In this document: positions 1 to 49,580 of the stretch, one piece after another
Numbering within the stretch: position 1 is the stretch's first letter
Layout of the letters: the number at the start of each line of letters is the position of its first letter
Virus record (IMG/VR): IMGVR_UViG_3300032173_000010
Location: 1 to 49,580 of that record
Origin: a virus
DNA: 49,580 nt
Reading direction: 5' to 3' (one strand)
Translations under genes and position numbers: made by a program
The notes under the pieces: model-generated
Told to the model about the DNA's origin: nothing
Databases searched by the model: none
Seen by the model: only the letters and a program-made list of their open reading frames with translations

Positions 1-540
1 AAGGATGTTGAACAGTGGGCAAGACTTCAGCGGCGTATGTCTATGCTGCCGAGGAATATGTTCCTGCCAACTGAAATGGAAGTCGAAGATAACGAAAAGG
101 AGAAGACGAAGATCGACGTATGGTTCTATCTCGACACGTCAGGATCGTGTTGGGGATTGAAGGATCGCTTCTTCGAGGCAGCACTTAGCCTGCCTACGGA
201 GCGGTTCAACGTCCGTCTTTTCTGCTTCGACACGAAGGTCGAAGAAACTACCCTCGAAAGCCGAAAGGTATACGGTGGTGGTGGCACGGCATTCGATATT
301 CTCGAATCCGAAATTCAGAACGAACTCCGCAAGGGCGGCGGCACCAAGAAAACCCTTGATGGCAAAGAAGTGCCGATGATTACGAAGTATCCCGAAGCTG
401 TATTCGTCATCACTGATGGATATGGCAATGCCGTAAAGCCGGAAAAGCCAGATAGCTGGTATTGGTTTATCACTGAGGGTGGCGTCAAGAGTTACATCGA
501 CCGGGCATGTAACTTCTATAACCTGGGTGACTTTGAATAA
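1..540 (+). CDS. VWA-domain protein (5' end outside window)
   Basis: The reading frame is open from base 1, so the N-terminus lies outside the window; the first ATG (37) is probably internal. The visible 179 residues carry a von Willebrand factor A core: a beta strand with the metal-site motif DTSGSC (DxSxS), a later GGGGT turn and the strand VFVITDGYG. This fits the C-terminal VWA part of the metallopeptidase/VWA proteins found in phages and often paired with MoxR-type AAA ATPases; no ATPase is visible here because the window begins. VWA domains usually bind partner proteins through a metal ion. The partner is unknown. Genes follow closely on the same strand, suggesting one operon. Confidence 0.7.
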   Translation, partial: KDVEQWARLQRRMSMLPRNMFLPTEMEVEDNEKEKTKIDVWFYLDTSGSCWGLKDRFFEAALSLPTERFNVRLFCFDTKVEETTLESRKVYGGGGTAFDILESEIQNELRKGGGTKKTLDGKEVPMITKYPEAVFVITDGYGNAVKPEKPDSWYWFITEGGVKSYIDRACNFYNLGDFE

Positions 541-551
541 GTTTCACAATC

Positions 552-1010
552 ATGAAAACAAGATCAAGACCAATAACCGCTTCTTGGGAAGTCTCCCAAG
601 AAGCGGTGCCAGTGCCGGTAAAGCAGACAAAAAGAAAGCTAACAAAAGGGTTTTTTCGACAAATAGTCGAAGAAGATTTACCAGACTATTTAGCCCGCAC
701 GCCAGACGAGAAAGATCGTTCTTCATACGAAAAACTCTTCCAGAATGGTGAGTTAAAACATGGAGAGGCAGTAGTATTGGGATGGGTGAATTATTTCTGG
801 CCTATGGAGTTGGATGGCGATCTAGTTTCAAAAGATGGATTTTGGGACGATGCGGCGTATGGCAAGTCAAAATCTTTGAAATTGTTGCATGTGCTTTGGA
901 AAAATGGGAATCATTATAGGCGAACATTGATTGTAGAAGCCGATCCAATATACCCGTATTTAGTTCGCAACCTGCCACAGATTTTTCTAGGCGATAACCT
1001 ACAAGGTTGA
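552..1010 (+). CDS. hypothetical protein, 152 aa
   Basis: Not recognised. A 152-residue soluble protein, basic at the N-terminus (residues 1-30) and acidic in the middle, with no signal peptide or membrane segment. It starts 11 bases after the VWA gene and ends 3 bases before the next gene, so it is probably co-transcribed and translationally coupled. There are no cysteine clusters or known catalytic motifs. The real start could lie a few codons downstream, because no strong ribosome-binding site precedes the ATG. Confidence 0.55.
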   Translation: MKTRSRPITASWEVSQEAVPVPVKQTKRKLTKGFFRQIVEEDLPDYLARTPDEKDRSSYEKLFQNGELKHGEAVVLGWVNYFWPMELDGDLVSKDGFWDDAAYGKSKSLKLLHVLWKNGNHYRRTLIVEADPIYPYLVRNLPQIFLGDNLQG

Positions 1011-1013
1011 AAT

Positions 1014-2432
1014 ATGGACTTCACAGTATTCGACCATCGTGAGCATATGACGGCGCTCACATGGTTGGGTCGTAAAGACTGGATGCTTTACCAAGACATT
1101 CCAGCCCAACGAGCCATCAGCGCCAAACCACGCAAATTGGTACTCAAGCCCAAGCAGCCTTTTGCTCCTGGGCCTGAGTCGCCAATCACTGTGGGAGAAA
1201 AAGAATTCAACCGCTACCCCGCAGATATGTGGAAGGTATTGCGGGAGATCATGAACGTCCTTGAGTTCGATGTAGTGGGAACTCTTTGGTACAACACGCT
1301 CGCCAAAGCATTGGCAGGCGGGCCAAAGATTTTCCGTCCTACACCGCTTCAGTGCGAAGCGTTACAACACGCAGAAGCACGATATGCCTTCAAGGATTAC
1401 AAGCAGCCGTTTCCGGTCATCACTCTGGAGATTCCAGAGGAATATCGGCAGCAGCTTCAACAAAAATACGGTATTGATGAATCGCCTCGATATGTTCTCG
1501 TCAACCATGATGACAAGAACAGATTCATTACCGTGAGTGCCTTTTATAACAAAGGAAATATCATCACGCATATTACGCCTGACCGGGCTGAATATGCAAC
1601 GATTGAAGAAAGCCTTGTTAGGAACCGTGATCGCCGCCAGGACGACGTACAAGAAGTTGAGGCCGGACGATTTTTGATGCCCGGCAATCCAGTCATTCAA
1701 GGCAGCACCGAAGGTGAATTCGATGCCGCTGAGAACGTGCAGCGACTTGGCATTAACTTCGCCATGATGATGTCGCTATACACTGTCAAAGTGGCCGGAC
1801 CCTTGGATGCTAAAAACTACAAGATATGGCAACAAGAAGCAAGAGCGGTTCGACGTGGCGGCGTTCCAACCAATAGAGCAGTAGAAGCACAGCAAAAGAT
1901 GGCGGCTGCTATGCAACTCATTCAATTCGACCAGAAGGTTGAATTCTATGATGAGGTTGAAGAACAAATCGAAGTTGCACAAGGCGTCGATATTGAAAAT
2001 CTGCACAAGTCGCCTCGTTCTCATTGGCGACGTGGGCATTTTGCAATGCAACCTTATGGGATCGGTCGTCGTGAAAGACGAATGATATTTCGTAAACCAT
2101 TATTGGTTCGAGCCAAATACTTCTTGGGAGACGTTAAGGACGCCAGCGTTACTTATACGATCCATCCAGGTCGGGCTAATCCTCAGCCCGCACCGCCACC
2201 AGAAATGTTGGCCACTACACCGACACAACTGCCACCACCAGAACCAGGGTTAAAAGCAGGTCAAAGGATTGAAATTATCCAAGCAGAAGAATGCCCTGTT
2301 GGACCTGGAACTCAGGGCAAAATCGTAAAGGTAGTCGATCTTGGATCGAATATGATCCAAATCGACGCCTTGACAGACGATGGGCAAAAGTTCTCGCTGA
2401 TTGCCCCGCCTGATGAATTCAAGACGGTTTAA
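1014..2432 (+). CDS. large phage protein with HWRRGH motif and C-terminal DUF4314-like domain
   Basis: A 472-residue protein of unknown role. Around residues 332-360 it has the pattern SHWRRGHFAMQPYGIGRRER, a motif I associate with uncharacterised phage and plasmid proteins whose C-terminal block reads HWRRGHWR..QPYG. A proline-rich linker (about residues 385-410) leads to a 60-residue beta domain beginning AGQRIEIIQ and containing GPGTQGKIVKV, typical of DUF4314-like SH3-type folds. The gene follows the previous one by 3 bases and is followed by a hairpin terminator that also carries the next promoter. Family membership is inferred from motif memory only. Confidence 0.6.
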   Translation: MDFTVFDHREHMTALTWLGRKDWMLYQDIPAQRAISAKPRKLVLKPKQPFAPGPESPITVGEKEFNRYPADMWKVLREIMNVLEFDVVGTLWYNTLAKALAGGPKIFRPTPLQCEALQHAEARYAFKDYKQPFPVITLEIPEEYRQQLQQKYGIDESPRYVLVNHDDKNRFITVSAFYNKGNIITHITPDRAEYATIEESLVRNRDRRQDDVQEVEAGRFLMPGNPVIQGSTEGEFDAAENVQRLGINFAMMMSLYTVKVAGPLDAKNYKIWQQEARAVRRGGVPTNRAVEAQQKMAAAMQLIQFDQKVEFYDEVEEQIEVAQGVDIENLHKSPRSHWRRGHFAMQPYGIGRRERRMIFRKPLLVRAKYFLGDVKDASVTYTIHPGRANPQPAPPPEMLATTPTQLPPPEPGLKAGQRIEIIQAEECPVGPGTQGKIVKVVDLGSNMIQIDALTDDGQKFSLIAPPDEFKTV

Positions 2433-2439
2433 GTTTTGC

Positions 2440-2485
2440 TGTACAACTCTAAATCTCCGTGGTACAATCTACCACGGAGATTTTT
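2440..2485 (+). promoter_or_regulatory. promoter embedded in a terminator hairpin
   Basis: The -35 TGTACA (2440-2445), 17-bp spacer and -10 TACAAT (2463-2468) form a good sigma70-type promoter for the gene at 2512. The same bases form a perfect 14-bp hairpin (2451-2464 with 2470-2483, loop CAATC) followed by a T run, a textbook intrinsic terminator for the upstream gene. The -10 box straddles the loop. Confidence 0.75.
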
Positions 2486-2511
2486 GTATTTGAATAGGCA
2501 AAAGGTGATCT

Positions 2512-3687
2512 GTGGACGATGAAAAACAAATTGGGACTTTGCCGCCCGACTTCGTAGACATGATGACTCGGAAAGAAGACCTGCACCCCGATCTCGTGCC
2601 TTGGATCGAAAACACTTCATTCGGACAATGCCTCAAACACCCGCTTGTCATTGGCCTGTTCTACCACGAAGGTATGAACGCCATGTACAACGCTCAATAC
2701 AAAGCCAAACTCGAATATATCGAACGAGCAAAAACACAAAAGAACTGGTCCAGTTATATTTGGATTCACGAGCGTCCTTATCGACTGGAAAAGTTCTCGG
2801 AGATCGAGTACGAGCTATCGGACCAAGAGTATTGGGAACTGCTGGGAAGCATTTGGTCGGATAGTGAAAACCTATGGCAGTACGGCTCGATCCTGGGCTG
2901 GTTTATCAACAAGGATCGTCCTGGCCGTGAAGCCATGATGGATGAACACGAGAAAGAGTTCTTGGCAAAGCTGCCGGACGAATTCACAATCTATCGTGGG
3001 CATCAAACCAAAAACCGTCTTGGATATTCTTGGACATTAAGCTATTGGCGAGCCAAGTGGTTCGCTAAACGATTCAATCAAAAAGGCCACGGCGTTGTAA
3101 AAGCAAAAATCAAAAAAGAACACGTCGTTGCTGCACTATTGGGTCGCAACGAATTTGAGATTGTCGCCTCGCCCAAACACCTGAAAATTGAAACGGTAAG
3201 AAAGACCATGAAGCGACCACGTTGGCTTGAAGACGCCAAGGAAGAATTCGAGCGTACCTTTTCCTTGGGGTTGGGACGAAACAACGGCTATATGTCGGTT
3301 CATGGACCGTGGCATTGGGAGAAGGTTGAAAAGAATGCTTTGATCCTGGCAAAGAATACGCCTGGCGCTGACAAGCTGGTGGCACAATTGTTTGCTCTGA
3401 TCCACGACACAAAGCGACAAAACGAAGATGAAGACCCGGAACACGGTCATCGTTCAGCGGCATACGCCGAAGAACTTTTCAAACAGGGAAAATTGGACAT
3501 TACTGAATGCCAACTCGCTGTGTTGATGGAAGCCTGCAAGTTTCACAACGATGGACAGATCAGTGACGACCCTACTATTGGGGTTTGCTGGGATGCAGAT
3601 CGTTTGGACCTGACAAGAGTTGGTATTATCCCGAACCCGGAATTGCTTTCCACGCAGGCCGGGAAAGAACTTCTTTGGAGTATTTAA
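2512..3687 (+). CDS. ADP-ribosyltransferase-like / HD phosphohydrolase-like fusion
   Basis: A 391-residue protein starting at GTG behind AAAGGTG. The middle (residues 158-220) resembles an ADP-ribosyltransferase core: IYRG (160-163), then SWTL with A.WFA.RF (173-187), then EFEIV near 214-218, matching the order R, S-T, E of the R-S-E class. The C-terminal 130 residues resemble an HD-domain hydrolase: HGPWHW (264-269), LIHDTKR with the HD pair at 298-299, and CWDADRLDL near 360. ADP-ribosylating enzymes in phages modify host proteins; HD domains cut phosphoesters. Fusion of the two is unusual. It stands alone under its own promoter. Activity is inferred from motifs only. Confidence 0.6.
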   Translation: MDDEKQIGTLPPDFVDMMTRKEDLHPDLVPWIENTSFGQCLKHPLVIGLFYHEGMNAMYNAQYKAKLEYIERAKTQKNWSSYIWIHERPYRLEKFSEIEYELSDQEYWELLGSIWSDSENLWQYGSILGWFINKDRPGREAMMDEHEKEFLAKLPDEFTIYRGHQTKNRLGYSWTLSYWRAKWFAKRFNQKGHGVVKAKIKKEHVVAALLGRNEFEIVASPKHLKIETVRKTMKRPRWLEDAKEEFERTFSLGLGRNNGYMSVHGPWHWEKVEKNALILAKNTPGADKLVAQLFALIHDTKRQNEDEDPEHGHRSAAYAEELFKQGKLDITECQLAVLMEACKFHNDGQISDDPTIGVCWDADRLDLTRVGIIPNPELLSTQAGKELLWSI

Positions 3688-3688
3688 G

Positions 3689-4030
3689 ATGCAAACAGTA
3701 CCGCAGATGGAACGCCTGTTGAGTGATGCAACAAAATCCATCATGTGTTGCCCACATTGCAAGGAAATTGTTCCTTGTCCGGTGGTGAAGTCAGAAGGAA
3801 ACAAGCAGTTTATTAAACACAAAGACATACAGTTTCGTGAAAGAAAAAGAGCCTGTTCTGCATGTCTACAGGTCTTCAAAACAACCGAGTGCGATTATAA
3901 GTCACTTGAAGAACTCATCCTAAAACGGGACGAAGTTCAAAAACTGTTGCAGGAAAACAACAAACTTAAAAGAAAAATTCACGCTGCCCAAGAACACTTG
4001 AGCATACTTCAAAATAGACTGTCAGAATAA
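3689..4030 (+). CDS. NrdR-like zinc-ribbon protein with coiled coil
   Basis: A 113-residue protein. Residues 20-65 contain CCPHCKEIVPC and then RERKRACSACLQVFKTTE, which matches the zinc ribbon of the ribonucleotide reductase repressor NrdR (CPFC... RRRRECLKCGERFTTYE). The ATP-cone that follows in NrdR is absent; instead the C-terminal 45 residues form a charged coiled coil. It may bind DNA as a small regulator, possibly of the phage reductase at 13047-15311, but that is inference. The ATG at 3689 follows the previous stop codon by one base. Confidence 0.6.
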   Translation: MQTVPQMERLLSDATKSIMCCPHCKEIVPCPVVKSEGNKQFIKHKDIQFRERKRACSACLQVFKTTECDYKSLEELILKRDEVQKLLQENNKLKRKIHAAQEHLSILQNRLSE

Positions 4031-4040
4031 GGAGCATTAG

Positions 4041-4592
4041 ATGAGTCGTACACTGCTGGCAACTGGTCACTTCACCTGGGACGCTGTGGAGCGCCGTAGC
4101 GACCGCTACGGCTCTGTTCGTCTTAATGACGACAAAGATAAGGACGTTCTCCTGAACCCGTCCTTAGACGTTCTGGAGGGCAAACAGGGCCGTCTCATCG
4201 CTGAAGTCCTGGTTCCTGTTCGCTCGCAGCACTGCGGCGATCTTGCTCGTGGATTTAAGCCATCCACGCCAGATAAAGGCGAAGTTATTGTCTTGGGCGA
4301 AGGCTCTCTGTTCATCGAACACCGTGGCCGAGCCATTCACGAAAGAGCCGCATATGAGCGGCAGGATGATAAGATGCTCCAAGCATTGGAGCAAGCATTT
4401 GGACGCATGGCTGGCAATAATGTTCGCATCAGCCGATCAGGTCGTGCTGACGAGCGAGCAGAACCAGCCCCGGAAGTTTACGACGTTGTTGGGTTGAAGC
4501 CTGACGATGGACGTGAACGAGACTGGCTTGACCCTCGTACTTTTTATCGGTTGCATCTTTCCAAAATCAACCTGTATTTCGAGGAACTGTAA
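4041..4592 (+). CDS. hypothetical protein, 183 aa
   Basis: Not recognised. 183 residues, soluble and charged, without cysteine clusters or membrane segments. A ribosome-binding site (AAGGAGC) precedes the ATG by 6 bases. The central part has alternating beta strands (RLIAEVLVPV, EVIVLGEGSLFIEHRG), the C-terminal half is more helical. Its last base overlaps the ATG of the next gene, so translation is coupled. Unknown in function. Confidence 0.6.
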   Translation: MSRTLLATGHFTWDAVERRSDRYGSVRLNDDKDKDVLLNPSLDVLEGKQGRLIAEVLVPVRSQHCGDLARGFKPSTPDKGEVIVLGEGSLFIEHRGRAIHERAAYERQDDKMLQALEQAFGRMAGNNVRISRSGRADERAEPAPEVYDVVGLKPDDGRERDWLDPRTFYRLHLSKINLYFEEL

Positions 4593-5023
4593 TGCCATCA
4601 ACATTTGAGCAACCTTTGACGCCGAAAGAGATCGAATCAATCTTAGCTGAGGCTTCAGATGACGCTCAGGTGACGGTGTTTTGCATTGATGGAGTGATCG
4701 TAGAGGTTCCATTCCGTGAGGCCCTAATACGCCTGCCATTCAATGTAATGATGATGCAGCGTGATATGCACAACATCATTACTGCGCAGGGCAAAACAGC
4801 ATTATTCTTATCGCCAATGACTTCCGATATGTTATTGACAGATATTAACAAGGGAGTGCAGCCACTTCCTGATTCTCCGTGGACGGTAGATGCCCTGGAG
4901 ACAAGACAGGTCGGAAAGAAGCTGGAAAACATCAACAAAACTACTGTAAATGCCGTGGCCGTAATGTTTGGTTCCAACCCTGTATTCGGCCCCGATGAAG
5001 ATGGGGTATTGAAAAATGGCTAA
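4592..5023 (+). CDS. hypothetical protein, 143 aa
   Basis: Not recognised. 143 residues, soluble. The start codon overlaps the stop of the preceding gene (TAATG) and the end overlaps the next gene by 8 bases, placing it in a tightly coupled trio (4041-5504). The middle has a methionine-rich stretch (NVMMMQRDMHN) that looks like an amphipathic helix. No catalytic motif is visible. Confidence 0.6.
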   Translation: MPSTFEQPLTPKEIESILAEASDDAQVTVFCIDGVIVEVPFREALIRLPFNVMMMQRDMHNIITAQGKTALFLSPMTSDMLLTDINKGVQPLPDSPWTVDALETRQVGKKLENINKTTVNAVAVMFGSNPVFGPDEDGVLKNG

Positions 5024-5504
5024 CCACGGTTGGACAAAAACTCGAAAGCCAATGAAGCCTGAGCAAATCAAGGCTATGTTGGATGAACTGAACGCTTCTC
5101 TATTCAAGGGAAACCTTCAGATTGAATATCATTTGTCCGCACCGGAAAGTCCTAGTTGGGGACCGCACACTTGGCTTCTGAGCTATCAGTCAGAAGGCCA
5201 AGAATGGGCAACCAGGGTTTGTTGGCTTGAGACTGGCCGTCACTTTGAAATGAGGCATGGCGGTGGCTCACAATTCGCATGGTGGATCGACACGGCGATT
5301 CTCAACGAGGTTGCTGTCAGATTCAATGGCACTATTGGGGACGACGGAATCAGCAACAAGTGGAAAGGCGAACCTAACAAGTTCAATAATTTCACTGACT
5401 ATTTGAATCTGTCGTGGGATCACGTCAAAGACCCAAACACTAAAGCTGAAATACTCAAATTGCAACGTGAGTTTATTCCCAAGGAGTTTCATGATGGTCA
5501 ATAA
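5016..5504 (+). CDS. hypothetical protein, 162 aa
   Basis: Not recognised. 162 residues rich in tryptophan and aromatic residues (SWGPHTWLLSYQ, FAWWID), suggesting a compact beta-rich fold. It overlaps the preceding gene by 8 bases and is the last gene before a hairpin at 5508-5539. No cysteine ligands, signal peptide or membrane segment. Confidence 0.6.
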   Translation: MANHGWTKTRKPMKPEQIKAMLDELNASLFKGNLQIEYHLSAPESPSWGPHTWLLSYQSEGQEWATRVCWLETGRHFEMRHGGGSQFAWWIDTAILNEVAVRFNGTIGDDGISNKWKGEPNKFNNFTDYLNLSWDHVKDPNTKAEILKLQREFIPKEFHDGQ

Positions 5505-5507
5505 AAA

Positions 5508-5539
5508 GAGCGACCCTCATGATCGCATGAGGGTCGCTC
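5508..5539. terminator. 13-bp perfect hairpin between genes
   Basis: GAGCGACCCTCAT (5508-5520) pairs perfectly with 5527-5539 around the loop GATCGC. No T run follows on the + strand (an A run precedes it), so it is a poor + strand terminator; it could block exonucleases or be an RNase III site separating the 4041-5504 genes from the next one. Confidence 0.5.
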
Positions 5540-5570
5540 CCCAACAAACCAGCCAGAAGGGAGGTTTACT

Positions 5571-6077
5571 ATGCCGTCGAAACCAGCGCTAGTCGAACAA
5601 GTGGCGAGCCAAATGATGAAAGGCGGTCGTCAGGGACGGCTTATTGCTACGGATAAGCAGAAAGAGAACTTTCAGTTGCGGCACGAAAAGCATATTTCAT
5701 GGGCTATTGACAATCTTCCTCGAAGTAGTGCTGCGGTGCCTGCTGTCGTTGTCAAATGTCTTATCAAATACAATGGCAGTCGGGTATCGGAGTTTTGCAG
5801 AGCTTTGCGAAATGGCTTATTTCAAGGCCAAGACGATCCTGCATTTCTACTATGGAAGTTTTTGCAAAAGCACCGTGGACATGACACCGTTTCGGCATAT
5901 CAAAGAACGGTCTGTGCTGCAAAGGCTTATATGGAAGGAAGAACACTCAGTTCTCTCAGGCCGTTGAAAGAAGACATATTTGCCTGGGATGAAGGCTGGA
6001 CTGTCCCGGACAATCTTCTTAACAACTGGACCCCGGATGATCTCCCGAAAGTAGATTCGGAGCGACCAGTCTCTTGA
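5571..6077 (+). CDS. hypothetical protein, 168 aa
   Basis: Not recognised. 168 mostly helical residues, preceded by a good ribosome-binding site (GGGAGG, 9 bases before the ATG). No cysteine cluster, signal peptide or membrane segment. It is the last gene of the leftmost + strand block and is followed by a bidirectional terminator facing the long - strand block. Confidence 0.6.
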   Translation: MPSKPALVEQVASQMMKGGRQGRLIATDKQKENFQLRHEKHISWAIDNLPRSSAAVPAVVVKCLIKYNGSRVSEFCRALRNGLFQGQDDPAFLLWKFLQKHRGHDTVSAYQRTVCAAKAYMEGRTLSSLRPLKEDIFAWDEGWTVPDNLLNNWTPDDLPKVDSERPVS

Positions 6078-6124
6078 GTAAAGATGTTCCACTAAAGGTG
6101 GGAACATATCAAGAGTATACCAAA

Positions 6125-6159
6125 AGAAAAAAGCACCGAGATATCTCGGTGCTTTTTTT
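6125..6159. terminator. bidirectional intrinsic terminator
   Basis: AAGCACCGAGAT (6131-6142) pairs perfectly with 6143-6154, flanked by an A run on the left and a T run on the right. It lies between convergent genes (5571-6077 + and 6187-7839 -) and can stop transcription in both directions. Confidence 0.85.
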
Positions 6160-6186
6160 GTTATTCTTTTACATCTGGTGATATTA

Positions 6187-7839
6187 TCACTTAGGCTTGA
6201 CCAGCGTATATCGCACAACACGCACTTGTCCCGGTTTGACGACCGGCTGAATCATAGTTTCGCCGACCTGAAGCGAACCTTTGGTACGAATGAAGTCAGC
6301 CATTCTGTCTTTGACCAACCGCATGTCTTCACCAGGACAGATCATTTTGAACATATCCCTTAGCGTAAACATATGGCCGTCATCGTTCAGATCGGCCCAT
6401 TTTGTGATGGATGCCAAAATTTCCGTCCCAAGCATTCGATCTGCAATAGATCGAGCCGAATTCCTCGCCGGAATAACGAAATTCAGGGCTGAAATCGGGA
6501 ATTGTTCTTCATTGACCGAATGGCATCGCTCAAGGTCTTCTTCTTTAAGATACGCCGAGAGCATTCTCTCCACTCGTTTATAAAGCAGAGCTACGGCATC
6601 AGCACTTGTTGGAGCGCTTGTCATCGTTTCCTTGAGGTATCTTCGCAAAGAACGCAGAGACGTGGTTCCCGGCTGTCTCGAAATGATCTGTTTCTCGACC
6701 TTTTCTCCATCGGTCAAAAGATAATCATAGGCATATTCCAACTTTTCTTTGCTGATGCCATAAACGTATGCCCTAAGAAACACAGCCTTGACAATGCCCA
6801 TGCCAACTCTGCGTTTTTGTTCTTCCGTGTAGAGAGACAACAATTCATTGAGCCAAGTCAATGGTTCTTGGAAATGGTCAATCATCTTCCTAAGAGTCTT
6901 GAAGCTGAATTGCGTGTTTTCTTGCTTGCCTCGGCTGTAAGCGACCCTCACTACAGTTGCATTTTTGTTGTTGTACAATGATTCGCTGGGGTTATTGCCA
7001 GCCATTGTTTCCGCATCGTCCATAGTTCGACCGACGCCAGTATCAATTACTGGAATTTCTTCATCGGAAACACGACGACGAGTCATAACTCGAATCGGCT
7101 TGCCAGATAACAAGCAGGCCAAAGAGCGATGACAGCCATTTCTGATGCCGTCATGATTGAACATGAACATTGAATCACCGACGTAGTAATTCTTTTGTTC
7201 AATGTCTTGAATAAGGCCGAACACTTTGCCTTCTCGAACTTTGCGATTCGTGGCATTCATCACGATCAACCAAGCGATTTCCGGCGTAATTGTTTCTTCA
7301 GAGTAATCACGAGGATCGCTTTCACTAATTCTTTTGTATTCAGCCAAATCCTTGTCTGTGGGGGTTAGCTTTGGAAAGGACATCCTAATTGATTTTGGAA
7401 TCCAATTAGGAACATTGAAGTTGACTCCTGCGGACGACGACAACAAATCAAGCTGTACCTTTGGTTCACTCATTTTTAGTTCCTTGAAAATGACGCTTGA
7501 ACAAAAACCTGAATCTGTAAGCCATTCAGGTAACTCCACATCAGATAGGCGAAGATACTCAATTCCAAATTTTCGATCAAGCCAATTTTGGCGGATTTCG
7601 ACAATCAGAGAAATTAGCTCTTGGTCCAAGTAAAACCATTCTTTGTGGCTGTTAATGTAATGAAAATATGTTTTAAGGTAATCTTCATCGGACAGCGTTC
7701 CAGGATAAATAGCCAACAAAACCTGCTTTTCATCGGGCGACATGCCGCTTAACGTAAAAATGCGATCAAGCACACCGGCACTATGACCGATTTTGACCTT
7801 TTTAAGCTGTGGCGAATAAAGAAAATAAACATATCCCAT
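6187..7839 (-). CDS. GIY-YIG (T5orf172-like) / ParB-like fusion protein
   Basis: A 550-residue protein. Residues 1-95 look like the T5orf172/MUG113 branch of GIY-YIG nucleases: VYFLYSPQLKKVKIGHS, then a downstream YPG..SDEDYLK and EWF. After a linker, residues 195-275 resemble a ParB/Srx-type domain of phage proteins: GIRNGCHRSLACLLSGKPI followed by DEEIPVIDTGVGRTMDD, comparable to the DGQHRL...FDTIDTG pattern. The C-terminal half is helical and unrecognised. The combination suggests a DNA-binding protein with a nuclease head. The -10-like TATAAT at 7850-7845 lies only 5 bases before the ATG, so the mRNA may lack a leader. Confidence 0.6.
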   Translation of the reverse strand: MGYVYFLYSPQLKKVKIGHSAGVLDRIFTLSGMSPDEKQVLLAIYPGTLSDEDYLKTYFHYINSHKEWFYLDQELISLIVEIRQNWLDRKFGIEYLRLSDVELPEWLTDSGFCSSVIFKELKMSEPKVQLDLLSSSAGVNFNVPNWIPKSIRMSFPKLTPTDKDLAEYKRISESDPRDYSEETITPEIAWLIVMNATNRKVREGKVFGLIQDIEQKNYYVGDSMFMFNHDGIRNGCHRSLACLLSGKPIRVMTRRRVSDEEIPVIDTGVGRTMDDAETMAGNNPSESLYNNKNATVVRVAYSRGKQENTQFSFKTLRKMIDHFQEPLTWLNELLSLYTEEQKRRVGMGIVKAVFLRAYVYGISKEKLEYAYDYLLTDGEKVEKQIISRQPGTTSLRSLRRYLKETMTSAPTSADAVALLYKRVERMLSAYLKEEDLERCHSVNEEQFPISALNFVIPARNSARSIADRMLGTEILASITKWADLNDDGHMFTLRDMFKMICPGEDMRLVKDRMADFIRTKGSLQVGETMIQPVVKPGQVRVVRYTLVKPK

Positions 7840-7844
7840 GAAAG

Positions 7845-7850
7845 ATTATA
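7845..7850 (-). promoter_or_regulatory. -10 element of a possible leaderless promoter
   Basis: On the - strand TATAAT is followed by CTTTC and then the ATG of the 6187-7839 gene, so the expected start of transcription falls at the start codon. No good -35 hexamer is visible 17 bp upstream, which lowers confidence. Confidence 0.4.
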
Positions 7851-7901
7851 TGGGCCAAGCGACAAACAAGTGGCTCGTTGCGTTTATTTGCGAATTTTTT
7901 T

Positions 7902-8459
7902 TCAAGATATTTCAGGCTCAATAAAGAAGTCATCCTCAAGTTTGAGTAGATGCTCAAGGGCAACAACAGACCATTTGCCATATTGAAGTTTGTATTTGAA
8001 TGTTCGTCCGACCAAATCTTTGGTGTGAACAAAAGCAAGCCACGGCTTGCGAGTCTTCTTCCAACACAACATTGGCTTGCGACCACATCGCTTGCTGTCC
8101 TGGGTGACTTGATCCAGAAAGCCATCTAGCTCGCTGTTGCCTCGAACAAAGACAGAACTCATGTCGATGGCATCGTAGCCACCTTTGCTCTCTATGACGA
8201 AGCGGAAGCCCTGGGGAACGATTAGATCGCCAGAGAAGACTTCCCTGGCGTGCTTGGGCAGATGATTGACTTGACCCCAGCGATTGCCGGAGCCAACAGA
8301 ACGACTAAAGCCATCGCCAAATCTGGTGTTTAGAACTTTTGTGAGATCAAGTTCTGTGCGATTGCCTTTCTTTTTGCCGTCTACTTTTTTGGTCTTCGTC
8401 TTCTTGCTGAGGATGTCATCGGTGACGAAATCATCCATATCTTCAAAATCATTTTTCAT
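7902..8459 (-). CDS. putative PD-(D/E)XK nuclease (resolvase-like)
   Basis: A 185-residue protein. After a lysine-rich start, the order of elements fits a PD-(D/E)XK nuclease: NRTELDLTKVLN (helix with E), GSGNRWGQ, FSGDLIV (the D), then FRFVIESKGGY (ExK). Phage proteins of this shape are often called Holliday-junction resolvases or VRR/RecB-like endonucleases. The last part (RKPMLCWKKTRKPWLAFV) is a strand pair common in this group. A -10-like TATAAT and AGGAGATACACC precede the ATG. It lies among replication genes, consistent with a role in recombination or packaging. Confidence 0.6.
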   Translation of the reverse strand: MKNDFEDMDDFVTDDILSKKTKTKKVDGKKKGNRTELDLTKVLNTRFGDGFSRSVGSGNRWGQVNHLPKHAREVFSGDLIVPQGFRFVIESKGGYDAIDMSSVFVRGNSELDGFLDQVTQDSKRCGRKPMLCWKKTRKPWLAFVHTKDLVGRTFKYKLQYGKWSVVALEHLLKLEDDFFIEPEIS

Positions 8460-8488
8460 GGTGTATCTCCTACAAAATTATATAGGAA

Positions 8489-9676
8489 TCACCGAACTAT
8501 AATGGAACTCAATTGCTCCAGGTCTTGACGCTGTTGCTCTAAGTCTTGCAATAATTGATCGAAATCGTGTCGCTGTATTGATTGTTCCTGAACCAGTTGT
8601 TCAGTATATGTGCGTATGTTGTTAATCACATCAATCATCTCATCGCACTTCTTCTCCACTTCAGATAAAGGGAATTCTTCCCATTCAACGATCTTAGGAA
8701 TCGGTCGCTCTTTCGCCGGTTGTGTCTTTTGTCCTGGATGAAGAACACGATCATTATCATCGAGGCTAGTGATGACTTCAAACGAACCATTGCGATGAAC
8801 AGGGTCGTATTTCTTGCCATCGAACTGCCAGGGCGTCGAGCCTTCTTTGCAAACTTCAAATCGCTGCACATTCTTAGGACACGCTTCTTCAGGCGTGATT
8901 TTGAAATGCCAAATCTCTTCAGTTGGCAACTCAATGAGCTTCTGTGTGCGAGCGAGGCTTTTTATGCCTGAGCATTCATGAATTGCTTCTTCCCATATGG
9001 TCGGATCAGAGACAAAGAAGACCTGACCTAATGGTTCTCGCATATCAACGATCCACAATGGTCGATGTCGATTGCGAAAGAGCCATAGCATACGACTGCC
9101 GTTCAATCCTCGCTCACCCACAGCGACAGCCATGTGTCCTTCATTGATGAGACTAAAGACATCACGAATGCCAGCCAACCTTTGAGGATGGTCGGCGTCA
9201 CCGAAGAAGTCCTTTAGCTCTTTAGCAGAATAGTTCTCGCCAGATTCAAATATCCTAAGTAGGATTTCTGAATCGCATTGAGTTTGCAGTCCGTATTTCT
9301 GTTTCAGAGAATGATATTCACAATCATCAACACGACCATTGTGAATCAAACCTATTGATTTGTCCAAACTGGTAAATGGGTGATTATTGTGATTGTTACT
9401 TGGCTCGCCAACACCCTTAGATGCACCACGGGCATGAACCAATAAGAGATTGGGATTATGCTTGGATACTAACTTCCAAACATCCTTCTTGACGAAAGCA
9501 CTCGATTTACCCGGCTCTTTGTGATAAAGGACGTTGCCGTTGACGCCGCTCTCTGTTCCCCAATACCCAGCAGCATCAATGCCTCGGCATTCACTTTTAT
9601 CAAACAGCTTCGTTATCAGTTGGTATGTAAGTACAGGCTTTTTTGATTCGCCTATGTAACCTGCAATTCCACACAT
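8489..9676 (-). CDS. class II glutamine amidotransferase
   Basis: The protein starts MCGIAGYIG, so after Met removal Cys becomes the N-terminal nucleophile of the Ntn-type glutaminases seen in GlmS, PurF and AsnB. Further family features are LLVHARGAS, NHPFTS, GLIHNGRVDD and DSEILL, covering about residues 1-200. The enzyme releases ammonia from glutamine. No isomerase, synthetase or phosphoribosyl domain follows; the last 50 residues form a glutamine-rich coiled coil (395 aa in all), so the ammonia-using partner must be another protein. I chose the ATG at 9676, which overlaps the upstream stop (TAATG), because it puts Cys at position 2. Confidence 0.8.
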   Translation of the reverse strand: MCGIAGYIGESKKPVLTYQLITKLFDKSECRGIDAAGYWGTESGVNGNVLYHKEPGKSSAFVKKDVWKLVSKHNPNLLLVHARGASKGVGEPSNNHNNHPFTSLDKSIGLIHNGRVDDCEYHSLKQKYGLQTQCDSEILLRIFESGENYSAKELKDFFGDADHPQRLAGIRDVFSLINEGHMAVAVGERGLNGSRMLWLFRNRHRPLWIVDMREPLGQVFFVSDPTIWEEAIHECSGIKSLARTQKLIELPTEEIWHFKITPEEACPKNVQRFEVCKEGSTPWQFDGKKYDPVHRNGSFEVITSLDDNDRVLHPGQKTQPAKERPIPKIVEWEEFPLSEVEKKCDEMIDVINNIRTYTEQLVQEQSIQRHDFDQLLQDLEQQRQDLEQLSSIIVR

Positions 9677-10134
9677 TAGCACTCCTCGTCATCTAGCGCC
9701 AGCCATTCAATTTCTTTTCTTTTACGGAAGCCTTCTCCAAACACATCTTCGACTAGCGCCCAATCTTGGATGCAAGTAGCTTCCCATTCTTGTGGTGATG
9801 GCCCGACCGCAGGTTTGAACCCCAGCTTGTCCAATAACTTTTCCATTTCTTCTTTGTCTTCTGGAGTTGGAGTTCTTGGAGGACCATCTTCCAAACATAA
9901 TTCTTCATAAAAGGCAGGATGCAACTTTGATTTGAGACTTTCAGTCACAATCGTTAAATCATGAAGAAAACCACAAGTGCAAGCCGCTGTGCCGTAAACG
10001 TCAATTGATCTATGAACACTGCAATCCCCATGATGGCATAAATGGCCAGCAGGATAAGCAATCACAGGGCGAAAGTAACGGTCCCTGATATGTTCAAGTT
10101 TACGTTTTTCTTTTTCTATTTCTATATCGTACAT
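9676..10134 (-). CDS. hypothetical protein with Cys/His cluster
   Basis: Not recognised. 152 acidic residues. Residues 32-56 contain HLCHHGDCSVHRS and CTCGF, possible zinc ligands. It sits between the amidotransferase and a probable capsid-targeted protein, with overlapping ends on both sides, so the three are probably translated from one mRNA. Confidence 0.55.
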   Translation of the reverse strand: MYDIEIEKEKRKLEHIRDRYFRPVIAYPAGHLCHHGDCSVHRSIDVYGTAACTCGFLHDLTIVTESLKSKLHPAFYEELCLEDGPPRTPTPEDKEEMEKLLDKLGFKPAVGPSPQEWEATCIQDWALVEDVFGEGFRKRKEIEWLALDDEEC

Positions 10135-10661
10135 TAAAAGCCATCCATAGGACCAGAGCTACCGCCCAATGGCGGTGCCGCCAAATCTTGGCCGGTGCCA
10201 CCTGCTGGCGGTGCGACAGGACCAGCTTTATCAATTGTAGTCGATTGTGGCGGTGGAGTGGACTGGTCTTGTGGCTTATCTGTGCCTTTATCGTCTTCTT
10301 CTGGAGCCGTGTCTGTAGTGACCAATTTGTGAATTGGCACGCCAAGATCGCCGACTAGCTTTTCAAGAGATGCGGCACAACCAGCAACGGTCCCAGGTAG
10401 ATCGTCTTTTTCCTCAATGGATTTCATTAAGGCAACGCCGACCTTTTGAAGCGTCAATAAATGCTTCTTTTCTTCCCTGGGCCAATTACTGTGCAATATT
10501 CGGCGAATTTGATTGACAATACGCTCTGAGAATCGGGTTAAGTCCCTGGTTCCCATATTGTTAGCATCGTCACGCAATTCTTGCGCAGCGGTCAATATAT
10601 CGCCGACCTTCTGGCCGAGATAGGCTTGTGACTCGTTAAGTAGAAAATGTTTGAACCTCAT
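10134..10661 (-). CDS. putative internal head protein with capsid-targeting-like N-terminus
   Basis: 175 residues. It starts MRFKHFLLNE, resembling the T4 capsid-targeting peptide (MKTYQEFIAE), in which the gp21 protease cuts after a LxE-type site; here L-N-E at residues 8-10 would fit. The middle is helical (residues 15-100); the C-terminal 60 residues are a proline/glycine-rich low-complexity tail. Similar starts occur at 20116 (-), 30985 (+) and 31213 (+). The function inside the head is unknown, and targeting is inferred from the short peptide only. Confidence 0.5.
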   Translation of the reverse strand: MRFKHFLLNESQAYLGQKVGDILTAAQELRDDANNMGTRDLTRFSERIVNQIRRILHSNWPREEKKHLLTLQKVGVALMKSIEEKDDLPGTVAGCAASLEKLVGDLGVPIHKLVTTDTAPEEDDKGTDKPQDQSTPPPQSTTIDKAGPVAPPAGGTGQDLAAPPLGGSSGPMDGF

Positions 10662-10699
10662 GCTCTATTTAGAGAACGGATTCACATAATTTCTCCAAA

Positions 10700-12349
10700 T
10701 CACTGAGACTCTACAGGAATCTCCGGCTGAAGTTTCAATCCTCGGTGCTGAATTGCCGCCGAGATGAGTCCTTTGAACAACGGAGCGGCGTTCATTAGCC
10801 TGCTTTTGAATTCCGGGTGAGCTTGGGTGCCAATGAAATAAGGATGGATATTACGATCCAATTCCATCATTTCAATGAGTCCAGTATCAGGATTTCGACC
10901 GCTAATTTTCAGTCCACGCTTGGCATATTGGTCAGCAAACTCTGGATTGACTTCATATCGGTGGCGATGACGTTCGCTAATCAACGGCTTGCCGTAAACT
11001 TCGGCGGCAATACTATCCTTGGTCAATTCACACTCATATGACCCTAATCGCATATTGGCTGATTTTTTGTTCAGCTTTTCTTGCCCTTCAACGAAGTGAA
11101 TGACTGGATGTGGCGTTTCCTTGTTGAATTCAAGGCTATTGGCCCCGTCTAAATCGCACTCATTTCGGGCGAATTCAATAACGGCACACTGAAGACCCAG
11201 GCAAATACCTAAGAATGGAATCTTCTTCTCACGAACGTATTGAATGGCTTTAATTTTGCCCTCAGTGCCTCGATTGTCGAAGCCGCCAGGGACAACGATG
11301 CCATCCAAGCCCTCAAAGTGCTTATGAATGCCTCGAAAGTCTTTGTACTTCTCTAATTCATCGGCCCTGATCCATTTGATGTTTACACGAACATCATTGG
11401 CAATTCCGGCGTGAATCAAAGATTCCTTCAGGGACATATACGCTTCGTCGCAATTATCGTACTTGCCAAATACACCGATCTCAATGGCTGGCATATGGTT
11501 GCCAACATATTTTTCTACAACTTCACGATATTTGTGAATGCGGCAAGCACTCCGATTCAATCGGAAAAGGTCAACGAAAAGGTCGTCAACGTGCCGATCA
11601 TAAAACTCCAGCGGAACTTGATAAATGCTCTGAACGTCTGGGGCATCAAAAATACACTCACGCTTTACGTTGGTAAGCATTGAGACTTTGGCCAACAGCT
11701 TCTCTGGGATGGCTTTATCTACACGGCAGAAAATCACATCAGGTTGCAGACCATGCCGCTGAAGCTCTTTAACGCTGTTTTGGAGGGGTTTTGTCTTGAA
11801 TTCCTTGATCGTATTCACCCATAGAATGGGAGCGACCATAGCGATCAATACGTCGTCTTTGAACTTCTGTTTGAATTGTCGCATGGCTTCAAAAAAGGCG
11901 AAGCTCTCGCTATCACCAACAGTGCCGCCAATCTCGACAATAACAACATCTTTATCTTTGCCCAAATCCACCAGACGTTGTTGGATTTTATCCGTCAAGT
12001 GTGGAATAAGCTGGATAGTTTGGCCGAGGTATTTACCTGATTCTTGTTCCTCGATCAATTCCTTGTGCAACGTCCCAGACGTGCAGATGTTCATTTTGTT
12101 GACATTGATGCCAGCAATACGCTCGTAGTGACCCAGATCGAGGTCGGTTTCCGTACCATCATCGCACAGAAAACACTCCCCGTGTTCACGGGGAGCTAGA
12201 ATTCCGGCATTTGTATTCAGATACGGATCAAATTTTATAAGGGTGATATTATGCCCACGAAACTTCAGCAAGAGGCCAACACTCGCCGCCGAGACGCCCT
12301 TCCCCGTACCTGAGATCACACCACCGACAACAATTAAATACTTGCACAT
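10700..12349 (-). CDS. pyrG: CTP synthase
   Basis: A full-length CTP synthase (549 aa; E. coli 545), converting UTP to CTP with glutamine-derived ammonia. The synthetase half starts CKYLIVVGGVISGTGKGVSA (P-loop) and has KFDPYLNTNAG, HGECFLCDDG and DLDLGHYER. The amidotransferase half has the nucleophile in GICLGLQ, then HRHRYEVN and QAHPEF, so all catalytic parts appear intact. I prefer the ATG at 12349, with GGGAGCGAGC upstream, over one 12 bases further. With the class II reductase at 13047 it would raise dCTP supply. Small differences from bacterial enzymes (GVISGTGKG rather than GVVSSLGKG) indicate a divergent phage lineage. Confidence 0.95.
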   Translation of the reverse strand: MCKYLIVVGGVISGTGKGVSAASVGLLLKFRGHNITLIKFDPYLNTNAGILAPREHGECFLCDDGTETDLDLGHYERIAGINVNKMNICTSGTLHKELIEEQESGKYLGQTIQLIPHLTDKIQQRLVDLGKDKDVVIVEIGGTVGDSESFAFFEAMRQFKQKFKDDVLIAMVAPILWVNTIKEFKTKPLQNSVKELQRHGLQPDVIFCRVDKAIPEKLLAKVSMLTNVKRECIFDAPDVQSIYQVPLEFYDRHVDDLFVDLFRLNRSACRIHKYREVVEKYVGNHMPAIEIGVFGKYDNCDEAYMSLKESLIHAGIANDVRVNIKWIRADELEKYKDFRGIHKHFEGLDGIVVPGGFDNRGTEGKIKAIQYVREKKIPFLGICLGLQCAVIEFARNECDLDGANSLEFNKETPHPVIHFVEGQEKLNKKSANMRLGSYECELTKDSIAAEVYGKPLISERHRHRYEVNPEFADQYAKRGLKISGRNPDTGLIEMMELDRNIHPYFIGTQAHPEFKSRLMNAAPLFKGLISAAIQHRGLKLQPEIPVESQ

Positions 12350-12439
12350 GCTCGCTCCCACATCTCTAGTTGGCCTTTTTCCAGTTGCTTACATATGGGA
12401 GTAAAGCATAATGCAATCCGAGAAAATAAGCAAGCGATC

Positions 12440-12994
12440 TCAATGTTGCATTGCGTGATCTGCAACTTTTTTGCACATATCAACAAAGTGTTGTTGGCTG
12501 AATGTGTTCTTCATCCAATTGATGTCCTTGTGTACCCATTGGACATTACCATCAACATAACCTTCGTTGCTGTCGATGCGATCCAAAGAAGCTGTGAATT
12601 TATCTTTACCCGTTGCAGCAAAGTTAATTTCCATTCCACTCATGGCACATTTTCTATTTTGCTTCAGAAATAAATCCCAAGCATATTCTATCGTAATTGA
12701 AAAAGGCAATTCTTTGATTTTGGCTCTTTGTCTTTTTCTTTTTATGCAGTCCCAACGATTGCCGGATATTTCGCCACAACCATTCCAAGCATGATGATTT
12801 TTACCAGAAAGGTATTGTTCACAACCGCAAGACTTGATCGGATATTTTGTTCTTCTCAAAGCGCCTAAATTGCATTCGTAAAGATCGCCACAATCGCATT
12901 TACACAGAACAAAATGACGTGGGCGACCTTGCCCCTTCATTCCCAAATCTTCGACAATTGTTAACTTATTGTGCTTTTCACCAATTAAACTCAT
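12440..12994 (-). CDS. HNH homing endonuclease
   Basis: 184 residues. The first half holds cysteine pairs (LCKCDCGDLYEC and KSCGCEQ), a small zinc ribbon common in phage homing endonucleases; the second half is a degenerate HNH fold with SLDRIDSNEGYVDGNVQWVH, the usual D-R-I-D..GY..GN..WV pattern, and KCAMSG before it. Such free-standing genes spread by cutting intron-less or endonuclease-less relatives. It lies between pyrG and the reductase gene, one of at least five HNH genes here. The start at 12994 has GGAG 9 bases upstream. Confidence 0.75.
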   Translation of the reverse strand: MSLIGEKHNKLTIVEDLGMKGQGRPRHFVLCKCDCGDLYECNLGALRRTKYPIKSCGCEQYLSGKNHHAWNGCGEISGNRWDCIKRKRQRAKIKELPFSITIEYAWDLFLKQNRKCAMSGMEINFAATGKDKFTASLDRIDSNEGYVDGNVQWVHKDINWMKNTFSQQHFVDMCKKVADHAMQH

Positions 12995-13046
12995 AAAAAC
13001 TCCTACCAATGGATTCACCTATTATGTAGGAGTGTTGTGATAAATA

Positions 13047-15311
13047 TTATCTAATTTCGCAAGAACCACCACTACAAGCCCATTCTTGAGTTGGTTTGGT
13101 TTCGTCGGTTTCCTCGATCATCATCGAATAATCCACGTCTTTATATTCCCTCTGCAAATCTTGCCAGAGCTTCCAGTTGTGGACTTCTTTGAGGCAGTGC
13201 GTCATATGACGAGCATCGCCTTCAAAATATCGGTTAGCGAATTGGACGGCACGACGGACAAAATCCTTCTTCGCCTCCCATGAAGCATAAGCGATCTTAT
13301 ACTTGGTATGGCTGAAGATGTAATCAATTACCACTTCGCCGACCGCTGGTGTCTTGGGTTCAATCAGCGGATCGCCAAAACCAAGAACCGTTTCACAAGC
13401 TGCCCATAGATTGTCATCGAAGGCTCGTAGACCATCAACAATGAGGCCGCTGGCGAACAGACTGCCTTCGCCATACATCTGAACAATTTCACGGGAAGTG
13501 TGTACCGTACACATTGGGGCTTGGGGATAATCCAAGTCGCCCGATTGAGGAAGCAATGCAATGCCCGCAAAGAAATTCCTATTGTCGTAGATGTAGTCTG
13601 TGATGCCGTCCCATTCATCAGGGCGAACATTGATCGTATTGGAGACGTTATGAGTGAGCCACGGTTGGGTGCAAAGCTCAGGACGTGTTCCAGCCATGAC
13701 CCAATTTGCCTGTGTACTCTTAACGTGTTCCAGGAGCTTCAATGCCGACAACTGATTCTTGGTCTTCGCCCCATCGGGAACTTCAACACAGAACGTAATA
13801 ACCTCGTCGGTCTTGTTCGCACTCCACACAGATTTTTCAACAGCAAGTCCGTTGCGTTCCTTGAAGTATTGCAGCGGGGCTTCCATATAGTTGCCCTGAA
13901 TACGACGGAAATATCGCTTGGCGTGATGCGGGTGAATGCCACTGGCACTACCAAGAATACAGCTAGTCGTACCGGCTGGCTTTACGCATGTTGCACGAGC
14001 GGCTGGATTGATACCAATTTGCTTGGCCATCCACTCGTTCGTGTCCAGAATGAGCTTTGCCATTTCCTGCTGAGTCTTCTCATCGAAGATAATATCAGGA
14101 TTGTCCATCATGCCCGTAATGCTGACGCCGAGCAACGCTTCTCGTTCAACAATCTCCTTGGATGTTTGACCGAGATATTCAAAATTTGTATATGACGCCT
14201 GTAGTGTGCCAATAATGGCGGCAGCTTTAGCGGCAATGGCAAAATCTTCTTTAGTCTTAATCTTACGACCATTGATTTCGCAAAGATTACACATTTGCCA
14301 ACCAGAAACACCAGTCTTCCAGTGAACTGGCCACATGCCGATTTCAACACATGGGTTGACAAGAAAATCACGGTGGTCAGCAAATACGAATCCGGGTTCG
14401 CCGAATTCTTTTACGTCCTTCATTGCCTCTTCAAATTGCTCCTTGGTGGTTTCACCACGAATAAGCAACATAGAGTTGTTGGACCTTGCACGTTGAGGAT
14501 TGTCCGTAAACCAATTGCCAGTCTTGGCCTTACGCATATCCATATCGTCTACCGAGAACAAGCAGATGGTAGCCGAACGACGCACGCCACCACTCAACAC
14601 GGCATCGCTGGCGTGCATTACAATATCGTATGCGTCAATAGACCGCAGACGATTGAAGCGTTGGCAGCGATCATCCAGGAGCTTGCGAATGATCTCTAGC
14701 GAACGTCGCAATGGTTCTGGCCCTGGGGCTTTTCCAACACCTGATGCCAATACAGCACCGGCTGGACGAATCTCTGAGAAATCGAATGTTACATCGCAAC
14801 CATACCATTCCGAGAATTCCTCGTTAGGCATATATGTTGCCAACAAAATGCCCAAAGCATCAGACCAGCCCTCGATTGAATCGGGAATGATATGCTTTCG
14901 CTTTTTGTGAGTCTGCTCAAGAGTACGGCTTACATGGAAATCAGGCAGCTTCGCAATATGGTGATGCTGCACAGAAAAACCTGTGCCGCAACCGCACAAT
15001 AGAAGCCAGAATGTTTCCTGGAAAAACCGAACTCTGTCGCAAAATGACACACAGCAGTTGTACATGCGGGCATTTTTTTGTTCAATTGGCTTGCCGCCAA
15101 ATTGAAGCGCTCTTTGTGAGCCTAACACTAATTTCTGGTCAACCTTTTCAAATGCCGATTTAATCACTTCGGCCATGTGCGGAAACTTACGAATGTGCAT
15201 CTGCATCACTCGATCAACCGCTTCGCTCCATGTCTCTCTTCGTTTTTCTTTTTCGTTAAATCGAGCATATCTGCTGACGTAAGTGTATTCCTGTAAAGCC
15301 TTTATAGACAT
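13047..15311 (-). CDS. nrdJ: adenosylcobalamin-dependent (class II) ribonucleotide reductase
   Basis: 754 residues, the size of monomeric class II reductases of the Lactobacillus leichmannii type, which reduce ribonucleoside triphosphates using vitamin B12 and need no small subunit. Visible family features: YSR-like start region, NCCVSFCDRV with CGCGTGFSVQ, NPCVEIGMWP, MCNLCEIN, PAGTTSCILG and a C-terminal CSGGSCEIR, the redox-active cysteine tail. No nrdB gene is nearby, as expected. It supplies deoxynucleotides for phage DNA. I chose ATG 15311 (GAGG upstream) over an upstream TTG. A NrdR-like zinc ribbon is encoded at 3689. The phage depends on host-made or imported cobalamin. Confidence 0.9.
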   Translation of the reverse strand: MSIKALQEYTYVSRYARFNEKEKRRETWSEAVDRVMQMHIRKFPHMAEVIKSAFEKVDQKLVLGSQRALQFGGKPIEQKNARMYNCCVSFCDRVRFFQETFWLLLCGCGTGFSVQHHHIAKLPDFHVSRTLEQTHKKRKHIIPDSIEGWSDALGILLATYMPNEEFSEWYGCDVTFDFSEIRPAGAVLASGVGKAPGPEPLRRSLEIIRKLLDDRCQRFNRLRSIDAYDIVMHASDAVLSGGVRRSATICLFSVDDMDMRKAKTGNWFTDNPQRARSNNSMLLIRGETTKEQFEEAMKDVKEFGEPGFVFADHRDFLVNPCVEIGMWPVHWKTGVSGWQMCNLCEINGRKIKTKEDFAIAAKAAAIIGTLQASYTNFEYLGQTSKEIVEREALLGVSITGMMDNPDIIFDEKTQQEMAKLILDTNEWMAKQIGINPAARATCVKPAGTTSCILGSASGIHPHHAKRYFRRIQGNYMEAPLQYFKERNGLAVEKSVWSANKTDEVITFCVEVPDGAKTKNQLSALKLLEHVKSTQANWVMAGTRPELCTQPWLTHNVSNTINVRPDEWDGITDYIYDNRNFFAGIALLPQSGDLDYPQAPMCTVHTSREIVQMYGEGSLFASGLIVDGLRAFDDNLWAACETVLGFGDPLIEPKTPAVGEVVIDYIFSHTKYKIAYASWEAKKDFVRRAVQFANRYFEGDARHMTHCLKEVHNWKLWQDLQREYKDVDYSMMIEETDETKPTQEWACSGGSCEIR

Positions 15312-15394
15312 TTTTTTCCTCTTTCCTTCTGCCAAATCTTGGTTGGTCTTGTTTGCTGGGAAGGTAGCTAGTCGTTATGAGCCGAAATTTTTGA

Positions 15395-15422
15395 CTATTA
15401 TTGTCGGGGGTCACAATAATAG
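15395..15422. promoter_or_regulatory. 10-bp inverted repeat upstream of the reductase gene
   Basis: CTATTATTGT (15395-15404) pairs perfectly with ACAATAATAG (15413-15422) around CGGGGGTC. It lies 84 bases upstream of the reductase start on the - strand and has no T run, so an operator or mRNA structure is more likely than a terminator. Confidence 0.45.
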
Positions 15423-15441
15423 CTTTTAGGGTCTTTTAAGA

Positions 15442-15478
15442 CAAGCCATAAGTCATTCTAAATGTAACTTATGGCTTG
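15442..15478 (-). terminator. hairpin downstream of the SbcC-like gene
   Basis: CAAGCCATAAGT (15442-15453) pairs perfectly with 15467-15478; the loop itself can add a CATT/AATG pairing. It lies just after the stop of the 15521-17569 gene on the - strand. Only a weak U stretch (TCTTAAAAGA) follows in that direction, so termination may be partial. Confidence 0.55.
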
Positions 15479-15520
15479 CTTTAGCTACCGAATTGACTGG
15501 CTTCAAGTATGGCATGAACT

Positions 15521-17569
15521 TCATTCTTGAACCAATTTTGTATACCCATTCTCGTGAACCAGCTTAATAACGTCTGCTCCTTCGAGCATACGAAGAAGGT
15601 CTGGATCATGAGTGGTTACAAATACTTGTTTATCCTCGGCCAATTCACAGATCATATTGTAAATGCCCTGGACGCCTAGAGGATCGACATTGGTGCTTAC
15701 TTCGTCAAGGAACACAATAGACGGAATAGACCCGGAGCTAATGGTCATGACGTGTGCAAACGATTGGCTCACGGCGAGATTAAGCCGACGCCGTTGGCCA
15801 GTGGACATGGCGTGATATACATACGGATCACCATCCACAGGATTTCGCTCAATTTTTTCGTTCAACTCATTATCGAATTTCAGAGTGATCTTATTGTCGA
15901 TAAGGAACTGAAGCCAATAATTGATACGAGCATTGAGTTCTGGAATAATGCCTTCCACAACCCATTTGCGAATACCATGTTCTCCGAACCCGGCAATCCA
16001 ATAATCAAGATATGGCAATTCCGCTTCGAGGGTCTTTACCTCAAGCTCTTTATCGGCCACATTAAGCGTAACCTTATCAAGTTCGACTTTATCGTTGTCG
16101 ATAATATCTTGATATGGCGAACGGCCCGCTAATTCAGTTTTCTTGCCTTCAACGGAATTCTTGATCTGAGAAATCTCTTGTTCCAGGAGAGCTTCAGAAC
16201 TGTCTGCTTTTGGTTCACGCACTTTAGATGCGGCGACCAAGTTGTTGCGCAATGTTCTAAGCTCTGCATCAATAGAGCTAATCTTTGTTTCGACGGCTTT
16301 TACCAGCGTCGTGGCTTTGTTTTGTCGGAGCTTCAAATCTTCGGTTTTGACAGCGATCTCTTTGCCGCCAGTCATAGCAGTTTGAATATCGAGATTGATG
16401 TTGTTGATCTCTAATTTCAGGCCACTGACATATTTAACGATATTCTCCTCTTCGACCACACTGCGACACTTGCCGCAACGAGTGCCGGGCTTGTTGCCTT
16501 CCAGGTCAGTGATCTCGGCTTCTTTTTTCTTGCGTTCATTCAACTTGGTCTTGGCGGTCGTGGAGAACTCTTCGTATTGCTTGGTGAGTCCTTGAGCCTC
16601 GGCTTTAAGCTCGGAGTCCTTTTCCTTTACCAACTGGAGTTTCTTCTCGAAGTCGGCCTTGGAAACCTCCAAGGGAGGCAACTCGTCGTTGATAGAACCA
16701 ATCTTGGCCTGGGCGTCTTGATAGGCTAGAAGTGCCGCTCCTGCGTCTGTAGATGCAAGCTCTTGCTTCTTTGTCAGGATCGACTTCTCAAGCGTGGCAA
16801 TCTCAGTCTTCTTTGCGAGTTGCCAATCAGCGTGCTTTTTCTCAGTCAACAGAAGACGACGATTTGCATCATCCTTGTTGGACAATAGCAGGTTATATTC
16901 TTTAGCCTTAGAGTCGATATTCTGCTTGATGGCTTTTCGCAACTCTTTGGCGTTCTCATGCCACTCTCGATATTCGCCCAACGAAAGCAGATTTTCTACG
17001 ATCTCTTTCTTGTGGGGATTATCACACTCCAAGAAGCATAGGCGTTGATCGTCTGTGAATATGCACATATTCACAAAGGCATCATAGGACAAACCAATGA
17101 TGTTTTCGATCTGCTTCTGAGTCGTTATCATCGTGCCTTGAGTGATCTCTGTGGTTTTGTCCCAAATGCCATTGGCACTTTCCCACAGTCTCAGGCTGTT
17201 TGATTCTTTTTTGCCACCATCCATGCGTGTGCGAACAACACGATAGTCACCAAAGATAAGCTCGACCTTGCAGTCTTTGCGCACAAGGTTGTGAACGACA
17301 TCATTGACTTTCAATTTCTGCTTTACGGTCTTGCCGAAAAGACCATAAACAATGATCTCTTGAATAGAGCTTTTGCCCGTGCCGTTGCTGCTGGTTTTGC
17401 ATTCTTCGGATTGCTCATTAGGCAATTGAGAGTCAATTGCCTTAGCATCTCGATTCTCTCCACGAATCAAAATGATGTTCCCATAGTTCTTTAATGGGAA
17501 CTGAGTGCCTTCAGGTCCGAAGGGCAAGAAATTCCAAGCTGCAATATGTTTGAAGGTTAGGTTTCTCAT
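15521..17569 (-). CDS. SbcC/Rad50-like recombination nuclease subunit (T4 gp46-like)
   Basis: 682 residues with the layout of T4 gp46: Walker A NGTGKSS (residues 62-68) preceded by an 18-residue insert after GEN as in many phage members, coiled coils at about 205-360 and 380-520, a zinc hook CGKC (365-368) between them, the signature STGQRRRLNLA, and Walker B IVFLDEVS with a later TTHD. Together with the SbcD-like gene at 18346 it forms the ATP-driven nuclease that processes DNA ends for recombination-dependent replication. A glycosyltransferase gene lies between the pair, which is unusual. Confidence 0.9.
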   Translation of the reverse strand: MRNLTFKHIAAWNFLPFGPEGTQFPLKNYGNIILIRGENRDAKAIDSQLPNEQSEECKTSSNGTGKSSIQEIIVYGLFGKTVKQKLKVNDVVHNLVRKDCKVELIFGDYRVVRTRMDGGKKESNSLRLWESANGIWDKTTEITQGTMITTQKQIENIIGLSYDAFVNMCIFTDDQRLCFLECDNPHKKEIVENLLSLGEYREWHENAKELRKAIKQNIDSKAKEYNLLLSNKDDANRRLLLTEKKHADWQLAKKTEIATLEKSILTKKQELASTDAGAALLAYQDAQAKIGSINDELPPLEVSKADFEKKLQLVKEKDSELKAEAQGLTKQYEEFSTTAKTKLNERKKKEAEITDLEGNKPGTRCGKCRSVVEEENIVKYVSGLKLEINNINLDIQTAMTGGKEIAVKTEDLKLRQNKATTLVKAVETKISSIDAELRTLRNNLVAASKVREPKADSSEALLEQEISQIKNSVEGKKTELAGRSPYQDIIDNDKVELDKVTLNVADKELEVKTLEAELPYLDYWIAGFGEHGIRKWVVEGIIPELNARINYWLQFLIDNKITLKFDNELNEKIERNPVDGDPYVYHAMSTGQRRRLNLAVSQSFAHVMTISSGSIPSIVFLDEVSTNVDPLGVQGIYNMICELAEDKQVFVTTHDPDLLRMLEGADVIKLVHENGYTKLVQE

Positions 17570-17612
17570 GCGAACAGTATAGAACTTTTCGCAATGTGCT
17601 GCAATACGATTG

Positions 17613-18344
17613 TTATTTATTGTTATTTATATTGCTGTTAAGCCCACTCTTTGGCATCAATTTGCGACCGACTGTCTTTTTGCGGTCTACTGACTGATAT
17701 AGCTCTTTGTGTCGCTCCCAAAAGAAAATGTTTCTATTGTTGAGCGTTCGCTTGATTTGACCTGTTGGGTGAACAACCTTCTGCACTTTGCCTTTATAGG
17801 TCAACTTGCCATCGACATCTTTAAGATGAGGAATATCAGTGGAGTTCCAGGTGTTGTCAATCTTCGTAATGAACTTGCTGAAGTGAGTGGCAAGACATTC
17901 ATGGAGACTGCCTTTATCGTTCATGAACGACATGATATTCAAAACATCTTGAACACACATCCACTGATACGATGGTCCAGCCAAAAAGCCAGGGCTTCGA
18001 TTAGACGATGCGACTAAATCATCTTTGGCGATCTTGAATACTTCACTAATGTCTTCTTGAAAATAAACATCAGCATCCCAATACGCAAATATGGCCGCTT
18101 CCTTTTTAGCGAAGTCGGTGATCGCCCGCATCGTATCAGATCGTATGTCGCCAGAAGAAACACCGGGGAACAGCATTGCCCCGGTTTCTTGAATTTTGGC
18201 TTTTGTACTGGCAGAGAGATTAAAGCCAACAATAACTATGTGTTCTGGATCGTGCTTGGCAAGCTCTCGAAGGGAAACCAACCAGGATGCACCCCACAAG
18301 TGCCAATATTCTTCATCAAAACCAGTTACCACATAGTTTTTCAT
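17613..18344 (-). CDS. putative glycosyltransferase (GT-A type)
   Basis: 243 residues. The N-terminus has a Rossmann-like start (VVTGFDEEYW... HIVIVGFNL), and AIFAYWDADVYF supplies the DxD motif that binds the sugar-nucleotide metal ion, followed by aromatic residues typical of GT8-like folds. The C-terminus is basic with an asparagine-rich end. It sits within the recombination pair, one base before the stop of the nuclease gene. It could glycosylate phage DNA or a surface structure; the acceptor cannot be told. Confidence 0.6.
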   Translation of the reverse strand: MKNYVVTGFDEEYWHLWGASWLVSLRELAKHDPEHIVIVGFNLSASTKAKIQETGAMLFPGVSSGDIRSDTMRAITDFAKKEAAIFAYWDADVYFQEDISEVFKIAKDDLVASSNRSPGFLAGPSYQWMCVQDVLNIMSFMNDKGSLHECLATHFSKFITKIDNTWNSTDIPHLKDVDGKLTYKGKVQKVVHPTGQIKRTLNNRNIFFWERHKELYQSVDRKKTVGRKLMPKSGLNSNINNNK

Positions 18345-18345
18345 A

Positions 18346-19404
18346 TCATTCTACTTTTTGACATATTTTGCGACCGATACGGAGAAGTTCATCTCGGTCA
18401 AGATTCTTCGGACCAATCTCATCGACATACTTGGTGAGCATTTCATCGCCCGTGTATAAGATAGCTTTGGCGTCTTGGATTACATGCTGATCCAATATCT
18501 TTTTTTGCTGCTTGATTTCCAAGCTGCCCATATTGTTGGATTCCAGCATCTCTTTACGCATGGCAACTAAATCGGTTGCCCCGATGTCGTCCACTTTAAT
18601 TCGGACGAAATTATCGGTCAGATCGTATTTGTCCTTATCCTTGATGCCAATAACCAAATGGACCGGACTGAAATCGTTCGGGATATACGTCCTTTTGCCA
18701 GTCTTGCCATTGAAAGCTATAATGTGCTTTTTCTGGAAGGCTTCGCCGAAAGAAAGTTCAAGCGGCGAACCAACGTATTCAACCTTCTCGTTAACCCTCT
18801 GTTCGGCGTGATAGTGACCGAGAAAGGTGTGTTTATAGTGATCGAATAAGCTGACGCCGACACTCACCATGTCGCCATCGTGTTCAATTGCCACGTCGGA
18901 ATATTGAGTCCCATGAAGAATAGCACCGTCGATGGCAATATGTCCCAAAGCGTATTCTGGCTTGCCCGGCTTTTCCTTGAGTTCTTCCAGCGCAGTTATC
19001 GGATTATGAGTGAATGGGATAAAGTCCCAAGTCGATCCAGCAATATTGAGTCGTTCAGGCTGCGATATAATCTGCACGCCGGGCAAGGCCGACAATGGGA
19101 TCACGCTACTGACCGATGTTTTATCGTTATACCACAGGTCGTGATTTCCTAGCAGCAGATATAGTTTGAATTTGCCGCCACGCAAACGCTTCTCCAGAGT
19201 TTCAAATGTTCTCTGGTAGGTATAGACCTCGATCTTTTGGCGGTCATGATACAAGTCGCCGCCGAATAAGATTTGAGTGATGCCACGTTGTTCGGCAACA
19301 TCGAATACCCAATCGAGTGCCTTCAGGCAATTCTCCAATCGGTCGTTGCTCCGCTTGTGCGGGTGAACGTGAATATCGCTAAAGATCAAGACTTCATCGC
19401 TCAT
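18346..19404 (-). CDS. SbcD/Mre11-like nuclease subunit (T4 gp47-like)
   Basis: 352 residues with all metallophosphoesterase blocks: FSDIHVHPH (DxH), GGDLYHDR (GDxxxxR), LLGNHDLW (GNHD), ILHGTQ and FLGHYHAEQ (GHxH). This matches T4 gp47, the nuclease partner of gp46, acting on DNA ends with the SbcC-like protein encoded at 15521. Its start overlaps the end of the following upstream gene by 4 bases. Confidence 0.9.
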   Translation of the reverse strand: MSDEVLIFSDIHVHPHKRSNDRLENCLKALDWVFDVAEQRGITQILFGGDLYHDRQKIEVYTYQRTFETLEKRLRGGKFKLYLLLGNHDLWYNDKTSVSSVIPLSALPGVQIISQPERLNIAGSTWDFIPFTHNPITALEELKEKPGKPEYALGHIAIDGAILHGTQYSDVAIEHDGDMVSVGVSLFDHYKHTFLGHYHAEQRVNEKVEYVGSPLELSFGEAFQKKHIIAFNGKTGKRTYIPNDFSPVHLVIGIKDKDKYDLTDNFVRIKVDDIGATDLVAMRKEMLESNNMGSLEIKQQKKILDQHVIQDAKAILYTGDEMLTKYVDEIGPKNLDRDELLRIGRKICQKVE

Positions 19405-19682
19405 ACCGATTCTCCGAGCAGTTCGAGTAGGACATCACCATGACAGAGTTTGGGCCGACACCAGCAGCCCAGACGTTTACCACGCAGGTCTTCAAGAGCA
19501 TCCATCAAATCCGGTTGGGTCTTTATCCATTCCCGATATTTGTCGATGGCTTCATATCGGGTTGCAACTTTTGTCTCGGCCAAGCAACTTGGCTTGTGGC
19601 TGAAAGGATTGCCCCAGATTGAAGGTCGCCCGATATAAACGTCGTACTCATCACGACCGCAGTGTACGATACTGGTTTGCAT
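19401..19682 (-). CDS. DUF4326 domain protein
   Basis: 93 residues from the ATG at 19682. The pattern DVYIGRPSIWGNPF, then REWIKTQP, then LRGKRLGCWCRPKLCHGDVL is the DUF4326 signature, a small family with conserved cysteines and histidine frequent in phages. Its function is unknown. A longer reading upstream to 19778 would run through a terminator, so the internal ATG is preferred. A weak promoter (TTGATT, 17 bp, CACAAT on the - strand) lies just upstream. Confidence 0.75.
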   Translation of the reverse strand: MQTSIVHCGRDEYDVYIGRPSIWGNPFSHKPSCLAETKVATRYEAIDKYREWIKTQPDLMDALEDLRGKRLGCWCRPKLCHGDVLLELLGESV

Positions 19683-19726
19683 GGGGCATATTGTGCATAA
19701 ACCAGTGCGTTCAATCAAGACAAGAT

Positions 19727-19760
19727 AAAAAAATAGACGACTCGTTAAAGAGTCGTCTAT
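19727..19760 (-). terminator. intrinsic terminator on the - strand
   Basis: ATAGACGACTC (19733-19743) pairs perfectly with 19750-19760 around a 6-base loop. On the - strand it is followed by a run of seven T. It ends transcription of the gene at 19808-20116. Confidence 0.85.
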
Positions 19761-19807
19761 ACAACAAACTTGATACACATAACAATAAATTGACGAGAAG
19801 AGAGAGA

Positions 19808-20116
19808 TTAGCTGGGCGTATCTGGCTTTTCCTGCCCGTCTCCGCTGAGAACTCTTTCCAAAACGTCCCAGACGTTGTATGCTTTGAGCTTCTGGGGTGC
19901 CGTTCCACCTGCCGGAGCGCCGGGCATCCCGCCACCCATCGGTGGTGCGCCCATGCCGCCACCCATCGGTGGCATTCCTCCCATTGGGGGAGCGCCACCC
20001 ATTGGCGGCAAAGCACCAGGACCACCGATTCCACCCCCGCCCGGTGGCGGTGGAGCAGCGGCAGGCGGTGCAGCTTCATGCAGTTTGGTTTCGAGAAATT
20101 TCTTGAAGGTATTCAT
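19808..20116 (-). CDS. Gly/Pro/Met-rich low-complexity protein with capsid-targeting-like N-terminus
   Basis: 102 residues. It starts MNTFKKFLETKLHEAA, close to the T4 capsid-targeting style, with L-H-E/A at 12-15 matching the LxE/A cleavage rule. Residues 16-75 are made of repeats of GGAPPMGG-type units rich in Gly, Pro and Met; the last 30 residues are a short helix (LKAYNVWDVLERVL). It is probably a packaged or structural protein. The region has high GC and imperfect DNA repeats. Its promoter faces away from the synthetase gene at 20205. Confidence 0.55.
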   Translation of the reverse strand: MNTFKKFLETKLHEAAPPAAAPPPPGGGGIGGPGALPPMGGAPPMGGMPPMGGGMGAPPMGGGMPGAPAGGTAPQKLKAYNVWDVLERVLSGDGQEKPDTPS

Positions 20117-20204
20117 CCTCTTATGTAGTGGTGGAAATCGGAAATTTTCCAAATCACCGTGAACCTGGATCAGTTTTGACTCTCTAGGTAGTTGAGGAAA
20201 CAAA

Positions 20205-20900
20205 ATGGACACGCTTTACAACAAAAACGGCTTGGTTTTCTGGACCGACAAAGAGATTCGCCTGCGAAATATGCTGGTGGGCCACTTCGTCGAGGGGATT
20301 CAGACCGTTTTGAAGGGTGAAAACCGTGCATTCGAGATGATGCAGGTCGAAGCCCCGTTGTTGACGCCGGTAGAGTTCATCAACAAGAACTACACCCCGG
20401 CTGACTATTTCGCAGTGGGTGATCTGGTTCTGCGGCCTGAAACCACGATGGGTAGCTACCGCTATCTCCAGTGGCTTCTGGAACACACCGAGAAGAAGAT
20501 GAGAATGCCGCTGTGTATATGGCAGCACGGAAAGAGTTTCCGACGTGAGCAGGATCAGGTCACAAAGAATATGCGACTGAAGGAATTCTACCAGTTGGAA
20601 TTCCAATGTGCATATGCCGTGAACACGGCGAACGATTACAGTAAGGCGGTTATACCCGCCGTGCAAAATATGATCGCCGAAATGATCGGCCCGTGTCGGA
20701 TTGAAGATAGTGATCGTCTGCCGGAATATTCCGAACGGACGGTAGACGTGATTTGCGAGAAGTCCAATATGGAAGTCTGTTCCATCAGCATCAGAAATGA
20801 CTGCAAGTGGCCACAGACTTCTGGTCAGGTCTGCGAAGCCAAAGTGTTGGAAGTCGCCATCGGAACCGACAGGTGTGTTTTCAACTTTTTGGAAAAGTAG
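20205..20900 (+). CDS. stand-alone class II aminoacyl-tRNA synthetase core, GlyRS-like
   Basis: 231 residues comprising only a class II catalytic core. LRPETTMGSYRYLQW (76-90) matches the LRPETAQG block of glycyl-tRNA synthetase; motif 2 is GKSFRREQDQVTKNMRLKEF (110-129) followed by QLEFQ; motif 3 is VLEVAIGTDRCVFNFLE (214-230) with the GxDR arginine. The anticodon-binding domain and insertions of full GlyRS (about 450 residues or more) are absent. No tRNA-Gly was found in the window. It could charge a tRNA without reading the anticodon, or aminoacylate another target as related class II paralogues do. GAGG 8 bases upstream supports the ATG. First gene of the right-hand + block. Confidence 0.7.
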   Translation: MDTLYNKNGLVFWTDKEIRLRNMLVGHFVEGIQTVLKGENRAFEMMQVEAPLLTPVEFINKNYTPADYFAVGDLVLRPETTMGSYRYLQWLLEHTEKKMRMPLCIWQHGKSFRREQDQVTKNMRLKEFYQLEFQCAYAVNTANDYSKAVIPAVQNMIAEMIGPCRIEDSDRLPEYSERTVDVICEKSNMEVCSISIRNDCKWPQTSGQVCEAKVLEVAIGTDRCVFNFLEK

Positions 20901-20930
20901 TTTACAATCCAAAGTTGAGCGTGGTATGAT
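20901..20930 (+). promoter_or_regulatory. promoter for a leaderless gene
   Basis: TTTACA (20901-20906), 18-bp spacer ending GTGG, TATGAT (20925-20930). The ATG of the next gene is 6 bases downstream of the -10, so transcription should begin at or next to the start codon. Confidence 0.75.
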
Positions 20931-20936
20931 CGTCCC

Positions 20937-21272
20937 ATGAACCCAATCAAACTTCAAGACTTATATGACGGCGTGAAAATTTCGGCTCGATTTGCCAGAC
21001 GAGACACAGAAGATGGATGCGCCCCTGATTGGGGCCAACCAAAAACTGTGACCCTGTTTGTGATGAGGTCAGAAAAAGACCTCAAGCAAGGCAGAAAGGT
21101 GATTCGTCCAGCCGGAACGATTGTCGAATTGGCAGTCAAAGACTTTGGTTGGGCCTCGTATGAGGAAGATGACTTCTGCCCTGAATACAACGAATTCTTG
21201 GCAGAGGAATATCGGATGCAAATTTTGAAAATTGAGGACGCAGCTTTACAAACAGAAAAACCTGTGGTATGA
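20937..21272 (+). CDS. hypothetical protein, 111 aa, probably leaderless mRNA
   Basis: Not recognised. 111 soluble residues with beta strands (VTLFVMRSE, GTIVELAVKDFG) and an acidic C-terminal half. The -10 box ends 6 bases before the ATG and no ribosome-binding site is possible in the leader, so translation likely starts on a leaderless mRNA. The stop codon overlaps the -10 box of the next promoter (21268-21273). Confidence 0.6.
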   Translation: MNPIKLQDLYDGVKISARFARRDTEDGCAPDWGQPKTVTLFVMRSEKDLKQGRKVIRPAGTIVELAVKDFGWASYEEDDFCPEYNEFLAEEYRMQILKIEDAALQTEKPVV

Positions 21273-21273
21273 T
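21245..21273 (+). promoter_or_regulatory. promoter for the structured RNA
   Basis: TTTACA (21245-21250), 17-bp spacer ending CTGTGG, TATGAT (21268-21273); same design as the promoters at 20901, 34256 and 39482. It overlaps the end of the upstream gene and points into a 440-bp region without a credible gene. Confidence 0.75.
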
Positions 21274-21279
21274 ACCTGC

Positions 21280-21714
21280 GTCCTGATCGGACAACGCTTC
21301 TTGTGAGTCTGAGCGTGTGAGGCTTGCCTCATTATCAGACGAGGGTGGGAGTCAACCTGACGACCGGGTTTTAATGTTTGCACCAAAGCATAAGCAAGCG
21401 TCGGCCTCTATGGGTTGTCTGTGCCGTAATCAGACCACCCGCCTGCGAGTTGAAGAAAATTTCGGATTCCGTCTTGAAATTTTGTTTCGACACAACTACT
21501 ATAAGAAACAACACAATAAATGTGCCTTTAATTGGCACGCACAATTGGAGTTCATCGTGAATACTTTATCCCTCAGTCTGTCGCTCTCTTACTCATCGCT
21601 ATATTTGTTTAGCGACGGGGAAGGCTGCGTCCTGACTTAAAGGGACAATTGTGGGGAATACAAACCCCCGGCAGCTTTCTCCAGAAGATGGAAAAAGCTG
21701 CCGGGGGTTTTTTT
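21280..21714 (+). ncRNA. unidentified large structured RNA upstream of the tRNA array
   Basis: A stretch of about 435 nt between a strong promoter and a strong terminator with no plausible gene. It contains many helices: GTCTGA/TCAGAC enclosing TGAGG/CCTCA (21308-21345 area), a 10-bp helix with one mismatch (GGGTTGTCTG with CAGACCACCC, about 21410-21442), GTGCC/GGCAC, TGTCGCT/AGCGACG and GTCC/GGAC. I could not match it to tmRNA, 6S, SRP RNA or RNase P RNA. The place, next to phage tRNA genes, recalls the large ornate RNAs GOLLD and ROOL, but no sequence identity is claimed. Confidence 0.65.
21662..21714 (+). terminator. strong intrinsic terminator
   Basis: A 17-bp perfect stem (21662-21678 with 21694-21710), its core CCCCCGGCAGC pairing GCTGCCGGGGG, followed by a run of seven T. 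It ends the structured RNA just before tRNA-Tyr. Confidence 0.9.
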
Positions 21715-21724
21715 ATTGGCATAC

Positions 21725-21807
21725 GCATCCGTTAGACAGTGTGGTGGGTCTAGCTGGCTGTAACCCAGCCTCCTTCGGGACATGCAGGTCGATTCCTGCC
21801 GGATGCA
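21725..21807 (+). tRNA. tRNA-Tyr (GTA)
   Basis: Acceptor GCATCCG/CGGATGC with A73; D stem AGAC/GTCT; anticodon arm GCTGG CTGTAAC CCAGC (anticodon GTA); long variable arm with TCC/GGA as in bacterial tRNA-Tyr; T stem GCAGG/CCTGC. The T loop is TCGATT, one base shorter than normal. Confidence 0.85.
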
Positions 21808-21821
21808 CTTGGAGAATTACT

Positions 21822-22121
21822 ATGGGATGGGCGACTGGTTACATAGCGAAACTCCAAACAGGTGAGACGGTTTCGTTTCGACCACGGGGCAACTCGATGG
21901 TCGGCAAGATCGAATCAGGACAGTTATGTACTGTCGAGCCGGTGACTGGCGTTTTGGATACGGGCGACATTGTATTGTGCAAAGTTGCAGGCAAGCAATA
22001 CCTGCACTTAATCAAAGCAATACAAGGCGACCGATTCCAGATCGGCAACAACAAAGGCCATATCAATGGCTGGGTTGGCCGGAACTGTATCTTTGGCAAG
22101 TTGGTGAAAGTTGAAGCATGA
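21822..22121 (+). CDS. S24/S26-like (LexA/signal-peptidase fold) protein
   Basis: 99 residues lying between tRNA genes. SFRPRGNSMVGKIESGQL (residues 18-35) matches the GNSM serine block of the S24/S26 peptidase fold, followed by the DTGDIVLCKV strand and YLHLIKAI, whose Lys may be the general base, then a final RNCIFGKLV strand. No membrane anchor or DNA-binding domain is present, so this is a minimal peptidase-like domain. It could cleave or bind a protein during infection; activity is unproven. GGAG lies 9 bases before the ATG. Confidence 0.6.
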   Translation: MGWATGYIAKLQTGETVSFRPRGNSMVGKIESGQLCTVEPVTGVLDTGDIVLCKVAGKQYLHLIKAIQGDRFQIGNNKGHINGWVGRNCIFGKLVKVEA

Positions 22122-22135
22122 GAGATCATGCTAAT

Positions 22136-22224
22136 GGAAGCTAGGCAAATACTGGTTTGTTGCGCTCACCTGGAAAGTGGGTCCGGTGAAATATCCGGTG
22201 AGGGTTCAATTCCCTTGGCTTCCG
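22136..22224 (+). tRNA. tRNA-Ser (GGA)
   Basis: Acceptor GGAAGCT/GGCTTCC with G73; D stem GCAA/TTGC; anticodon arm CTCAC CTGGAAA GTGGG; long variable arm with CCGG/CCGG; normal T arm with TTCAATT. G73 and the variable arm are serine features. Confidence 0.9.
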
Positions 22225-22230
22225 CTGAAT

Positions 22231-22320
22231 GGAGGATAGGTAGATGGTGGTGTTGCTACGTCGGTTTGCTAAACCGATCCGGTGAAATACCCGGTGAGGG
22301 TTCGATTCCCTTGTCCTCCG
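22231..22320 (+). tRNA. tRNA-Ser (GCT)
   Basis: Acceptor GGAGGAT/GTCCTCC, G73; anticodon arm TCGGT TTGCTAA ACCGA; long variable arm; T loop TTCGATT. Six bases separate it from the previous tRNA. Confidence 0.9.
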
Positions 22321-22323
22321 CTT

Positions 22324-22387
22324 GGATCGTTAGTGGTATGATGTAGGCGTAAGCCGAGGCGGGAGGTAGGTAGCTCCCAGCGGTCCT
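22324..22387 (+). tRNA. degenerate tRNA-like sequence
   Basis: GGATCGT (22324-22330) can pair with GCGGTCC (22380-22386), and GGGAG/CTCCC forms a T-like stem, but the T loop lacks TTC and the presumed anticodon arm (GGC GTAA GCC) has no 7-base loop. It is probably a decayed tRNA gene lying between two intact serine tRNAs. Confidence 0.35.
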
Positions 22388-22395
22388 GAATATAT

Positions 22396-22484
22396 GGAAG
22401 TTAGGCAAATATTGGTTTGTTGCACCTGTTTCGAAAACAGGCCCGGCGAAATACCCGGTGAGAGTTCAATTCTCTCAGCTTCCG
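22396..22484 (+). tRNA. tRNA-Ser (CGA)
   Basis: Acceptor GGAAGTT/AGCTTCC, G73; anticodon arm CCTGT TTCGAAA ACAGG; long variable arm; T stem GAGAG/CTCTC. Its body is nearly identical to the tRNA-Ser at 22602, pointing to local duplication. Confidence 0.9.
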
Positions 22485-22503
22485 CTTGTGTCAAGTGCGA
22501 TAT

Positions 22504-22575
22504 GGAGTACATGGAGAAATGTTAACTCATCCTGCTAAAAACGGGACATATCCGGTGTCGAAGCCGGTGTATCCT
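22504..22575 (+). tRNA. degenerate tRNA-like sequence, anticodon unclear
   Basis: GGA(G)TACA pairs with TGTATCC only with a bulged G; anticodon-like arm TCCTG CTAAAAA CGGGA would give AAA, rare in bacteria; T arm CCGGT/GCCGG has a 6-base loop. Cloverleaf possible but poor. Confidence 0.35.
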
Positions 22576-22601
22576 CTATGTCAAAGTTGTTGACACATTA
22601 T

Positions 22602-22690
22602 GGAGCTTAGGCAAATATTGGTTTGTTGCACCTGTCTTGAAAATAGGCCCGGCGAAATACCCGGTGAGAGTTCGATTCTCTCAGGCTCCG
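22602..22690 (+). tRNA. tRNA-Ser (TGA)
   Basis: Acceptor GGAGCTT/AGGCTCC, G73; anticodon arm CCTGT CTTGAAA ATAGG; long variable arm; T loop TTCGATT. With GGA, CGA and GCT it lets the phage read all serine codons. Confidence 0.9.
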
Positions 22691-22699
22691 CTGTAGTAT

Positions 22700-22781
22700 G
22701 TCCGAGTGGCGAAACTGGTAAACGCACAATATTCAGAATGTTGCGCCGCAAGGCTTGGAGGTTCGACTCCTCTCTCGGACA
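22700..22781 (+). tRNA. tRNA-Leu (CAG)
   Basis: Acceptor GTCCGAG/CTCGGAC, A73; D arm GCG/CGC with GG in the loop; anticodon arm CAATA TTCAGAA TGTTG; long variable arm GCC/GGC; T stem GGAGG/CCTCT. Confidence 0.9.
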
Positions 22782-22815
22782 CTTGAAAATTGGTAATCGC
22801 ACACTATATTTGTGT

Positions 22816-23340
22816 ATGCGATATACCAAAGAAATGCTCGAAGAAGCTGTGAAAGATAGTTTATCTTTTTCAGATGTGCTACGCAAACTAGGAATTCCGC
22901 CTGTAGGGAACAGACATACACATATAGCTAACCGAATCAGGAAGTTCGGGATAGACACGAACCATTTTCTAGGTCGTGCGGCCAACAGTGGCATCAACCA
23001 TAAAGGTGGACCTGAGAAGCGTACATGGCAAAGTGTGCTGGCAGTCGGCAAAATCGAGAAAGCGGTCGTCCTTAGAAGGGCGATGATTGAGTCAGGGAGG
23101 CAATACAAGTGCGAGTGCAAGGATTGTCCAATAGCGGACAGTTGGCTGGGCAAGGCCATCCGACTTCAGATAAATCATAAAGATGCGAACCGTAAAAACA
23201 ATACACCAGAGAATGTGGAATTCCTTTGTCCAAACTGTCACAGTCAGACTGAGACGTGGGGCTGCAACACAGGTCACACCGATCTTACGACCAGTTCAAG
23301 ATATGACAAAGAGTATAGGAAACGAGGCAATAAGGTTTGA
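22816..23340 (+). CDS. HNH endonuclease within the tRNA array
   Basis: 174 residues. The N-terminal 80 residues hold a helix-turn-helix-like segment (SFSDVLRKLGI) and the block TNHFLGRAA; the C-terminal half is an HNH fold with paired CxxC (CECKDC), LQINHKDANRKNN, and FLCPNCHSQT. It is paralogous to the HNH gene at 23906: DVLRKL, HFLG, LRRA-IESGR and CPNCHSQ are shared in the same order. It inserts between tRNA-Leu and tRNA-Phe, as homing genes often do. A possible promoter (TTGAAA, 16 bp, TATATT) lies right upstream. Confidence 0.8.
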   Translation: MRYTKEMLEEAVKDSLSFSDVLRKLGIPPVGNRHTHIANRIRKFGIDTNHFLGRAANSGINHKGGPEKRTWQSVLAVGKIEKAVVLRRAMIESGRQYKCECKDCPIADSWLGKAIRLQINHKDANRKNNTPENVEFLCPNCHSQTETWGCNTGHTDLTTSSRYDKEYRKRGNKV

Positions 23341-23342
23341 AT

Positions 23343-23519
23343 ATGAAAGAATTGATCGAAAAATGGAAAGAACGACTGAAGCGATTCCAAGAGAATTCTA
23401 ATGTCGCAAAAGATATGAACCCGTTGACTGCTATGGGCGTCCAACATGGACGAACAATATCATTGCGAGACTGTATACGGGAACTTGAAGAAGCGACAAA
23501 AGAACAAAAGAATAATTGA
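23343..23519 (+). CDS. small hypothetical protein, 58 aa
   Basis: 58 highly charged residues that should fold as two helices (KELIEKWKERLKRFQEN and CIRELEEATKEQ). The ATG follows the HNH stop by two bases; a TTG two codons earlier is possible. Not recognised; its closeness to the HNH gene suggests co-expression. Confidence 0.45.
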   Translation: MKELIEKWKERLKRFQENSNVAKDMNPLTAMGVQHGRTISLRDCIRELEEATKEQKNN

Positions 23520-23524
23520 ATATT

Positions 23525-23599
23525 GGGTTGTGAGCTAGTGCGGTCATTTAGCGCATGTTTGAAGCACATGAGAACTCAGTTCGACTCTGAGACAACCCA
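23525..23599 (+). tRNA. tRNA-Phe (GAA)
   Basis: Acceptor GGGTTGT/ACAACCC, A73; D stem GCTA/TAGC; anticodon arm CATGT TTGAAGC ACATG; T arm CTCAG TTCGACT CTGAG. Standard short variable loop. Confidence 0.9.
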
Positions 23600-23600
23600 C

Positions 23601-23689
23601 TGGTATGTGGCGAAAGTTAAACGCTACCCCGTGAAAGGGGGAAACAAGTTGATCGCTTGTTATGTGGGTATCGAATCCCACCATGCCGA
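23601..23689 (+). tRNA. long-variable-arm tRNA-like gene, anticodon uncertain (GAA or TGA)
   Basis: Acceptor TGGTATG/CATGCCG with A73; D arm GCG/CGC but without GG in the loop; anticodon arm CCCC GTGAAAG GGGG; a six-pair variable arm AACAAG/CTTGTT; T stem GTGGG/CCCAC with an 8-base loop. The body resembles leucine tRNAs here, yet the loop would read as GAA (Phe). Functional status is doubtful. Confidence 0.5.
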
Positions 23690-23693
23690 TATT

Positions 23694-23777
23694 GTCCGAG
23701 TGGTGAAATTGGTAGACACGCAAGGTTGAGGGCCTTGTGCCGTAAAAGGCGTGGGAGTTCGACTCTCCCCTCGGACA
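23694..23777 (+). tRNA. tRNA-Leu (GAG)
   Basis: Acceptor GTCCGAG/CTCGGAC, A73; anticodon arm CAAGG TTGAGGG CCTTG; long variable arm GCC/GGC; T arm with TTCGACT. Acceptor identical to tRNA-Leu(CAG) at 22700. Confidence 0.9.
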
Positions 23778-23783
23778 CTGTAT

Positions 23784-23855
23784 GGACTGTTAGCTGAGAT
23801 GGTGTAGCGCAGCGCTGAAAACGCTGAGACGAGGATTCGAGCGACTCACAGTCCA
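23784..23855 (+). tRNA. tRNA-Phe-like (GAA), mismatched T stem
   Basis: Acceptor GGACTGT/ACAGTCC, A73; anticodon arm CAGCG CTGAAAA CGCTG is perfect; the T stem GAGGA/GACTC keeps only three pairs. A second phenylalanine tRNA that may be decaying or unusually folded. Confidence 0.6.
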
Positions 23856-23871
23856 CTTAGGTAAACATATT

Positions 23872-23900
23872 TTGATTTTTAGGAATATGTTTACTATAAT
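23872..23900 (+). promoter_or_regulatory. promoter of the second HNH gene
   Basis: TTGATT (23872-23877), 17-bp spacer, TATAAT (23895-23900). The ATG at 23906 is only five bases on, so the transcript is likely leaderless. It shows the HNH gene has its own promoter inside the tRNA array. Confidence 0.7.
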
Positions 23901-23905
23901 ATGGT

Positions 23906-24358
23906 ATGAAAACAAAATATCATATTGATGCTCTTTCCGCTGCTGTTGCTGAAAGCGAGTCTGTTTCAGATGTACTAAGGAAACTGGATACCAAAGTTTG
24001 CGGTGGGAATCACAAGCATGTGTCCCGTGTCATAAAGAAGATGGGATTGGATACGTCTCATTTTCTTGGACAGGCTTCAAGAAAAGGAAAGACAAATGGA
24101 CTTAAAAAACATTGGAGCGAAGTCCTTGTGCTGAGAGAGTCTAGCGACAGAAGGCAAGAAGGAAAAATATTACGAAGGGCATTGATTGAATCAGGAAGAA
24201 AATACATTTGTGCTTGTTGCAACCAAGAGCCTATTTGGAGAGGCAGACCTTTGGTTCTACAAGTGCATCACAAAGATGGCAATTGGATAAATGACGTGCC
24301 AAGCAACTTGGATTTCGTTTGTCCAAACTGTCACAGTCAAGAAGATGACGCTCTGTAG
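23906..24358 (+). CDS. HNH endonuclease overlapping a tRNA gene
   Basis: 150 residues, a paralogue of the HNH protein at 22816: SVSDVLRKL, SHFLGQA, ILRRALIESGRKY, a CACC/CPNC zinc pair and LQVHHKDGNWIND, ending CPNCHSQEDDAL. The stop codon TAG lies at tRNA positions 8-10 of tRNA-Leu(TAG), so the last three codons are part of the tRNA acceptor stem. This arrangement fits insertion next to the tRNA with the end of the gene adapted to it. Promoter directly upstream; probably leaderless. Confidence 0.8.
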   Translation: MKTKYHIDALSAAVAESESVSDVLRKLDTKVCGGNHKHVSRVIKKMGLDTSHFLGQASRKGKTNGLKKHWSEVLVLRESSDRRQEGKILRRALIESGRKYICACCNQEPIWRGRPLVLQVHHKDGNWINDVPSNLDFVCPNCHSQEDDAL

Positions 24359-24422
24359 GCAATTGGCAGACCACCTTGGCTTAGAACCAGGGATGCTGTG
24401 GGTTCGAGTCCCACCGGAGCGA
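24349..24422 (+). tRNA. tRNA-Leu-like (TAG) with short variable loop
   Basis: Acceptor CGCTCTG/CGGAGCG, A73; anticodon arm CTTGG CTTAGAA CCAGG; T arm GTGGG TTCGAGT CCCAC; D stem weak. The variable region is 6 bases, not the long arm expected for leucine. The 5' end lies inside the HNH gene. Confidence 0.7.
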
Positions 24423-24423
24423 C

Positions 24424-24475
24424 TTTCCTGAAAACGCATGTTTTCCCACACAGGAAAACATGCGTTTTCAGGAAA
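24424..24475. repeat. perfect 23-bp hairpin between tRNA genes
   Basis: TTTCCTGAAAACGCATG... (24424-24446) is the exact reverse complement of 24453-24475, with loop CACACA. No T run follows. It fills nearly the whole gap between two tRNA genes. Confidence 0.9.
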
Positions 24476-24479
24476 ACTT

Positions 24480-24567
24480 GGACAGCGTTCCTTACGGTGG
24501 ACTGTAAATCCATTGGCATTAAAAAAGTAGGGTGGGTGCCGGAGCGGTTCGATTCCGTCGCTGTCCA
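24480..24567 (+). tRNA. tRNA-Tyr-like (GTA), abnormal D and variable arms
   Basis: Acceptor GGACAGC/GCTGTCC, A73; anticodon arm GTGGA CTGTAAA TCCAT; T arm GCGG TTCGATT CCGT. Only 10 bases remain for the D arm, and the variable arm is about 30 bases, closed by GGCA/TGCC. Possibly non-functional or processed in an unusual way. Confidence 0.55.
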
Positions 24568-24585
24568 CTCGGCTGTACAGCCGAG
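24568..24585. repeat. perfect 18-bp palindrome after the tRNA-Tyr-like gene
   Basis: CTCGGCTGTACAGCCGAG is its own reverse complement and starts directly after the discriminator base of the tRNA-Tyr-like gene. It lacks a T run; a tRNA processing or binding site is possible. Confidence 0.75.
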
Positions 24586-24604
24586 ACAAGATTTGGTAGA
24601 ATAT

Positions 24605-24681
24605 GCCCAGGTGATGCAACCTTCGGTAGACATCCGATACTCAAAATATCGGTTTTACGGGTTCGAGTCCCGTCCTGGGTA
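24605..24681 (+). tRNA. tRNA-Leu (CAA) with short variable loop
   Basis: Acceptor GCCCAGG/CCTGGGT (G-T end pair), A73; anticodon arm CGATA CTCAAAA TATCG; T arm ACGGG TTCGAGT CCCGT. The variable loop has five bases, so this leucine tRNA is class I in shape. Confidence 0.8.
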
Positions 24682-24696
24682 CTTTTGTTGGAGAAT

Positions 24697-25224
24697 ATGA
24701 TGGACGATAAAGTTACATCGTTGACTCGTGAACAGTGTGAGTTTGCTTGCAAGATGGTTTGCCAGTGGATGAATATTTGTGAGGACAATAAACGAAATTC
24801 AAGTTCGGCTGATGTCGGTCACTCGGCTCTCTTGCGACGAATGTTGATGGGCGGGCCGATCCATGAAAACCCGCCGCCTAAACGATACAGCTATCCTTGT
24901 TGGGCATTGGTTGAAGAAGACGAAATTGAAATCCAGAACATGCACGAATATGACATCGACATCGAAGGCATGAAAGGCACCGTGGTTGTCGATCAAGCTC
25001 GTGAATACGAATGGGTGGATAAAGAAAAGAAAATCATCAAACACACTCGGTTGGGTATTGAGTATCAGTATTCGGAACGAGAAGTTACACCGGATGCCCG
25101 GCATTTGCGGAAGGGTTTGAACCCCGAAGACCATAAATATACAGGTAAATTTTTGAAGAGACTGAATGACCCGCCGACTGGAAAAGAAGAGATTTGGACG
25201 GGTCGAGATGGAAGTGGACGCTGA
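24697..25224 (+). CDS. hypothetical protein, 175 aa
   Basis: Not recognised. 175 residues, starting at the first of two adjacent ATG codons behind GTTGGAGAAT. The N-terminal helix contains CEFACKMVCQW; the middle is acidic and beta-rich (residues 75-130), and the C-terminus is basic with short motifs (TPDARHLRKGLNPEDHKYTGKFLK broken by turns). It directly follows tRNA-Leu(CAA). No membrane segment. Confidence 0.55.
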   Translation: MMDDKVTSLTREQCEFACKMVCQWMNICEDNKRNSSSADVGHSALLRRMLMGGPIHENPPPKRYSYPCWALVEEDEIEIQNMHEYDIDIEGMKGTVVVDQAREYEWVDKEKKIIKHTRLGIEYQYSEREVTPDARHLRKGLNPEDHKYTGKFLKRLNDPPTGKEEIWTGRDGSGR

Positions 25225-25364
25225 TGTTCAGGATGAACATGAGGCTGACCCCGGTAGCGATAGGATCGCCTATGATCGGTAAGTAAAACTGTCAAGGATT
25301 CGACAGTCCACATATTTGAAAGAACAAAGCAAAAGGACTCGTATGAACATTCACGAAAGGCTGG

Positions 25365-25407
25365 GTAGCGTCTTTTAAGTGCATTCCGCACTTAGGAGAA
25401 ACGCTAC
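25365..25407 (+). promoter_or_regulatory. structured leader enclosing the ribosome-binding site
   Basis: GTAGCGT (25365-25371) pairs with ACGCTAC (25401-25407), right before the ATG, and AAGTGC/GCACTT (25377-25393) forms an inner helix. The AGGAG (25394-25398) lies in the internal loop, so folding could control translation of the 25408 gene. Confidence 0.55.
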
Positions 25408-25866
25408 ATGGCAAAGAAAAGATGGTTCTCGGCATTCCTTCGGTATCCGAGAACGACACAAGAATTAAGAGCGAACCAAGACCGAAATGATCCCTATGTC
25501 CGTGGGAAGAGACGAAATCTTCCCACGGCATACGACGATCAGTTTGTTTGCAAACAAAAATCATGGAAGTATCTCGGTCGAGATCATCAATACCGAGAAC
25601 ACGGTCACGGCTACGAGTGGCACGAATTTCACTACTCATGGCGTGATGCTGAACGGCGAATGATCGCCCGCACTATCATGGATTGGCTGGACCGGCTTGG
25701 ATGCTTCTACGAAACGATTCGTGGCGGTGGTGGCTTTCGCTGGTTCGGCCCGGAATGGTGGATCAAAGGGCATTGCCGCTGCTGTTACACACGATTGATT
25801 GTTGACACCCAATCCGAAGAGTTCGGAGATTGGTGTCCTAACCCGGACTGTTGTTTCCTTAACTAG
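25408..25866 (+). CDS. hypothetical protein with C-terminal zinc ribbon
   Basis: Not recognised as a family. 152 residues, rich in Arg, Trp, Tyr and His (HGHGYEWHEFHYSW). The C-terminus reads CRCCYTRLIVD then WCPNPDCC, a probable zinc ribbon. The 183-base region before it (25225-25407) holds no gene but a folded leader that encloses the AGGAG. Confidence 0.6.
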   Translation: MAKKRWFSAFLRYPRTTQELRANQDRNDPYVRGKRRNLPTAYDDQFVCKQKSWKYLGRDHQYREHGHGYEWHEFHYSWRDAERRMIARTIMDWLDRLGCFYETIRGGGGFRWFGPEWWIKGHCRCCYTRLIVDTQSEEFGDWCPNPDCCFLN

Positions 25867-25877
25867 AGAGAATAAAC

Positions 25878-25988
25878 ATGAACACTCACCACACGCAGAT
25901 CATCGGCTTCATCGAGCCTATTACCCAAACCCATTATGGAGGGAACGATGAAGCGGTGGCACGAGGATTACAAGATCACTCTGCGTGA
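25878..25988 (+). CDS. small ORF, 36 aa, overlapping the next gene
   Basis: A 36-residue reading frame (starting MNTHHTQIIGFIEP) preceded by TAGAGAG. Its second half overlaps the next gene in another frame, and passage of ribosomes would bring them to the GGAGGG site of that gene. It may be a leader peptide for coupling; coding status is uncertain. Confidence 0.3.
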   Translation: MNTHHTQIIGFIEPITQTHYGGNDEAVARGLQDHSA

Positions 25989-26244
25989 GTGGAAGAAACA
26001 CCACGACTCGCACATTGAAAGAAACAAAACCTGGACAAGAAATCGCATTGGAGTCAGCGCATATGTCGTTGATTGCACATGCGACGAACAGAAAGGTCGA
26101 TTCCGAAAAAAGGATGCCTTTGATTGTGGCAATAAACACTGTTATATTTGCCACAGCGACAAGTATCCTAAGCGATCAAAAACCAAACAAGAATTGGATT
26201 TTGATTTGAAATACAAAGAACAAATTGACGAATTTAATTCGTAA
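25948..26244 (+). CDS. hypothetical protein with Cys/His cluster, 98 aa
   Basis: 98 basic residues. VVDCTCDEQKGRFRKKDAFDCG followed by HCYICHSDKYPK gives five cysteines and two histidines, likely one zinc site; the pattern could be a short zinc finger that binds nucleic acid. The ATG at 25948 has a perfect GGAGGG 4 bases upstream and is preferred to the ATG at 25936. Function unknown. Confidence 0.55.
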   Translation: MKRWHEDYKITLREWKKHHDSHIERNKTWTRNRIGVSAYVVDCTCDEQKGRFRKKDAFDCGNKHCYICHSDKYPKRSKTKQELDFDLKYKEQIDEFNS

Positions 26245-26249
26245 ATCAA

Positions 26250-26273
26250 AGGTGTAGATCAACCTCTACACCT
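26250..26273. repeat. 9-bp hairpin just before tRNA-Leu
   Basis: AGGTGTAGA (26250-26258) pairs perfectly with TCTACACCT (26265-26273); no T run follows. The tRNA starts 4 bases later. Third perfect hairpin beside a tRNA gene in this window. Confidence 0.7.
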
Positions 26274-26277
26274 ACAT

Positions 26278-26357
26278 GCCGCTCTGGTGGAATTGGCAGA
26301 CACGCAACTCTCAAAAAGTTGTGCTTCGGCGTCCCGGTTCAAATCCGGGGAGCGGTA
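26278..26357 (+). tRNA. tRNA-Leu (CAA), long variable arm
   Basis: Acceptor GCCGCTC/GAGCGGT (G-T end pair), A73; D arm with AATTGGCAGA; anticodon arm CAACT CTCAAAA AGTTG; variable arm TGCTTCGGCGT; T arm CCCGG TTCAAAT CCGGG. A conventional leucine tRNA, unlike the short-armed CAA gene at 24605. Confidence 0.9.
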
Positions 26358-26449
26358 CTGTTTGTGTACTGTTTGTGTTTTGTGTTTTGTTTTCTTTTCT
26401 TTTCTTTTCTGATATCACTATATGTCAGAAACACCAAAAGGAGACAAAC

Positions 26450-26944
26450 ATGAAAAAAATATGCGTTTTGTGCAAAAATGAATTTGACGTTCAATTCAAA
26501 TTGGACGAAGTAATCAGCTACCAACCCAAAAGAACAAGATGTTATGATTGCGTGCCTTATGAAGTAAAAAACAAAGACAACAAAAGATTGTGCAAAATAT
26601 GCAAAGAATACAAAGAAAATTCTGAATTCAGCCAAAACAGCAAGTCTGGTTATTTGCATTCATATTGCAAACCTTGCGTGGTTAAAAAATCAAAAGAGCC
26701 TAGAAGAAAATTCAAGCAAAAGTGCATTGAATACAAAGGCGGCAAATGTATTTCATGTGGTTACAATAAGTGTCAAGCGGCATTAGAGTTTCATCACAGA
26801 AATCCCAAAGAAAAAGATTTTTCTTTGAGGGATATTCCCGGTAAAACAGTTTTAACAGACAAAGTGAAGAAAGAATTAGATAAGTGCGATCTTTTGTGTT
26901 CAAATTGTCACAAAGAAAAGCATTTTTTAGGAGAAATAAAGTGA
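26450..26944 (+). CDS. HNH endonuclease directly upstream of EF-Tu
   Basis: 164 residues. Three cysteine pairs ([19 protein letters not shown]) form zinc ribbons in the first half; the HNH core has [25 protein letters not shown] and [12 protein letters not shown]. The ATG has AAGGAG 7 bases upstream. Its stop overlaps the GTG start of EF-Tu (GTGA), so EF-Tu translation may be coupled to it. The 26358-26449 stretch ahead contains a pyrimidine run of TTTTC repeats. Confidence 0.8.
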
Positions 26945-28113
26945 AGAAGGTTCATATCAATGTCGGAACGATTGGTCACATTGACCACGGAAAGACAACT
27001 CTAACCGCTGCAATTCTTGCAGTTCAAGCGGAAAAAGGTTTCGCAAAAAGAAAAGCCTACGGCGATATCGCTAAGGGCGGTACAGTTCGTGACATTACCA
27101 AAACGGTAACGATCACTACGTCGCACGTTGAGTATGAGACGGATACCCGTCACTATGCTCACATCGACTGCCCTGGTCACGCCGACTATGTTAAGAACAT
27201 GATTACCGGGGCCGCTCAAATGGACGGCGCTGTATTGCTCGTCAATGCAGCAGACGGTCCTATGCCTCAGACGAAAGAGCATATTCTGCTCGCTCGTCAG
27301 GTGGGCGTGCCGGATATTGTCGTGTTCCTCAACAAGTGTGATCTGGTTCAGGACAAAGAACTGCTCGAACTGGTCGAGATGGAAACGAGAGACTTGCTGA
27401 CGAAGTATGGCTTCGACGGCGAGAAGACTCCCTTTATCCGTGGGGCTGCAAAGCCTGCTCTGGATAACCCTGCTGATCCCGCAGCAAGCAAGTGCATCGT
27501 AGAACTGCTGGCGGCTCTGGATTCTTACATCCCGGACCCCAGCCGTGCTATTGATCGTCCTTTCTTGATGCCTATCGAGGGTGTTCACAATATCGAAGGT
27601 CGTGGCTGCGTAGTCACGGGCAAGATCGAGCAAGGAACCATCACGGTCGGAACCAAGGTTGAAATCTTGGGCCTGGGCGACATTCTGGAATCAGTTGTCA
27701 CCAGCGTCGAAGCCTTCAACAAGCAACTGGAGTTTGGTGAAGCCGGTCAGAACGTCGGATTGCTGCTGAGAGGCATCAAAGCCGATCAGGTGGAGCGTGG
27801 ACAGGTTGTGGCACAACCACGAAGCATTAAGCCTCATATCAAGTTCAAGAGCGAAATCTACGTCTTGGGCAAGGATGAGGGTGGGCGTCACACCCCGATC
27901 TTCAACGGTTACAAGCCGCAGTTCTTCTTCCGAACCACTAACGTCACCGGCCTTGTACAAATGCCGGAAGGTATTGAGTTGGTCATGCCGGGTGAGAATA
28001 CTTGCCTGTTTATCACCCTGGATAAGCCGATTGCCATCGAAAAGGGCAGTCATTTCGCTATCCGAGAGGGTGGCATGACGGTCGGTTCCGGCGTCGTGAC
28101 GGAATTGCTGTAA
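26941..28113 (+). CDS. tuf: elongation factor Tu
   Basis: A full-length EF-Tu (390 aa; bacterial 393-396) that carries aminoacyl-tRNA to the ribosome with GTP. G motifs: GHIDHGKT (12-19), DCPGH (76-80, with the catalytic His at 80), NKCD (131-134). Domains 2 and 3 are well conserved ([35 protein letters not shown]). Switch I differs: the almost invariant RGITI is KTVTI (54-58), though the Mg-binding Thr57 (E. coli Thr61) is kept. Start GTG at 26941, AGGAG 7 bases upstream, overlapping the HNH stop. The next promoter's -35 overlaps its stop codon. It may replace or outcompete host EF-Tu during infection. Confidence 0.95.
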
Positions 28114-28150
28114 AGAAACGCAAAAGCGTGGTATAATCACCACGCTTTTG
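28109..28150 (+). promoter_or_regulatory. promoter embedded in a terminator hairpin
   Basis: TGTAAA (28109-28114), 17-bp spacer ending GTGG, TATAAT (28132-28137). The same bases form a 12-bp hairpin (28121-28132 with 28139-28150, loop ATAATC) whose right arm ends CTTTTG, a terminator for EF-Tu. The -10 occupies the loop. Confidence 0.7.
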
Positions 28151-28168
28151 TCGTTTTTGGAGCGAATC

Positions 28169-28441
28169 ATGGAAAAGAAGATTTTTGCCGTCGTCATTAT
28201 TGTTGCGTTTTTACTATTGGTGTTCACGATCATCCCTATACAGGAATCCAGTGATCGAACATCAATCAGTAATTGGGCGGCAACCAATAATCATGTCGTT
28301 TCCAACATAGATCGACACCATTTCGATATTGGTCCGTTCTGGTACAGCAAAAATTGCCGCATATACAAAGTCCAAGTCGAAGACGATAAAACCTTCTGGT
28401 TCCGATTTCGTTTTTGGGGAACCGACATCGAGGAACAATGA
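28169..28441 (+). CDS. small membrane-anchored protein, 90 aa
   Basis: 90 residues: a short basic start, one hydrophobic helix (IFAVVIIVAFLLLVFTIIP, residues 5-23), then a soluble domain with two cysteine-poor beta stretches ending WFRFRFWGTD. Type II membrane topology is expected. GGAG 6 bases upstream of the ATG. The stop overlaps the next start (ATGA). Function unknown. Confidence 0.55.
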   Translation: MEKKIFAVVIIVAFLLLVFTIIPIQESSDRTSISNWAATNNHVVSNIDRHHFDIGPFWYSKNCRIYKVQVEDDKTFWFRFRFWGTDIEEQ

Positions 28442-28845
28442 TGCAGTCTGCTAGAAACAAAAAGCCAATGCGAAGACCTAACCCCACGCATTTCCGAGAG
28501 ATAATGCAAGTTGACGATAGCGTTCACCAAAGATGCGTGTCGGATTATTCTTTTGGAAAATTCCAAATACGACCGGGCGAAGTCTGCATTCGGTCAAATA
28601 ACAAAGAAAACAAAGAGAATAAAAACCTGCGAGCGATACTCCTGATTCATCGGCCAACAGGTACAAGCATAGCTGGATACCTTCGGCCCAAGAGCTTCAA
28701 CCCGACCAAAAAAGAAATCAGCGAACTGCGACAGGCTTTTATCACCATGTATCTGCCGAGCCTTGAGCGTATCGCCAGACAATACCTCAGAGCTTGTATG
28801 GCACGACAATATGGACCAATTCCAAAAGGTCAGTTCGATGAGTAG
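28438..28845 (+). CDS. hypothetical protein, 135 aa
   Basis: Not recognised. 135 basic residues beginning at a double ATG that overlaps the previous stop. A beta-rich centre (LRAILLIHRPTGTSIAGYLRP in pieces) is followed by an amphipathic helix. No cysteine ligands or membrane segment. It belongs to the small-gene series following EF-Tu. Confidence 0.55.
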   Translation: MMQSARNKKPMRRPNPTHFREIMQVDDSVHQRCVSDYSFGKFQIRPGEVCIRSNNKENKENKNLRAILLIHRPTGTSIAGYLRPKSFNPTKKEISELRQAFITMYLPSLERIARQYLRACMARQYGPIPKGQFDE

Positions 28846-28857
28846 GAAAAATAACAA

Positions 28858-29019
28858 ATGAATGATTACGTTCCCTTCGCCTTCGCCGCTGGTGTTTTTG
28901 TAGGCAATTTCATTTACCATTCATGGAAAGGCGATCCAACAAAAGGGGCAATCATCGGCTTAATTGCTGCCGTTTTGGTGTTGGCGTTTTTTGGAATAAG
29001 ACATGCAATCACAGGCTGA
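28858..29019 (+). CDS. small membrane protein, 53 aa
   Basis: 53 residues with two hydrophobic helices (VPFAFAAGVFVGNFIY and AIIGLIAAVLVLAFF) joined by a short charged loop (HSWKGDPTKG). Possible hairpin membrane protein, such as a small holin-like or inner-membrane modulator; not recognised. Its end overlaps the next gene by 17 bases. Confidence 0.5.
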   Translation: MNDYVPFAFAAGVFVGNFIYHSWKGDPTKGAIIGLIAAVLVLAFFGIRHAITG

Positions 29020-29314
29020 TGACACAGAATTATTGCAAAGATTGCACAACGATGATGAATCTGTGCTGGCTGAAATTTTACACATGATGGTGCCGCCACT
29101 TTGGAAGCTAATGAGAAAGCCCGACCATCTGCCCGCAGAGGTACAAGTAACCAAAGAACAAATTCTGCCTGTTCATCAGACCACAGAAACAGAAGAAATA
29201 CTGAGCAGATCGTTGGCTAAATTGTGGCTGGCGAGAAAAAAACTCAAAATAGATTGCGACTTAGGTGCTGTGTTGTACCTTATTTTGAGAAATGAAGTCA
29301 GGCAACTCTCCTAA
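29003..29314 (+). CDS. ECF-sigma-like region 2 protein, 103 aa
   Basis: 103 residues. TELLQRLHNDDESVLAEIL followed later by EEILSRSLAKLWLARKKL and AVLYLILRNEVRQL matches the order of sigma region 2 in ECF factors (LL..L..GD..A...L, then AEd..Q..f..lW..r, then aWLy.iarN...). A 20-residue insertion separates the first two blocks. No region 4 follows; the reading frame stops there, so this would be a core-polymerase-binding fragment that cannot read a -35 box. It might redirect or inhibit host polymerase. Assignment rests on pattern only. Confidence 0.5.
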   Translation: MQSQADDTELLQRLHNDDESVLAEILHMMVPPLWKLMRKPDHLPAEVQVTKEQILPVHQTTETEEILSRSLAKLWLARKKLKIDCDLGAVLYLILRNEVRQLS

Positions 29315-29327
29315 GCAAAGGTTCTAT

Positions 29328-29609
29328 ATGGACGATCAAAGAATGAATTTGTTGGCTCTTATTCCAATCGAGGCCAAAGATCGAATTGGAATGGAGCATG
29401 TGCCATACACACCACATGCAGGTTCAGGTAGAATCCCCTGTGAAAAATGTGGGGTTGGCTGTTGGATCGGTCCTCGACAAACCACAATGAAAGTCAACAA
29501 TCCCGACATTCCAACTTTGTGCATGATTTGTGTTTTCAAAGAATGCCAAAAGCAAAAAGAATCGGGCGAAGAAGTCACGGCATCAGTAATATCTTTAGGT
29601 GGTGCGTAA
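29328..29609 (+). CDS. hypothetical protein with zinc-ribbon cysteines, 93 aa
   Basis: 93 residues from an ATG behind AAAGG. IPCEKCGVGCWIG and LCMICVFKECQ supply CxxC pairs, likely one zinc ribbon. Upstream in-frame codons overlap the sigma-like gene and are a less likely start. It ends directly at the ATG of the next gene (GCGTAAATG). Not recognised. Confidence 0.5.
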   Translation: MDDQRMNLLALIPIEAKDRIGMEHVPYTPHAGSGRIPCEKCGVGCWIGPRQTTMKVNNPDIPTLCMICVFKECQKQKESGEEVTASVISLGGA

Positions 29610-30260
29610 ATGGAACGAGATTATACTTGGAAACCAGCTTGGAGTCCCATTCTTAGAGAATGTGATGTTCACCCACACGTCGCAGCAGAACGTGCAGACT
29701 TATTTGAAGTAGCCGATGGCGGCTCAACAGAATATGAAGTCCTCAATTGGCTGCACTCAACCATTCGAGTATTGAAGCCCGACTTGGTTTTGGAAACTGG
29801 TGCCTGGGAAGGCTTCGGCACAACTGCTCTGGCTCATGCGTGCAAACTCAATGGCTTCGGCAAGGTTCATTCTCTCGAAGTCCTACCGCCCCAATGCGTT
29901 CGCTTGCAAACAGTTCTTGAAGAAGAACATTTGCTTAAATGGGCTGAAGTGCATTGCGTTGATTCGCTTGAATTCTTGCAACAATCCAATATGGTATTCG
30001 ATATTGGATTCTTTGATAGCCTGACCGAGATCAGGCCCATCGAATGCGAGATTATGCTCAACAAAGGAACGCTGCGTAAACTTGCAGTATTCCACGATAC
30101 CTCGCCATATCGGTCTGACTCCGCTCCTGATTGGACAAGCCCACAAACTCAAAGCGAATATAGAGAAAAGATTTTCGCTTTGGCCAAACATCCTCGGTGT
30201 ACCGGATATTACGATTCGCCACTATCAAGGGGATTCATGGCCTTGTTCTTGAAGGGCTAA
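29610..30260 (+). CDS. class I SAM-dependent methyltransferase-like protein
   Basis: 216 residues. LVLETGAWEGFGTTALA (about residues 55-71) is the SAM-binding motif I (E-x-G-x-x-x-G), HSLEV is motif II, then FDIGFFDSL and LAVFHDTSPY as in Methyltransf_24/O-methyltransferase-type enzymes. The substrate is unknown; its position two bases before a glycosyltransferase gene suggests glycan or surface modification. GGTGGTGCGTAA lies before the ATG. Confidence 0.65.
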   Translation: MERDYTWKPAWSPILRECDVHPHVAAERADLFEVADGGSTEYEVLNWLHSTIRVLKPDLVLETGAWEGFGTTALAHACKLNGFGKVHSLEVLPPQCVRLQTVLEEEHLLKWAEVHCVDSLEFLQQSNMVFDIGFFDSLTEIRPIECEIMLNKGTLRKLAVFHDTSPYRSDSAPDWTSPQTQSEYREKIFALAKHPRCTGYYDSPLSRGFMALFLKG

Positions 30261-30261
30261 T

Positions 30262-30981
30262 TTGAAAATATCATTTTGCACAACTTGTATGGGCAGGGTT
30301 CATCATCTAATGAGAACCCTGCCCATAAATCTTCATGTTGCACCAGATTGCGAGTTCGTGCTGCTTAATTATGGCAGCAAAGACGGAATGCACGAATGGG
30401 TCCGAGATAATATCCGACCCTGGATCGAGCGTGGGACCGTCAAATACTATCGAACTCAGCTTCCCGAATACTTCGTAGCGACTCACGCCAAAAACATTGC
30501 TCATCGCCAAGCGACCGGCGATATTCTTTGCAATTTAGACGCCGACAATTTTTTGATCGACGGCTTTGTTCAATTGATTCAACAAGTCATGCAGAACAAA
30601 GATCAAATCATGACTGCGCCCATATTCGATATGTTCAATATGTCTGGCAGTTGTGGGAAAATCGCCGTCCGTCGAGAACACTTCTATAGCGTCAATGGCT
30701 ACAACGAAGATATGAACGTAGGATGGGGATGGGATGATATAGACTTTGAATTTCGTGCGGCAATGCACAACAAATTGAAATACACAGAGACGCCGCTCCG
30801 TTTTTGCCGAGCCATTGACCACAACGAAAAAGATCGAGCAAGGAATTTTCGCAATAAAAACATCAAAGAAACTCAGCGGATCAACGCCGAAATATTGGAT
30901 AAGGTGAAAACTACTAGAAATTACGTTGCCAATAAAAACCGAGAGTGGGGAATTGCATTAGATTTATCCAGTGATATATAA
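30262..30981 (+). CDS. glycosyltransferase family 2-like protein
   Basis: 239 residues starting at TTG behind GAAGGGC. KISFCTTCMGRVHHL and FVLLNYGSKDG are the GT-A N-terminal strands; ILCNLDADNF gives the DxD-type metal motif; NVGWGWDDIDFEFR is the acceptor-loop motif of galactosyltransferase-like (Glyco_transf_7C) enzymes. It probably adds a sugar to a glycan or protein. It pairs with the methyltransferase gene just upstream. Confidence 0.75.
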   Translation: MKISFCTTCMGRVHHLMRTLPINLHVAPDCEFVLLNYGSKDGMHEWVRDNIRPWIERGTVKYYRTQLPEYFVATHAKNIAHRQATGDILCNLDADNFLIDGFVQLIQQVMQNKDQIMTAPIFDMFNMSGSCGKIAVRREHFYSVNGYNEDMNVGWGWDDIDFEFRAAMHNKLKYTETPLRFCRAIDHNEKDRARNFRNKNIKETQRINAEILDKVKTTRNYVANKNREWGIALDLSSDI

Positions 30982-30984
30982 GGC

Positions 30985-31209
30985 ATGATTAAATTCAAAG
31001 ACTGGATGCAGACAAGAGAAGCCAAACTCCGGGAAATGGGCAGTGGTCCGTATATCGGAAACTGCACAGATACCAGTGATTATCAGGTAATTGGGGCTTG
31101 TAGCGACCAAAATTCTGAAGAAAAGAACAAAGCCTACCGTAAAGGTGGCGTGGATCACAAAAAAGTCCACAAGCACAGCGACAAGATCAGATCAAAAGTC
31201 GGTATATAA
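30985..31209 (+). CDS. small basic protein with capsid-targeting-like start
   Basis: 74 residues, MIKFKDWMQTREAKLREMGS at the start; the rest is basic (KKVHKHSDKIRSK). The F-K-x-W/F pattern and a following L-R-E fit the capsid-targeting peptide seen in other genes here. A basic protein packaged with DNA would make sense; this is inference. It lies 3 bases after the glycosyltransferase. Confidence 0.45.
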   Translation: MIKFKDWMQTREAKLREMGSGPYIGNCTDTSDYQVIGACSDQNSEEKNKAYRKGGVDHKKVHKHSDKIRSKVGI

Positions 31210-31212
31210 GGT

Positions 31213-31626
31213 ATGATGACGTTCAAGGAATTCATGGGATCGCAAGAAGTTCAGCCGCAGGCACAGCCTCAAGCGGCCCCTTCTCAGCAATCGACCAAAT
31301 GGAAAGCCACAAAAGATGAGATTGTGGCTTACTGGAAGAACTTACGTCCTGACACGCCTGTTCAGATGCGAGCCATTGACTATACCCACAAGGGTTCCAC
31401 ATATGGCGAAGACGGAATGCGACTCACGGGCAGTCCACAGTTTATTTCGTCGATTCTGGCCAGAATGAAAGAACTGCTGGCATACGAAACTCCGACAACC
31501 AAACTTGCAGTTACCTACCGACAAACCGAATCCCCCAGCAAAATGGCAATGGGCCAAAGCAAGATTTCTTACGTCTTCTATGTTGCTGCCCGTCAACGTG
31601 GCGATGGCGACAAAAAAACGAACTAA
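31213..31626 (+). CDS. hypothetical protein with capsid-targeting-like start, 137 aa
   Basis: 137 residues starting MMTFKEFMGSQE, then a Gln/Pro-rich linker (QPQAQPQAAPSQQ) and a folded domain of about 100 residues with strands TKLAVTYRQ and ISYVFYVAAR. The start resembles the other MxxFKxF genes (10134, 19808, 30985). Not recognised otherwise. Confidence 0.5.
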   Translation: MMTFKEFMGSQEVQPQAQPQAAPSQQSTKWKATKDEIVAYWKNLRPDTPVQMRAIDYTHKGSTYGEDGMRLTGSPQFISSILARMKELLAYETPTTKLAVTYRQTESPSKMAMGQSKISYVFYVAARQRGDGDKKTN

Positions 31627-31632
31627 CTTGGC

Positions 31633-31660
31633 TTGATTTTATCTTCCCTGATTGTATACT
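31633..31660 (+). promoter_or_regulatory. promoter
   Basis: TTGATT (31633-31638), 16-bp spacer, TATACT (31655-31660). It drives the gene at 31709 and, with no terminator before 32390, probably also the non-coding RNA at 32144-32433. Confidence 0.65.
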
Positions 31661-31708
31661 CAGACCTTGTGTTGGTTTCAAACAAGGCCCCCGAAGGAAG
31701 ATTGCAAA

Positions 31709-32143
31709 ATGAGTACGAAAACTGGATGGACCATTGCCGGGATTTCTGCATTGTGCATTGGCGCAATGACGTGGCACACCTGGAATATTCAGAAGGAGAA
31801 TCAGCGACTCTCGCTGGTGAACTCCATCTATGATGCCGAGCATCGTATTCTCAAGGATGAAATCTCCGAGCTTGCTGGCAAGCCCACCTACGATCAGGGG
31901 TATAAAGCCGCCCTGATTCGCATCGGTGGCCCACAAATCTCCGGTGCGTATCAAGACGGCTGGGACGACGCACTGAAGCTCTGCGGTGCTGAAAACAATT
32001 ATGCAGACGGGTATCACGCCGCCATTCAGCAATTTGGCTATACTAAGACTACAGCAATGGCTCGTTGGCTCGTTCCTGAGCCGAAGGTCGCTGCTGATAA
32101 GACCAACAAGGAAGGCACTGTGCCTGCCAAGTTGGATAAGTGA
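31709..32143 (+). CDS. membrane-anchored hypothetical protein upstream of the GAC RNA
   Basis: 144 residues: one N-terminal hydrophobic helix (WTIAGISALCIGAMTW, residues 7-22), a short coiled coil (KENQRLSLVNSIYDAEHRIL) and a domain with repeats of the type YDQGYKAAL, YQDGWDDAL and YADGYHAAI, three similar units about 25 residues apart. Not recognised. GAAGGAAG precedes the ATG. No terminator separates it from the 23S-like RNA that follows, so the RNA may be processed from its 3' UTR. Confidence 0.6.
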   Translation: MSTKTGWTIAGISALCIGAMTWHTWNIQKENQRLSLVNSIYDAEHRILKDEISELAGKPTYDQGYKAALIRIGGPQISGAYQDGWDDALKLCGAENNYADGYHAAIQQFGYTKTTAMARWLVPEPKVAADKTNKEGTVPAKLDK

Positions 32144-32433
32144 GCCAAACCGCTGTAGGAAGCATTGTGAATACAATGACTACGGTAGATCGAGTGATTT
32201 AGGGGCAGGCAAGTCTTGCCCTTTGGGGAAACAAAGACAGCCAGGATGTTGGCCTAGAAGCAGTCATCATTCAAAGAGTAGGGTATATCCCGACGCAGGG
32301 CCTTCCTGTATGCGGACCCTTTTGGCGTAATAGCACACTGGCCGAGCCAACCCGACACTCGACACCGGCATTGCATTGCTGGTGCCTGGGAGCATATCAC
32401 CGAAGAAGGCTTAGGTGATATGCTCATTTTTTT
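32144..32433 (+). ncRNA. non-coding RNA carrying a 23S rRNA GTPase-associated-centre mimic
   Basis: Bases 32240-32277 and 32325-32342 match E. coli 23S rRNA 1051-1088 and 1091-1108, the 58-nt L11-binding domain, with only five substitutions. GCCAGGATGTTGGC, CTAGAAGCAGTCATCAT and GCGTAATAGCACACTGG are visible; A1067 (32256) and A1095 (32329), the thiostrepton and factor contacts, are kept. The closing helix GCCAG/CTGGC is perfect, with U1108 changed to C so that the G-U pair becomes G-C. A 47-nt insertion (32278-32324) replaces A1089-A1090 in helix 44. Flanking matches (AGACA before, CGAGCC after) extend into helix 42. Around it are hairpins at 32163-32178 and 32363-32384 and a strong terminator. 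Confidence 0.85.
32390..32433 (+). terminator. strong intrinsic terminator of the GAC RNA
   Basis: GAGCATATCACC (32390-32401) pairs perfectly with 32414-32425 and is followed by ATTTTTTTG. Confidence 0.9.
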
Positions 32434-32455
32434 GAACAAACACTAAGAGACGAAC

Positions 32456-32872
32456 ATGAAAACATATGATTCGGTGAACGAAAAAATTCAGACTGATTTA
32501 ACAATACTCTATCACTTTTACCTAAATCAAATCGAAGAAATCATTGCCCTTGGAGCCAATGGCAGACACGTCGATTGTGTTGAGATCATTATAAATGATG
32601 AAGAAGGAAGCGAAAGCTACATAGGAGGGTTTTCACTCCATGAGTTGTTGCCCAAAATAGAAGAATATGACCCTTCAGGGTTAGTCGCAAATAAAATCAA
32701 AAAGACTGACTTTCAACGAAACATATTGATTATTTACTGGCGTCAAAATGATGGCTTGGCTATGGCTGTACATCCAAGGCGTCAAAATGATGGCTTGGAT
32801 GTCGATCCAAGAAAACCAGCCTCAGATGGGCAGCACAAACATCGTGCATTACCGAAAAGAACAGTGAAATGA
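32456..32872 (+). CDS. hypothetical protein with internal repeat, 138 aa
   Basis: 138 residues, acidic N-terminal 90 residues with alternating helices and strands, then two copies of RRQNDGL/WRQNDGL caused by a 21-base direct repeat (32739-32759 and 32778-32798). The repeat-derived C-terminus (HPRRQNDGLDVDPRKP) looks like recent expansion, unlike the rest. Not recognised. AAGAGACG precedes the ATG. The end overlaps the next gene (ATGA). Confidence 0.5.
   Translation: MKTYDSVNEKIQTDLTILYHFYLNQIEEIIALGANGRHVDCVEIIINDEEGSESYIGGFSLHELLPKIEEYDPSGLVANKIKKTDFQRNILIIYWRQNDGLAMAVHPRRQNDGLDVDPRKPASDGQHKHRALPKRTVK
32739..32798 (+). repeat. 21-base direct repeat inside a gene
   Basis: GGCGTCAAAATGATGGCTTG plus one G occurs at 32739-32759 and again at 32778-32798, with ATCCAA after each copy; consistent with a tandem duplication that kept the reading frame. 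Confidence 0.85.
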
Positions 32873-33051
32873 TTGCTTGTATTTGTGGCGGCTTTTTAGA
32901 AATTGGTTATATCCTCGTGATGGCACTTCTTTCTATTTCTGGAGCCGTATTCGGCACCAACTGGTACAATAAAGCCAGATACAAGAAGTACATAGAATAC
33001 AAGAACAAACACAAAGGTTGTCATTGCGACTGTCATAAAGATGAACATTAA
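32869..33051 (+). CDS. small membrane protein with His/Cys tail, 60 aa
   Basis: 60 residues: one hydrophobic helix (IGYILVMALLSISGAVFG) and a basic tail ending GCHCDCHKDEH, which could bind a metal. Overlaps both neighbours. Not recognised. Confidence 0.5.
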   Translation: MIACICGGFLEIGYILVMALLSISGAVFGTNWYNKARYKKYIEYKNKHKGCHCDCHKDEH

Positions 33052-33478
33052 AGAACTCGCCAATACCCTGAACGGAAAAGATGACTGGTCAATCGAAATC
33101 CTTCTGCCAAGCGGTAGAAGCGTGCCAAGTCATTTTCATATAACAGAAGTTGGCCGGGTCCAGAAAAACTTCATTGACTGCGGAGGCACGAAACGAGAAC
33201 TCGTGACTTGTTTGCTGCAAGTGTGGACCGCAAGCGATGTCAACCATAGATTGACGGCGGGCAAACTAGCTAAAATATTGAAGCTCGCAGAAAGCACAAT
33301 TGGCAACGACGATTTACCAGTCGAAATTGAATACGGAAGTTCCGTTGCATCGCAATATAAACTAACTGCTGTGGATTTGACACAAAGCGTGCGACCACAA
33401 GAGCTAGTGTTTGTGTTAGACGGAAAGTTGACGGATTGTTTGGCACCTGATAAATGTGGTGTCAGCGGTTGTTGTTGA
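33041..33478 (+). CDS. DUF6428-like protein
   Basis: 145 residues. VPSHFHITEVGRVQKNFIDCGG, then LLQVWTASDVNHRLTAGKLAKIL and a final CLAPDKCGVSGCC match what I know of DUF6428, a small family with conserved histidines, a CGG and C-terminal cysteines that may bind a metal. Function is not known. It overlaps the preceding gene by 11 bases. Confidence 0.7.
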   Translation: MNIKELANTLNGKDDWSIEILLPSGRSVPSHFHITEVGRVQKNFIDCGGTKRELVTCLLQVWTASDVNHRLTAGKLAKILKLAESTIGNDDLPVEIEYGSSVASQYKLTAVDLTQSVRPQELVFVLDGKLTDCLAPDKCGVSGCC

Positions 33479-33484
33479 TGTATG

Positions 33485-33540
33485 GCCCTGTGGTGGAACT
33501 GGTATACACATGGGATGTTGCTAGACGGCAGCACCCAAAT
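33485..33540 (+). pseudogene. 5' fragment of a tRNA-Leu
   Basis: GCCCTGTGGTGGAACTGG followed by TATACACA matches the first third of the tRNA-Leu at 26278 (acceptor, positions 8-9 and D arm). The next bases form a long hairpin instead of an anticodon arm, and no T arm or 3' acceptor strand follows. It is probably a remnant left by recombination. Confidence 0.55.
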
Positions 33541-33565
33541 AACCAAAGAACCTTGTGAGGCATTT

Positions 33566-33913
33566 ATGTGGGCTGTTCTTTGCACGGATGGAGAATTGGA
33601 CCTCAACGCAGTTCGCAACGAGTGCGTCCCAGGCAAATGGGTGCCGCTATTCATTTACAGAATGAACCCCGATGAGAATCCTATTGTCCCTTTGTTCAAC
33701 GATGGACTGACTGCGAAGAAGTTTGCAAAACGCAATCTTCCAAAGAACTGGATATGTGGCGGCGTCGAACTGACTGACCGTGACATTGAGTGGATCAAAG
33801 AAAAAGGATGGGTCATTAAAGAAATGACATATCCACATAAAGTTGACAACTACCATTGCGGATTTGAGATTCTGGAATTTGAAGAGGCCCCGGACTTCAG
33901 GACAAGTCGATGA
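33566..33913 (+). CDS. hypothetical protein, 115 aa
   Basis: 115 residues from the ATG at 33566, behind GTGAGG; an earlier in-frame ATG (33482) would translate the tRNA remnant and is rejected. WVPLFIYRMNPDENPIVPLF and TAKKFAKRNLPKNW suggest a small alpha/beta domain. Not recognised. It overlaps the next gene by 4 bases. Confidence 0.55.
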   Translation: MWAVLCTDGELDLNAVRNECVPGKWVPLFIYRMNPDENPIVPLFNDGLTAKKFAKRNLPKNWICGGVELTDRDIEWIKEKGWVIKEMTYPHKVDNYHCGFEILEFEEAPDFRTSR

Positions 33914-34283
33914 AGCGTGAAGACGACATACATGCGGCAGCACAAAGATTCGTGGCTCGATATATTCGACGCCGCAAGCCCCGTCGTTTGCACACAACAA
34001 GAACCGAGTTGTCTTTAGCGGACATTCATGATTGCCCACAAGCAACCGACCTTAAACCAAGAGGAATCTGGTATGGCATTGCCGACTCCTGGATTGACTG
34101 GTGCATCGGCGAGCATTTCGGTGGAATCCACCAATACATCTACGGTATTACGGATGGGACTGTGCCAGTGGGTGTATATGGAACCCGAATGCCATCAAGG
34201 ACTTGAGACTTTTTGCTTACTACGATCCTCGACAGGGCGAGTTTATCAAAACGAGTTTACAACCCGACAAAAACGAGGTATAA
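33910..34283 (+). CDS. hypothetical protein, apparently frameshifted
   Basis: The first frame (33910-34206) encodes 98 residues including GIWYGIADSWIDWCIGEHF, a conserved-looking block. In the -1 frame from about 34143 to 34283 the sequence IKDLRLFAYYDPRQGEF continues with the look of the rest of the same domain. Either a programmed -1 shift, a mutation or a sequencing error joins them in the overlap 34143-34205. The -1 frame ends at the TAA inside the next promoter's -10 box. Function unknown. Confidence 0.5.
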
Positions 34284-34293
34284 TCTTCTCGTT
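34256..34293 (+). promoter_or_regulatory. promoter with hairpin across its -10 box
   Basis: TTTACA (34256-34261), 17-bp spacer, TATAAT (34279-34284). AACGAG (34272-34277) can pair with CTCGTT (34288-34293) around the -10, a weaker version of the arrangement at 2440 and 28109. It starts the DUF350/synthetase set. Confidence 0.7.
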
Positions 34294-34337
34294 GCTTCTA
34301 AACCTTCAGTCCACAGTCCACATTCAGGGGAGTTGAG

Positions 34338-34556
34338 ATGAATCTGCCAGAGAACTTTTGGATCGGTGTGTTTGGTTCGTTGATTTTCGGTTTCATGGGC
34401 ATCGTGCTGCTGCTCGGCGGCTTCAAGATGTTCGACTGGCTTCTGCCCAAGGTCGATTTCCAGGCCGAAATGAAGGGGAATCCACTCGCAACGTCCATCA
34501 TCGTCGCCTCCTTCTTCTTGGCGTTGGCTCACATCATCGCCTCGTGTGTACACTAA
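34338..34556 (+). CDS. DUF350 (YjfL-like) membrane protein
   Basis: 72 residues with two membrane helices (VFGSLIFGFMGIVLLLGG and TSIIVASFFLALAHIIAS) joined by FDWLLPKVDFQAEMKGNPLA, the loop pattern of DUF350 (YjfL): fD...P..d...E...gN.a.ai. In E. coli, yjfL lies with the lipoprotein gene yjfM and the glutathionylspermidine-synthase-like gene yjfC; the same types occur next here. DUF350 proteins are inner-membrane proteins with no settled function. Confidence 0.65.
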   Translation: MNLPENFWIGVFGSLIFGFMGIVLLLGGFKMFDWLLPKVDFQAEMKGNPLATSIIVASFFLALAHIIASCVH

Positions 34557-34580
34557 CGTAAAACACACGCTGCCGATCCC

Positions 34581-34637
34581 AAGTCCGGCTAGAGGCGAGC
34601 AGCGATTTGCGGCTTGTCTAGTCGGACTTTTTCTTTT
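34581..34637 (+). terminator. intrinsic terminator (partial) within the DUF350 set
   Basis: AAGTCCGGCTAGA (34581-34593) pairs with 34617-34629 (13 bp, one G-T) and is followed by TTTTTCTTTT. It may lower expression of the downstream lipoprotein and synthetase genes relative to DUF350. Confidence 0.75.
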
Positions 34638-34678
34638 GGATATGAGCCATGTCAATAAGTCGATTCATGGATAACAAG

Positions 34679-35020
34679 ATGACAAAGAAGGTCGGACTTG
34701 TTCTGATCTCGTCATCTTTGATCCTCAATGGTTGTTCGCATCATGTGCCGCAGCAAGACCCGGCCCAAGAAGGCCAGCCACAAGTAGTCCAGCCGGTTGG
34801 CGGTGGTATTCACCCGTGGTGGTATTTTCATCACAGCGGCGGTTATGTTGGCGGTGGATATAGCGGCGGTTTTCACCCCGGCACAACTTCGCATGGTGGC
34901 GGCATAGTTTCAAGCAGTGGCGTTCGGAGCGGTGGTGGAAGTTTCAAAGCGTCACCATCGGTCAGCGCTCGTGGCGGCTTTGGTGCTTCTGGCCACGCCT
35001 TCGGCGGTTCGGGAGCATAA
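34679..35020 (+). CDS. Gly/Ser-rich lipoprotein (YgiB/YjfM-like)
   Basis: 113 residues from ATG 34679. MTKKVGLVLISSSLILNGCS is a lipoprotein signal peptide with the lipid-attachment Cys after LNG; the mature part is rich in Gly, Ser and His (GGGYSGGFHPGTTSHGGG). This resembles the low-complexity lipoproteins of the DUF1190 (YgiB/YjfM) type found with YjfC/YgiC ligases. It would be tethered to a membrane. An ATG at 34649 is also possible. Possible substrate or partner of the ATP-grasp ligase encoded next. Confidence 0.55.
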   Translation: MTKKVGLVLISSSLILNGCSHHVPQQDPAQEGQPQVVQPVGGGIHPWWYFHHSGGYVGGGYSGGFHPGTTSHGGGIVSSSGVRSGGGSFKASPSVSARGGFGASGHAFGGSGA

Positions 35021-35021
35021 C

Positions 35022-35243
35022 ATGGCCGTTGAAACGGATATTACAAAGCGATGGGAACAAGGGATGCCCCATCATCCCAAGAGCATTGCTTTGTTCAAGA
35101 AACTTGCAGAAATAGACTTCAAGTTTGGTGGAGACTACTTCTGTTGGAAGTCAGGTGGTGATGGAGACAACGGCGAACATCTAATGTACGAAATGGACAT
35201 TATGTTCGACACCCAAGATGCCGAAATAGGAGTTGCATTATGA
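35022..35243 (+). CDS. hypothetical protein, 73 aa
   Basis: 73 acidic residues, starting one base after the lipoprotein stop codon and overlapping the synthetase start (ATGA) by 4 bases. KRWEQGMPHHPKSIALFKKL is an amphipathic helix; the rest is short strands. Not recognised, but its position makes it part of the same set. Confidence 0.5.
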   Translation: MAVETDITKRWEQGMPHHPKSIALFKKLAEIDFKFGGDYFCWKSGGDGDNGEHLMYEMDIMFDTQDAEIGVAL

Positions 35244-36385
35244 AACGTCACATAACTGATCTTCGGCCCGACTGGAAAAAGACCGTCGAAGGTCAGGGCA
35301 TGTTGTTTCATACATTCGATGGCGATATTTATTGGGATGAATCGGCATACTACGAATTTGATGCTGCCGAGATAAACGCCATCGAAGCGGCGAGTTACGA
35401 ACTGAATGATCGTTGTCTTGAGGCCGTCCAGCACGTCATCGACAACAATCTCTTCGATGCCTTCTTGATCCCGCCCGAATTCCATCAGTTCATTCGTGAC
35501 AGTTGGGAACACGACGAACACACCATTTATGGTCGGTTCGATTTTTCCTACGACGGAAAAACCCAACCCAAAATGTTGGAATACAACGCCGACACGCCGA
35601 CTGGCCTGATCGAAGCCGCTGTCACCCAATGGTATTGGGCCAAAGATAAATTCCCGACTCGCAACCAGTTCAACTCAATCCACGAACGACTGATTGAAGT
35701 TTGGAAAGAACTGAAGGCTGTCACGCCAGGAGTATTGTACTTCACGGCACTTGCTGGCAATCTCGAAGACTACATGAACGTCAATTATCTCCGTGACACT
35801 GCCATCCAAGCTGGCTGGGAGACGGAATATATTGACATTGAGAATATTGGATGGAACGAAGGTCGCCGCACATTCACCGACCTGAATGAAAACCCCATTC
35901 AAACCTGCTTCAAACTGTATCCGTGGGAATGGATGCAGACTGACGAGTTCGGCAAAAAGCTGTTCCTTAAAACAAGCAAATGGCTTGAGGCTCCTTGGAA
36001 GGCACTCTTGAGCAACAAGGCAATTCTGCCTGTGTTGTGGGAGTTGTTTCCAGATCATCCGAACCTATTGGAAGCATCATTCCAGCCGCTTCGCACTAAG
36101 CCTTACGTTCAGAAGCCTATTCTGAGTCGTGAGGGTGCCAATGTGCAAATATTTGAGCATGGGGAATTGTTGCTCAAAACTGATGGCCCTTATGATGGTC
36201 CGTGTGTATATCAACACCTTTGGGAATTGCCCAATTTTGACGGCAACCACGCCTGCATTGGGAGTTGGATGGTCAATGGCTGGGCATGTGGAATTGGCAT
36301 TCGAGAAGACAAAACCCTTGTGACGGGGAACATGAGTCGATTCGTGCCACACATTTTCGGTGTTCGGCCAAAATACGGAAATTAG
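35240..36385 (+). CDS. glutathionylspermidine-synthase-like ATP-grasp ligase (YjfC/YgiC-like)
   Basis: 381 residues, the length of YjfC/YgiC (about 386), which lack the amidase half of E. coli Gsp. Family blocks: YGRFDFSYDG, KMLEYNADTPTGLIEA, YFTALAGNLEDY, LYPWEWM, WKALLSNKAILPVLWELFP, REGANVQI and the final GNMSRFVPHIF. The fold joins an amine or amino acid to a carboxylate using ATP. In bacteria these genes go with DUF350 and DUF1190 lipoproteins, as here, which suggests modification of a membrane protein or a peptide rather than trypanothione-type metabolism. Substrate unknown. Confidence 0.85.
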   Translation: MKRHITDLRPDWKKTVEGQGMLFHTFDGDIYWDESAYYEFDAAEINAIEAASYELNDRCLEAVQHVIDNNLFDAFLIPPEFHQFIRDSWEHDEHTIYGRFDFSYDGKTQPKMLEYNADTPTGLIEAAVTQWYWAKDKFPTRNQFNSIHERLIEVWKELKAVTPGVLYFTALAGNLEDYMNVNYLRDTAIQAGWETEYIDIENIGWNEGRRTFTDLNENPIQTCFKLYPWEWMQTDEFGKKLFLKTSKWLEAPWKALLSNKAILPVLWELFPDHPNLLEASFQPLRTKPYVQKPILSREGANVQIFEHGELLLKTDGPYDGPCVYQHLWELPNFDGNHACIGSWMVNGWACGIGIREDKTLVTGNMSRFVPHIFGVRPKYGN

Positions 36386-36437
36386 CATTGAACCAAACAA
36401 CTTGCCAACTCTCTAGGTCGTAAGAAGGGTGAATATC

Positions 36438-37664
36438 ATGGCTGCAAACAAAAAGATTCATATCATCGGTGGTGGAACGGTCGCACATATTGGTCCACAT
36501 TTGGCCTTGTGCGCTCCGGCCTATGGCAAGGTGGCAAATACGATCCATCGCATTTGCTCAGTGAAAGCGCACAGCTTGAATTCCGAACTTCACCTGACCA
36601 AGATGGCAGGCGGGAGCGAACTGGAAACCAATGCTGATATTGCCAAGTTGATTGACGAGATCGTAGCCGACCCAGCCTCGAAGATCGTATTCTTGACTGC
36701 TGCCCTGGTGGACTTCGAGTTGGACGGCAAGGCCGACAAATACGGCAAACGATTGAAGTCTCGTGAGAATCCAAAACTTCATTTGGACTTTGTGCCTTCA
36801 AAGAAGATCGTTGGCAACATCCGAAAACACCGAAAGGATATTTTCGCAGTTGCCTTCAAGACGACTTCGGGTGCCACACCGGAAGAACAATATATCGCTG
36901 GCCTGAACCTTCTGAAAGAAGCCAGCGTCAATTTGGTTCTTGCCAACGACGTGAAGACTCGATTAAACATGGTCATCACGCCGGAAGAGGCTCGTTATCA
37001 CGAAACTACTGATCGTGAAGCTGCCTTGATGGGCCTGATCGAAATGACCTTGCTCCGCTCCCATTTGACCTTTACTCGGTCAACTGTGGTGGCTGGCGAA
37101 GCAGTGCCGTGGGATTCGGAATTGGTGCCTGAATCGCTTCGCACGGTGGTTGACCACTGCATCAGTGCCGGGGCCTATAAACCCTTCCGGGGAGCCACTG
37201 TAGGGCATTTTGCTTGTAAGATAAACGACCATACTTTCCTTACAAGTATTCGGAAGTCAAACTTCAACGATCTGCCGAATACAGGCTTGGTTCGCATTGA
37301 AACCGATGGCCCGGACAATGTGATTGCCTATGGAGCAAAGCCTAGTGTTGGTGGTCAGAGCCAGCGAATCGTATTCAACGACCATGCTGAATACGACTGT
37401 ATTGTACATTTCCACGTTGAACTAAGACCAAATAGTAAAGTTCCAACCGTTTCTCAACGTGAGTTTGAGTGCGGTAGCCATCAATGTGGCGAAAACACCA
37501 GTAAAGGACTAAAGCAATTTGGAAATTTGAGCGCCGTTTATCTTCAAGAGCATGGACCGAATATTGTTTTCAATCGCTCAATCAATCCACAAGAAGTAAT
37601 CGACTTCATTGAAGCTAACTTTGATTTGTCCACAAAAACAGGAGGATGTGTTGGGGCGATGTGA
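36438..37664 (+). CDS. CoaB-like / class II aldolase-like fusion
   Basis: 408 residues. The first half resembles the phosphopantothenoylcysteine synthetase domain of CoaBC (DFP): KIHIIGGGTVAHIGPHLAL, DFVPSKKIVGNIRKH, IFAVAFKTT and VNLVLANDV. The second half (about 230-390) resembles a class II aldolase/adducin head: GHFACKIND, FLTSIRKSNF, KPSVGGQSQR and CIVHFHVELRP, with the metal-binding H-x-H. CoaB ligates cysteine to phosphopantothenate; aldolases of this type cleave sugar phosphates or related carboxylates. Joining them is unusual and the reaction is unknown. GAAGGGTG precedes ATG 36438. Confidence 0.65.
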   Translation: MAANKKIHIIGGGTVAHIGPHLALCAPAYGKVANTIHRICSVKAHSLNSELHLTKMAGGSELETNADIAKLIDEIVADPASKIVFLTAALVDFELDGKADKYGKRLKSRENPKLHLDFVPSKKIVGNIRKHRKDIFAVAFKTTSGATPEEQYIAGLNLLKEASVNLVLANDVKTRLNMVITPEEARYHETTDREAALMGLIEMTLLRSHLTFTRSTVVAGEAVPWDSELVPESLRTVVDHCISAGAYKPFRGATVGHFACKINDHTFLTSIRKSNFNDLPNTGLVRIETDGPDNVIAYGAKPSVGGQSQRIVFNDHAEYDCIVHFHVELRPNSKVPTVSQREFECGSHQCGENTSKGLKQFGNLSAVYLQEHGPNIVFNRSINPQEVIDFIEANFDLSTKTGGCVGAM

Positions 37665-37667
37665 TGA

Positions 37668-38264
37668 ACGGAAGAATTCAGCTATTTTGATCTAACTGAG
37701 GTTGAACAACAAAAAAAATGCTTTCATTACAAAAAATCACTAAGGGACGATTTTCGTAATGCCGTATTCAAACGGGACGGATATGCCTGTGCCATGTGCG
37801 GGCATAAACCTGAGATCGCTGACCAGTTAGACGCTCATCACATCACAGATCGAACCTACATGCCATTCGGCGGCTATTGTGCTGCCAATGGCATTTCTCT
37901 TTGTACGGATCGCTGCACGAAGCACTCGTGGTTAGGTTCGTCTCTTGATTGCCACCAGAAGGCAGAGCATCTTCATGCCACTGGAATTGGAATTCCGGGA
38001 TATGCTCCCGCAGACCTTTATGCTAGAATCAAGTCTTCCTATAAATGGGCTTATTCGCAGAGTCTCAAGCTAGAGATTGAGGCCAATAAAGCCGACGCCA
38101 TGAATCGCATCATCGACGTAATCTCCAAAGAAGAATTGGAGGTCTGTCTCCGCTTGTGTGAAAATACCAGCCCGGAGACGTGGGAATTGACTTGCGATGA
38201 ATTAAGTGAGTGGGAACTCCTCATTAGGGCTTACGGAAAAGGTCGATATGTCCCTGACAACTGA
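37668..38264 (+). CDS. HNH endonuclease-like protein, start codon missing or frameshifted
   Basis: From 37668 the frame encodes FSYFDLTEVEQQKKC, then LRDDFRNAVFKRDGYACAMC, DAHHITDR and LCTDRCTKHSW, a clear HNH-type start and core. No ATG, GTG or TTG lies between the preceding in-frame stop (37665) and the conserved region; ATG 37664 is in another frame and ends after 8 codons. Removing one base after that ATG would restore M-T-E-E-F-S. So there is either a recent one-base insertion or an uncommon start. Later ATGs (37794) would cut off half of the HNH core. C-terminal 90 residues are helical. Confidence 0.6.
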   Translation, partial: TEEFSYFDLTEVEQQKKCFHYKKSLRDDFRNAVFKRDGYACAMCGHKPEIADQLDAHHITDRTYMPFGGYCAANGISLCTDRCTKHSWLGSSLDCHQKAEHLHATGIGIPGYAPADLYARIKSSYKWAYSQSLKLEIEANKADAMNRIIDVISKEELEVCLRLCENTSPETWELTCDELSEWELLIRAYGKGRYVPDN

Positions 38265-39336
38265 ACAAAAAGATGTCCTGAAGCTCCTGGTGGGCAACAT
38301 GGACAACCACCAGATGCAAACTCTTGGTGGATATGCGGGGACTGGAAAATCAACAATTATTCGAGTGATGCTCGACGCCCTTCATCGCAAAGGGCGATCT
38401 TTTTGCGCAGCGGCCTTCACCGGAAAAGCCACTAACGTATTGCGTAAAAAGGGAATGAATGCCAATACGATCCACAGCACCATATATCAGCCCTACAAAG
38501 ACGAAAAGGGCGAGACTGTATGGTTCCTCACAGACAAGTCCGATCTGATGACGAAGGGCGTGGATGGTTTCATCATTGATGAGGCGTCAATGGTGAGCAA
38601 GGAAATACACGACGATCTCATGTCGTTTGGCTTGCCGATTATCTATGTCGGCGATCACGGCCAGCTTGAGCCTATCGGAACCAAATTCAACCTTATGCAG
38701 AATCCAATGTATAAGCTGGAGACGGTTCACCGCAATGCTGGTGAGATTGCATATTTTGCCGAGCATCTTCGTAAGGGGCTATCTGCGAATTCATTTAAGG
38801 GTGCGAAGCAAGTTCAGATCGTCAAAGAAAAAATGATCGAGGATCGACACCTTGCTTCGGTCGATCAGATCATCTGCGCCTTCAATAAGACTCGTGTGGA
38901 ACTCAACGAGCGAGTGCGTATTGAAAAGAAAATCCAATATACCTTCATCGCAAAAGGTGAGAAGGTCATCTGCTTGAGGAACAATAAGAAGCAGGGTCTA
39001 TTCAACGGAATGCAGGGAGTCGTTCAGAAGATTCACAAGAACGACCGCTTCGACTTTATCTCGGACGGAAACTTCTTCGAGAAGGTGCATTACGACCCGG
39101 ATCAGTTCGGCAAGGACTCTAACCAGTTTGACTTCTCGCAGGTTGCGAACCCGTTCGACTACGCATATGCCATCACTTGCCATAAGGCCCAGGGCGATGA
39201 GTGGGGCAACGTAATCGTATATGAACAACGATGCGATAAGTGGGACAACGTGCGATGGTCTTATACAGCGGCCAGCCGTGCGAAAAACGGTCTGATTTGG
39301 ATTGCTGTTGAGGAATATCGGCCTTTTTATCTTTAG
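38248..39336 (+). CDS. Dda/RecD2-like superfamily 1B DNA helicase
   Basis: 362 residues, a compact SF1B helicase like T4 Dda (439 aa). Motif I GGYAGTGKSTII (about 28-39), Ia AAFTGKATNVLR, II FIIDEASMVS, III IIYVGDHGQLEPIG, IV/V region EKVICLRNNKKQGLFNGMQG, and VI YAITCHKAQGDEWGNVIV with YTAASRAKN. It unwinds DNA 5' to 3' and likely acts early in replication or in recombination with the gp46/gp47-like pair. ATG 38248 has AAAGG upstream and overlaps the HNH gene end by 17 bases. Confidence 0.9.
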   Translation: MSLTTEQKDVLKLLVGNMDNHQMQTLGGYAGTGKSTIIRVMLDALHRKGRSFCAAAFTGKATNVLRKKGMNANTIHSTIYQPYKDEKGETVWFLTDKSDLMTKGVDGFIIDEASMVSKEIHDDLMSFGLPIIYVGDHGQLEPIGTKFNLMQNPMYKLETVHRNAGEIAYFAEHLRKGLSANSFKGAKQVQIVKEKMIEDRHLASVDQIICAFNKTRVELNERVRIEKKIQYTFIAKGEKVICLRNNKKQGLFNGMQGVVQKIHKNDRFDFISDGNFFEKVHYDPDQFGKDSNQFDFSQVANPFDYAYAITCHKAQGDEWGNVIVYEQRCDKWDNVRWSYTAASRAKNGLIWIAVEEYRPFYL

Positions 39337-39350
39337 AAACCAAATTACAA

Positions 39351-39509
39351 ATGATATTTGGGATCAAGGGTGGCAGATACGACACGCCATTTTTCAATGG
39401 ATTAACAAACGAAAATTGGATTCGACCGCTTGCAGATAATCGCCCGATGGACGAAAAATTCTTCTTCCACCGACTTCTGATTTTACAGTTTCGCCGATTC
39501 GTGGTATGA
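39351..39509 (+). CDS. possible small ORF, 52 aa
   Basis: A 52-residue frame (MIFGIKGGRYDTPFFNGL...) fills the gap between the helicase and the RNase P promoter. No ribosome-binding site is seen and its end overlaps the promoter, so it may not be expressed. It reads like a normal protein segment, so I list it with low confidence. Confidence 0.25.
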   Translation: MIFGIKGGRYDTPFFNGLTNENWIRPLADNRPMDEKFFFHRLLILQFRRFVV

Positions 39510-39510
39510 T
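39482..39510 (+). promoter_or_regulatory. promoter of the RNase P RNA
   Basis: TTTACA (39482-39487), 17-bp spacer ending CGTGG, TATGAT (39505-39510). Same design as the promoter of the structured RNA at 21245. Confidence 0.75.
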
Positions 39511-39546
39511 CTATCGCACCAGTCAAGCTCCATCAGTATGATATAA

Positions 39547-39851
39547 GGGGATGCAACAAGGTCGAGTCGTCGCTGTGATTCCTCGCAAGGGGAGATCATA
39601 GAGGAAGTTCTGGACACCACTGCTTTTAAGGTAGGAGCGAAAACCCCGAAAGGGGCGAATAGCGTTTGAACTACCGAGGGTGCAAGCCATACAGACCAAA
39701 ACCTCGTACTCGTACAACGGGTACGAGGTACGCCGGTGAGCAGGGCGTCATCATGGTCGGGTCGGTGCAGTCCGCAAGGACCGGAGGCAACTCCGAGATA
39801 AATGACGACATAGAACAAAATCCAGGCTACGGACGGTTGCATCTCCTTTTT
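39547..39851 (+). ncRNA. rnpB: RNase P RNA
   Basis: About 300 nt with the helices of a bacterial RNase P RNA in order. P1: GGGGATGCAAC (39547-39557) with GTTGCATCTCC (39836-39846), 11 bp, followed by T5. P2: GTCGTC (39566-39571) with GACGAC (39804-39809). P3: CTGTGAT/ATCATAG (39573-39601). Right after it, GAGGAAGTTCTGGACACC matches conserved region I (GAGGAAAGTCCGGGC), and its TTCTGGA pairs with TCCAGG (39821-39826) to make P4, next to AGAAC. The interior has GAGGGTGCAAG (like AGGGTGAAA) and three GNRA-capped hairpins (CCCC GAAA GGGG; GTCC GCAA GGAC; CGGAG GCAA CTCCG). AGATAAATGACGACATAGAAC mirrors E. coli AGATGAATGACTGTC...AGAAC. It would trim tRNA 5' ends. Confidence 0.85.
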
Positions 39852-39871
39852 CACCTTACAAGGGAGATAAC

Positions 39872-40351
39872 ATGCGTGCCGAAACCGTCCACGTTACGGA
39901 CCACGCTTTACTGCGATGGAAAGAACGTGCGTCAAAAACAGGAGAAGTCAACGTACAGGAAATCATTCAAGCTGTTAAAGATTCCAGGGTCATCAAGAAA
40001 AACGAACCTTTGCCCTATCCGCTCCCTCGTTTAGATGGATCGGTTTACAGCTTCAATGCCGGAGTGTTGTTCATTCTCGAATCAGTAACAATTGATGAAT
40101 ATCGGCTTGTCACAGTAATTGCCGACGAGCCAACATATCGGGGAATCGCCCGACCACCCAAAACAACAAGCAATCCTCGAAAGAGACAAAAATATGCGGA
40201 AGCTCAAAAGATGGAAATTGACATCCCCAGCTTCGACAGTTTCGTTGAAGAACGGCAATGGCTTACGGACGAGAAGCGACGACTCGAACGTGAACTAGCG
40301 ACGACGCAATTTGGAAGTATTCCTCCCCAAGATGGGCATGATGGCAAATGA
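39872..40351 (+). CDS. hypothetical protein, 159 aa
   Basis: Not recognised. 159 residues with AAGGGAGATAAC before the ATG. HVTDHALLRWKERA and VQEIIQAVKDSRVI followed by YSFNAGVLFILESV and RLVTVIADEPT give an alpha/beta order like the small RelE/DUF4258-type folds (H..R..eR....I..ai), then a basic tail and a C-terminal helix. Whether it is an RNase-like toxin or an unrelated fold cannot be told from sequence. Confidence 0.5.
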   Translation: MRAETVHVTDHALLRWKERASKTGEVNVQEIIQAVKDSRVIKKNEPLPYPLPRLDGSVYSFNAGVLFILESVTIDEYRLVTVIADEPTYRGIARPPKTTSNPRKRQKYAEAQKMEIDIPSFDSFVEERQWLTDEKRRLERELATTQFGSIPPQDGHDGK

Positions 40352-40383
40352 GTAAGCCGTGGGTAAACAGTACATAATGTTGT

Positions 40384-40665
40384 ATGAGGTACGACATTAT
40401 TCAAAGTTTACCCTTCCGAATATACCTGTTGGAAGTAGATGGAACTGCACAGTATTGGATTCATCGGTTCAAGCATGACGACGATTTCCGAACGGACATA
40501 CGCACCTTTAGTGCTACGTCCAAAAATTCAAGCCCCGACTCAATCGTTAGGGGCTTGATCGCTTTCTTAGAAAGCGAAGGATACATTAACGTCGCCGAGT
40601 TAGTTTCCGAAGAATACAAAGCTGGCGTTGTCAGCACCCGATCTCGACTCATAGAAAGAGACTAA
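40384..40665 (+). CDS. hypothetical protein, 93 aa
   Basis: Not recognised. 93 residues; beta strands (FRIYLLEVDGTAQYWIHRF) then two helices (SIVRGLIAFLESEGYINVAELVSEEY). The start codon ATGAGG has no clear ribosome-binding site. It ends 2 bases before the next gene. Confidence 0.5.
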   Translation: MRYDIIQSLPFRIYLLEVDGTAQYWIHRFKHDDDFRTDIRTFSATSKNSSPDSIVRGLIAFLESEGYINVAELVSEEYKAGVVSTRSRLIERD

Positions 40666-40667
40666 TC

Positions 40668-41588
40668 ATGTCAGAGCATATTGAGTTCACTCCCAATGGA
40701 CTCGTGCTTCACAAGTGGAACAGCAGCAAGCGCAAGTTTGTTCGCAAGCGTCCCAAAAAACTGAGCATCATTACTCATCTTCGCTCCCGCTGCGAGATTG
40801 CTGAAGGGACCACCCTGAAGCAAATCTTCGAGACGGTGGACAAATACAAGTTCTTGAAGTTGGTGATTTCCCAATATTCATGGTGCCGTCAACTGGACGA
40901 GTTCCACGCACAGGCTCAAGAGCCTCAACGATTCGATCCCGACGATACCGATCCTCTTGAATATCTGGAACTCTATCACCATCCAGAAGTTCACAAGTTG
41001 ACCGAGAAGAAGAAACACCCTGGCGGTATGCGTGAGAGTACCATCACTGTTGACTTCGATACTTCAGTTGGCTTCCACGGCATCGGTCCTGCAAAAGAGG
41101 ACATGAAGAGTGCAGCACTACCAGATGGGAATATCAACTATTCTGTATCCTACAGCCCTATGTGGAAGCTGGCTGATCTGCCAGTCAGACTCAACAAGAC
41201 CTTTGACGTTTACGAACCATTCGATACCAACAACCCCAAAAAGCGTCCAGAAAAACTGTTGACGGCCACTCGTGAATATACCCTGTTGGAAGTTCTCGAC
41301 GCCATCTATTGGGATATTTCGTTCATGGGTGGACCAGAGGACAACGCCAATTTCATCGAACAGATGAACGAAACGATGGATCAGATCAAAAGCGGCCAAG
41401 TGCCAATGATCCCTATCGAGCAAGTATTCACCGACATGAAGGAAGAAACGCCAGACAACGCATCCGAGGAAGACGAACCAAAAAAGATGAAGGTTCTGAT
41501 GCACCCTGACGTTGCACGCTTCTTTGGTTGCGACCCGGACAGCATCCCACTGGATGACAAAGAGATCATCCGTGACGACGAGTCTTGA
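40668..41588 (+). CDS. hypothetical protein, 306 aa
   Basis: Not recognised. 306 residues, strongly charged, with a basic N-terminal 40 residues and an acidic C-terminus. The centre contains EYLELYHHPEVHKLTEKKK and a beta domain (STITVDFDTSVGFHGIG). No membrane segments or catalytic motifs stand out. It could be a structural or scaffold protein, which is a guess from composition. The next promoter begins over its stop codon. Confidence 0.5.
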   Translation: MSEHIEFTPNGLVLHKWNSSKRKFVRKRPKKLSIITHLRSRCEIAEGTTLKQIFETVDKYKFLKLVISQYSWCRQLDEFHAQAQEPQRFDPDDTDPLEYLELYHHPEVHKLTEKKKHPGGMRESTITVDFDTSVGFHGIGPAKEDMKSAALPDGNINYSVSYSPMWKLADLPVRLNKTFDVYEPFDTNNPKKRPEKLLTATREYTLLEVLDAIYWDISFMGGPEDNANFIEQMNETMDQIKSGQVPMIPIEQVFTDMKEETPDNASEEDEPKKMKVLMHPDVARFFGCDPDSIPLDDKEIIRDDES

Positions 41589-41613
41589 CGCTTCTTTTTA
41601 TTTGCTGTACAAT
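41585..41613 (+). promoter_or_regulatory. promoter of the 41640-44930 gene series
   Basis: TTGACG (41585-41590), 17-bp spacer, TACAAT (41608-41613), the closest match to the sigma70 consensus in the window. It overlaps the end of the preceding gene and can drive the series that includes lysyl-tRNA synthetase. Confidence 0.8.
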
Positions 41614-41639
41614 ACGAACCTCAAGAAAGGCGGCTTGTC

Positions 41640-42014
41640 ATGATTGTGGTGAAAGAAATCCTACATGCTGGCGGTGCCTGCCCTTTTCAAGTTGAAGGGA
41701 AGACCGAGCAGGGCGAAGAAATATACGCTCGTTATCGTTGGGGGCGACTTAGAGTCGAAATAACCCACGAGAACGGCGAGCGTGATATTGTCTTCACTAA
41801 ACAGATTGGCGACGACCAAAACGACGACGAAGAAATTGCCAAAATGCGAGAGGCTGGAATGAGCGAGGAACGTCTCGCTCAGATGGCCGAAACCTTCAAA
41901 AATATCCGAGCATATTCAGAGGGTCAACCTCTGTGTTTTGACGGACATATGGACATGGATAAACTCCGTGCCGCTACCGAAGGCGAAATAGAGTGGCCTG
42001 AGTATCAGGAATAA
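41640..42014 (+). CDS. hypothetical protein, 124 aa
   Basis: Not recognised. 124 acidic residues, first gene after the promoter at 41585. Strands ACPFQVEGKTEQGEEIYARYRWG and RLRVEITHENG suggest a small beta domain; the C-terminus is helical (EEIAKMREAGMSEERLAQM). AAGAAAGGCGG precedes the ATG. Confidence 0.55.
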   Translation: MIVVKEILHAGGACPFQVEGKTEQGEEIYARYRWGRLRVEITHENGERDIVFTKQIGDDQNDDEEIAKMREAGMSEERLAQMAETFKNIRAYSEGQPLCFDGHMDMDKLRAATEGEIEWPEYQE

Positions 42015-42017
42015 ACA

Positions 42018-42509
42018 ATGTGGCCTTTTAACAGGAGAAAGAAAATGGGTGGACTCAACGAATCCGTTCTGGAGTCTGACAAGGGTAAAAAGAAAAAAGA
42101 TGCCGGGGCTGCAAGTCCTAGCATGGGCGGCTCGCCGGGAACCATCCTTGCGCCTGACTATGTTCAACCACCGACGAACGTAGTGCCGCCACCGCCGCTT
42201 AACTTGCAGGGAACTGGTGTTCCTATGCAGACCCAGGCCATTCGACAACATATGAATAATGGACAAGTCCATTTGCATGTGGATGCACCACAGTCACTCA
42301 AGGCTGCTGTGCCTGTCGCCGAATGGTTCGTCATCATGCGACACCTGCGTTCCCTGAATCCGTTCACCTTTGTCGATGCAGAAAACAAGTGCGTGGCGTA
42401 TTTACGCCCTTACGTTCATGGCGGTCTATTCGAGGTCGCCATTGAACTGGCTCCGATTGAAATCGGACCTCGTTTCAACGATATGAATGCCGTCACCGGC
42501 AAGAGATAA
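42018..42509 (+). CDS. hypothetical protein, 163 aa
   Basis: Not recognised. 163 residues: a basic N-terminus, a Pro/Gly-rich linker (residues 30-75) and a folded C-terminal domain (VPVAEWFVIMRHLRSLNPFTF... AYLRPYVHGGLFEVAIEL). An ATG at 42045 is also possible. It starts 3 bases after the previous stop and lies 6 bases before lysyl-tRNA synthetase. Confidence 0.5.
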   Translation: MWPFNRRKKMGGLNESVLESDKGKKKKDAGAASPSMGGSPGTILAPDYVQPPTNVVPPPPLNLQGTGVPMQTQAIRQHMNNGQVHLHVDAPQSLKAAVPVAEWFVIMRHLRSLNPFTFVDAENKCVAYLRPYVHGGLFEVAIELAPIEIGPRFNDMNAVTGKR

Positions 42510-42515
42510 TCAATC

Positions 42516-43898
42516 ATGAGCAACAACCCTGTTGACGAACGCCGAGCCAAGTTAGACGATCTAAAGGCCAAGGGACACCGGCCTTTCGATATGTCCATTA
42601 TTGATCCAGCACCAACGAACATTGATATTGTTCGTGACAGCTTTGATGCCTCTTTCACCAAGGAAGATGGCCCGGAGTTTGTTATTGTTGGTCGGTGTGC
42701 GCTCAAGCGGGGTCATGGAAAGCTGTCCTTCCTCACCATTACAAGTGAGGATGGACAAATTCAAGTTGCTATCGACCAGTCTAAGTTTGCTGGTCCTGTA
42801 GCCCAACGATGGGATTGGCCACAATACGAAGCGTTGGACCTGGGGGATATTGTCGCCGTAAAGGGTCGTCTGGCCGCTACTCAGCGTGGCGAAATTACCA
42901 TTTGGGCTGATGCGTTTCGTATTGCCTCTAAGGCTCTCACGCCACCGCCAGACAAGGTTCACGGGTTAAATGACCCGGAACTCAAGTATCGTCTTCGTCA
43001 CGTTGATATGTGGACCAACCCGGACACCATGAAGGTGTTTCGGCAGCGATCCAATATTATTCGTGATATTCGCACGATGATGTATGATCGTGGCTTCGAT
43101 GAAGTCGAAACTCCAATCCTGCAAGCGTCGGCTGGTGGTGCTATCGCCAAGCCATTCATGACACATCACAATGCCCTCGATATTGGCATGTTCCTTCGTA
43201 TTGCTCCTGAGCTATATCTGAAGAAGTTGCTCATTGGTGGCATGAACAAGGTCTTCGAGATCGGCAAGAACTTCCGCAATGAAGGCGTCAGCCCTCGCCA
43301 CAACCCTGAATTCACGTCTATGGAGGCTTACCAAGCCTTCGGCAACTACGAGACGATGATGAAGCTGGTTGAGGCTCTTGTCGTCAACCAAGTGGAAAAG
43401 ATTCACGGTCGCCTGACGGATATCCCCTACAAGGAACATCTGCTAAACTTCACGCCGCCGTTCAAGCGAGTATCTTTGCAAGAACTGGTTGAAAACGGTT
43501 CGCCTGAGCAGCGATTCCAGGCATACGAAGACACGATTGAATCAACACTGATTCAACCAACCTTTGTTATGCACATGCCTGCTAGTGTAGTGCCATTGGC
43601 ACGACCATTTGATGATATAAACCAAGGATACGCAGAGACGTTTGAACTGGTCATTGGCGGCATGGAAATTGCGCCAGGATATACCGAGTTGAATGACCCG
43701 GATATTCAACTGGAAAATTTCCAAAAGCAAGCCAAGGACGGTCACGTTATGGATCAAGACTTCGTAGATGCCATAAAGACAGGTATGCCTCCGGCTGGCG
43801 GTCTTGGACTTGGCATCGACCGTCTTGTGGCTATCCTGACTAATCAGGCTACCATTCGAGACGTAATTGCATTCCCACTATTAAGGCCGAGGGACTAA
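42516..43898 (+). CDS. lysS: lysyl-tRNA synthetase, class II
   Basis: 460 residues (E. coli 505). N-terminal OB-fold for anticodon binding (residues 55-150: VIVGRCALKRGHGKLSFL, ALDLGDIVAVKG, ELTI-type strand EITIWAD). Catalytic core: RSNIIRDIRTMMYDRGFDEVETPIL (motif 1 region), VFEIGKNFRNEGVSPRHNPE (motif 2, arginine present), EMAP-type block GGMEIAPGYTELNDP and GGLGLGIDRLVAILT (motif 3 with GxDR). All active-site blocks appear intact, so it should charge tRNA-Lys. No tRNA-Lys gene is in the window; it may serve a host tRNA or one elsewhere. Overlaps the next gene by one base. Confidence 0.93.
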   Translation: MSNNPVDERRAKLDDLKAKGHRPFDMSIIDPAPTNIDIVRDSFDASFTKEDGPEFVIVGRCALKRGHGKLSFLTITSEDGQIQVAIDQSKFAGPVAQRWDWPQYEALDLGDIVAVKGRLAATQRGEITIWADAFRIASKALTPPPDKVHGLNDPELKYRLRHVDMWTNPDTMKVFRQRSNIIRDIRTMMYDRGFDEVETPILQASAGGAIAKPFMTHHNALDIGMFLRIAPELYLKKLLIGGMNKVFEIGKNFRNEGVSPRHNPEFTSMEAYQAFGNYETMMKLVEALVVNQVEKIHGRLTDIPYKEHLLNFTPPFKRVSLQELVENGSPEQRFQAYEDTIESTLIQPTFVMHMPASVVPLARPFDDINQGYAETFELVIGGMEIAPGYTELNDPDIQLENFQKQAKDGHVMDQDFVDAIKTGMPPAGGLGLGIDRLVAILTNQATIRDVIAFPLLRPRD

Positions 43899-44266
43899 TG
43901 GACAACAAAGTGTGGCAGGAGTTTTACTGCGGTGAGTGTTCGGGCTATTTTCGGGTAAGACTGAATATAGCCCTCACCATCGGCGTGGAAATTGTCTGCC
44001 CTAAATGTAAACATAAACACCATCGCTTCATCAAGGATGGTGTGATTTACGAAAATGGCCGTGGAGAAAACGGTGCCAAAGAAGAAATCTGCCCACCTTT
44101 GTCGGCCTACAGCAAAGAACCACTGACGGCCAAGATGAAATCAGCCACACGGCGACGAGACGGCGTGAAGATTGAGAAAGAAGAAGACCTCAATGCACGC
44201 AGTCCAATAGCCGATGCGATGATTAAGGAACGATGGTTCGAGTTGTATGGAGGTAACATTGGATGA
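43898..44266 (+). CDS. zinc-ribbon protein, 122 aa
   Basis: 122 residues. FYCGECSGYFRVRL and IVCPKCKHKHHRF make a classic two-knuckle zinc ribbon in the first 50 residues; the rest is charged and helical. Probably binds nucleic acid or a protein. The ATG overlaps the last base of the synthetase stop (TAATG), and its end overlaps the next gene. Confidence 0.6.
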   Translation: MDNKVWQEFYCGECSGYFRVRLNIALTIGVEIVCPKCKHKHHRFIKDGVIYENGRGENGAKEEICPPLSAYSKEPLTAKMKSATRRRDGVKIEKEEDLNARSPIADAMIKERWFELYGGNIG

Positions 44267-44544
44267 AGACTTTCTATGATCCCCATCCTGGTCGTGCTGG
44301 TGCGAGCATCGCATTGCCAGAAATCGTGCTTCTCGTAGCGAGAGGACTTGATGGAAAGGAAATGGAAGTTCCTGATGCTGTCAGGATCATCCAAGATGCT
44401 GCCAATAGCTTGGTTGCTGATGGCACCTTCGGTGATGCCAAAGCAGAAGATCACAAAGATTATATCGGTCTAATGTTAACCGAAGGTGAAGGCGGTGCAG
44501 AGGATTTTCCAAAGCACTCATTTCGAGTCATTCGCTACAAATAA
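44263..44544 (+). CDS. hypothetical protein, 93 aa
   Basis: Not recognised. 93 residues; GASIALPEIVLLVARGLDGKE and DAVRIIQDAANSLVADGTF are helical. It overlaps the previous gene by 4 bases (ATGA). Expressed in the series from the promoter at 41585. Confidence 0.5.
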   Translation: MKTFYDPHPGRAGASIALPEIVLLVARGLDGKEMEVPDAVRIIQDAANSLVADGTFGDAKAEDHKDYIGLMLTEGEGGAEDFPKHSFRVIRYK

Positions 44545-44555
44545 AGGAGACGCAT

Positions 44556-44930
44556 ATGCCTGCTACGGCAGATCGTGAGATTGACGTTGCAATGTTGAGG
44601 GTCGGAAAAAAGCCCGGCAATTTGTCGGCCAAGCTCAGAATTCCCGACAACCTGGGAATCATGGATGATCCGGCTCAGAAGGCCCCCGAAGGATTCGGTT
44701 GCTTCCGCATCATGACGCCGAAGGATGGCGACAAACGAGTGGTGTGGGATAGTCGTGACTTTGCTCAAATCAGCGAAGCCAAGGCAATGTTCGATGAACT
44801 GGTCGTGCAAGGATTGGTTCCATATTGTGTCGGCATAAATGGCCGAGCTTCGGCTGAAGTCATGGCCGAGTTCGATCCATACGCCGAGGAAATCATCTTC
44901 CTCCCCGTAGCAATGGCCGTAGGGGGTTAA
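44556..44930 (+). CDS. hypothetical protein, 124 aa
   Basis: Not recognised. 124 residues with a perfect AAAGGAG 7 bases before the ATG. EGFGCFRIMTPKDGDKRVVW and FAQISEAKAMFDELVVQGL form an alpha/beta pattern; the C-terminus is hydrophobic (EIIFLPVAMAVGG). It lies 2 bases before a probable structural protein. Confidence 0.5.
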   Translation: MPATADREIDVAMLRVGKKPGNLSAKLRIPDNLGIMDDPAQKAPEGFGCFRIMTPKDGDKRVVWDSRDFAQISEAKAMFDELVVQGLVPYCVGINGRASAEVMAEFDPYAEEIIFLPVAMAVGG

Positions 44931-44932
44931 AC

Positions 44933-45808
44933 ATGGCTCCAGGAGGCTATATGATAATCGGCAGCGACAAATACACGGTTGGTAGTTGCGAAGTGACGTA
45001 TGAATCACCCGCTACTACATCCTTGTGCAGCACATGGGTCCAATACAGCAGCGATACGACCGATATTCCTCGCATCAAAGTGAAGGCATATCGAGCAGGT
45101 GCTACGGCGTCTTCGTGTACGTCGTACAAGATCATGGACGACAGCACCAATTGTGGCTGGCCTTCCACCGGGAACGTCTGGCGTGTTGGCTCTGGAGCGA
45201 CTTCTACGGCTTGCACCATTCAATGGGGCATGTGGGGCGATGACGAGTGTTCGGTCGAATATGAATGGCAAGGCGTTGCAGCCAAGCCCATGTCGGCTGA
45301 AGAGAAGAAGGCTTACGAAGAGAAGCGACTCAAAGACAGGTTCTCTCAAATCATCCAGGGGCGATGTGCGCCGAATATTGCTATTCGGCAAAATACGAAG
45401 CGGCAACCATTGCCGATCCCTGCGGATATTCGAGAGCAGCGGGCAAGGGAAACGCTGCGAAGGGTTATTGGGGACCAGAAGTATATCAACTTCATCAAGC
45501 ATGGGTTTATCTCAGTGAAGGGACGTAGCGGACTCGTCTACCAAATCTTCACGGGACATGGTATAACCCATGTGTTCGACCAAGGCAACTTGGTTGATCG
45601 CTTGTGCGTCGTCCTTCAGGGTAGCTTCCCACCCACTGACTCGCTCATTATGAGATATCTACTCATCCTAAATAATGAGCAGCAGTTCCGATCCCTCGCC
45701 ATCAAACACTCTATCTCAGGATACGAGCGTTCCCGCCAAGAAAATGGCCCTGCGGAAATTAAGCCGCTTGCGGAAATCTTCAAGGAATTGAAGTCCAAAG
45801 TTGCATAA
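44933..45808 (+). CDS. two-part phage protein with a cysteine-rich N-terminus
   Basis: 291 residues. The first 115 residues are Ser/Thr/Cys-rich with many tryptophans and look like an exposed beta domain with disulphides (about eight cysteines). After a helical linker (AEEKKAYEEKRLKDRF), residues 170-265 (RETLRRVIGDQKYINFIKHG ... GLVYQIFTGHGITHVFDQ ... LCVVLQG... DSLIMRYLLIL) match a small domain repeated in many uncharacterised phage and plasmid genes. The role is unknown; a virion or host-surface role is possible. It ends at a bidirectional terminator. Confidence 0.55.
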   Translation: MAPGGYMIIGSDKYTVGSCEVTYESPATTSLCSTWVQYSSDTTDIPRIKVKAYRAGATASSCTSYKIMDDSTNCGWPSTGNVWRVGSGATSTACTIQWGMWGDDECSVEYEWQGVAAKPMSAEEKKAYEEKRLKDRFSQIIQGRCAPNIAIRQNTKRQPLPIPADIREQRARETLRRVIGDQKYINFIKHGFISVKGRSGLVYQIFTGHGITHVFDQGNLVDRLCVVLQGSFPPTDSLIMRYLLILNNEQQFRSLAIKHSISGYERSRQENGPAEIKPLAEIFKELKSKVA

Positions 45809-45826
45809 CTCTGAAGGCGAAACACG

Positions 45827-45859
45827 AAAATAGCCAGGGATCAAACCCTGGCTATTTTT
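45827..45859. terminator. bidirectional intrinsic terminator
   Basis: AAAATAGCCAGGG (45827-45839) pairs with CCCTGGCTATTTT (45846-45858), A run before and T run after. It separates the + series from convergent - strand genes. Confidence 0.85.
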
Positions 45860-46190
45860 ATTTGCATTGGGCGGCTGCGATTTGAGCCTCACGCAATTCC
45901 CAATAGGTCAACGCCAAATCTCTGGCATCTGCCTCAATAATCAGATCATCTTCGTTCCATAGACTATTGAGTGTATCTTGATAAATTGCAACAATTTGAT
46001 TGCCAGTTTTTGGCCCACTGTTAAGTATAACTCGTTTTATTGCTATTCTTTCCAAGATGCCTTTGACTGCTTTATGCTTGATATACAATACAGAGTTTTC
46101 ACCCCATTTATATTCAATGTAGACATATCGAAAAGTTAAAGCACAACCACCTGTCGTTGCTCCTCCGCTGCCAGTGTAATATAACGTCAT
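45858..46190 (-). CDS. hypothetical protein, 110 aa
   Basis: Not recognised. 110 residues. A short Gly/Thr-rich start (MTLYYTGSGGATTGG) like that of its upstream neighbour, then a folded domain with FRYVYIEYKW and an amphipathic C-terminus. The ATG overlaps the neighbour's stop (ATGA), so the two are coupled. Possibly a minor virion protein. Confidence 0.5.
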   Translation of the reverse strand: MTLYYTGSGGATTGGCALTFRYVYIEYKWGENSVLYIKHKAVKGILERIAIKRVILNSGPKTGNQIVAIYQDTLNSLWNEDDLIIEADARDLALTYWELREAQIAAAQCK

Positions 46191-46774
46191 GCTTTTACCT
46201 TCCTTCGTCCTGTGTAAACAGGTAAATTAGCCAATGGTTGTGTTTTTAGTGCAATAACTTTGGAATTGGCGACTGCTGCGTTGTCTTCAAGAGGACTTAA
46301 TTGACCAAATTTAACTATTTTGCGACCTGCAAATATCGGCAAGTTGGTTAAGGAACAATCTCTAAAGCCATCGCCTAAAACATAAATTGGTTGATTTGAT
46401 ATTTCACTTTCAAACAAAACTTTTTGTTTTACATTGTTGGACAAACGAAGTTTCTGTTCGCCAGAAGATGCAAACTCGAAACTAATGACAACCCAACTCT
46501 TGTTGCACTTGTCGTAAACCGTGTCTCCGGGTAGATGGCGAACCTTTTTGGTGTTGGCGGAATGCTCATTGACATATGCTTCGCCACCAGCAACAGCACC
46601 ACCTGTGGCTATGATGCTGGATATTTTTTCATAGAAGGATGAGCCACTTGCGTTTGCGCCACCTGTAGCAATTACAAAAGAGGTTTGCTGTACGAGCGCA
46701 GAACCGCCGCCAACTGCCCCGCCACGGGCATTGGGAGTCGAAAGATTCTGCATGACCCACTGTACTAAAGGCAT
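46187..46774 (-). CDS. repeat-containing putative virion protein, 195 aa
   Basis: 195 residues. Residues 15-70 hold three related Gly/Ala-rich units: ARGGAVGGGSALVQQTS, IATGGANASGSSFYEKIS and IATGGAVAGGEAYVNEHS, about 18 residues apart, suggesting a small beta repeat. The remainder is a beta-rich domain ending in a basic tail. GGAGG lies 4 bases before the ATG. Fibre-like or decoration function is likely but inferred. Confidence 0.5.
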   Translation of the reverse strand: MPLVQWVMQNLSTPNARGGAVGGGSALVQQTSFVIATGGANASGSSFYEKISSIIATGGAVAGGEAYVNEHSANTKKVRHLPGDTVYDKCNKSWVVISFEFASSGEQKLRLSNNVKQKVLFESEISNQPIYVLGDGFRDCSLTNLPIFAGRKIVKFGQLSPLEDNAAVANSKVIALKTQPLANLPVYTGRRKVKA

Positions 46775-46844
46775 ATTCCCTCCGTGGTATATATTGAAAT
46801 CGTTACTCTCTTACCAACACAGACAGAACAATTTGGAGAAACAA

Positions 46845-47651
46845 ATGAATCTATTGAAGAAGTGCCGTTATGGACTGATGATCTACAACAACAAGGATAT
46901 TTGGGTCGGACGATCTCTCGAAAAATACGGGGAATTCTCGGAGTCAGAAGTCCAGGTTTTCCGGGATGCAATCAAGCCTGGGAGCGTTGTTTTGGACGTG
47001 GGAGCGAACATAGGTTGTCACACGGTAGTATTTTCTCGTCTGGTTGGACCTGCGGGCGTTGTTTTCGCCTACGAACCAGAACGAACCAATTTCAATACCT
47101 TGGCAGGCAACGTCTCTATCAACAATTTGCTAAACGTCTACCCATTCCAAAAGGCCCTTGGTTCATCTCCAGGATTCATTGCCGTCCCGGAACTAGATCA
47201 AGAGAGAACCGTTAATTGGGGTGGTCTGTCGCTATGCGAAGATTACTCCGGCGCTCCAAGCTATCCAGTTCCGTTGATTACTATCGACGAACAACAGTTC
47301 CTTCGATTGGACTTCATCAAAATGGATGTTGAAGGAATGGAAAAATTGGCTTTAGAAGGAGCCAAGGAGACTATTGAAAAATTTAAGCCAATCCTCTATG
47401 TCGAAGATGACAGAGAAGAAAAATCTGCCTCTTTAATTGAAACGATTAAGTCAATGGGCTATGTGATCTATAAGCATTTGGGTCCATTGTATAACCCCAA
47501 TAACTTCTTCGGCGATCCCGAAAACGTCTTTTTAAGTATGGTCCAAGAAGGGCAATACACACAAGTTGTATCGGGCAATCTATTTTGCCATCATAAAGAT
47601 GCAGATTGCCCGATTGATACCGTTAAATTCGCTATGACGGCAGTTGAGTAA
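46845..47651 (+). CDS. FkbM-family methyltransferase
   Basis: 268 residues. Blocks: VVLDVGANIGCHTVVFSRLV (SAM motif I), VFAYEPERTNFNTLAGNV, PLITIDEQQFLRLDFIKMDV and EGMEKLALEGAKETIEKFKP are typical FkbM features. Such enzymes O-methylate sugars or small molecules; in phages they often sit with glycosyltransferases, as here (47632-48996). GGAG 8 bases before ATG 46845 chooses the start. The last 20 bases overlap the convergent gene. Confidence 0.85.
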   Translation: MNLLKKCRYGLMIYNNKDIWVGRSLEKYGEFSESEVQVFRDAIKPGSVVLDVGANIGCHTVVFSRLVGPAGVVFAYEPERTNFNTLAGNVSINNLLNVYPFQKALGSSPGFIAVPELDQERTVNWGGLSLCEDYSGAPSYPVPLITIDEQQFLRLDFIKMDVEGMEKLALEGAKETIEKFKPILYVEDDREEKSASLIETIKSMGYVIYKHLGPLYNPNNFFGDPENVFLSMVQEGQYTQVVSGNLFCHHKDADCPIDTVKFAMTAVE

Positions 47652-48996
47652 TCACTTCGGAAACAAGATTCTCCCAAGTGTCTTTGCGACGAAACAACCT
47701 CATGCTGGGATACCAAACTGAGGTTGTTGCATCGTCACCCCATCTCCAATCTGTTTCTTTGCCCAACAGAACCCATACAGGCTTGCCCATCGCTCCTGCT
47801 AAGTGTGCCAATCCTGTGTCTACGGTCAGCACTAAGTCCAGATGATTGATGTAATGAGCCAAGTCACTGAAGTCATTGATTTGGCTTTCTAAATTGACCA
47901 TTGGAAAGTCATCAATGCCATAGTTCAAATCAACCACTCCTTCTGGCCACTTTCTTTGACTTCTGACGCCCTTCACCAAACCAAAAAGTTGAACTTTTGG
48001 ATTGTCAGCAATCGGCTTGAAGTGATTCAAAAACATTGATCGAGTGCAATCTCGTTGATGATCTGAATTACCTGCCCAGCACAAACCAATGTTTAGTTTC
48101 TTATTTGAGAAGCCTCGTGGCCTTGGTTTATTGGGGGCTGCAATATAAGGGCGATTCGGCACCTTGTCCAAGGAGTCAATTTTCAAAACTCTTGGAAGAC
48201 TAGAAATCGAGACAGCGTAATCTGAATCTGGCGGGTTGGGCCAATCAGTATTATTGGGACGGGAAACCAATTCATCAATTTTGAGATTCTCTCCAATAAC
48301 ATCCTTCAATGGCTCTTGTATTTCACATATCACCTTGCCGCCCAGGGACTTTACCATCGGTAAAAATCTAGCGAAAAATATGAAGTCGCCCAAGCCTTGC
48401 TCGCTATACACAGCAAGGCTTTTCTTTTTGAACTTCCTGCCGTCCCACTGATCTTGGATGAACCTATCTTTGAATCTTCCCGTCAACTCACTGGTCTTGA
48501 ACCTGTATTCGTATTTCTCCCAACCGTCTTTCCATTCACCAATTCTTAACAGGCACAGTCCCAAGTTGTAATTGCTTTGGCTGTGTTCCGGGTTGATTTG
48601 GAGTGCCGCCCGGTACATCTCAACAGCCTCTTTGCACCTGCCGAGGGCGGTCAAAGTCACGCCAGCGTTGTAGTACGGATCAAAGGCGATTCCGTCTGAA
48701 AACTTGATTGACTGAATGGCGGCAGACAGGGCTTCTTTATGACGCTCTTGAAGACTGCGAACGTGACAAATGTTTGACCACAACAACCAGTTGCTTGGCT
48801 CGATTTTAAGAGCATCGAAAAAGCAATTTATTGCCTTGTCGTAATTGGGCAAATAACCGCAATAGGCAAGTCCCAATGTATTGAGAGATTGCACTGCCAG
48901 TTGTTCGCAGGTAAACAAAGCCTCTGAATCTCTTCCCTCTGCGTGCAAACGGCAGGATTCTTCGTGCATACCAATCAATATTTTGTCTAAGTTCAT
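47632..48996 (-). CDS. TPR / GT9- or GT41-like glycosyltransferase
   Basis: 454 residues. TPR repeats in residues 1-165 (NYDKAINCFFDALKIEPSNW, YNAGVTLTALGRCKEAVEMY, YNLGLCLLRIGEWKDGWEKY). From about 185 on, a GT-B domain: SEQGLGDFIFFARFLPMVK, then IGLCWAGNSDHQRDC and VLTVDTGLAHLAGAMGKPVW, all seen in heptosyltransferase/TPR glycosyltransferases. It could glycosylate phage proteins or cell-surface sugars. It is convergent with the FkbM gene, overlapping by 20 bases. Confidence 0.8.
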   Translation of the reverse strand: MNLDKILIGMHEESCRLHAEGRDSEALFTCEQLAVQSLNTLGLAYCGYLPNYDKAINCFFDALKIEPSNWLLWSNICHVRSLQERHKEALSAAIQSIKFSDGIAFDPYYNAGVTLTALGRCKEAVEMYRAALQINPEHSQSNYNLGLCLLRIGEWKDGWEKYEYRFKTSELTGRFKDRFIQDQWDGRKFKKKSLAVYSEQGLGDFIFFARFLPMVKSLGGKVICEIQEPLKDVIGENLKIDELVSRPNNTDWPNPPDSDYAVSISSLPRVLKIDSLDKVPNRPYIAAPNKPRPRGFSNKKLNIGLCWAGNSDHQRDCTRSMFLNHFKPIADNPKVQLFGLVKGVRSQRKWPEGVVDLNYGIDDFPMVNLESQINDFSDLAHYINHLDLVLTVDTGLAHLAGAMGKPVWVLLGKETDWRWGDDATTSVWYPSMRLFRRKDTWENLVSEVITQLPS

Positions 48997-49055
48997 CTAT
49001 AGGCTCCAAAACGATTCATCTGAGCATAAATAAGTGTGAAAGGAGAAAAAACACT

Positions 49056-49304
49056 ATGGCTGATCTATTTAGCACTAACAATAACCTCACAATTATGAGG
49101 TTTGAACATCAGAAGACTGTAGCACAAGCCAATATCCAGGCACGTCATATTCGCATCCTTGAACTTCAGGAAGAAATTGAACGCTGTAACCTAGATATAG
49201 AAGCACAGAAAAAGGTGATTGTCGAGCAGGACAAAAACATCAAGATTCAGTTGGAAGCCGAAGAAAAAAAGAAGCAAGAAGCGGCTTTAGCACCAAAGGC
49301 ATAA
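49056..49304 (+). CDS. coiled-coil protein, 82 aa
   Basis: 82 residues: MADLFSTNNNL, then one long charged helix from residue 18 to 75 with heptad-like spacing (ILELQEEIERCNLDIEAQKK). AAAGGAG 9 bases before the ATG. Likely oligomeric; possibly a chaperone or structural helper for the repeat protein encoded next. Confidence 0.6.
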   Translation: MADLFSTNNNLTIMRFEHQKTVAQANIQARHIRILELQEEIERCNLDIEAQKKVIVEQDKNIKIQLEAEEKKKQEAALAPKA

Positions 49305-49326
49305 CACTCGTAAGGAGACAACATAA

Positions 49327-49580
49327 ATGGCTGATATTCAAACACAGATGCCGGTTAAACTAACGGACAATACCAACACCGCTGGCATTACCGCTGGTTC
49401 GGCTTTGAAAATCGACGGTTCTGCTGTAACGCAGCCAGTTTCCGGTACGATTACATCTTCGCCAACAGGCACCTATACTGTCGCTGGTACTGTTAACTCA
49501 ACCCCAACAGGCACCTATACTGTCGCTGGTACTGTCAACTCAACTCCAACTGGAACATACACGGTTGCTGGTACAGTAAC
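49327..49580 (+). CDS. putative tail or surface protein with 14-residue repeats (3' end outside window)
   Basis: The gene runs off the window after 84 codons. The N-terminus (MADIQTQMPVKLTDNTN...) resembles the short leader of its coiled-coil neighbour. From 49456 a 42-base unit repeats three times, encoding S-T-P-T-G-T-Y-T-V-A-G-T-V-N. Alternating Thr and hydrophobic residues fit a beta-solenoid or fibre of virion type. AAGGAG 12 bases upstream. Silent differences between units show selection on protein sequence. Confidence 0.7.
   Translation, partial: MADIQTQMPVKLTDNTNTAGITAGSALKIDGSAVTQPVSGTITSSPTGTYTVAGTVNSTPTGTYTVAGTVNSTPTGTYTVAGTV
49456..49580 (+). repeat. 42-base tandem repeat
   Basis: Units start at 49456, 49498 and 49540; the third is cut by the window end. 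Each encodes the same 14 residues with a few synonymous changes and one Ser/Thr change. Confidence 0.9.

Follow-up and report, generated by a model that had tools for sequence, protein, structure and literature searches.

What is a copy of the GTPase-associated centre (GAC) of 23S rRNA doing as a gene of its own in a phage genome? This question is raised by an intergenic, terminator-bounded region of about 290 nt in a 49,580-base viral contig of IMG/VR (in the following, "the window" refers to this whole stretch of DNA at its full length). The first-pass annotation had read the region as a phage RNA that copies the L11-binding domain, with A1067 and A1095 kept, with a G-C pair at 1051-1108 and with a strong terminator outside any rRNA operon, and had proposed an alignment to the Rfam LSU models. 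All of this is borne out. Direct reading of 1051-1108 (E. coli 23S numbering) places A1067 at 32256 and A1095 at 32329 and finds G-C where E. coli has G1051-U1108. The Rfam search (cmscan) yields a match to RF02541 (LSU_rRNA_bacteria) at 32222-32355 (+), which is restricted to model positions 1074-1162 of 2925, i.e. to the GAC. At 32.7-38.5 bits (E 3e-8) the match stays under the gathering score of 50, so that the window RNA is overlooked by routine annotation, and the family as a whole has been overlooked for the same reason. With 38.5 bits at best over so short a part of the model, a full-length LSU rRNA gene is ruled out; the phage RNA comprises about 70 nt of rRNA, not about 2,900, and the Rfam scan found no other rRNA in the 49,580-base record. 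The gene lies between an upstream ORF that ends at 32143 and a downstream ORF that starts at 32456, and is composed as follows:

32144-32433 (+), putative ncRNA gene, a GAC-like phage RNA together with its flanking structure and its terminator (intergenic, fold z = -3.9, kept in relatives)
32190-32196 (+), closing helix P1, 5' strand UCGAGUG, pairs with 32356-32362
32203-32221 (+), 5' hairpin P2 (GGGCA...UGCCC), partly conserved, 76.7% of cells paired
32234-32346 (+), covariance-model core (model R1 positions 1-113; 129.6 bits, E 1.7e-28)
32240-32279 (+), counterpart of 23S 1051-1090, comprising the 5' strand of helix 42, helix 43 and the beginning of helix 44, from sequence identity and alignments
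32280-32324 (+), 45-nt insert that interrupts helix 44 at 1090/1091, an insertion site common to 54/54 distinct members
32325-32342 (+), counterpart of 23S 1091-1108, comprising apical helix 44 and the 3' strand of helix 42, from sequence identity and alignments
32356-32362 (+), closing helix P1, 3' strand CACUCGA, pairs with 32190-32196
32390-32433 (+), intrinsic terminator, 12-bp stem GAGCATATCACC/GGTGATATGCTC followed by a U-tract (sequence, fold)

The fold of the 290-nt region is better than that of all 200 shuffled versions, and the terminator is missing from the list of a consensus scan that permits loops of up to 8 nt. The closing helix, the 5' hairpin, the existence of a conserved family and its presence in cultivated phages go beyond the first-pass annotation.

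This family emerged from loci retrieved via the window EF-Tu and the ORF upstream of the RNA, among which six further contigs (98-533 kb) turned out to carry the RNA as well. Pattern scans with CCAGGATGTTGGCNYAGNNGYAG, TTNGGYGTANNANCNCACTGG, AGYCATCNTTNAAAGAGTGA and CTTTGGYGTARYARCACAC widened it; among the matches listed for CTTTGGYGTARYARCACAC, 61 of 64 new loci were recognised as members from model R2 or the 5' motif. By our tally a GAC-like RNA is present in at least about 130 IMG/VR contigs, the largest of them 533 kb long. A BLAST search of a phage collection added about 20 cultivated phages, with no RNA feature annotated over any copy. These carriers are phages of Serratia and Erwinia (BF, six pEa_SNUABM phages, Kaldavass), of Xanthomonas, Cronobacter, Pectobacterium and Aeromonas (XbC2, XaC1, XacN1; GAP32; CBB; 4_4572), of Pseudomonas (pf16, UNO-G1W1, Milchi, Astolliot) and of Acinetobacter (ME3), while Vibrio phage 2.275.O has a divergent copy. 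No match to model R2 was obtained in T4, PAK_P3, 121Q, RaK2, phiKZ, Bacillus phage G or T5, and contigs that have an EF-Tu relative without the RNA (e.g. L005, L037) gave no hit either. A broad pattern search of 84,980 prokaryote species genomes returned 61 matches and no convincing member, the best (18.8 bits) being situated at a contig end. In two phages, two GAC-like RNAs lie next to each other (L292 at 4025 and 4276, L247 at 3991 and 4860, all on the minus strand), and the tandem copies of L292 differ at 1092-1099, where one has U.UA and the other C-G.

The concern, voiced in the first-pass annotation, that the segment might belong to a misassembled bacterial rRNA gene or be absent from related phages has thus been removed on both counts, as many other phage contigs have homologous RNAs whose insert occupies the same site. 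Contaminating or misassembled bacterial 23S rRNA is refuted and retains practically no credibility: the same insert, flanks and synteny recur in independent assemblies and in complete genomes of cultivated phages. Nothing specific speaks for it; these collections do contain true 23S genes and fragments (L055/L059, L061, Pd_22F), but they are devoid of the insert.

All members share one architecture, in which a helix 42 equivalent is followed by helix 43, the 1082-1090 strand, an inserted arm and the apical part of helix 44. The helix 42 equivalent is free in sequence, with perfect or near-perfect complementarity; counted outward from 1055/1104 it averages 6.35 bp, versus 2.51 bp when flanks are swapped between members. 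The arm between 1090 and 1091 is present in 54/54 distinct sequences and ranges from 29 to 274 nt. It opens with a covarying helix and is followed by a conserved UUUG linker; in the window these are AGGGU (32280-32284), paired with ACCCU (32316-32320), and UUUG (32321-32324). Two insert types recur in seven sequences each, type A with CACCCCGNA...GGUAAGG and type B with AGGGGAAG...GACCCUUAGAG. One recurrent insert domain is found in L054, L189-L191, L195, L199 and L202 and another in L146, L157, L161, L168, L192, L193 and L198, each common to phages of different hosts. Some copies, such as those of L002, L030, L243, L277 and L280, possess a further insert in helix 43. The flanks that form P1 vary in sequence while their pairing is kept (UCGAGUG/CACUCGA in the window, UUAGGC/GCCUAA in L006, UUGGGUU/AACCCAA in L030), and across six relatives both sides have changed at four of its seven pairs.

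The alignment of 52 sequences bears the marks of selection on this structure. Of its cells, 96.3% are paired, whereas the shuffles reach 75.6% and the slid controls 30-59%; double-changed cells number 237, as against 78.7 in shuffles; and the covariation score is 0.565, as against 0.162 in shuffles and at most 0.134 in slides. The pair 1058-1080 is U-A in 24, G-C in 16 and A-U in 14 of the 54 sequences, with no exceptions. The GAC tertiary base triple 1072.(1092-1099), known from the work of Conn, Gutell and Draper, is C.CG in 41, U.UA in 10, U.UG in two and C.UA in one. In an independent set, drawn from the matches listed for the CTTTGGYGTARYARCACAC scan, 23 members have C.CG and eight U.UA, and the single odd triple is a mis-join in L292, where the 5' half of one tandem copy was combined with the 3' half of its neighbour. 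The triple is U.UA in Acinetobacter phage ME3 but C.CG in the 23S gene of a record named Acinetobacter; it has therefore co-varied in the phage lineage of the RNA and is no simple copy of a host sequence.

Ten nucleotides are invariant in 54/54 sequences (U1060, A1088, A1077, A1084, A1085, G1087, G1071, A1073, G1093, U1094), and a phage-specific change, A1101 instead of the U of 23S, is found in 51/54. By contrast, positions that face translation factors drift: A1067 is replaced by G in 8/54 and position 1068 is A in 13/54, although these loops are still mostly conserved (A1067 in 85%, A1095 in 94%). In 12 bacterial 23S genes, a small sample obtained with a search pattern that fixed 1095-1096, A1067, G1068, A1095 and A1096 are constant. 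Since the fold-building bases are invariant while A1067 drifts, the fold is kept more strictly than the factor-facing bases; the first-pass annotation had laid the emphasis on A1067 and A1095. Judged from these alignments, the phage RNA almost certainly adopts the GAC fold, and the pattern of selection points to this fold and the L11 site rather than to the factor-binding loops.

Comparison with known RNAs helps to delimit the class. With the GAC of 23S rRNA, or its 58-nt L11-binding domain (part of RF02541), the phage RNA shares helices 42-44 in their order, the loop nucleotides, U1060/A1088 and the triple; unlike it, the phage RNA is a free-standing gene with a free helix 42 sequence, has A1101 in place of U, and in 54/54 members has a helix 44 that is interrupted by the 29-274-nt arm. 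Leaders of ribosomal protein operons, such as the L10 leader and the L1 operon leader, likewise mimic an rRNA protein site, but the phage RNA is viral, is not located upstream of a ribosomal protein gene, possesses its own terminator and, by its position, would act in trans. With its own terminator, and with no L11 gene in 65 record searches (0/16 and 0/49), both a ribosomal protein leader and cis-regulation of a phage L11 are ruled out. Stable ncRNA genes within phage tRNA clusters are exemplified by RNAs C and D of T4 (rnaC/rnaD), which lack the GAC motif and are undetected by models R1 or R2. Similarly, PAK_P3 has sRNA2, an abundant small RNA of late infection whose gene is placed between two tRNA genes (PMC4933390); this ncRNA of a phage tRNA cluster belongs to a genome without an R2 match. 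Translation parts of phages (EF-Tu, L7/L12, S21, tRNAs, tmRNA; PMC7162821) are also aimed at host translation, L7/L12 even stemming from the same ribosomal region, but they are proteins, tRNAs or tmRNA, and the main text of that paper mentions no rRNA domain. Apart from LSU rRNA, no family of Rfam 15 (introns and tmRNA included) matches over the RNA at gathering score or at E<0.01. The first-pass annotation knew of no described phage RNA of this kind, and we found none in the searchable literature, work on huge phages and on the discovery of structured RNAs included; bioRxiv and most subscription papers were outside the reach of that search.

The genomic setting of the RNA is frequently that of a tRNA array. 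A tRNA gene on the same strand lies within 150 nt of 28/54 members and within 300 nt of 33/54, in several cases at less than 10 nt; at nine loci no tRNA is close by, and 5.9 kb separate the window copy from the nearest tRNA found. Phage EF-Tu had been suggested as a partner of the RNA, but its domain 3 was found in 0/38 records of other carriers, and the EF-Tu gene near the window copy (26884-28113, +) is therefore not part of the system. Relatives of this gene (about 55-97% identity) occur in about 30 viral contigs, some of which are probably bacterial or prophage. L7/L12 is encoded by 7/42 carriers, which could indicate a stalk-related role; given so few carriers, a partnership between the RNA and L7/L12 was rejected. 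Homologues were noted in L044 (1243-1710; 155 aa, with both domains), G024, G039, G047 and UNO-G1W1.

Comparative sequence analysis establishes, then, an RNA gene with the GAC secondary structure and tertiary triple, its wide occurrence in large phages, its frequent tRNA-array position and, in the records searched, no phage L11. It describes an undescribed, widespread class of phage RNA, often among tRNA genes, that is probably a ribosome decoy. A GAC fragment of 58 nt folds by itself, and its tertiary structure is stabilised by the L11 that it binds (PMC10161774); we lean slightly towards the view that the phage RNA binds host L11 in vivo. Whether transcribed along with the phage tRNAs or as a unit of its own, it would capture free or exchanging host L11 via the helix 43/44 fold. 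This fold is the feature of rRNA that L11 recognises; RelA activation depends on L11, which exchanges on ribosomes and is not essential for growth, L11-null (relC) bacteria being viable and relaxed. A decoy could consequently yield a relaxed host at little cost, along the lines of the L11 titration and RelA block that the first-pass annotation had put forward. With less certainty, the loss of L11 from ribosomes may lead to a relaxed (RelA-inactive) host and/or to a traffic of translation factors that favours phage synthesis, while the variable helix 44 arm probably has a second, phage-specific function in partner docking or stability. That a free-standing phage ncRNA with the GAC fold acts in trans as a decoy for host L11 is a serious candidate, to which we grant a little less than an even chance. 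Somewhat more tentative is the general form of the idea, in which the class takes L11 (or another GAC-binding protein) from host ribosomes, so that starvation signalling is switched off and translation retuned by an RNA and not by a protein; an anti-stringent outcome of the decoy is rather doubtful. Several points speak against an L11 decoy: the insert enters helix 44 at 1090/1091, near the L11 site; the stripping of ribosomes would need a very abundant RNA; the L7/L12 genes of 7/42 carriers could point to the stalk; and the mostly conserved factor-facing loops leave room for a ligand that reads them too.

Such a ligand could be RelA/Rel with deacyl-tRNA, a translational GTPase, or a defence or toxin protein, which the RNA would keep off ribosomes or for which it would serve as a sacrificial target. 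The entire GAC fold is retained with both loops largely conserved, and the carriers infect many hosts and have tRNA arrays that are often read as counter-defence. We nevertheless regard this reading as fairly improbable, as A1067 and G1068 drift where the fold does not, and stable GTPase binding also requires the sarcin-ricin loop, of which the inserts contain nothing beyond a 7-nt chance match; we know of no defence protein that targets the GAC. Less likely again is an RNA of the tRNA array that contacts the tRNA elbow, like the ribosomal GAC, and chaperones, processes or stores phage tRNAs. The 28 members within 150 nt of a same-strand tRNA, several almost adjoining it, and the RNase P-like RNA of the window phages (see below) would suit this role, yet A1067, the elbow-stacking base, varies, GAC-elbow contacts are weak off the ribosome, and neither the nine loci without nearby tRNA nor the window copy fits.

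A role in ribosome assembly, with the RNA as a competitor for L11/L10/L7-L12 while 50S subunits are being built, or as a component that enters the particle in trans and so gives modified ribosomes, appears slightly less likely still: the GAC fold and the L7/L12 of some carriers are in its favour, but most carriers lack L7/L12, and because arbitrary helices replace helix 42, the usual L10 site and the continuity with rRNA are lost. Finally, the insert could be a mobile or splicing element with the GAC as exonic context, or the whole a functionless relic of rRNA capture. Apart from the rRNA homology, the boundaries recall those of group I introns, as the insert follows U1090 and a G precedes the 3' exon; with inserts down to 29 nt and no group I/II or other Rfam match, a group I intron, the core of which is missing from the insert, is disfavoured, and the strong covariation together with phage-specific changes such as A1101 indicates long selection in phages. 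We consider either version very improbable. Of all these readings, a free-standing GAC decoy for host L11 is the preferred one.

To our knowledge this family would be without precedent: a folded part of the ribosome, encoded by a virus in a gene of its own. If the decoy is true, large phages would silence ribosome-coupled starvation signalling through RNA mimicry and not through a protein. With this family, the study of host-ribosome signalling in large phages becomes a simple question of binding and deletion, in phages that are already cultured. Moreover, the many variants amount to a mutational survey, made by nature, of a fold that ranks among the most thoroughly studied RNA tertiary structures.

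Other features were noted in the same genomes. The window contains an RNase P class A-like RNA at 39552-39845 (+; 41 bits, E 1.6e-9), and L035 has one at 19691-19963 (53.7 bits, E 7e-14; gathering score 100 in both cases); the two are a probable phage-encoded RNase P RNA that is conserved in a relative. A gene for glutathionylspermidine synthase lies near the GAC-like RNA both in the window (35240-36385) and in Aeromonas phage 4_4572 (73-75 kb), which may be coincidence. Near its GAC-like RNA, L140 has a YrlA Y-RNA-like match at 6290-6382 (-; 38.9 bits, gathering score 69). RNA-bearing phage contigs also encode tmRNA and permuted tmRNA, at 4045-4349 (-) in L065 and at 4894-5112 (+) in L075.

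Follow-up and report, generated by a model that had tools for sequence, protein, structure and literature searches.

RNA mimicry of rRNA is found in the leaders of ribosomal-protein operons (for example the L10 leader), and phages carry large noncoding RNAs such as GOLLD, ROOL and HEARO, which often lie near tRNAs. Huge phages also encode parts of the translation apparatus, including tRNAs, EF-Tu, L7/L12 and S21. To our knowledge, rRNA mimicry is known in the leaders of ribosomal-protein genes but not as a widespread, trans-acting RNA of phages. A literature search, with preprints and most subscription journals outside its scope, found no paper on a phage-encoded RNA resembling the GTPase-associated centre (GAC, helices 42–44 of 23S rRNA). 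The words 'rRNA', 'noncoding' and 'L11' do not occur in the main text of the huge-phage paper (PMC7162821), nor do 'rRNA' and '23S' in the phage XaC1 paper (PMC11273794).

Here we describe such an RNA in IMGVR_UViG_3300032173_000010, a linear IMG/VR record of a bacterial virus whose 49,580 bases, analyzed as a whole, we call the window; helices 42–44 are copied at 32240–32342. The RNA resembles the GAC of 23S rRNA in the sequence of these helices, their covarying pairs, the tertiary pair 1082–1086 and the loops containing A1067 and A1095, and, within the window's clade, also in the flanks of the kink-turn. It differs in being a free-standing gene, in carrying an arm at 1090/1091, in scoring below the Rfam cut-off, and in pairing U1090 with A1101 (93 of 96 relatives), whereas the 23S rRNA of L026 and L318 has U1101, as bacterial 23S rRNA commonly does. 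Some of the longer arms, but not that of the window, also resemble the sarcin–ricin loop (helix 95) through a AGUACGAGAGGA hairpin. Like L10-type leaders, the RNA copies a ribosomal-protein site outside the ribosome, but where we read it, it does not lie upstream of ribosomal protein genes; instead, it has its own terminator or lies between tRNAs, and no uL11 gene accompanies it in 34 of 34 large records. Like GOLLD, ROOL and HEARO it is structured, phage-borne and often tRNA-adjacent, but it has no Rfam match at gathering cut-offs. The window shares the character of huge phages in having 11 tRNAs, EF-Tu and a class II tRNA synthetase, although the translation genes of those phages are proteins and tRNAs.

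The GAC fold and its helix 44 arm in the window

The original prediction, of a GAC mimic with an insertion in helix 44, was borne out by the Rfam alignment and by covarying GAC pairs in relatives. The bacterial LSU model RF02541 matched 32222–32355 (32.7 bits, E = 4e-8); with a gathering cut-off of 50 and only model positions 1074–1162 covered, the RNA falls outside that family, and the alignment collapses 56 extra bases at helix 44. We take E. coli numbering to place G1087 at 32276, G1089 at 32278, U1090 at 32279 and G1091 at 32325. On this numbering, the insertion is 32280–32324, 45 nucleotides between 1090 and 1091 that comprise a 41-nucleotide arm and UUUG. It lies inside helix 44 and leaves both factor-contact loops intact, as had been proposed, but it is not a 47-nucleotide segment replacing A1089–A1090, because 32278–32279 are G1089 and U1090 themselves. 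GAGU is the usual form in bacteria and is present in the true 23S rRNA of L318, so nothing in the window has been 'replaced'.

Table 1. Positions in the window of the RNA, its parts and the linked EF-Tu gene.
Feature	Position	Strand	Basis
Phage EF-Tu gene, three domains	26884–28113	+	Pfam PF00009, PF03144, PF03143; linked to the RNA in the clade
Whole conserved noncoding RNA (probable transcript, ends inferred)	32145–32433	+	Aligns with L381 and L382 to a shared terminator
GACA, 5′ side of helix 42 kink-turn	32236–32239	+	Sequence; kept in L002, L382, L007, L008, L010
Helix 42 5′ strand (1051–1055)	32240–32244	+	Pairs with 32338–32342
Helix 43 (1057–1081), A1067 at 32256	32246–32270	+	Family covariation of 1057–1081 and 1058–1080
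1082–1090: U1082/A1086 tertiary pair, G1087, U1090	32271–32279	+	1082–1086 Watson–Crick in 88/96 relatives
Inserted arm (base helix 32280–32284/32316–32320; inner hairpin 32295–32309)	32280–32320	+	Family covariation; close relatives
UUUG joining strand, three-way junction	32321–32324	+	T92/T95/T94, G85+A11 among 96 relatives
Helix 44 distal hairpin GCGUAAUAGC plus A1101, C1102; A1095 at 32329	32325–32336	+	Sequence; family
CGAG, 3′ side of helix 42 kink-turn	32343–32346	+	Sequence; CGAG or TGAG in the same relatives
Intrinsic terminator	32390–32433	+	12-bp stem, 12-nt loop, T run; read from sequence

The window belongs to a clade with L002 (also L381), L382/L383, L007, L008 and L010, in which the kink-turn flanks read GACA or GATA and CGAG or TGAG; in 23S rRNA we take this kink-turn to be the uL10 site. 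L382 and L383 differ at three positions over the locus. Both L381 and L382 align along the entire window RNA, with the middle of the arm as the most variable part. Where helices 43 and 44 are linked, L381 carries a second insertion, and L382 shows a compensated helix 44 change (1092–1099 as U-A) as well as compensatory changes in the stem of the terminator, which we read by eye in the window (its loop is too long for the terminator scanner).

To assess covariation we used the 96 of 111 distinct relatives (described below) that have standard spacing; 15 with another linker length or sequence were dropped, and the window is not included. Helix 42 covaries throughout, 1058–1080 is paired in 94 of the 96, and the Watson–Crick forms of the tertiary pair 1082–1086 are TA (48), CG (29) and AT (11). 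The pairs 1087–1102, 1091–1100, 1092–1099 and 1060/1088 are near-constant and uninformative on covariation, and 1061–1070 shows none (56 of 96, against 56.2 with shuffling). Position 1101 is A in every relative. Each loop position was counted only in members that the pattern of the other loop was able to find: of 51 members carrying GCGTAATAGC, 43 have A and 7 have G at 1067, and of 85 with the helix 43 search pattern, 80 have A at 1095.

At the base of the arm, the proposed pairing of AGGGT with ACCCT (32280–32284 with 32316–32320) is supported by the family: pairs 1, 2 and 3 are present in 96, 95 and 89 of the 96 relatives, respectively, against 59.2, 57.4 and 43.9 with partners shuffled, and none of 1000 shuffles reached the native count for these pairs, although these statistics ignore kinship among the sequences. 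The fourth pair forms in 65 (37.4 shuffled), pairs 5 to 7 have no covariation support in the 96 sequences, and the base helix shows several pair types. The first five pairs fill 384 of 480 cells in register, compared with 185–291 when slid by 1–3 columns, and an independent count on 98 sequences gave a stem score of 11.45 for native and 9.05 for swapped partners (sd 0.25; best of 300, 9.89). The last four bases ahead of G1091 are UUUG or UUUA with few exceptions. Because UUUG is near-invariant while 1086 is A, G or U covarying with 1082, we rejected the suggestion that CAAA/TTTG pairing lengthens the helix. An inner CAGG/CCTG hairpin is indeed possible, as GCAGG/CCUGU (32295–32309) in the window and, clearly, as ACAGG/CCUGU in L382; it can still form in L381 but is less well kept in L381/L002.

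Because the base of the arm covaries together with the known GAC pairs, these RNAs constitute a structured phage RNA family. The window is in the same register as the 96 relatives in which helices 42–44 and the tertiary pair covary, and it has the insertion at 1090/1091, the covarying base helix and UUUG/A before G1091. Comparison of the relatives thus shows that the structured noncoding RNA encoded at 32145–32433 belongs to a large phage family keeping the GAC fold, that an arm between 1090 and 1091 is present always or nearly always in the family, and that helix 44 is a three-way junction (proximal helix 44, arm and distal hairpin) closed by UUUG/A. As judged from these alignments, the insertion first noticed in the window is real, and is neither due to chance nor peculiar to one phage.

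The fold was not recovered by single-sequence folding of the window and long-armed RNAs; for the window RNA, thermodynamics gave another fold at -33.5 kcal/mol, against -28.7 kcal/mol with the GAC and arm pairs as constraint. ARAGORN and Rfam found no tRNA or tmRNA on 32145–32433, no other Rfam family matched the window RNA at its gathering cut-off, and a folP match on the opposite strand (13.5 bits, cut-off 99) was dismissed as chance. No sigma-70-like promoter was found near the window RNA. A 114-codon ORF overlaps at 31986–32330, but indels of 20, 4, 7 and 11 among close relatives speak against coding, and the indels between the window RNA and L381/L382 have lengths that are not multiples of three. 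A group I intron, whose catalytic core takes ~200 nucleotides or more, was rejected on the length of the arms (41 nucleotides in the window, from 29 in the family) and the lack of an Rfam match. We also rejected a ribosomal-protein leader: the downstream ORF (32456–32872) has no Pfam match and is separated from the RNA by the terminator. That ORF, located between the terminator and ORF 32869–33051, is missing there in L381 and L382, and contains a direct repeat, GGCGTCAAAATGATGGCTTGG, near 32740–32800.

A phage family with variable arms

Relatives came from scanning viral contigs, and once genome contigs, for sequence patterns, and all counts are lower bounds. From at least 147 candidates, 19 with fewer than seven paired helix 42 positions or more than five pattern mismatches were dropped, which left at least 128; the window, L002, L007 and L010 stand outside this set, their helix 42 being short before the kink-turn. 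At least 111 relatives are distinct, with arms of 29–445 nucleotides (median 131) at the same place; viral contigs contribute 98 of them, genome contigs 11 and cultured phages 2.

A scan for helix 43 only, unbiased towards the insertion, took in 119 loci with 120 places, of which 25 were not GAC by our script filter (five of these, L236, L265, L269, L270 and L302, resemble by eye GAC cores that the filter missed). Of the 95 GAC-like places, 92 had the arm, two were truncated where the fetched DNA stops, and L225 alone was armless. Homologues lacking the insertion or its pairing had been named in advance as the finding that would speak against the arm; the relatives instead show the arm in nearly every GAC-like place, and covariation within it. 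L225, the single such case among the matches listed, is a GAC-like RNA ~60 nucleotides before a tRNA-like sequence and may be an ancestral or reduced form; because its core stands without an arm, the arm is not indispensable everywhere. The insertion is absent from true 23S genes (L026 and the record behind L318). One phage contig (L265) has two GAC-with-arm RNAs in tandem, at 5131 and 5449.

On genome contigs, 24 stretches match TTTGGCGTAANAGCACAC, and 14 have helix 43 upstream; Rfam found tRNAs and no rRNA on these 14, and called no rRNA on any of the 17 loci scanned. A further stretch, L343, has the 3′ part only, together with an arm motif that recurs. The RNA is also present in the cultured phages GAP32 (host Cronobacter), CBB (Pectobacterium), XbC2, Kaldavass, BF, six pEa_SNUABM phages, XaC1, UNO-G1W1 and pf16 (both Pseudomonas), Astolliot, Milchi, 4_4572 and XacN1 (Xanthomonas). 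The complete RNA was read in GAP32, CBB, UNO-G1W1, pf16, 4_4572, XacN1, XaC1 and Astolliot; the others are represented by a blast row only. The rows of these records have no RNA annotation at the element, and Kaldavass, Milchi and UNO-G1W1 have a 'hypothetical protein' annotated under it. When searched against the phage collection, the window RNA retrieved only rRNA-like pieces, and two further members used as queries had no match.

In general the arms are not additional 23S rRNA sequence: local alignment scores average 10.2, against 9.9 for shuffled arms. Ahead of any directed search, one-mismatch matches to AGTACGAGAGGA were present in 2 of 107 arms (mean for shuffles 0.02), and at up to two mismatches a sarcin–ricin match occurs in 7 of 111 (shuffled mean 1.19). 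A targeted scan for AGTACGNRAGGA lying 65–95 bases before TTGGCGTA returned 11 viral stretches, of which eight are family members and six of those distinct (over the stretch compared, L346 matches L296 and L352 matches L349; the helix 43 match of L345 is weak), whereas a mirrored control motif returned 14 stretches and no members. A sarcin–ricin-like hairpin is thus found in at least six distinct long arms: the exact AGUACGAGAGGA hairpin in L345, L348, L349 and L352, and GNRA variants in L253, L296, L346 and L350; the window arm has no AGUACGAGAGGA hairpin. By eye, each of the six presents the motif in a hairpin whose stem differs from those of the others. Also by eye, L253, L296, L345 and L348 have an upstream CGUACUA able to pair with the motif instead, so that these four may form a pseudoknot and not a true sarcin–ricin loop; no CGUACUA-like partner was seen in L349 and L350. 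Two other arm modules recur: CACCCCGNAANYGGUAAGG, a small hairpin before the 3′ base of the arm, in 24 of 111 (for example L308, L134 and L320) and also in L356, and one starting GUGCRAAAUG in 10 of 111.

tRNA arrays and EF-Tu around the RNA

Members lie in or close to tRNA arrays. ARAGORN found at least one tRNA on the loci of 82 of the 111 members, and in all 82 the RNA is on the same strand as the nearest tRNA, with a median gap of 8.5 nucleotides (498.5 for random positions); 52 of the 82 are within 100 nucleotides of a tRNA, compared with 31% of random positions. In UNO-G1W1 the RNA exactly fills the gap between tRNA-Trp and tRNA-Arg, in pf16 it is flanked by tRNA-Asn and tRNA-Pro, and in XacN1 it has a promoter-like site upstream (9 of 12 matches) and a terminator read downstream. 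In the window the RNA is ~6 kb downstream of the tRNA cluster. The window also has genes for CTP synthase (10700–12361), ribonucleotide reductase (13047–15335), glutathionylspermidine synthase (35240–36385) and the class II tRNA synthetase, of D/K/N type (42516–43898).

We searched for protein partners in 34 large RNA-bearing records, chosen by size from more than 100 loci. The uL11 search was positive in 14 of 14 control genomes and negative in all 34 records, and a phage-encoded uL11 partner was accordingly rejected; because the phages supply no uL11, the partner would be the host protein. L12 scored above its cut-off in six of the 34, mostly as half-domain matches. Full L12 domains occur in G003 (L008) at 186003–186209 and G024 (L266) at 131047–131247, with half-domain L12-like matches in several more.

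Each of the six distinct members of the window's clade has an EF-Tu gene 4.4–7.0 kb upstream of the RNA and in the same orientation; the copy in L010/L408 is split over several frames. PF00009 was found in 5 of the 34 large records, four of them from this clade and the fifth with a 695-codon EF-G-like frame. EF-Tu cannot be the general partner, because 30 of the 34 records lack it, including the one with the EF-G-like gene. Scanning with the window's EF-Tu yielded 31 loci. Twelve, including the window, have a divergent switch I (L408, among them, was read only via its broken frames), and seven of the twelve carry the RNA. L384, L388, L389 and L390 have no GAC RNA despite 10 kb of downstream sequence, L387 has no room for one downstream, and the whole records of these five gave no helix 43 match. 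A further 13 EF-Tu records were likewise without a GAC RNA; their switch I is of the usual PEExxRG type in 10 and was not read in three, and G047 gave one isolated match with three mismatches. With all clade members linked and the other EF-Tu records that we searched lacking the RNA, the link is strong in one clade and absent elsewhere.

Possible functions

Our preferred reading, in which we have about even confidence, is that the RNA is a free-standing ribosomal decoy, whose GAC core captures uL11 or offers a factor surface, whose arm is an exchangeable module, and whose effect is to blunt the RelA response. The core would capture uL11 of the host, and in the window's clade, where the kink-turn is present, perhaps also uL10–bL12, while presenting the surface on which translation GTPases and RelA dock; the arm would add a second contact and keep the RNA from passing as rRNA, and may, as first suggested, bind protein or alter the affinity for L11. 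The most useful effect of the RNA might be a dampened stringent response and a biased factor centre in the infected cell: uncharged tRNAs from the phage arrays would otherwise set off RelA, which perhaps is kept silent. We stress this effect because the genes sit in tRNA arrays and because, according to one study, uL11 is indispensable for RelA whereas its loss is only moderately felt by EF-G (PMC5365698). As uL11 is abundant and ribosome-bound, titrating it would need high RNA levels or capture of the newly made protein. In the window's clade, the RNA may act together with the phage's own EF-Tu.

A rather doubtful alternative is that the RNA is a portable factor-binding centre that directly engages RelA or translation GTPases (EF-Tu, EF-G or IF2, of phage or host origin), with uL11 as only a helper and a sarcin–ricin-like contact added by long arms. 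The EF-Tu gene upstream in six of six clade members speaks for it, as does the sarcin–ricin motif AGTACGNRAGGA at its set spacing before TTGGCGTA (8 of 11 viral stretches are members, against 0 of 14 for the mirrored motif); yet the 41-nucleotide arm of the window and most other arms lack the hairpin, and arms overall are not rRNA-like. The position of members in tRNA arrays would also suit an RNA whose A1067 loop stacks on the elbow of the array's tRNAs to protect, sort or sequester them, particularly as C56 of the tRNA stacks on A1067 in the starved complex on the ribosome, according to the same study (PMC5365698). This idea we consider improbable, because elbow contact alone would not need a whole GAC fold with 1082–1086 and U1060/A1088.

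It is similarly unlikely that the RNA is a target-site decoy for a host defence enzyme attacking the factor-binding centre or the sarcin–ricin loop. The loop sequences are kept, but the sarcin–ricin hairpin is missing in most members, and we know of no defence nuclease that attacks the GAC. Phage tRNAs have been described as an answer to tRNA-cleaving defences (PMC12409363). A neutral remnant, an assembly chimera or a mobile element in a stray rRNA piece would account for the overall resemblance to 23S rRNA and for the highly variable length and sequence of the arm. We nonetheless regard this as very improbable: unless the alignments are wrong, covariation of core and arm refutes a neutral remnant, chance or a pseudogene; the RNA occurs in unrelated contigs and cultured genomes; the insertion point is constant and UUUG/A near-invariant; and none of the 17 loci drew an rRNA call.

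More tentative than the decoy reading is the broader proposal that the ribosome's factor-binding site has been made portable: a GAC core with a helix 44 arm that would serve as a socket for plug-in modules (in several lineages a sarcin–ricin loop), so that, in the infected cell, RelA or translation factors, which in the window's clade would be the phage EF-Tu, are docked or trapped away from the ribosome. One small RNA would then hold both rRNA elements touched by translation GTPases. Should the decoy reading be right, phages would have an RNA-based means of countering the stringent response or the translation factor centre, and the family would provide a large natural set of small GAC variants for ribosome biochemistry. 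The idea can be tested directly because cultured phages carry the RNA.

A further observation concerns the phage EF-Tu itself. In the window's protein and those of L376, L377 and L378, switch I reads IAKGGTxRD..K.VTI instead of PEExxRGITI. The divergence falls at what we take to be the site of cutting by the Lit protease (Gly59/Ile60), so the phage EF-Tu may be resistant to Lit.
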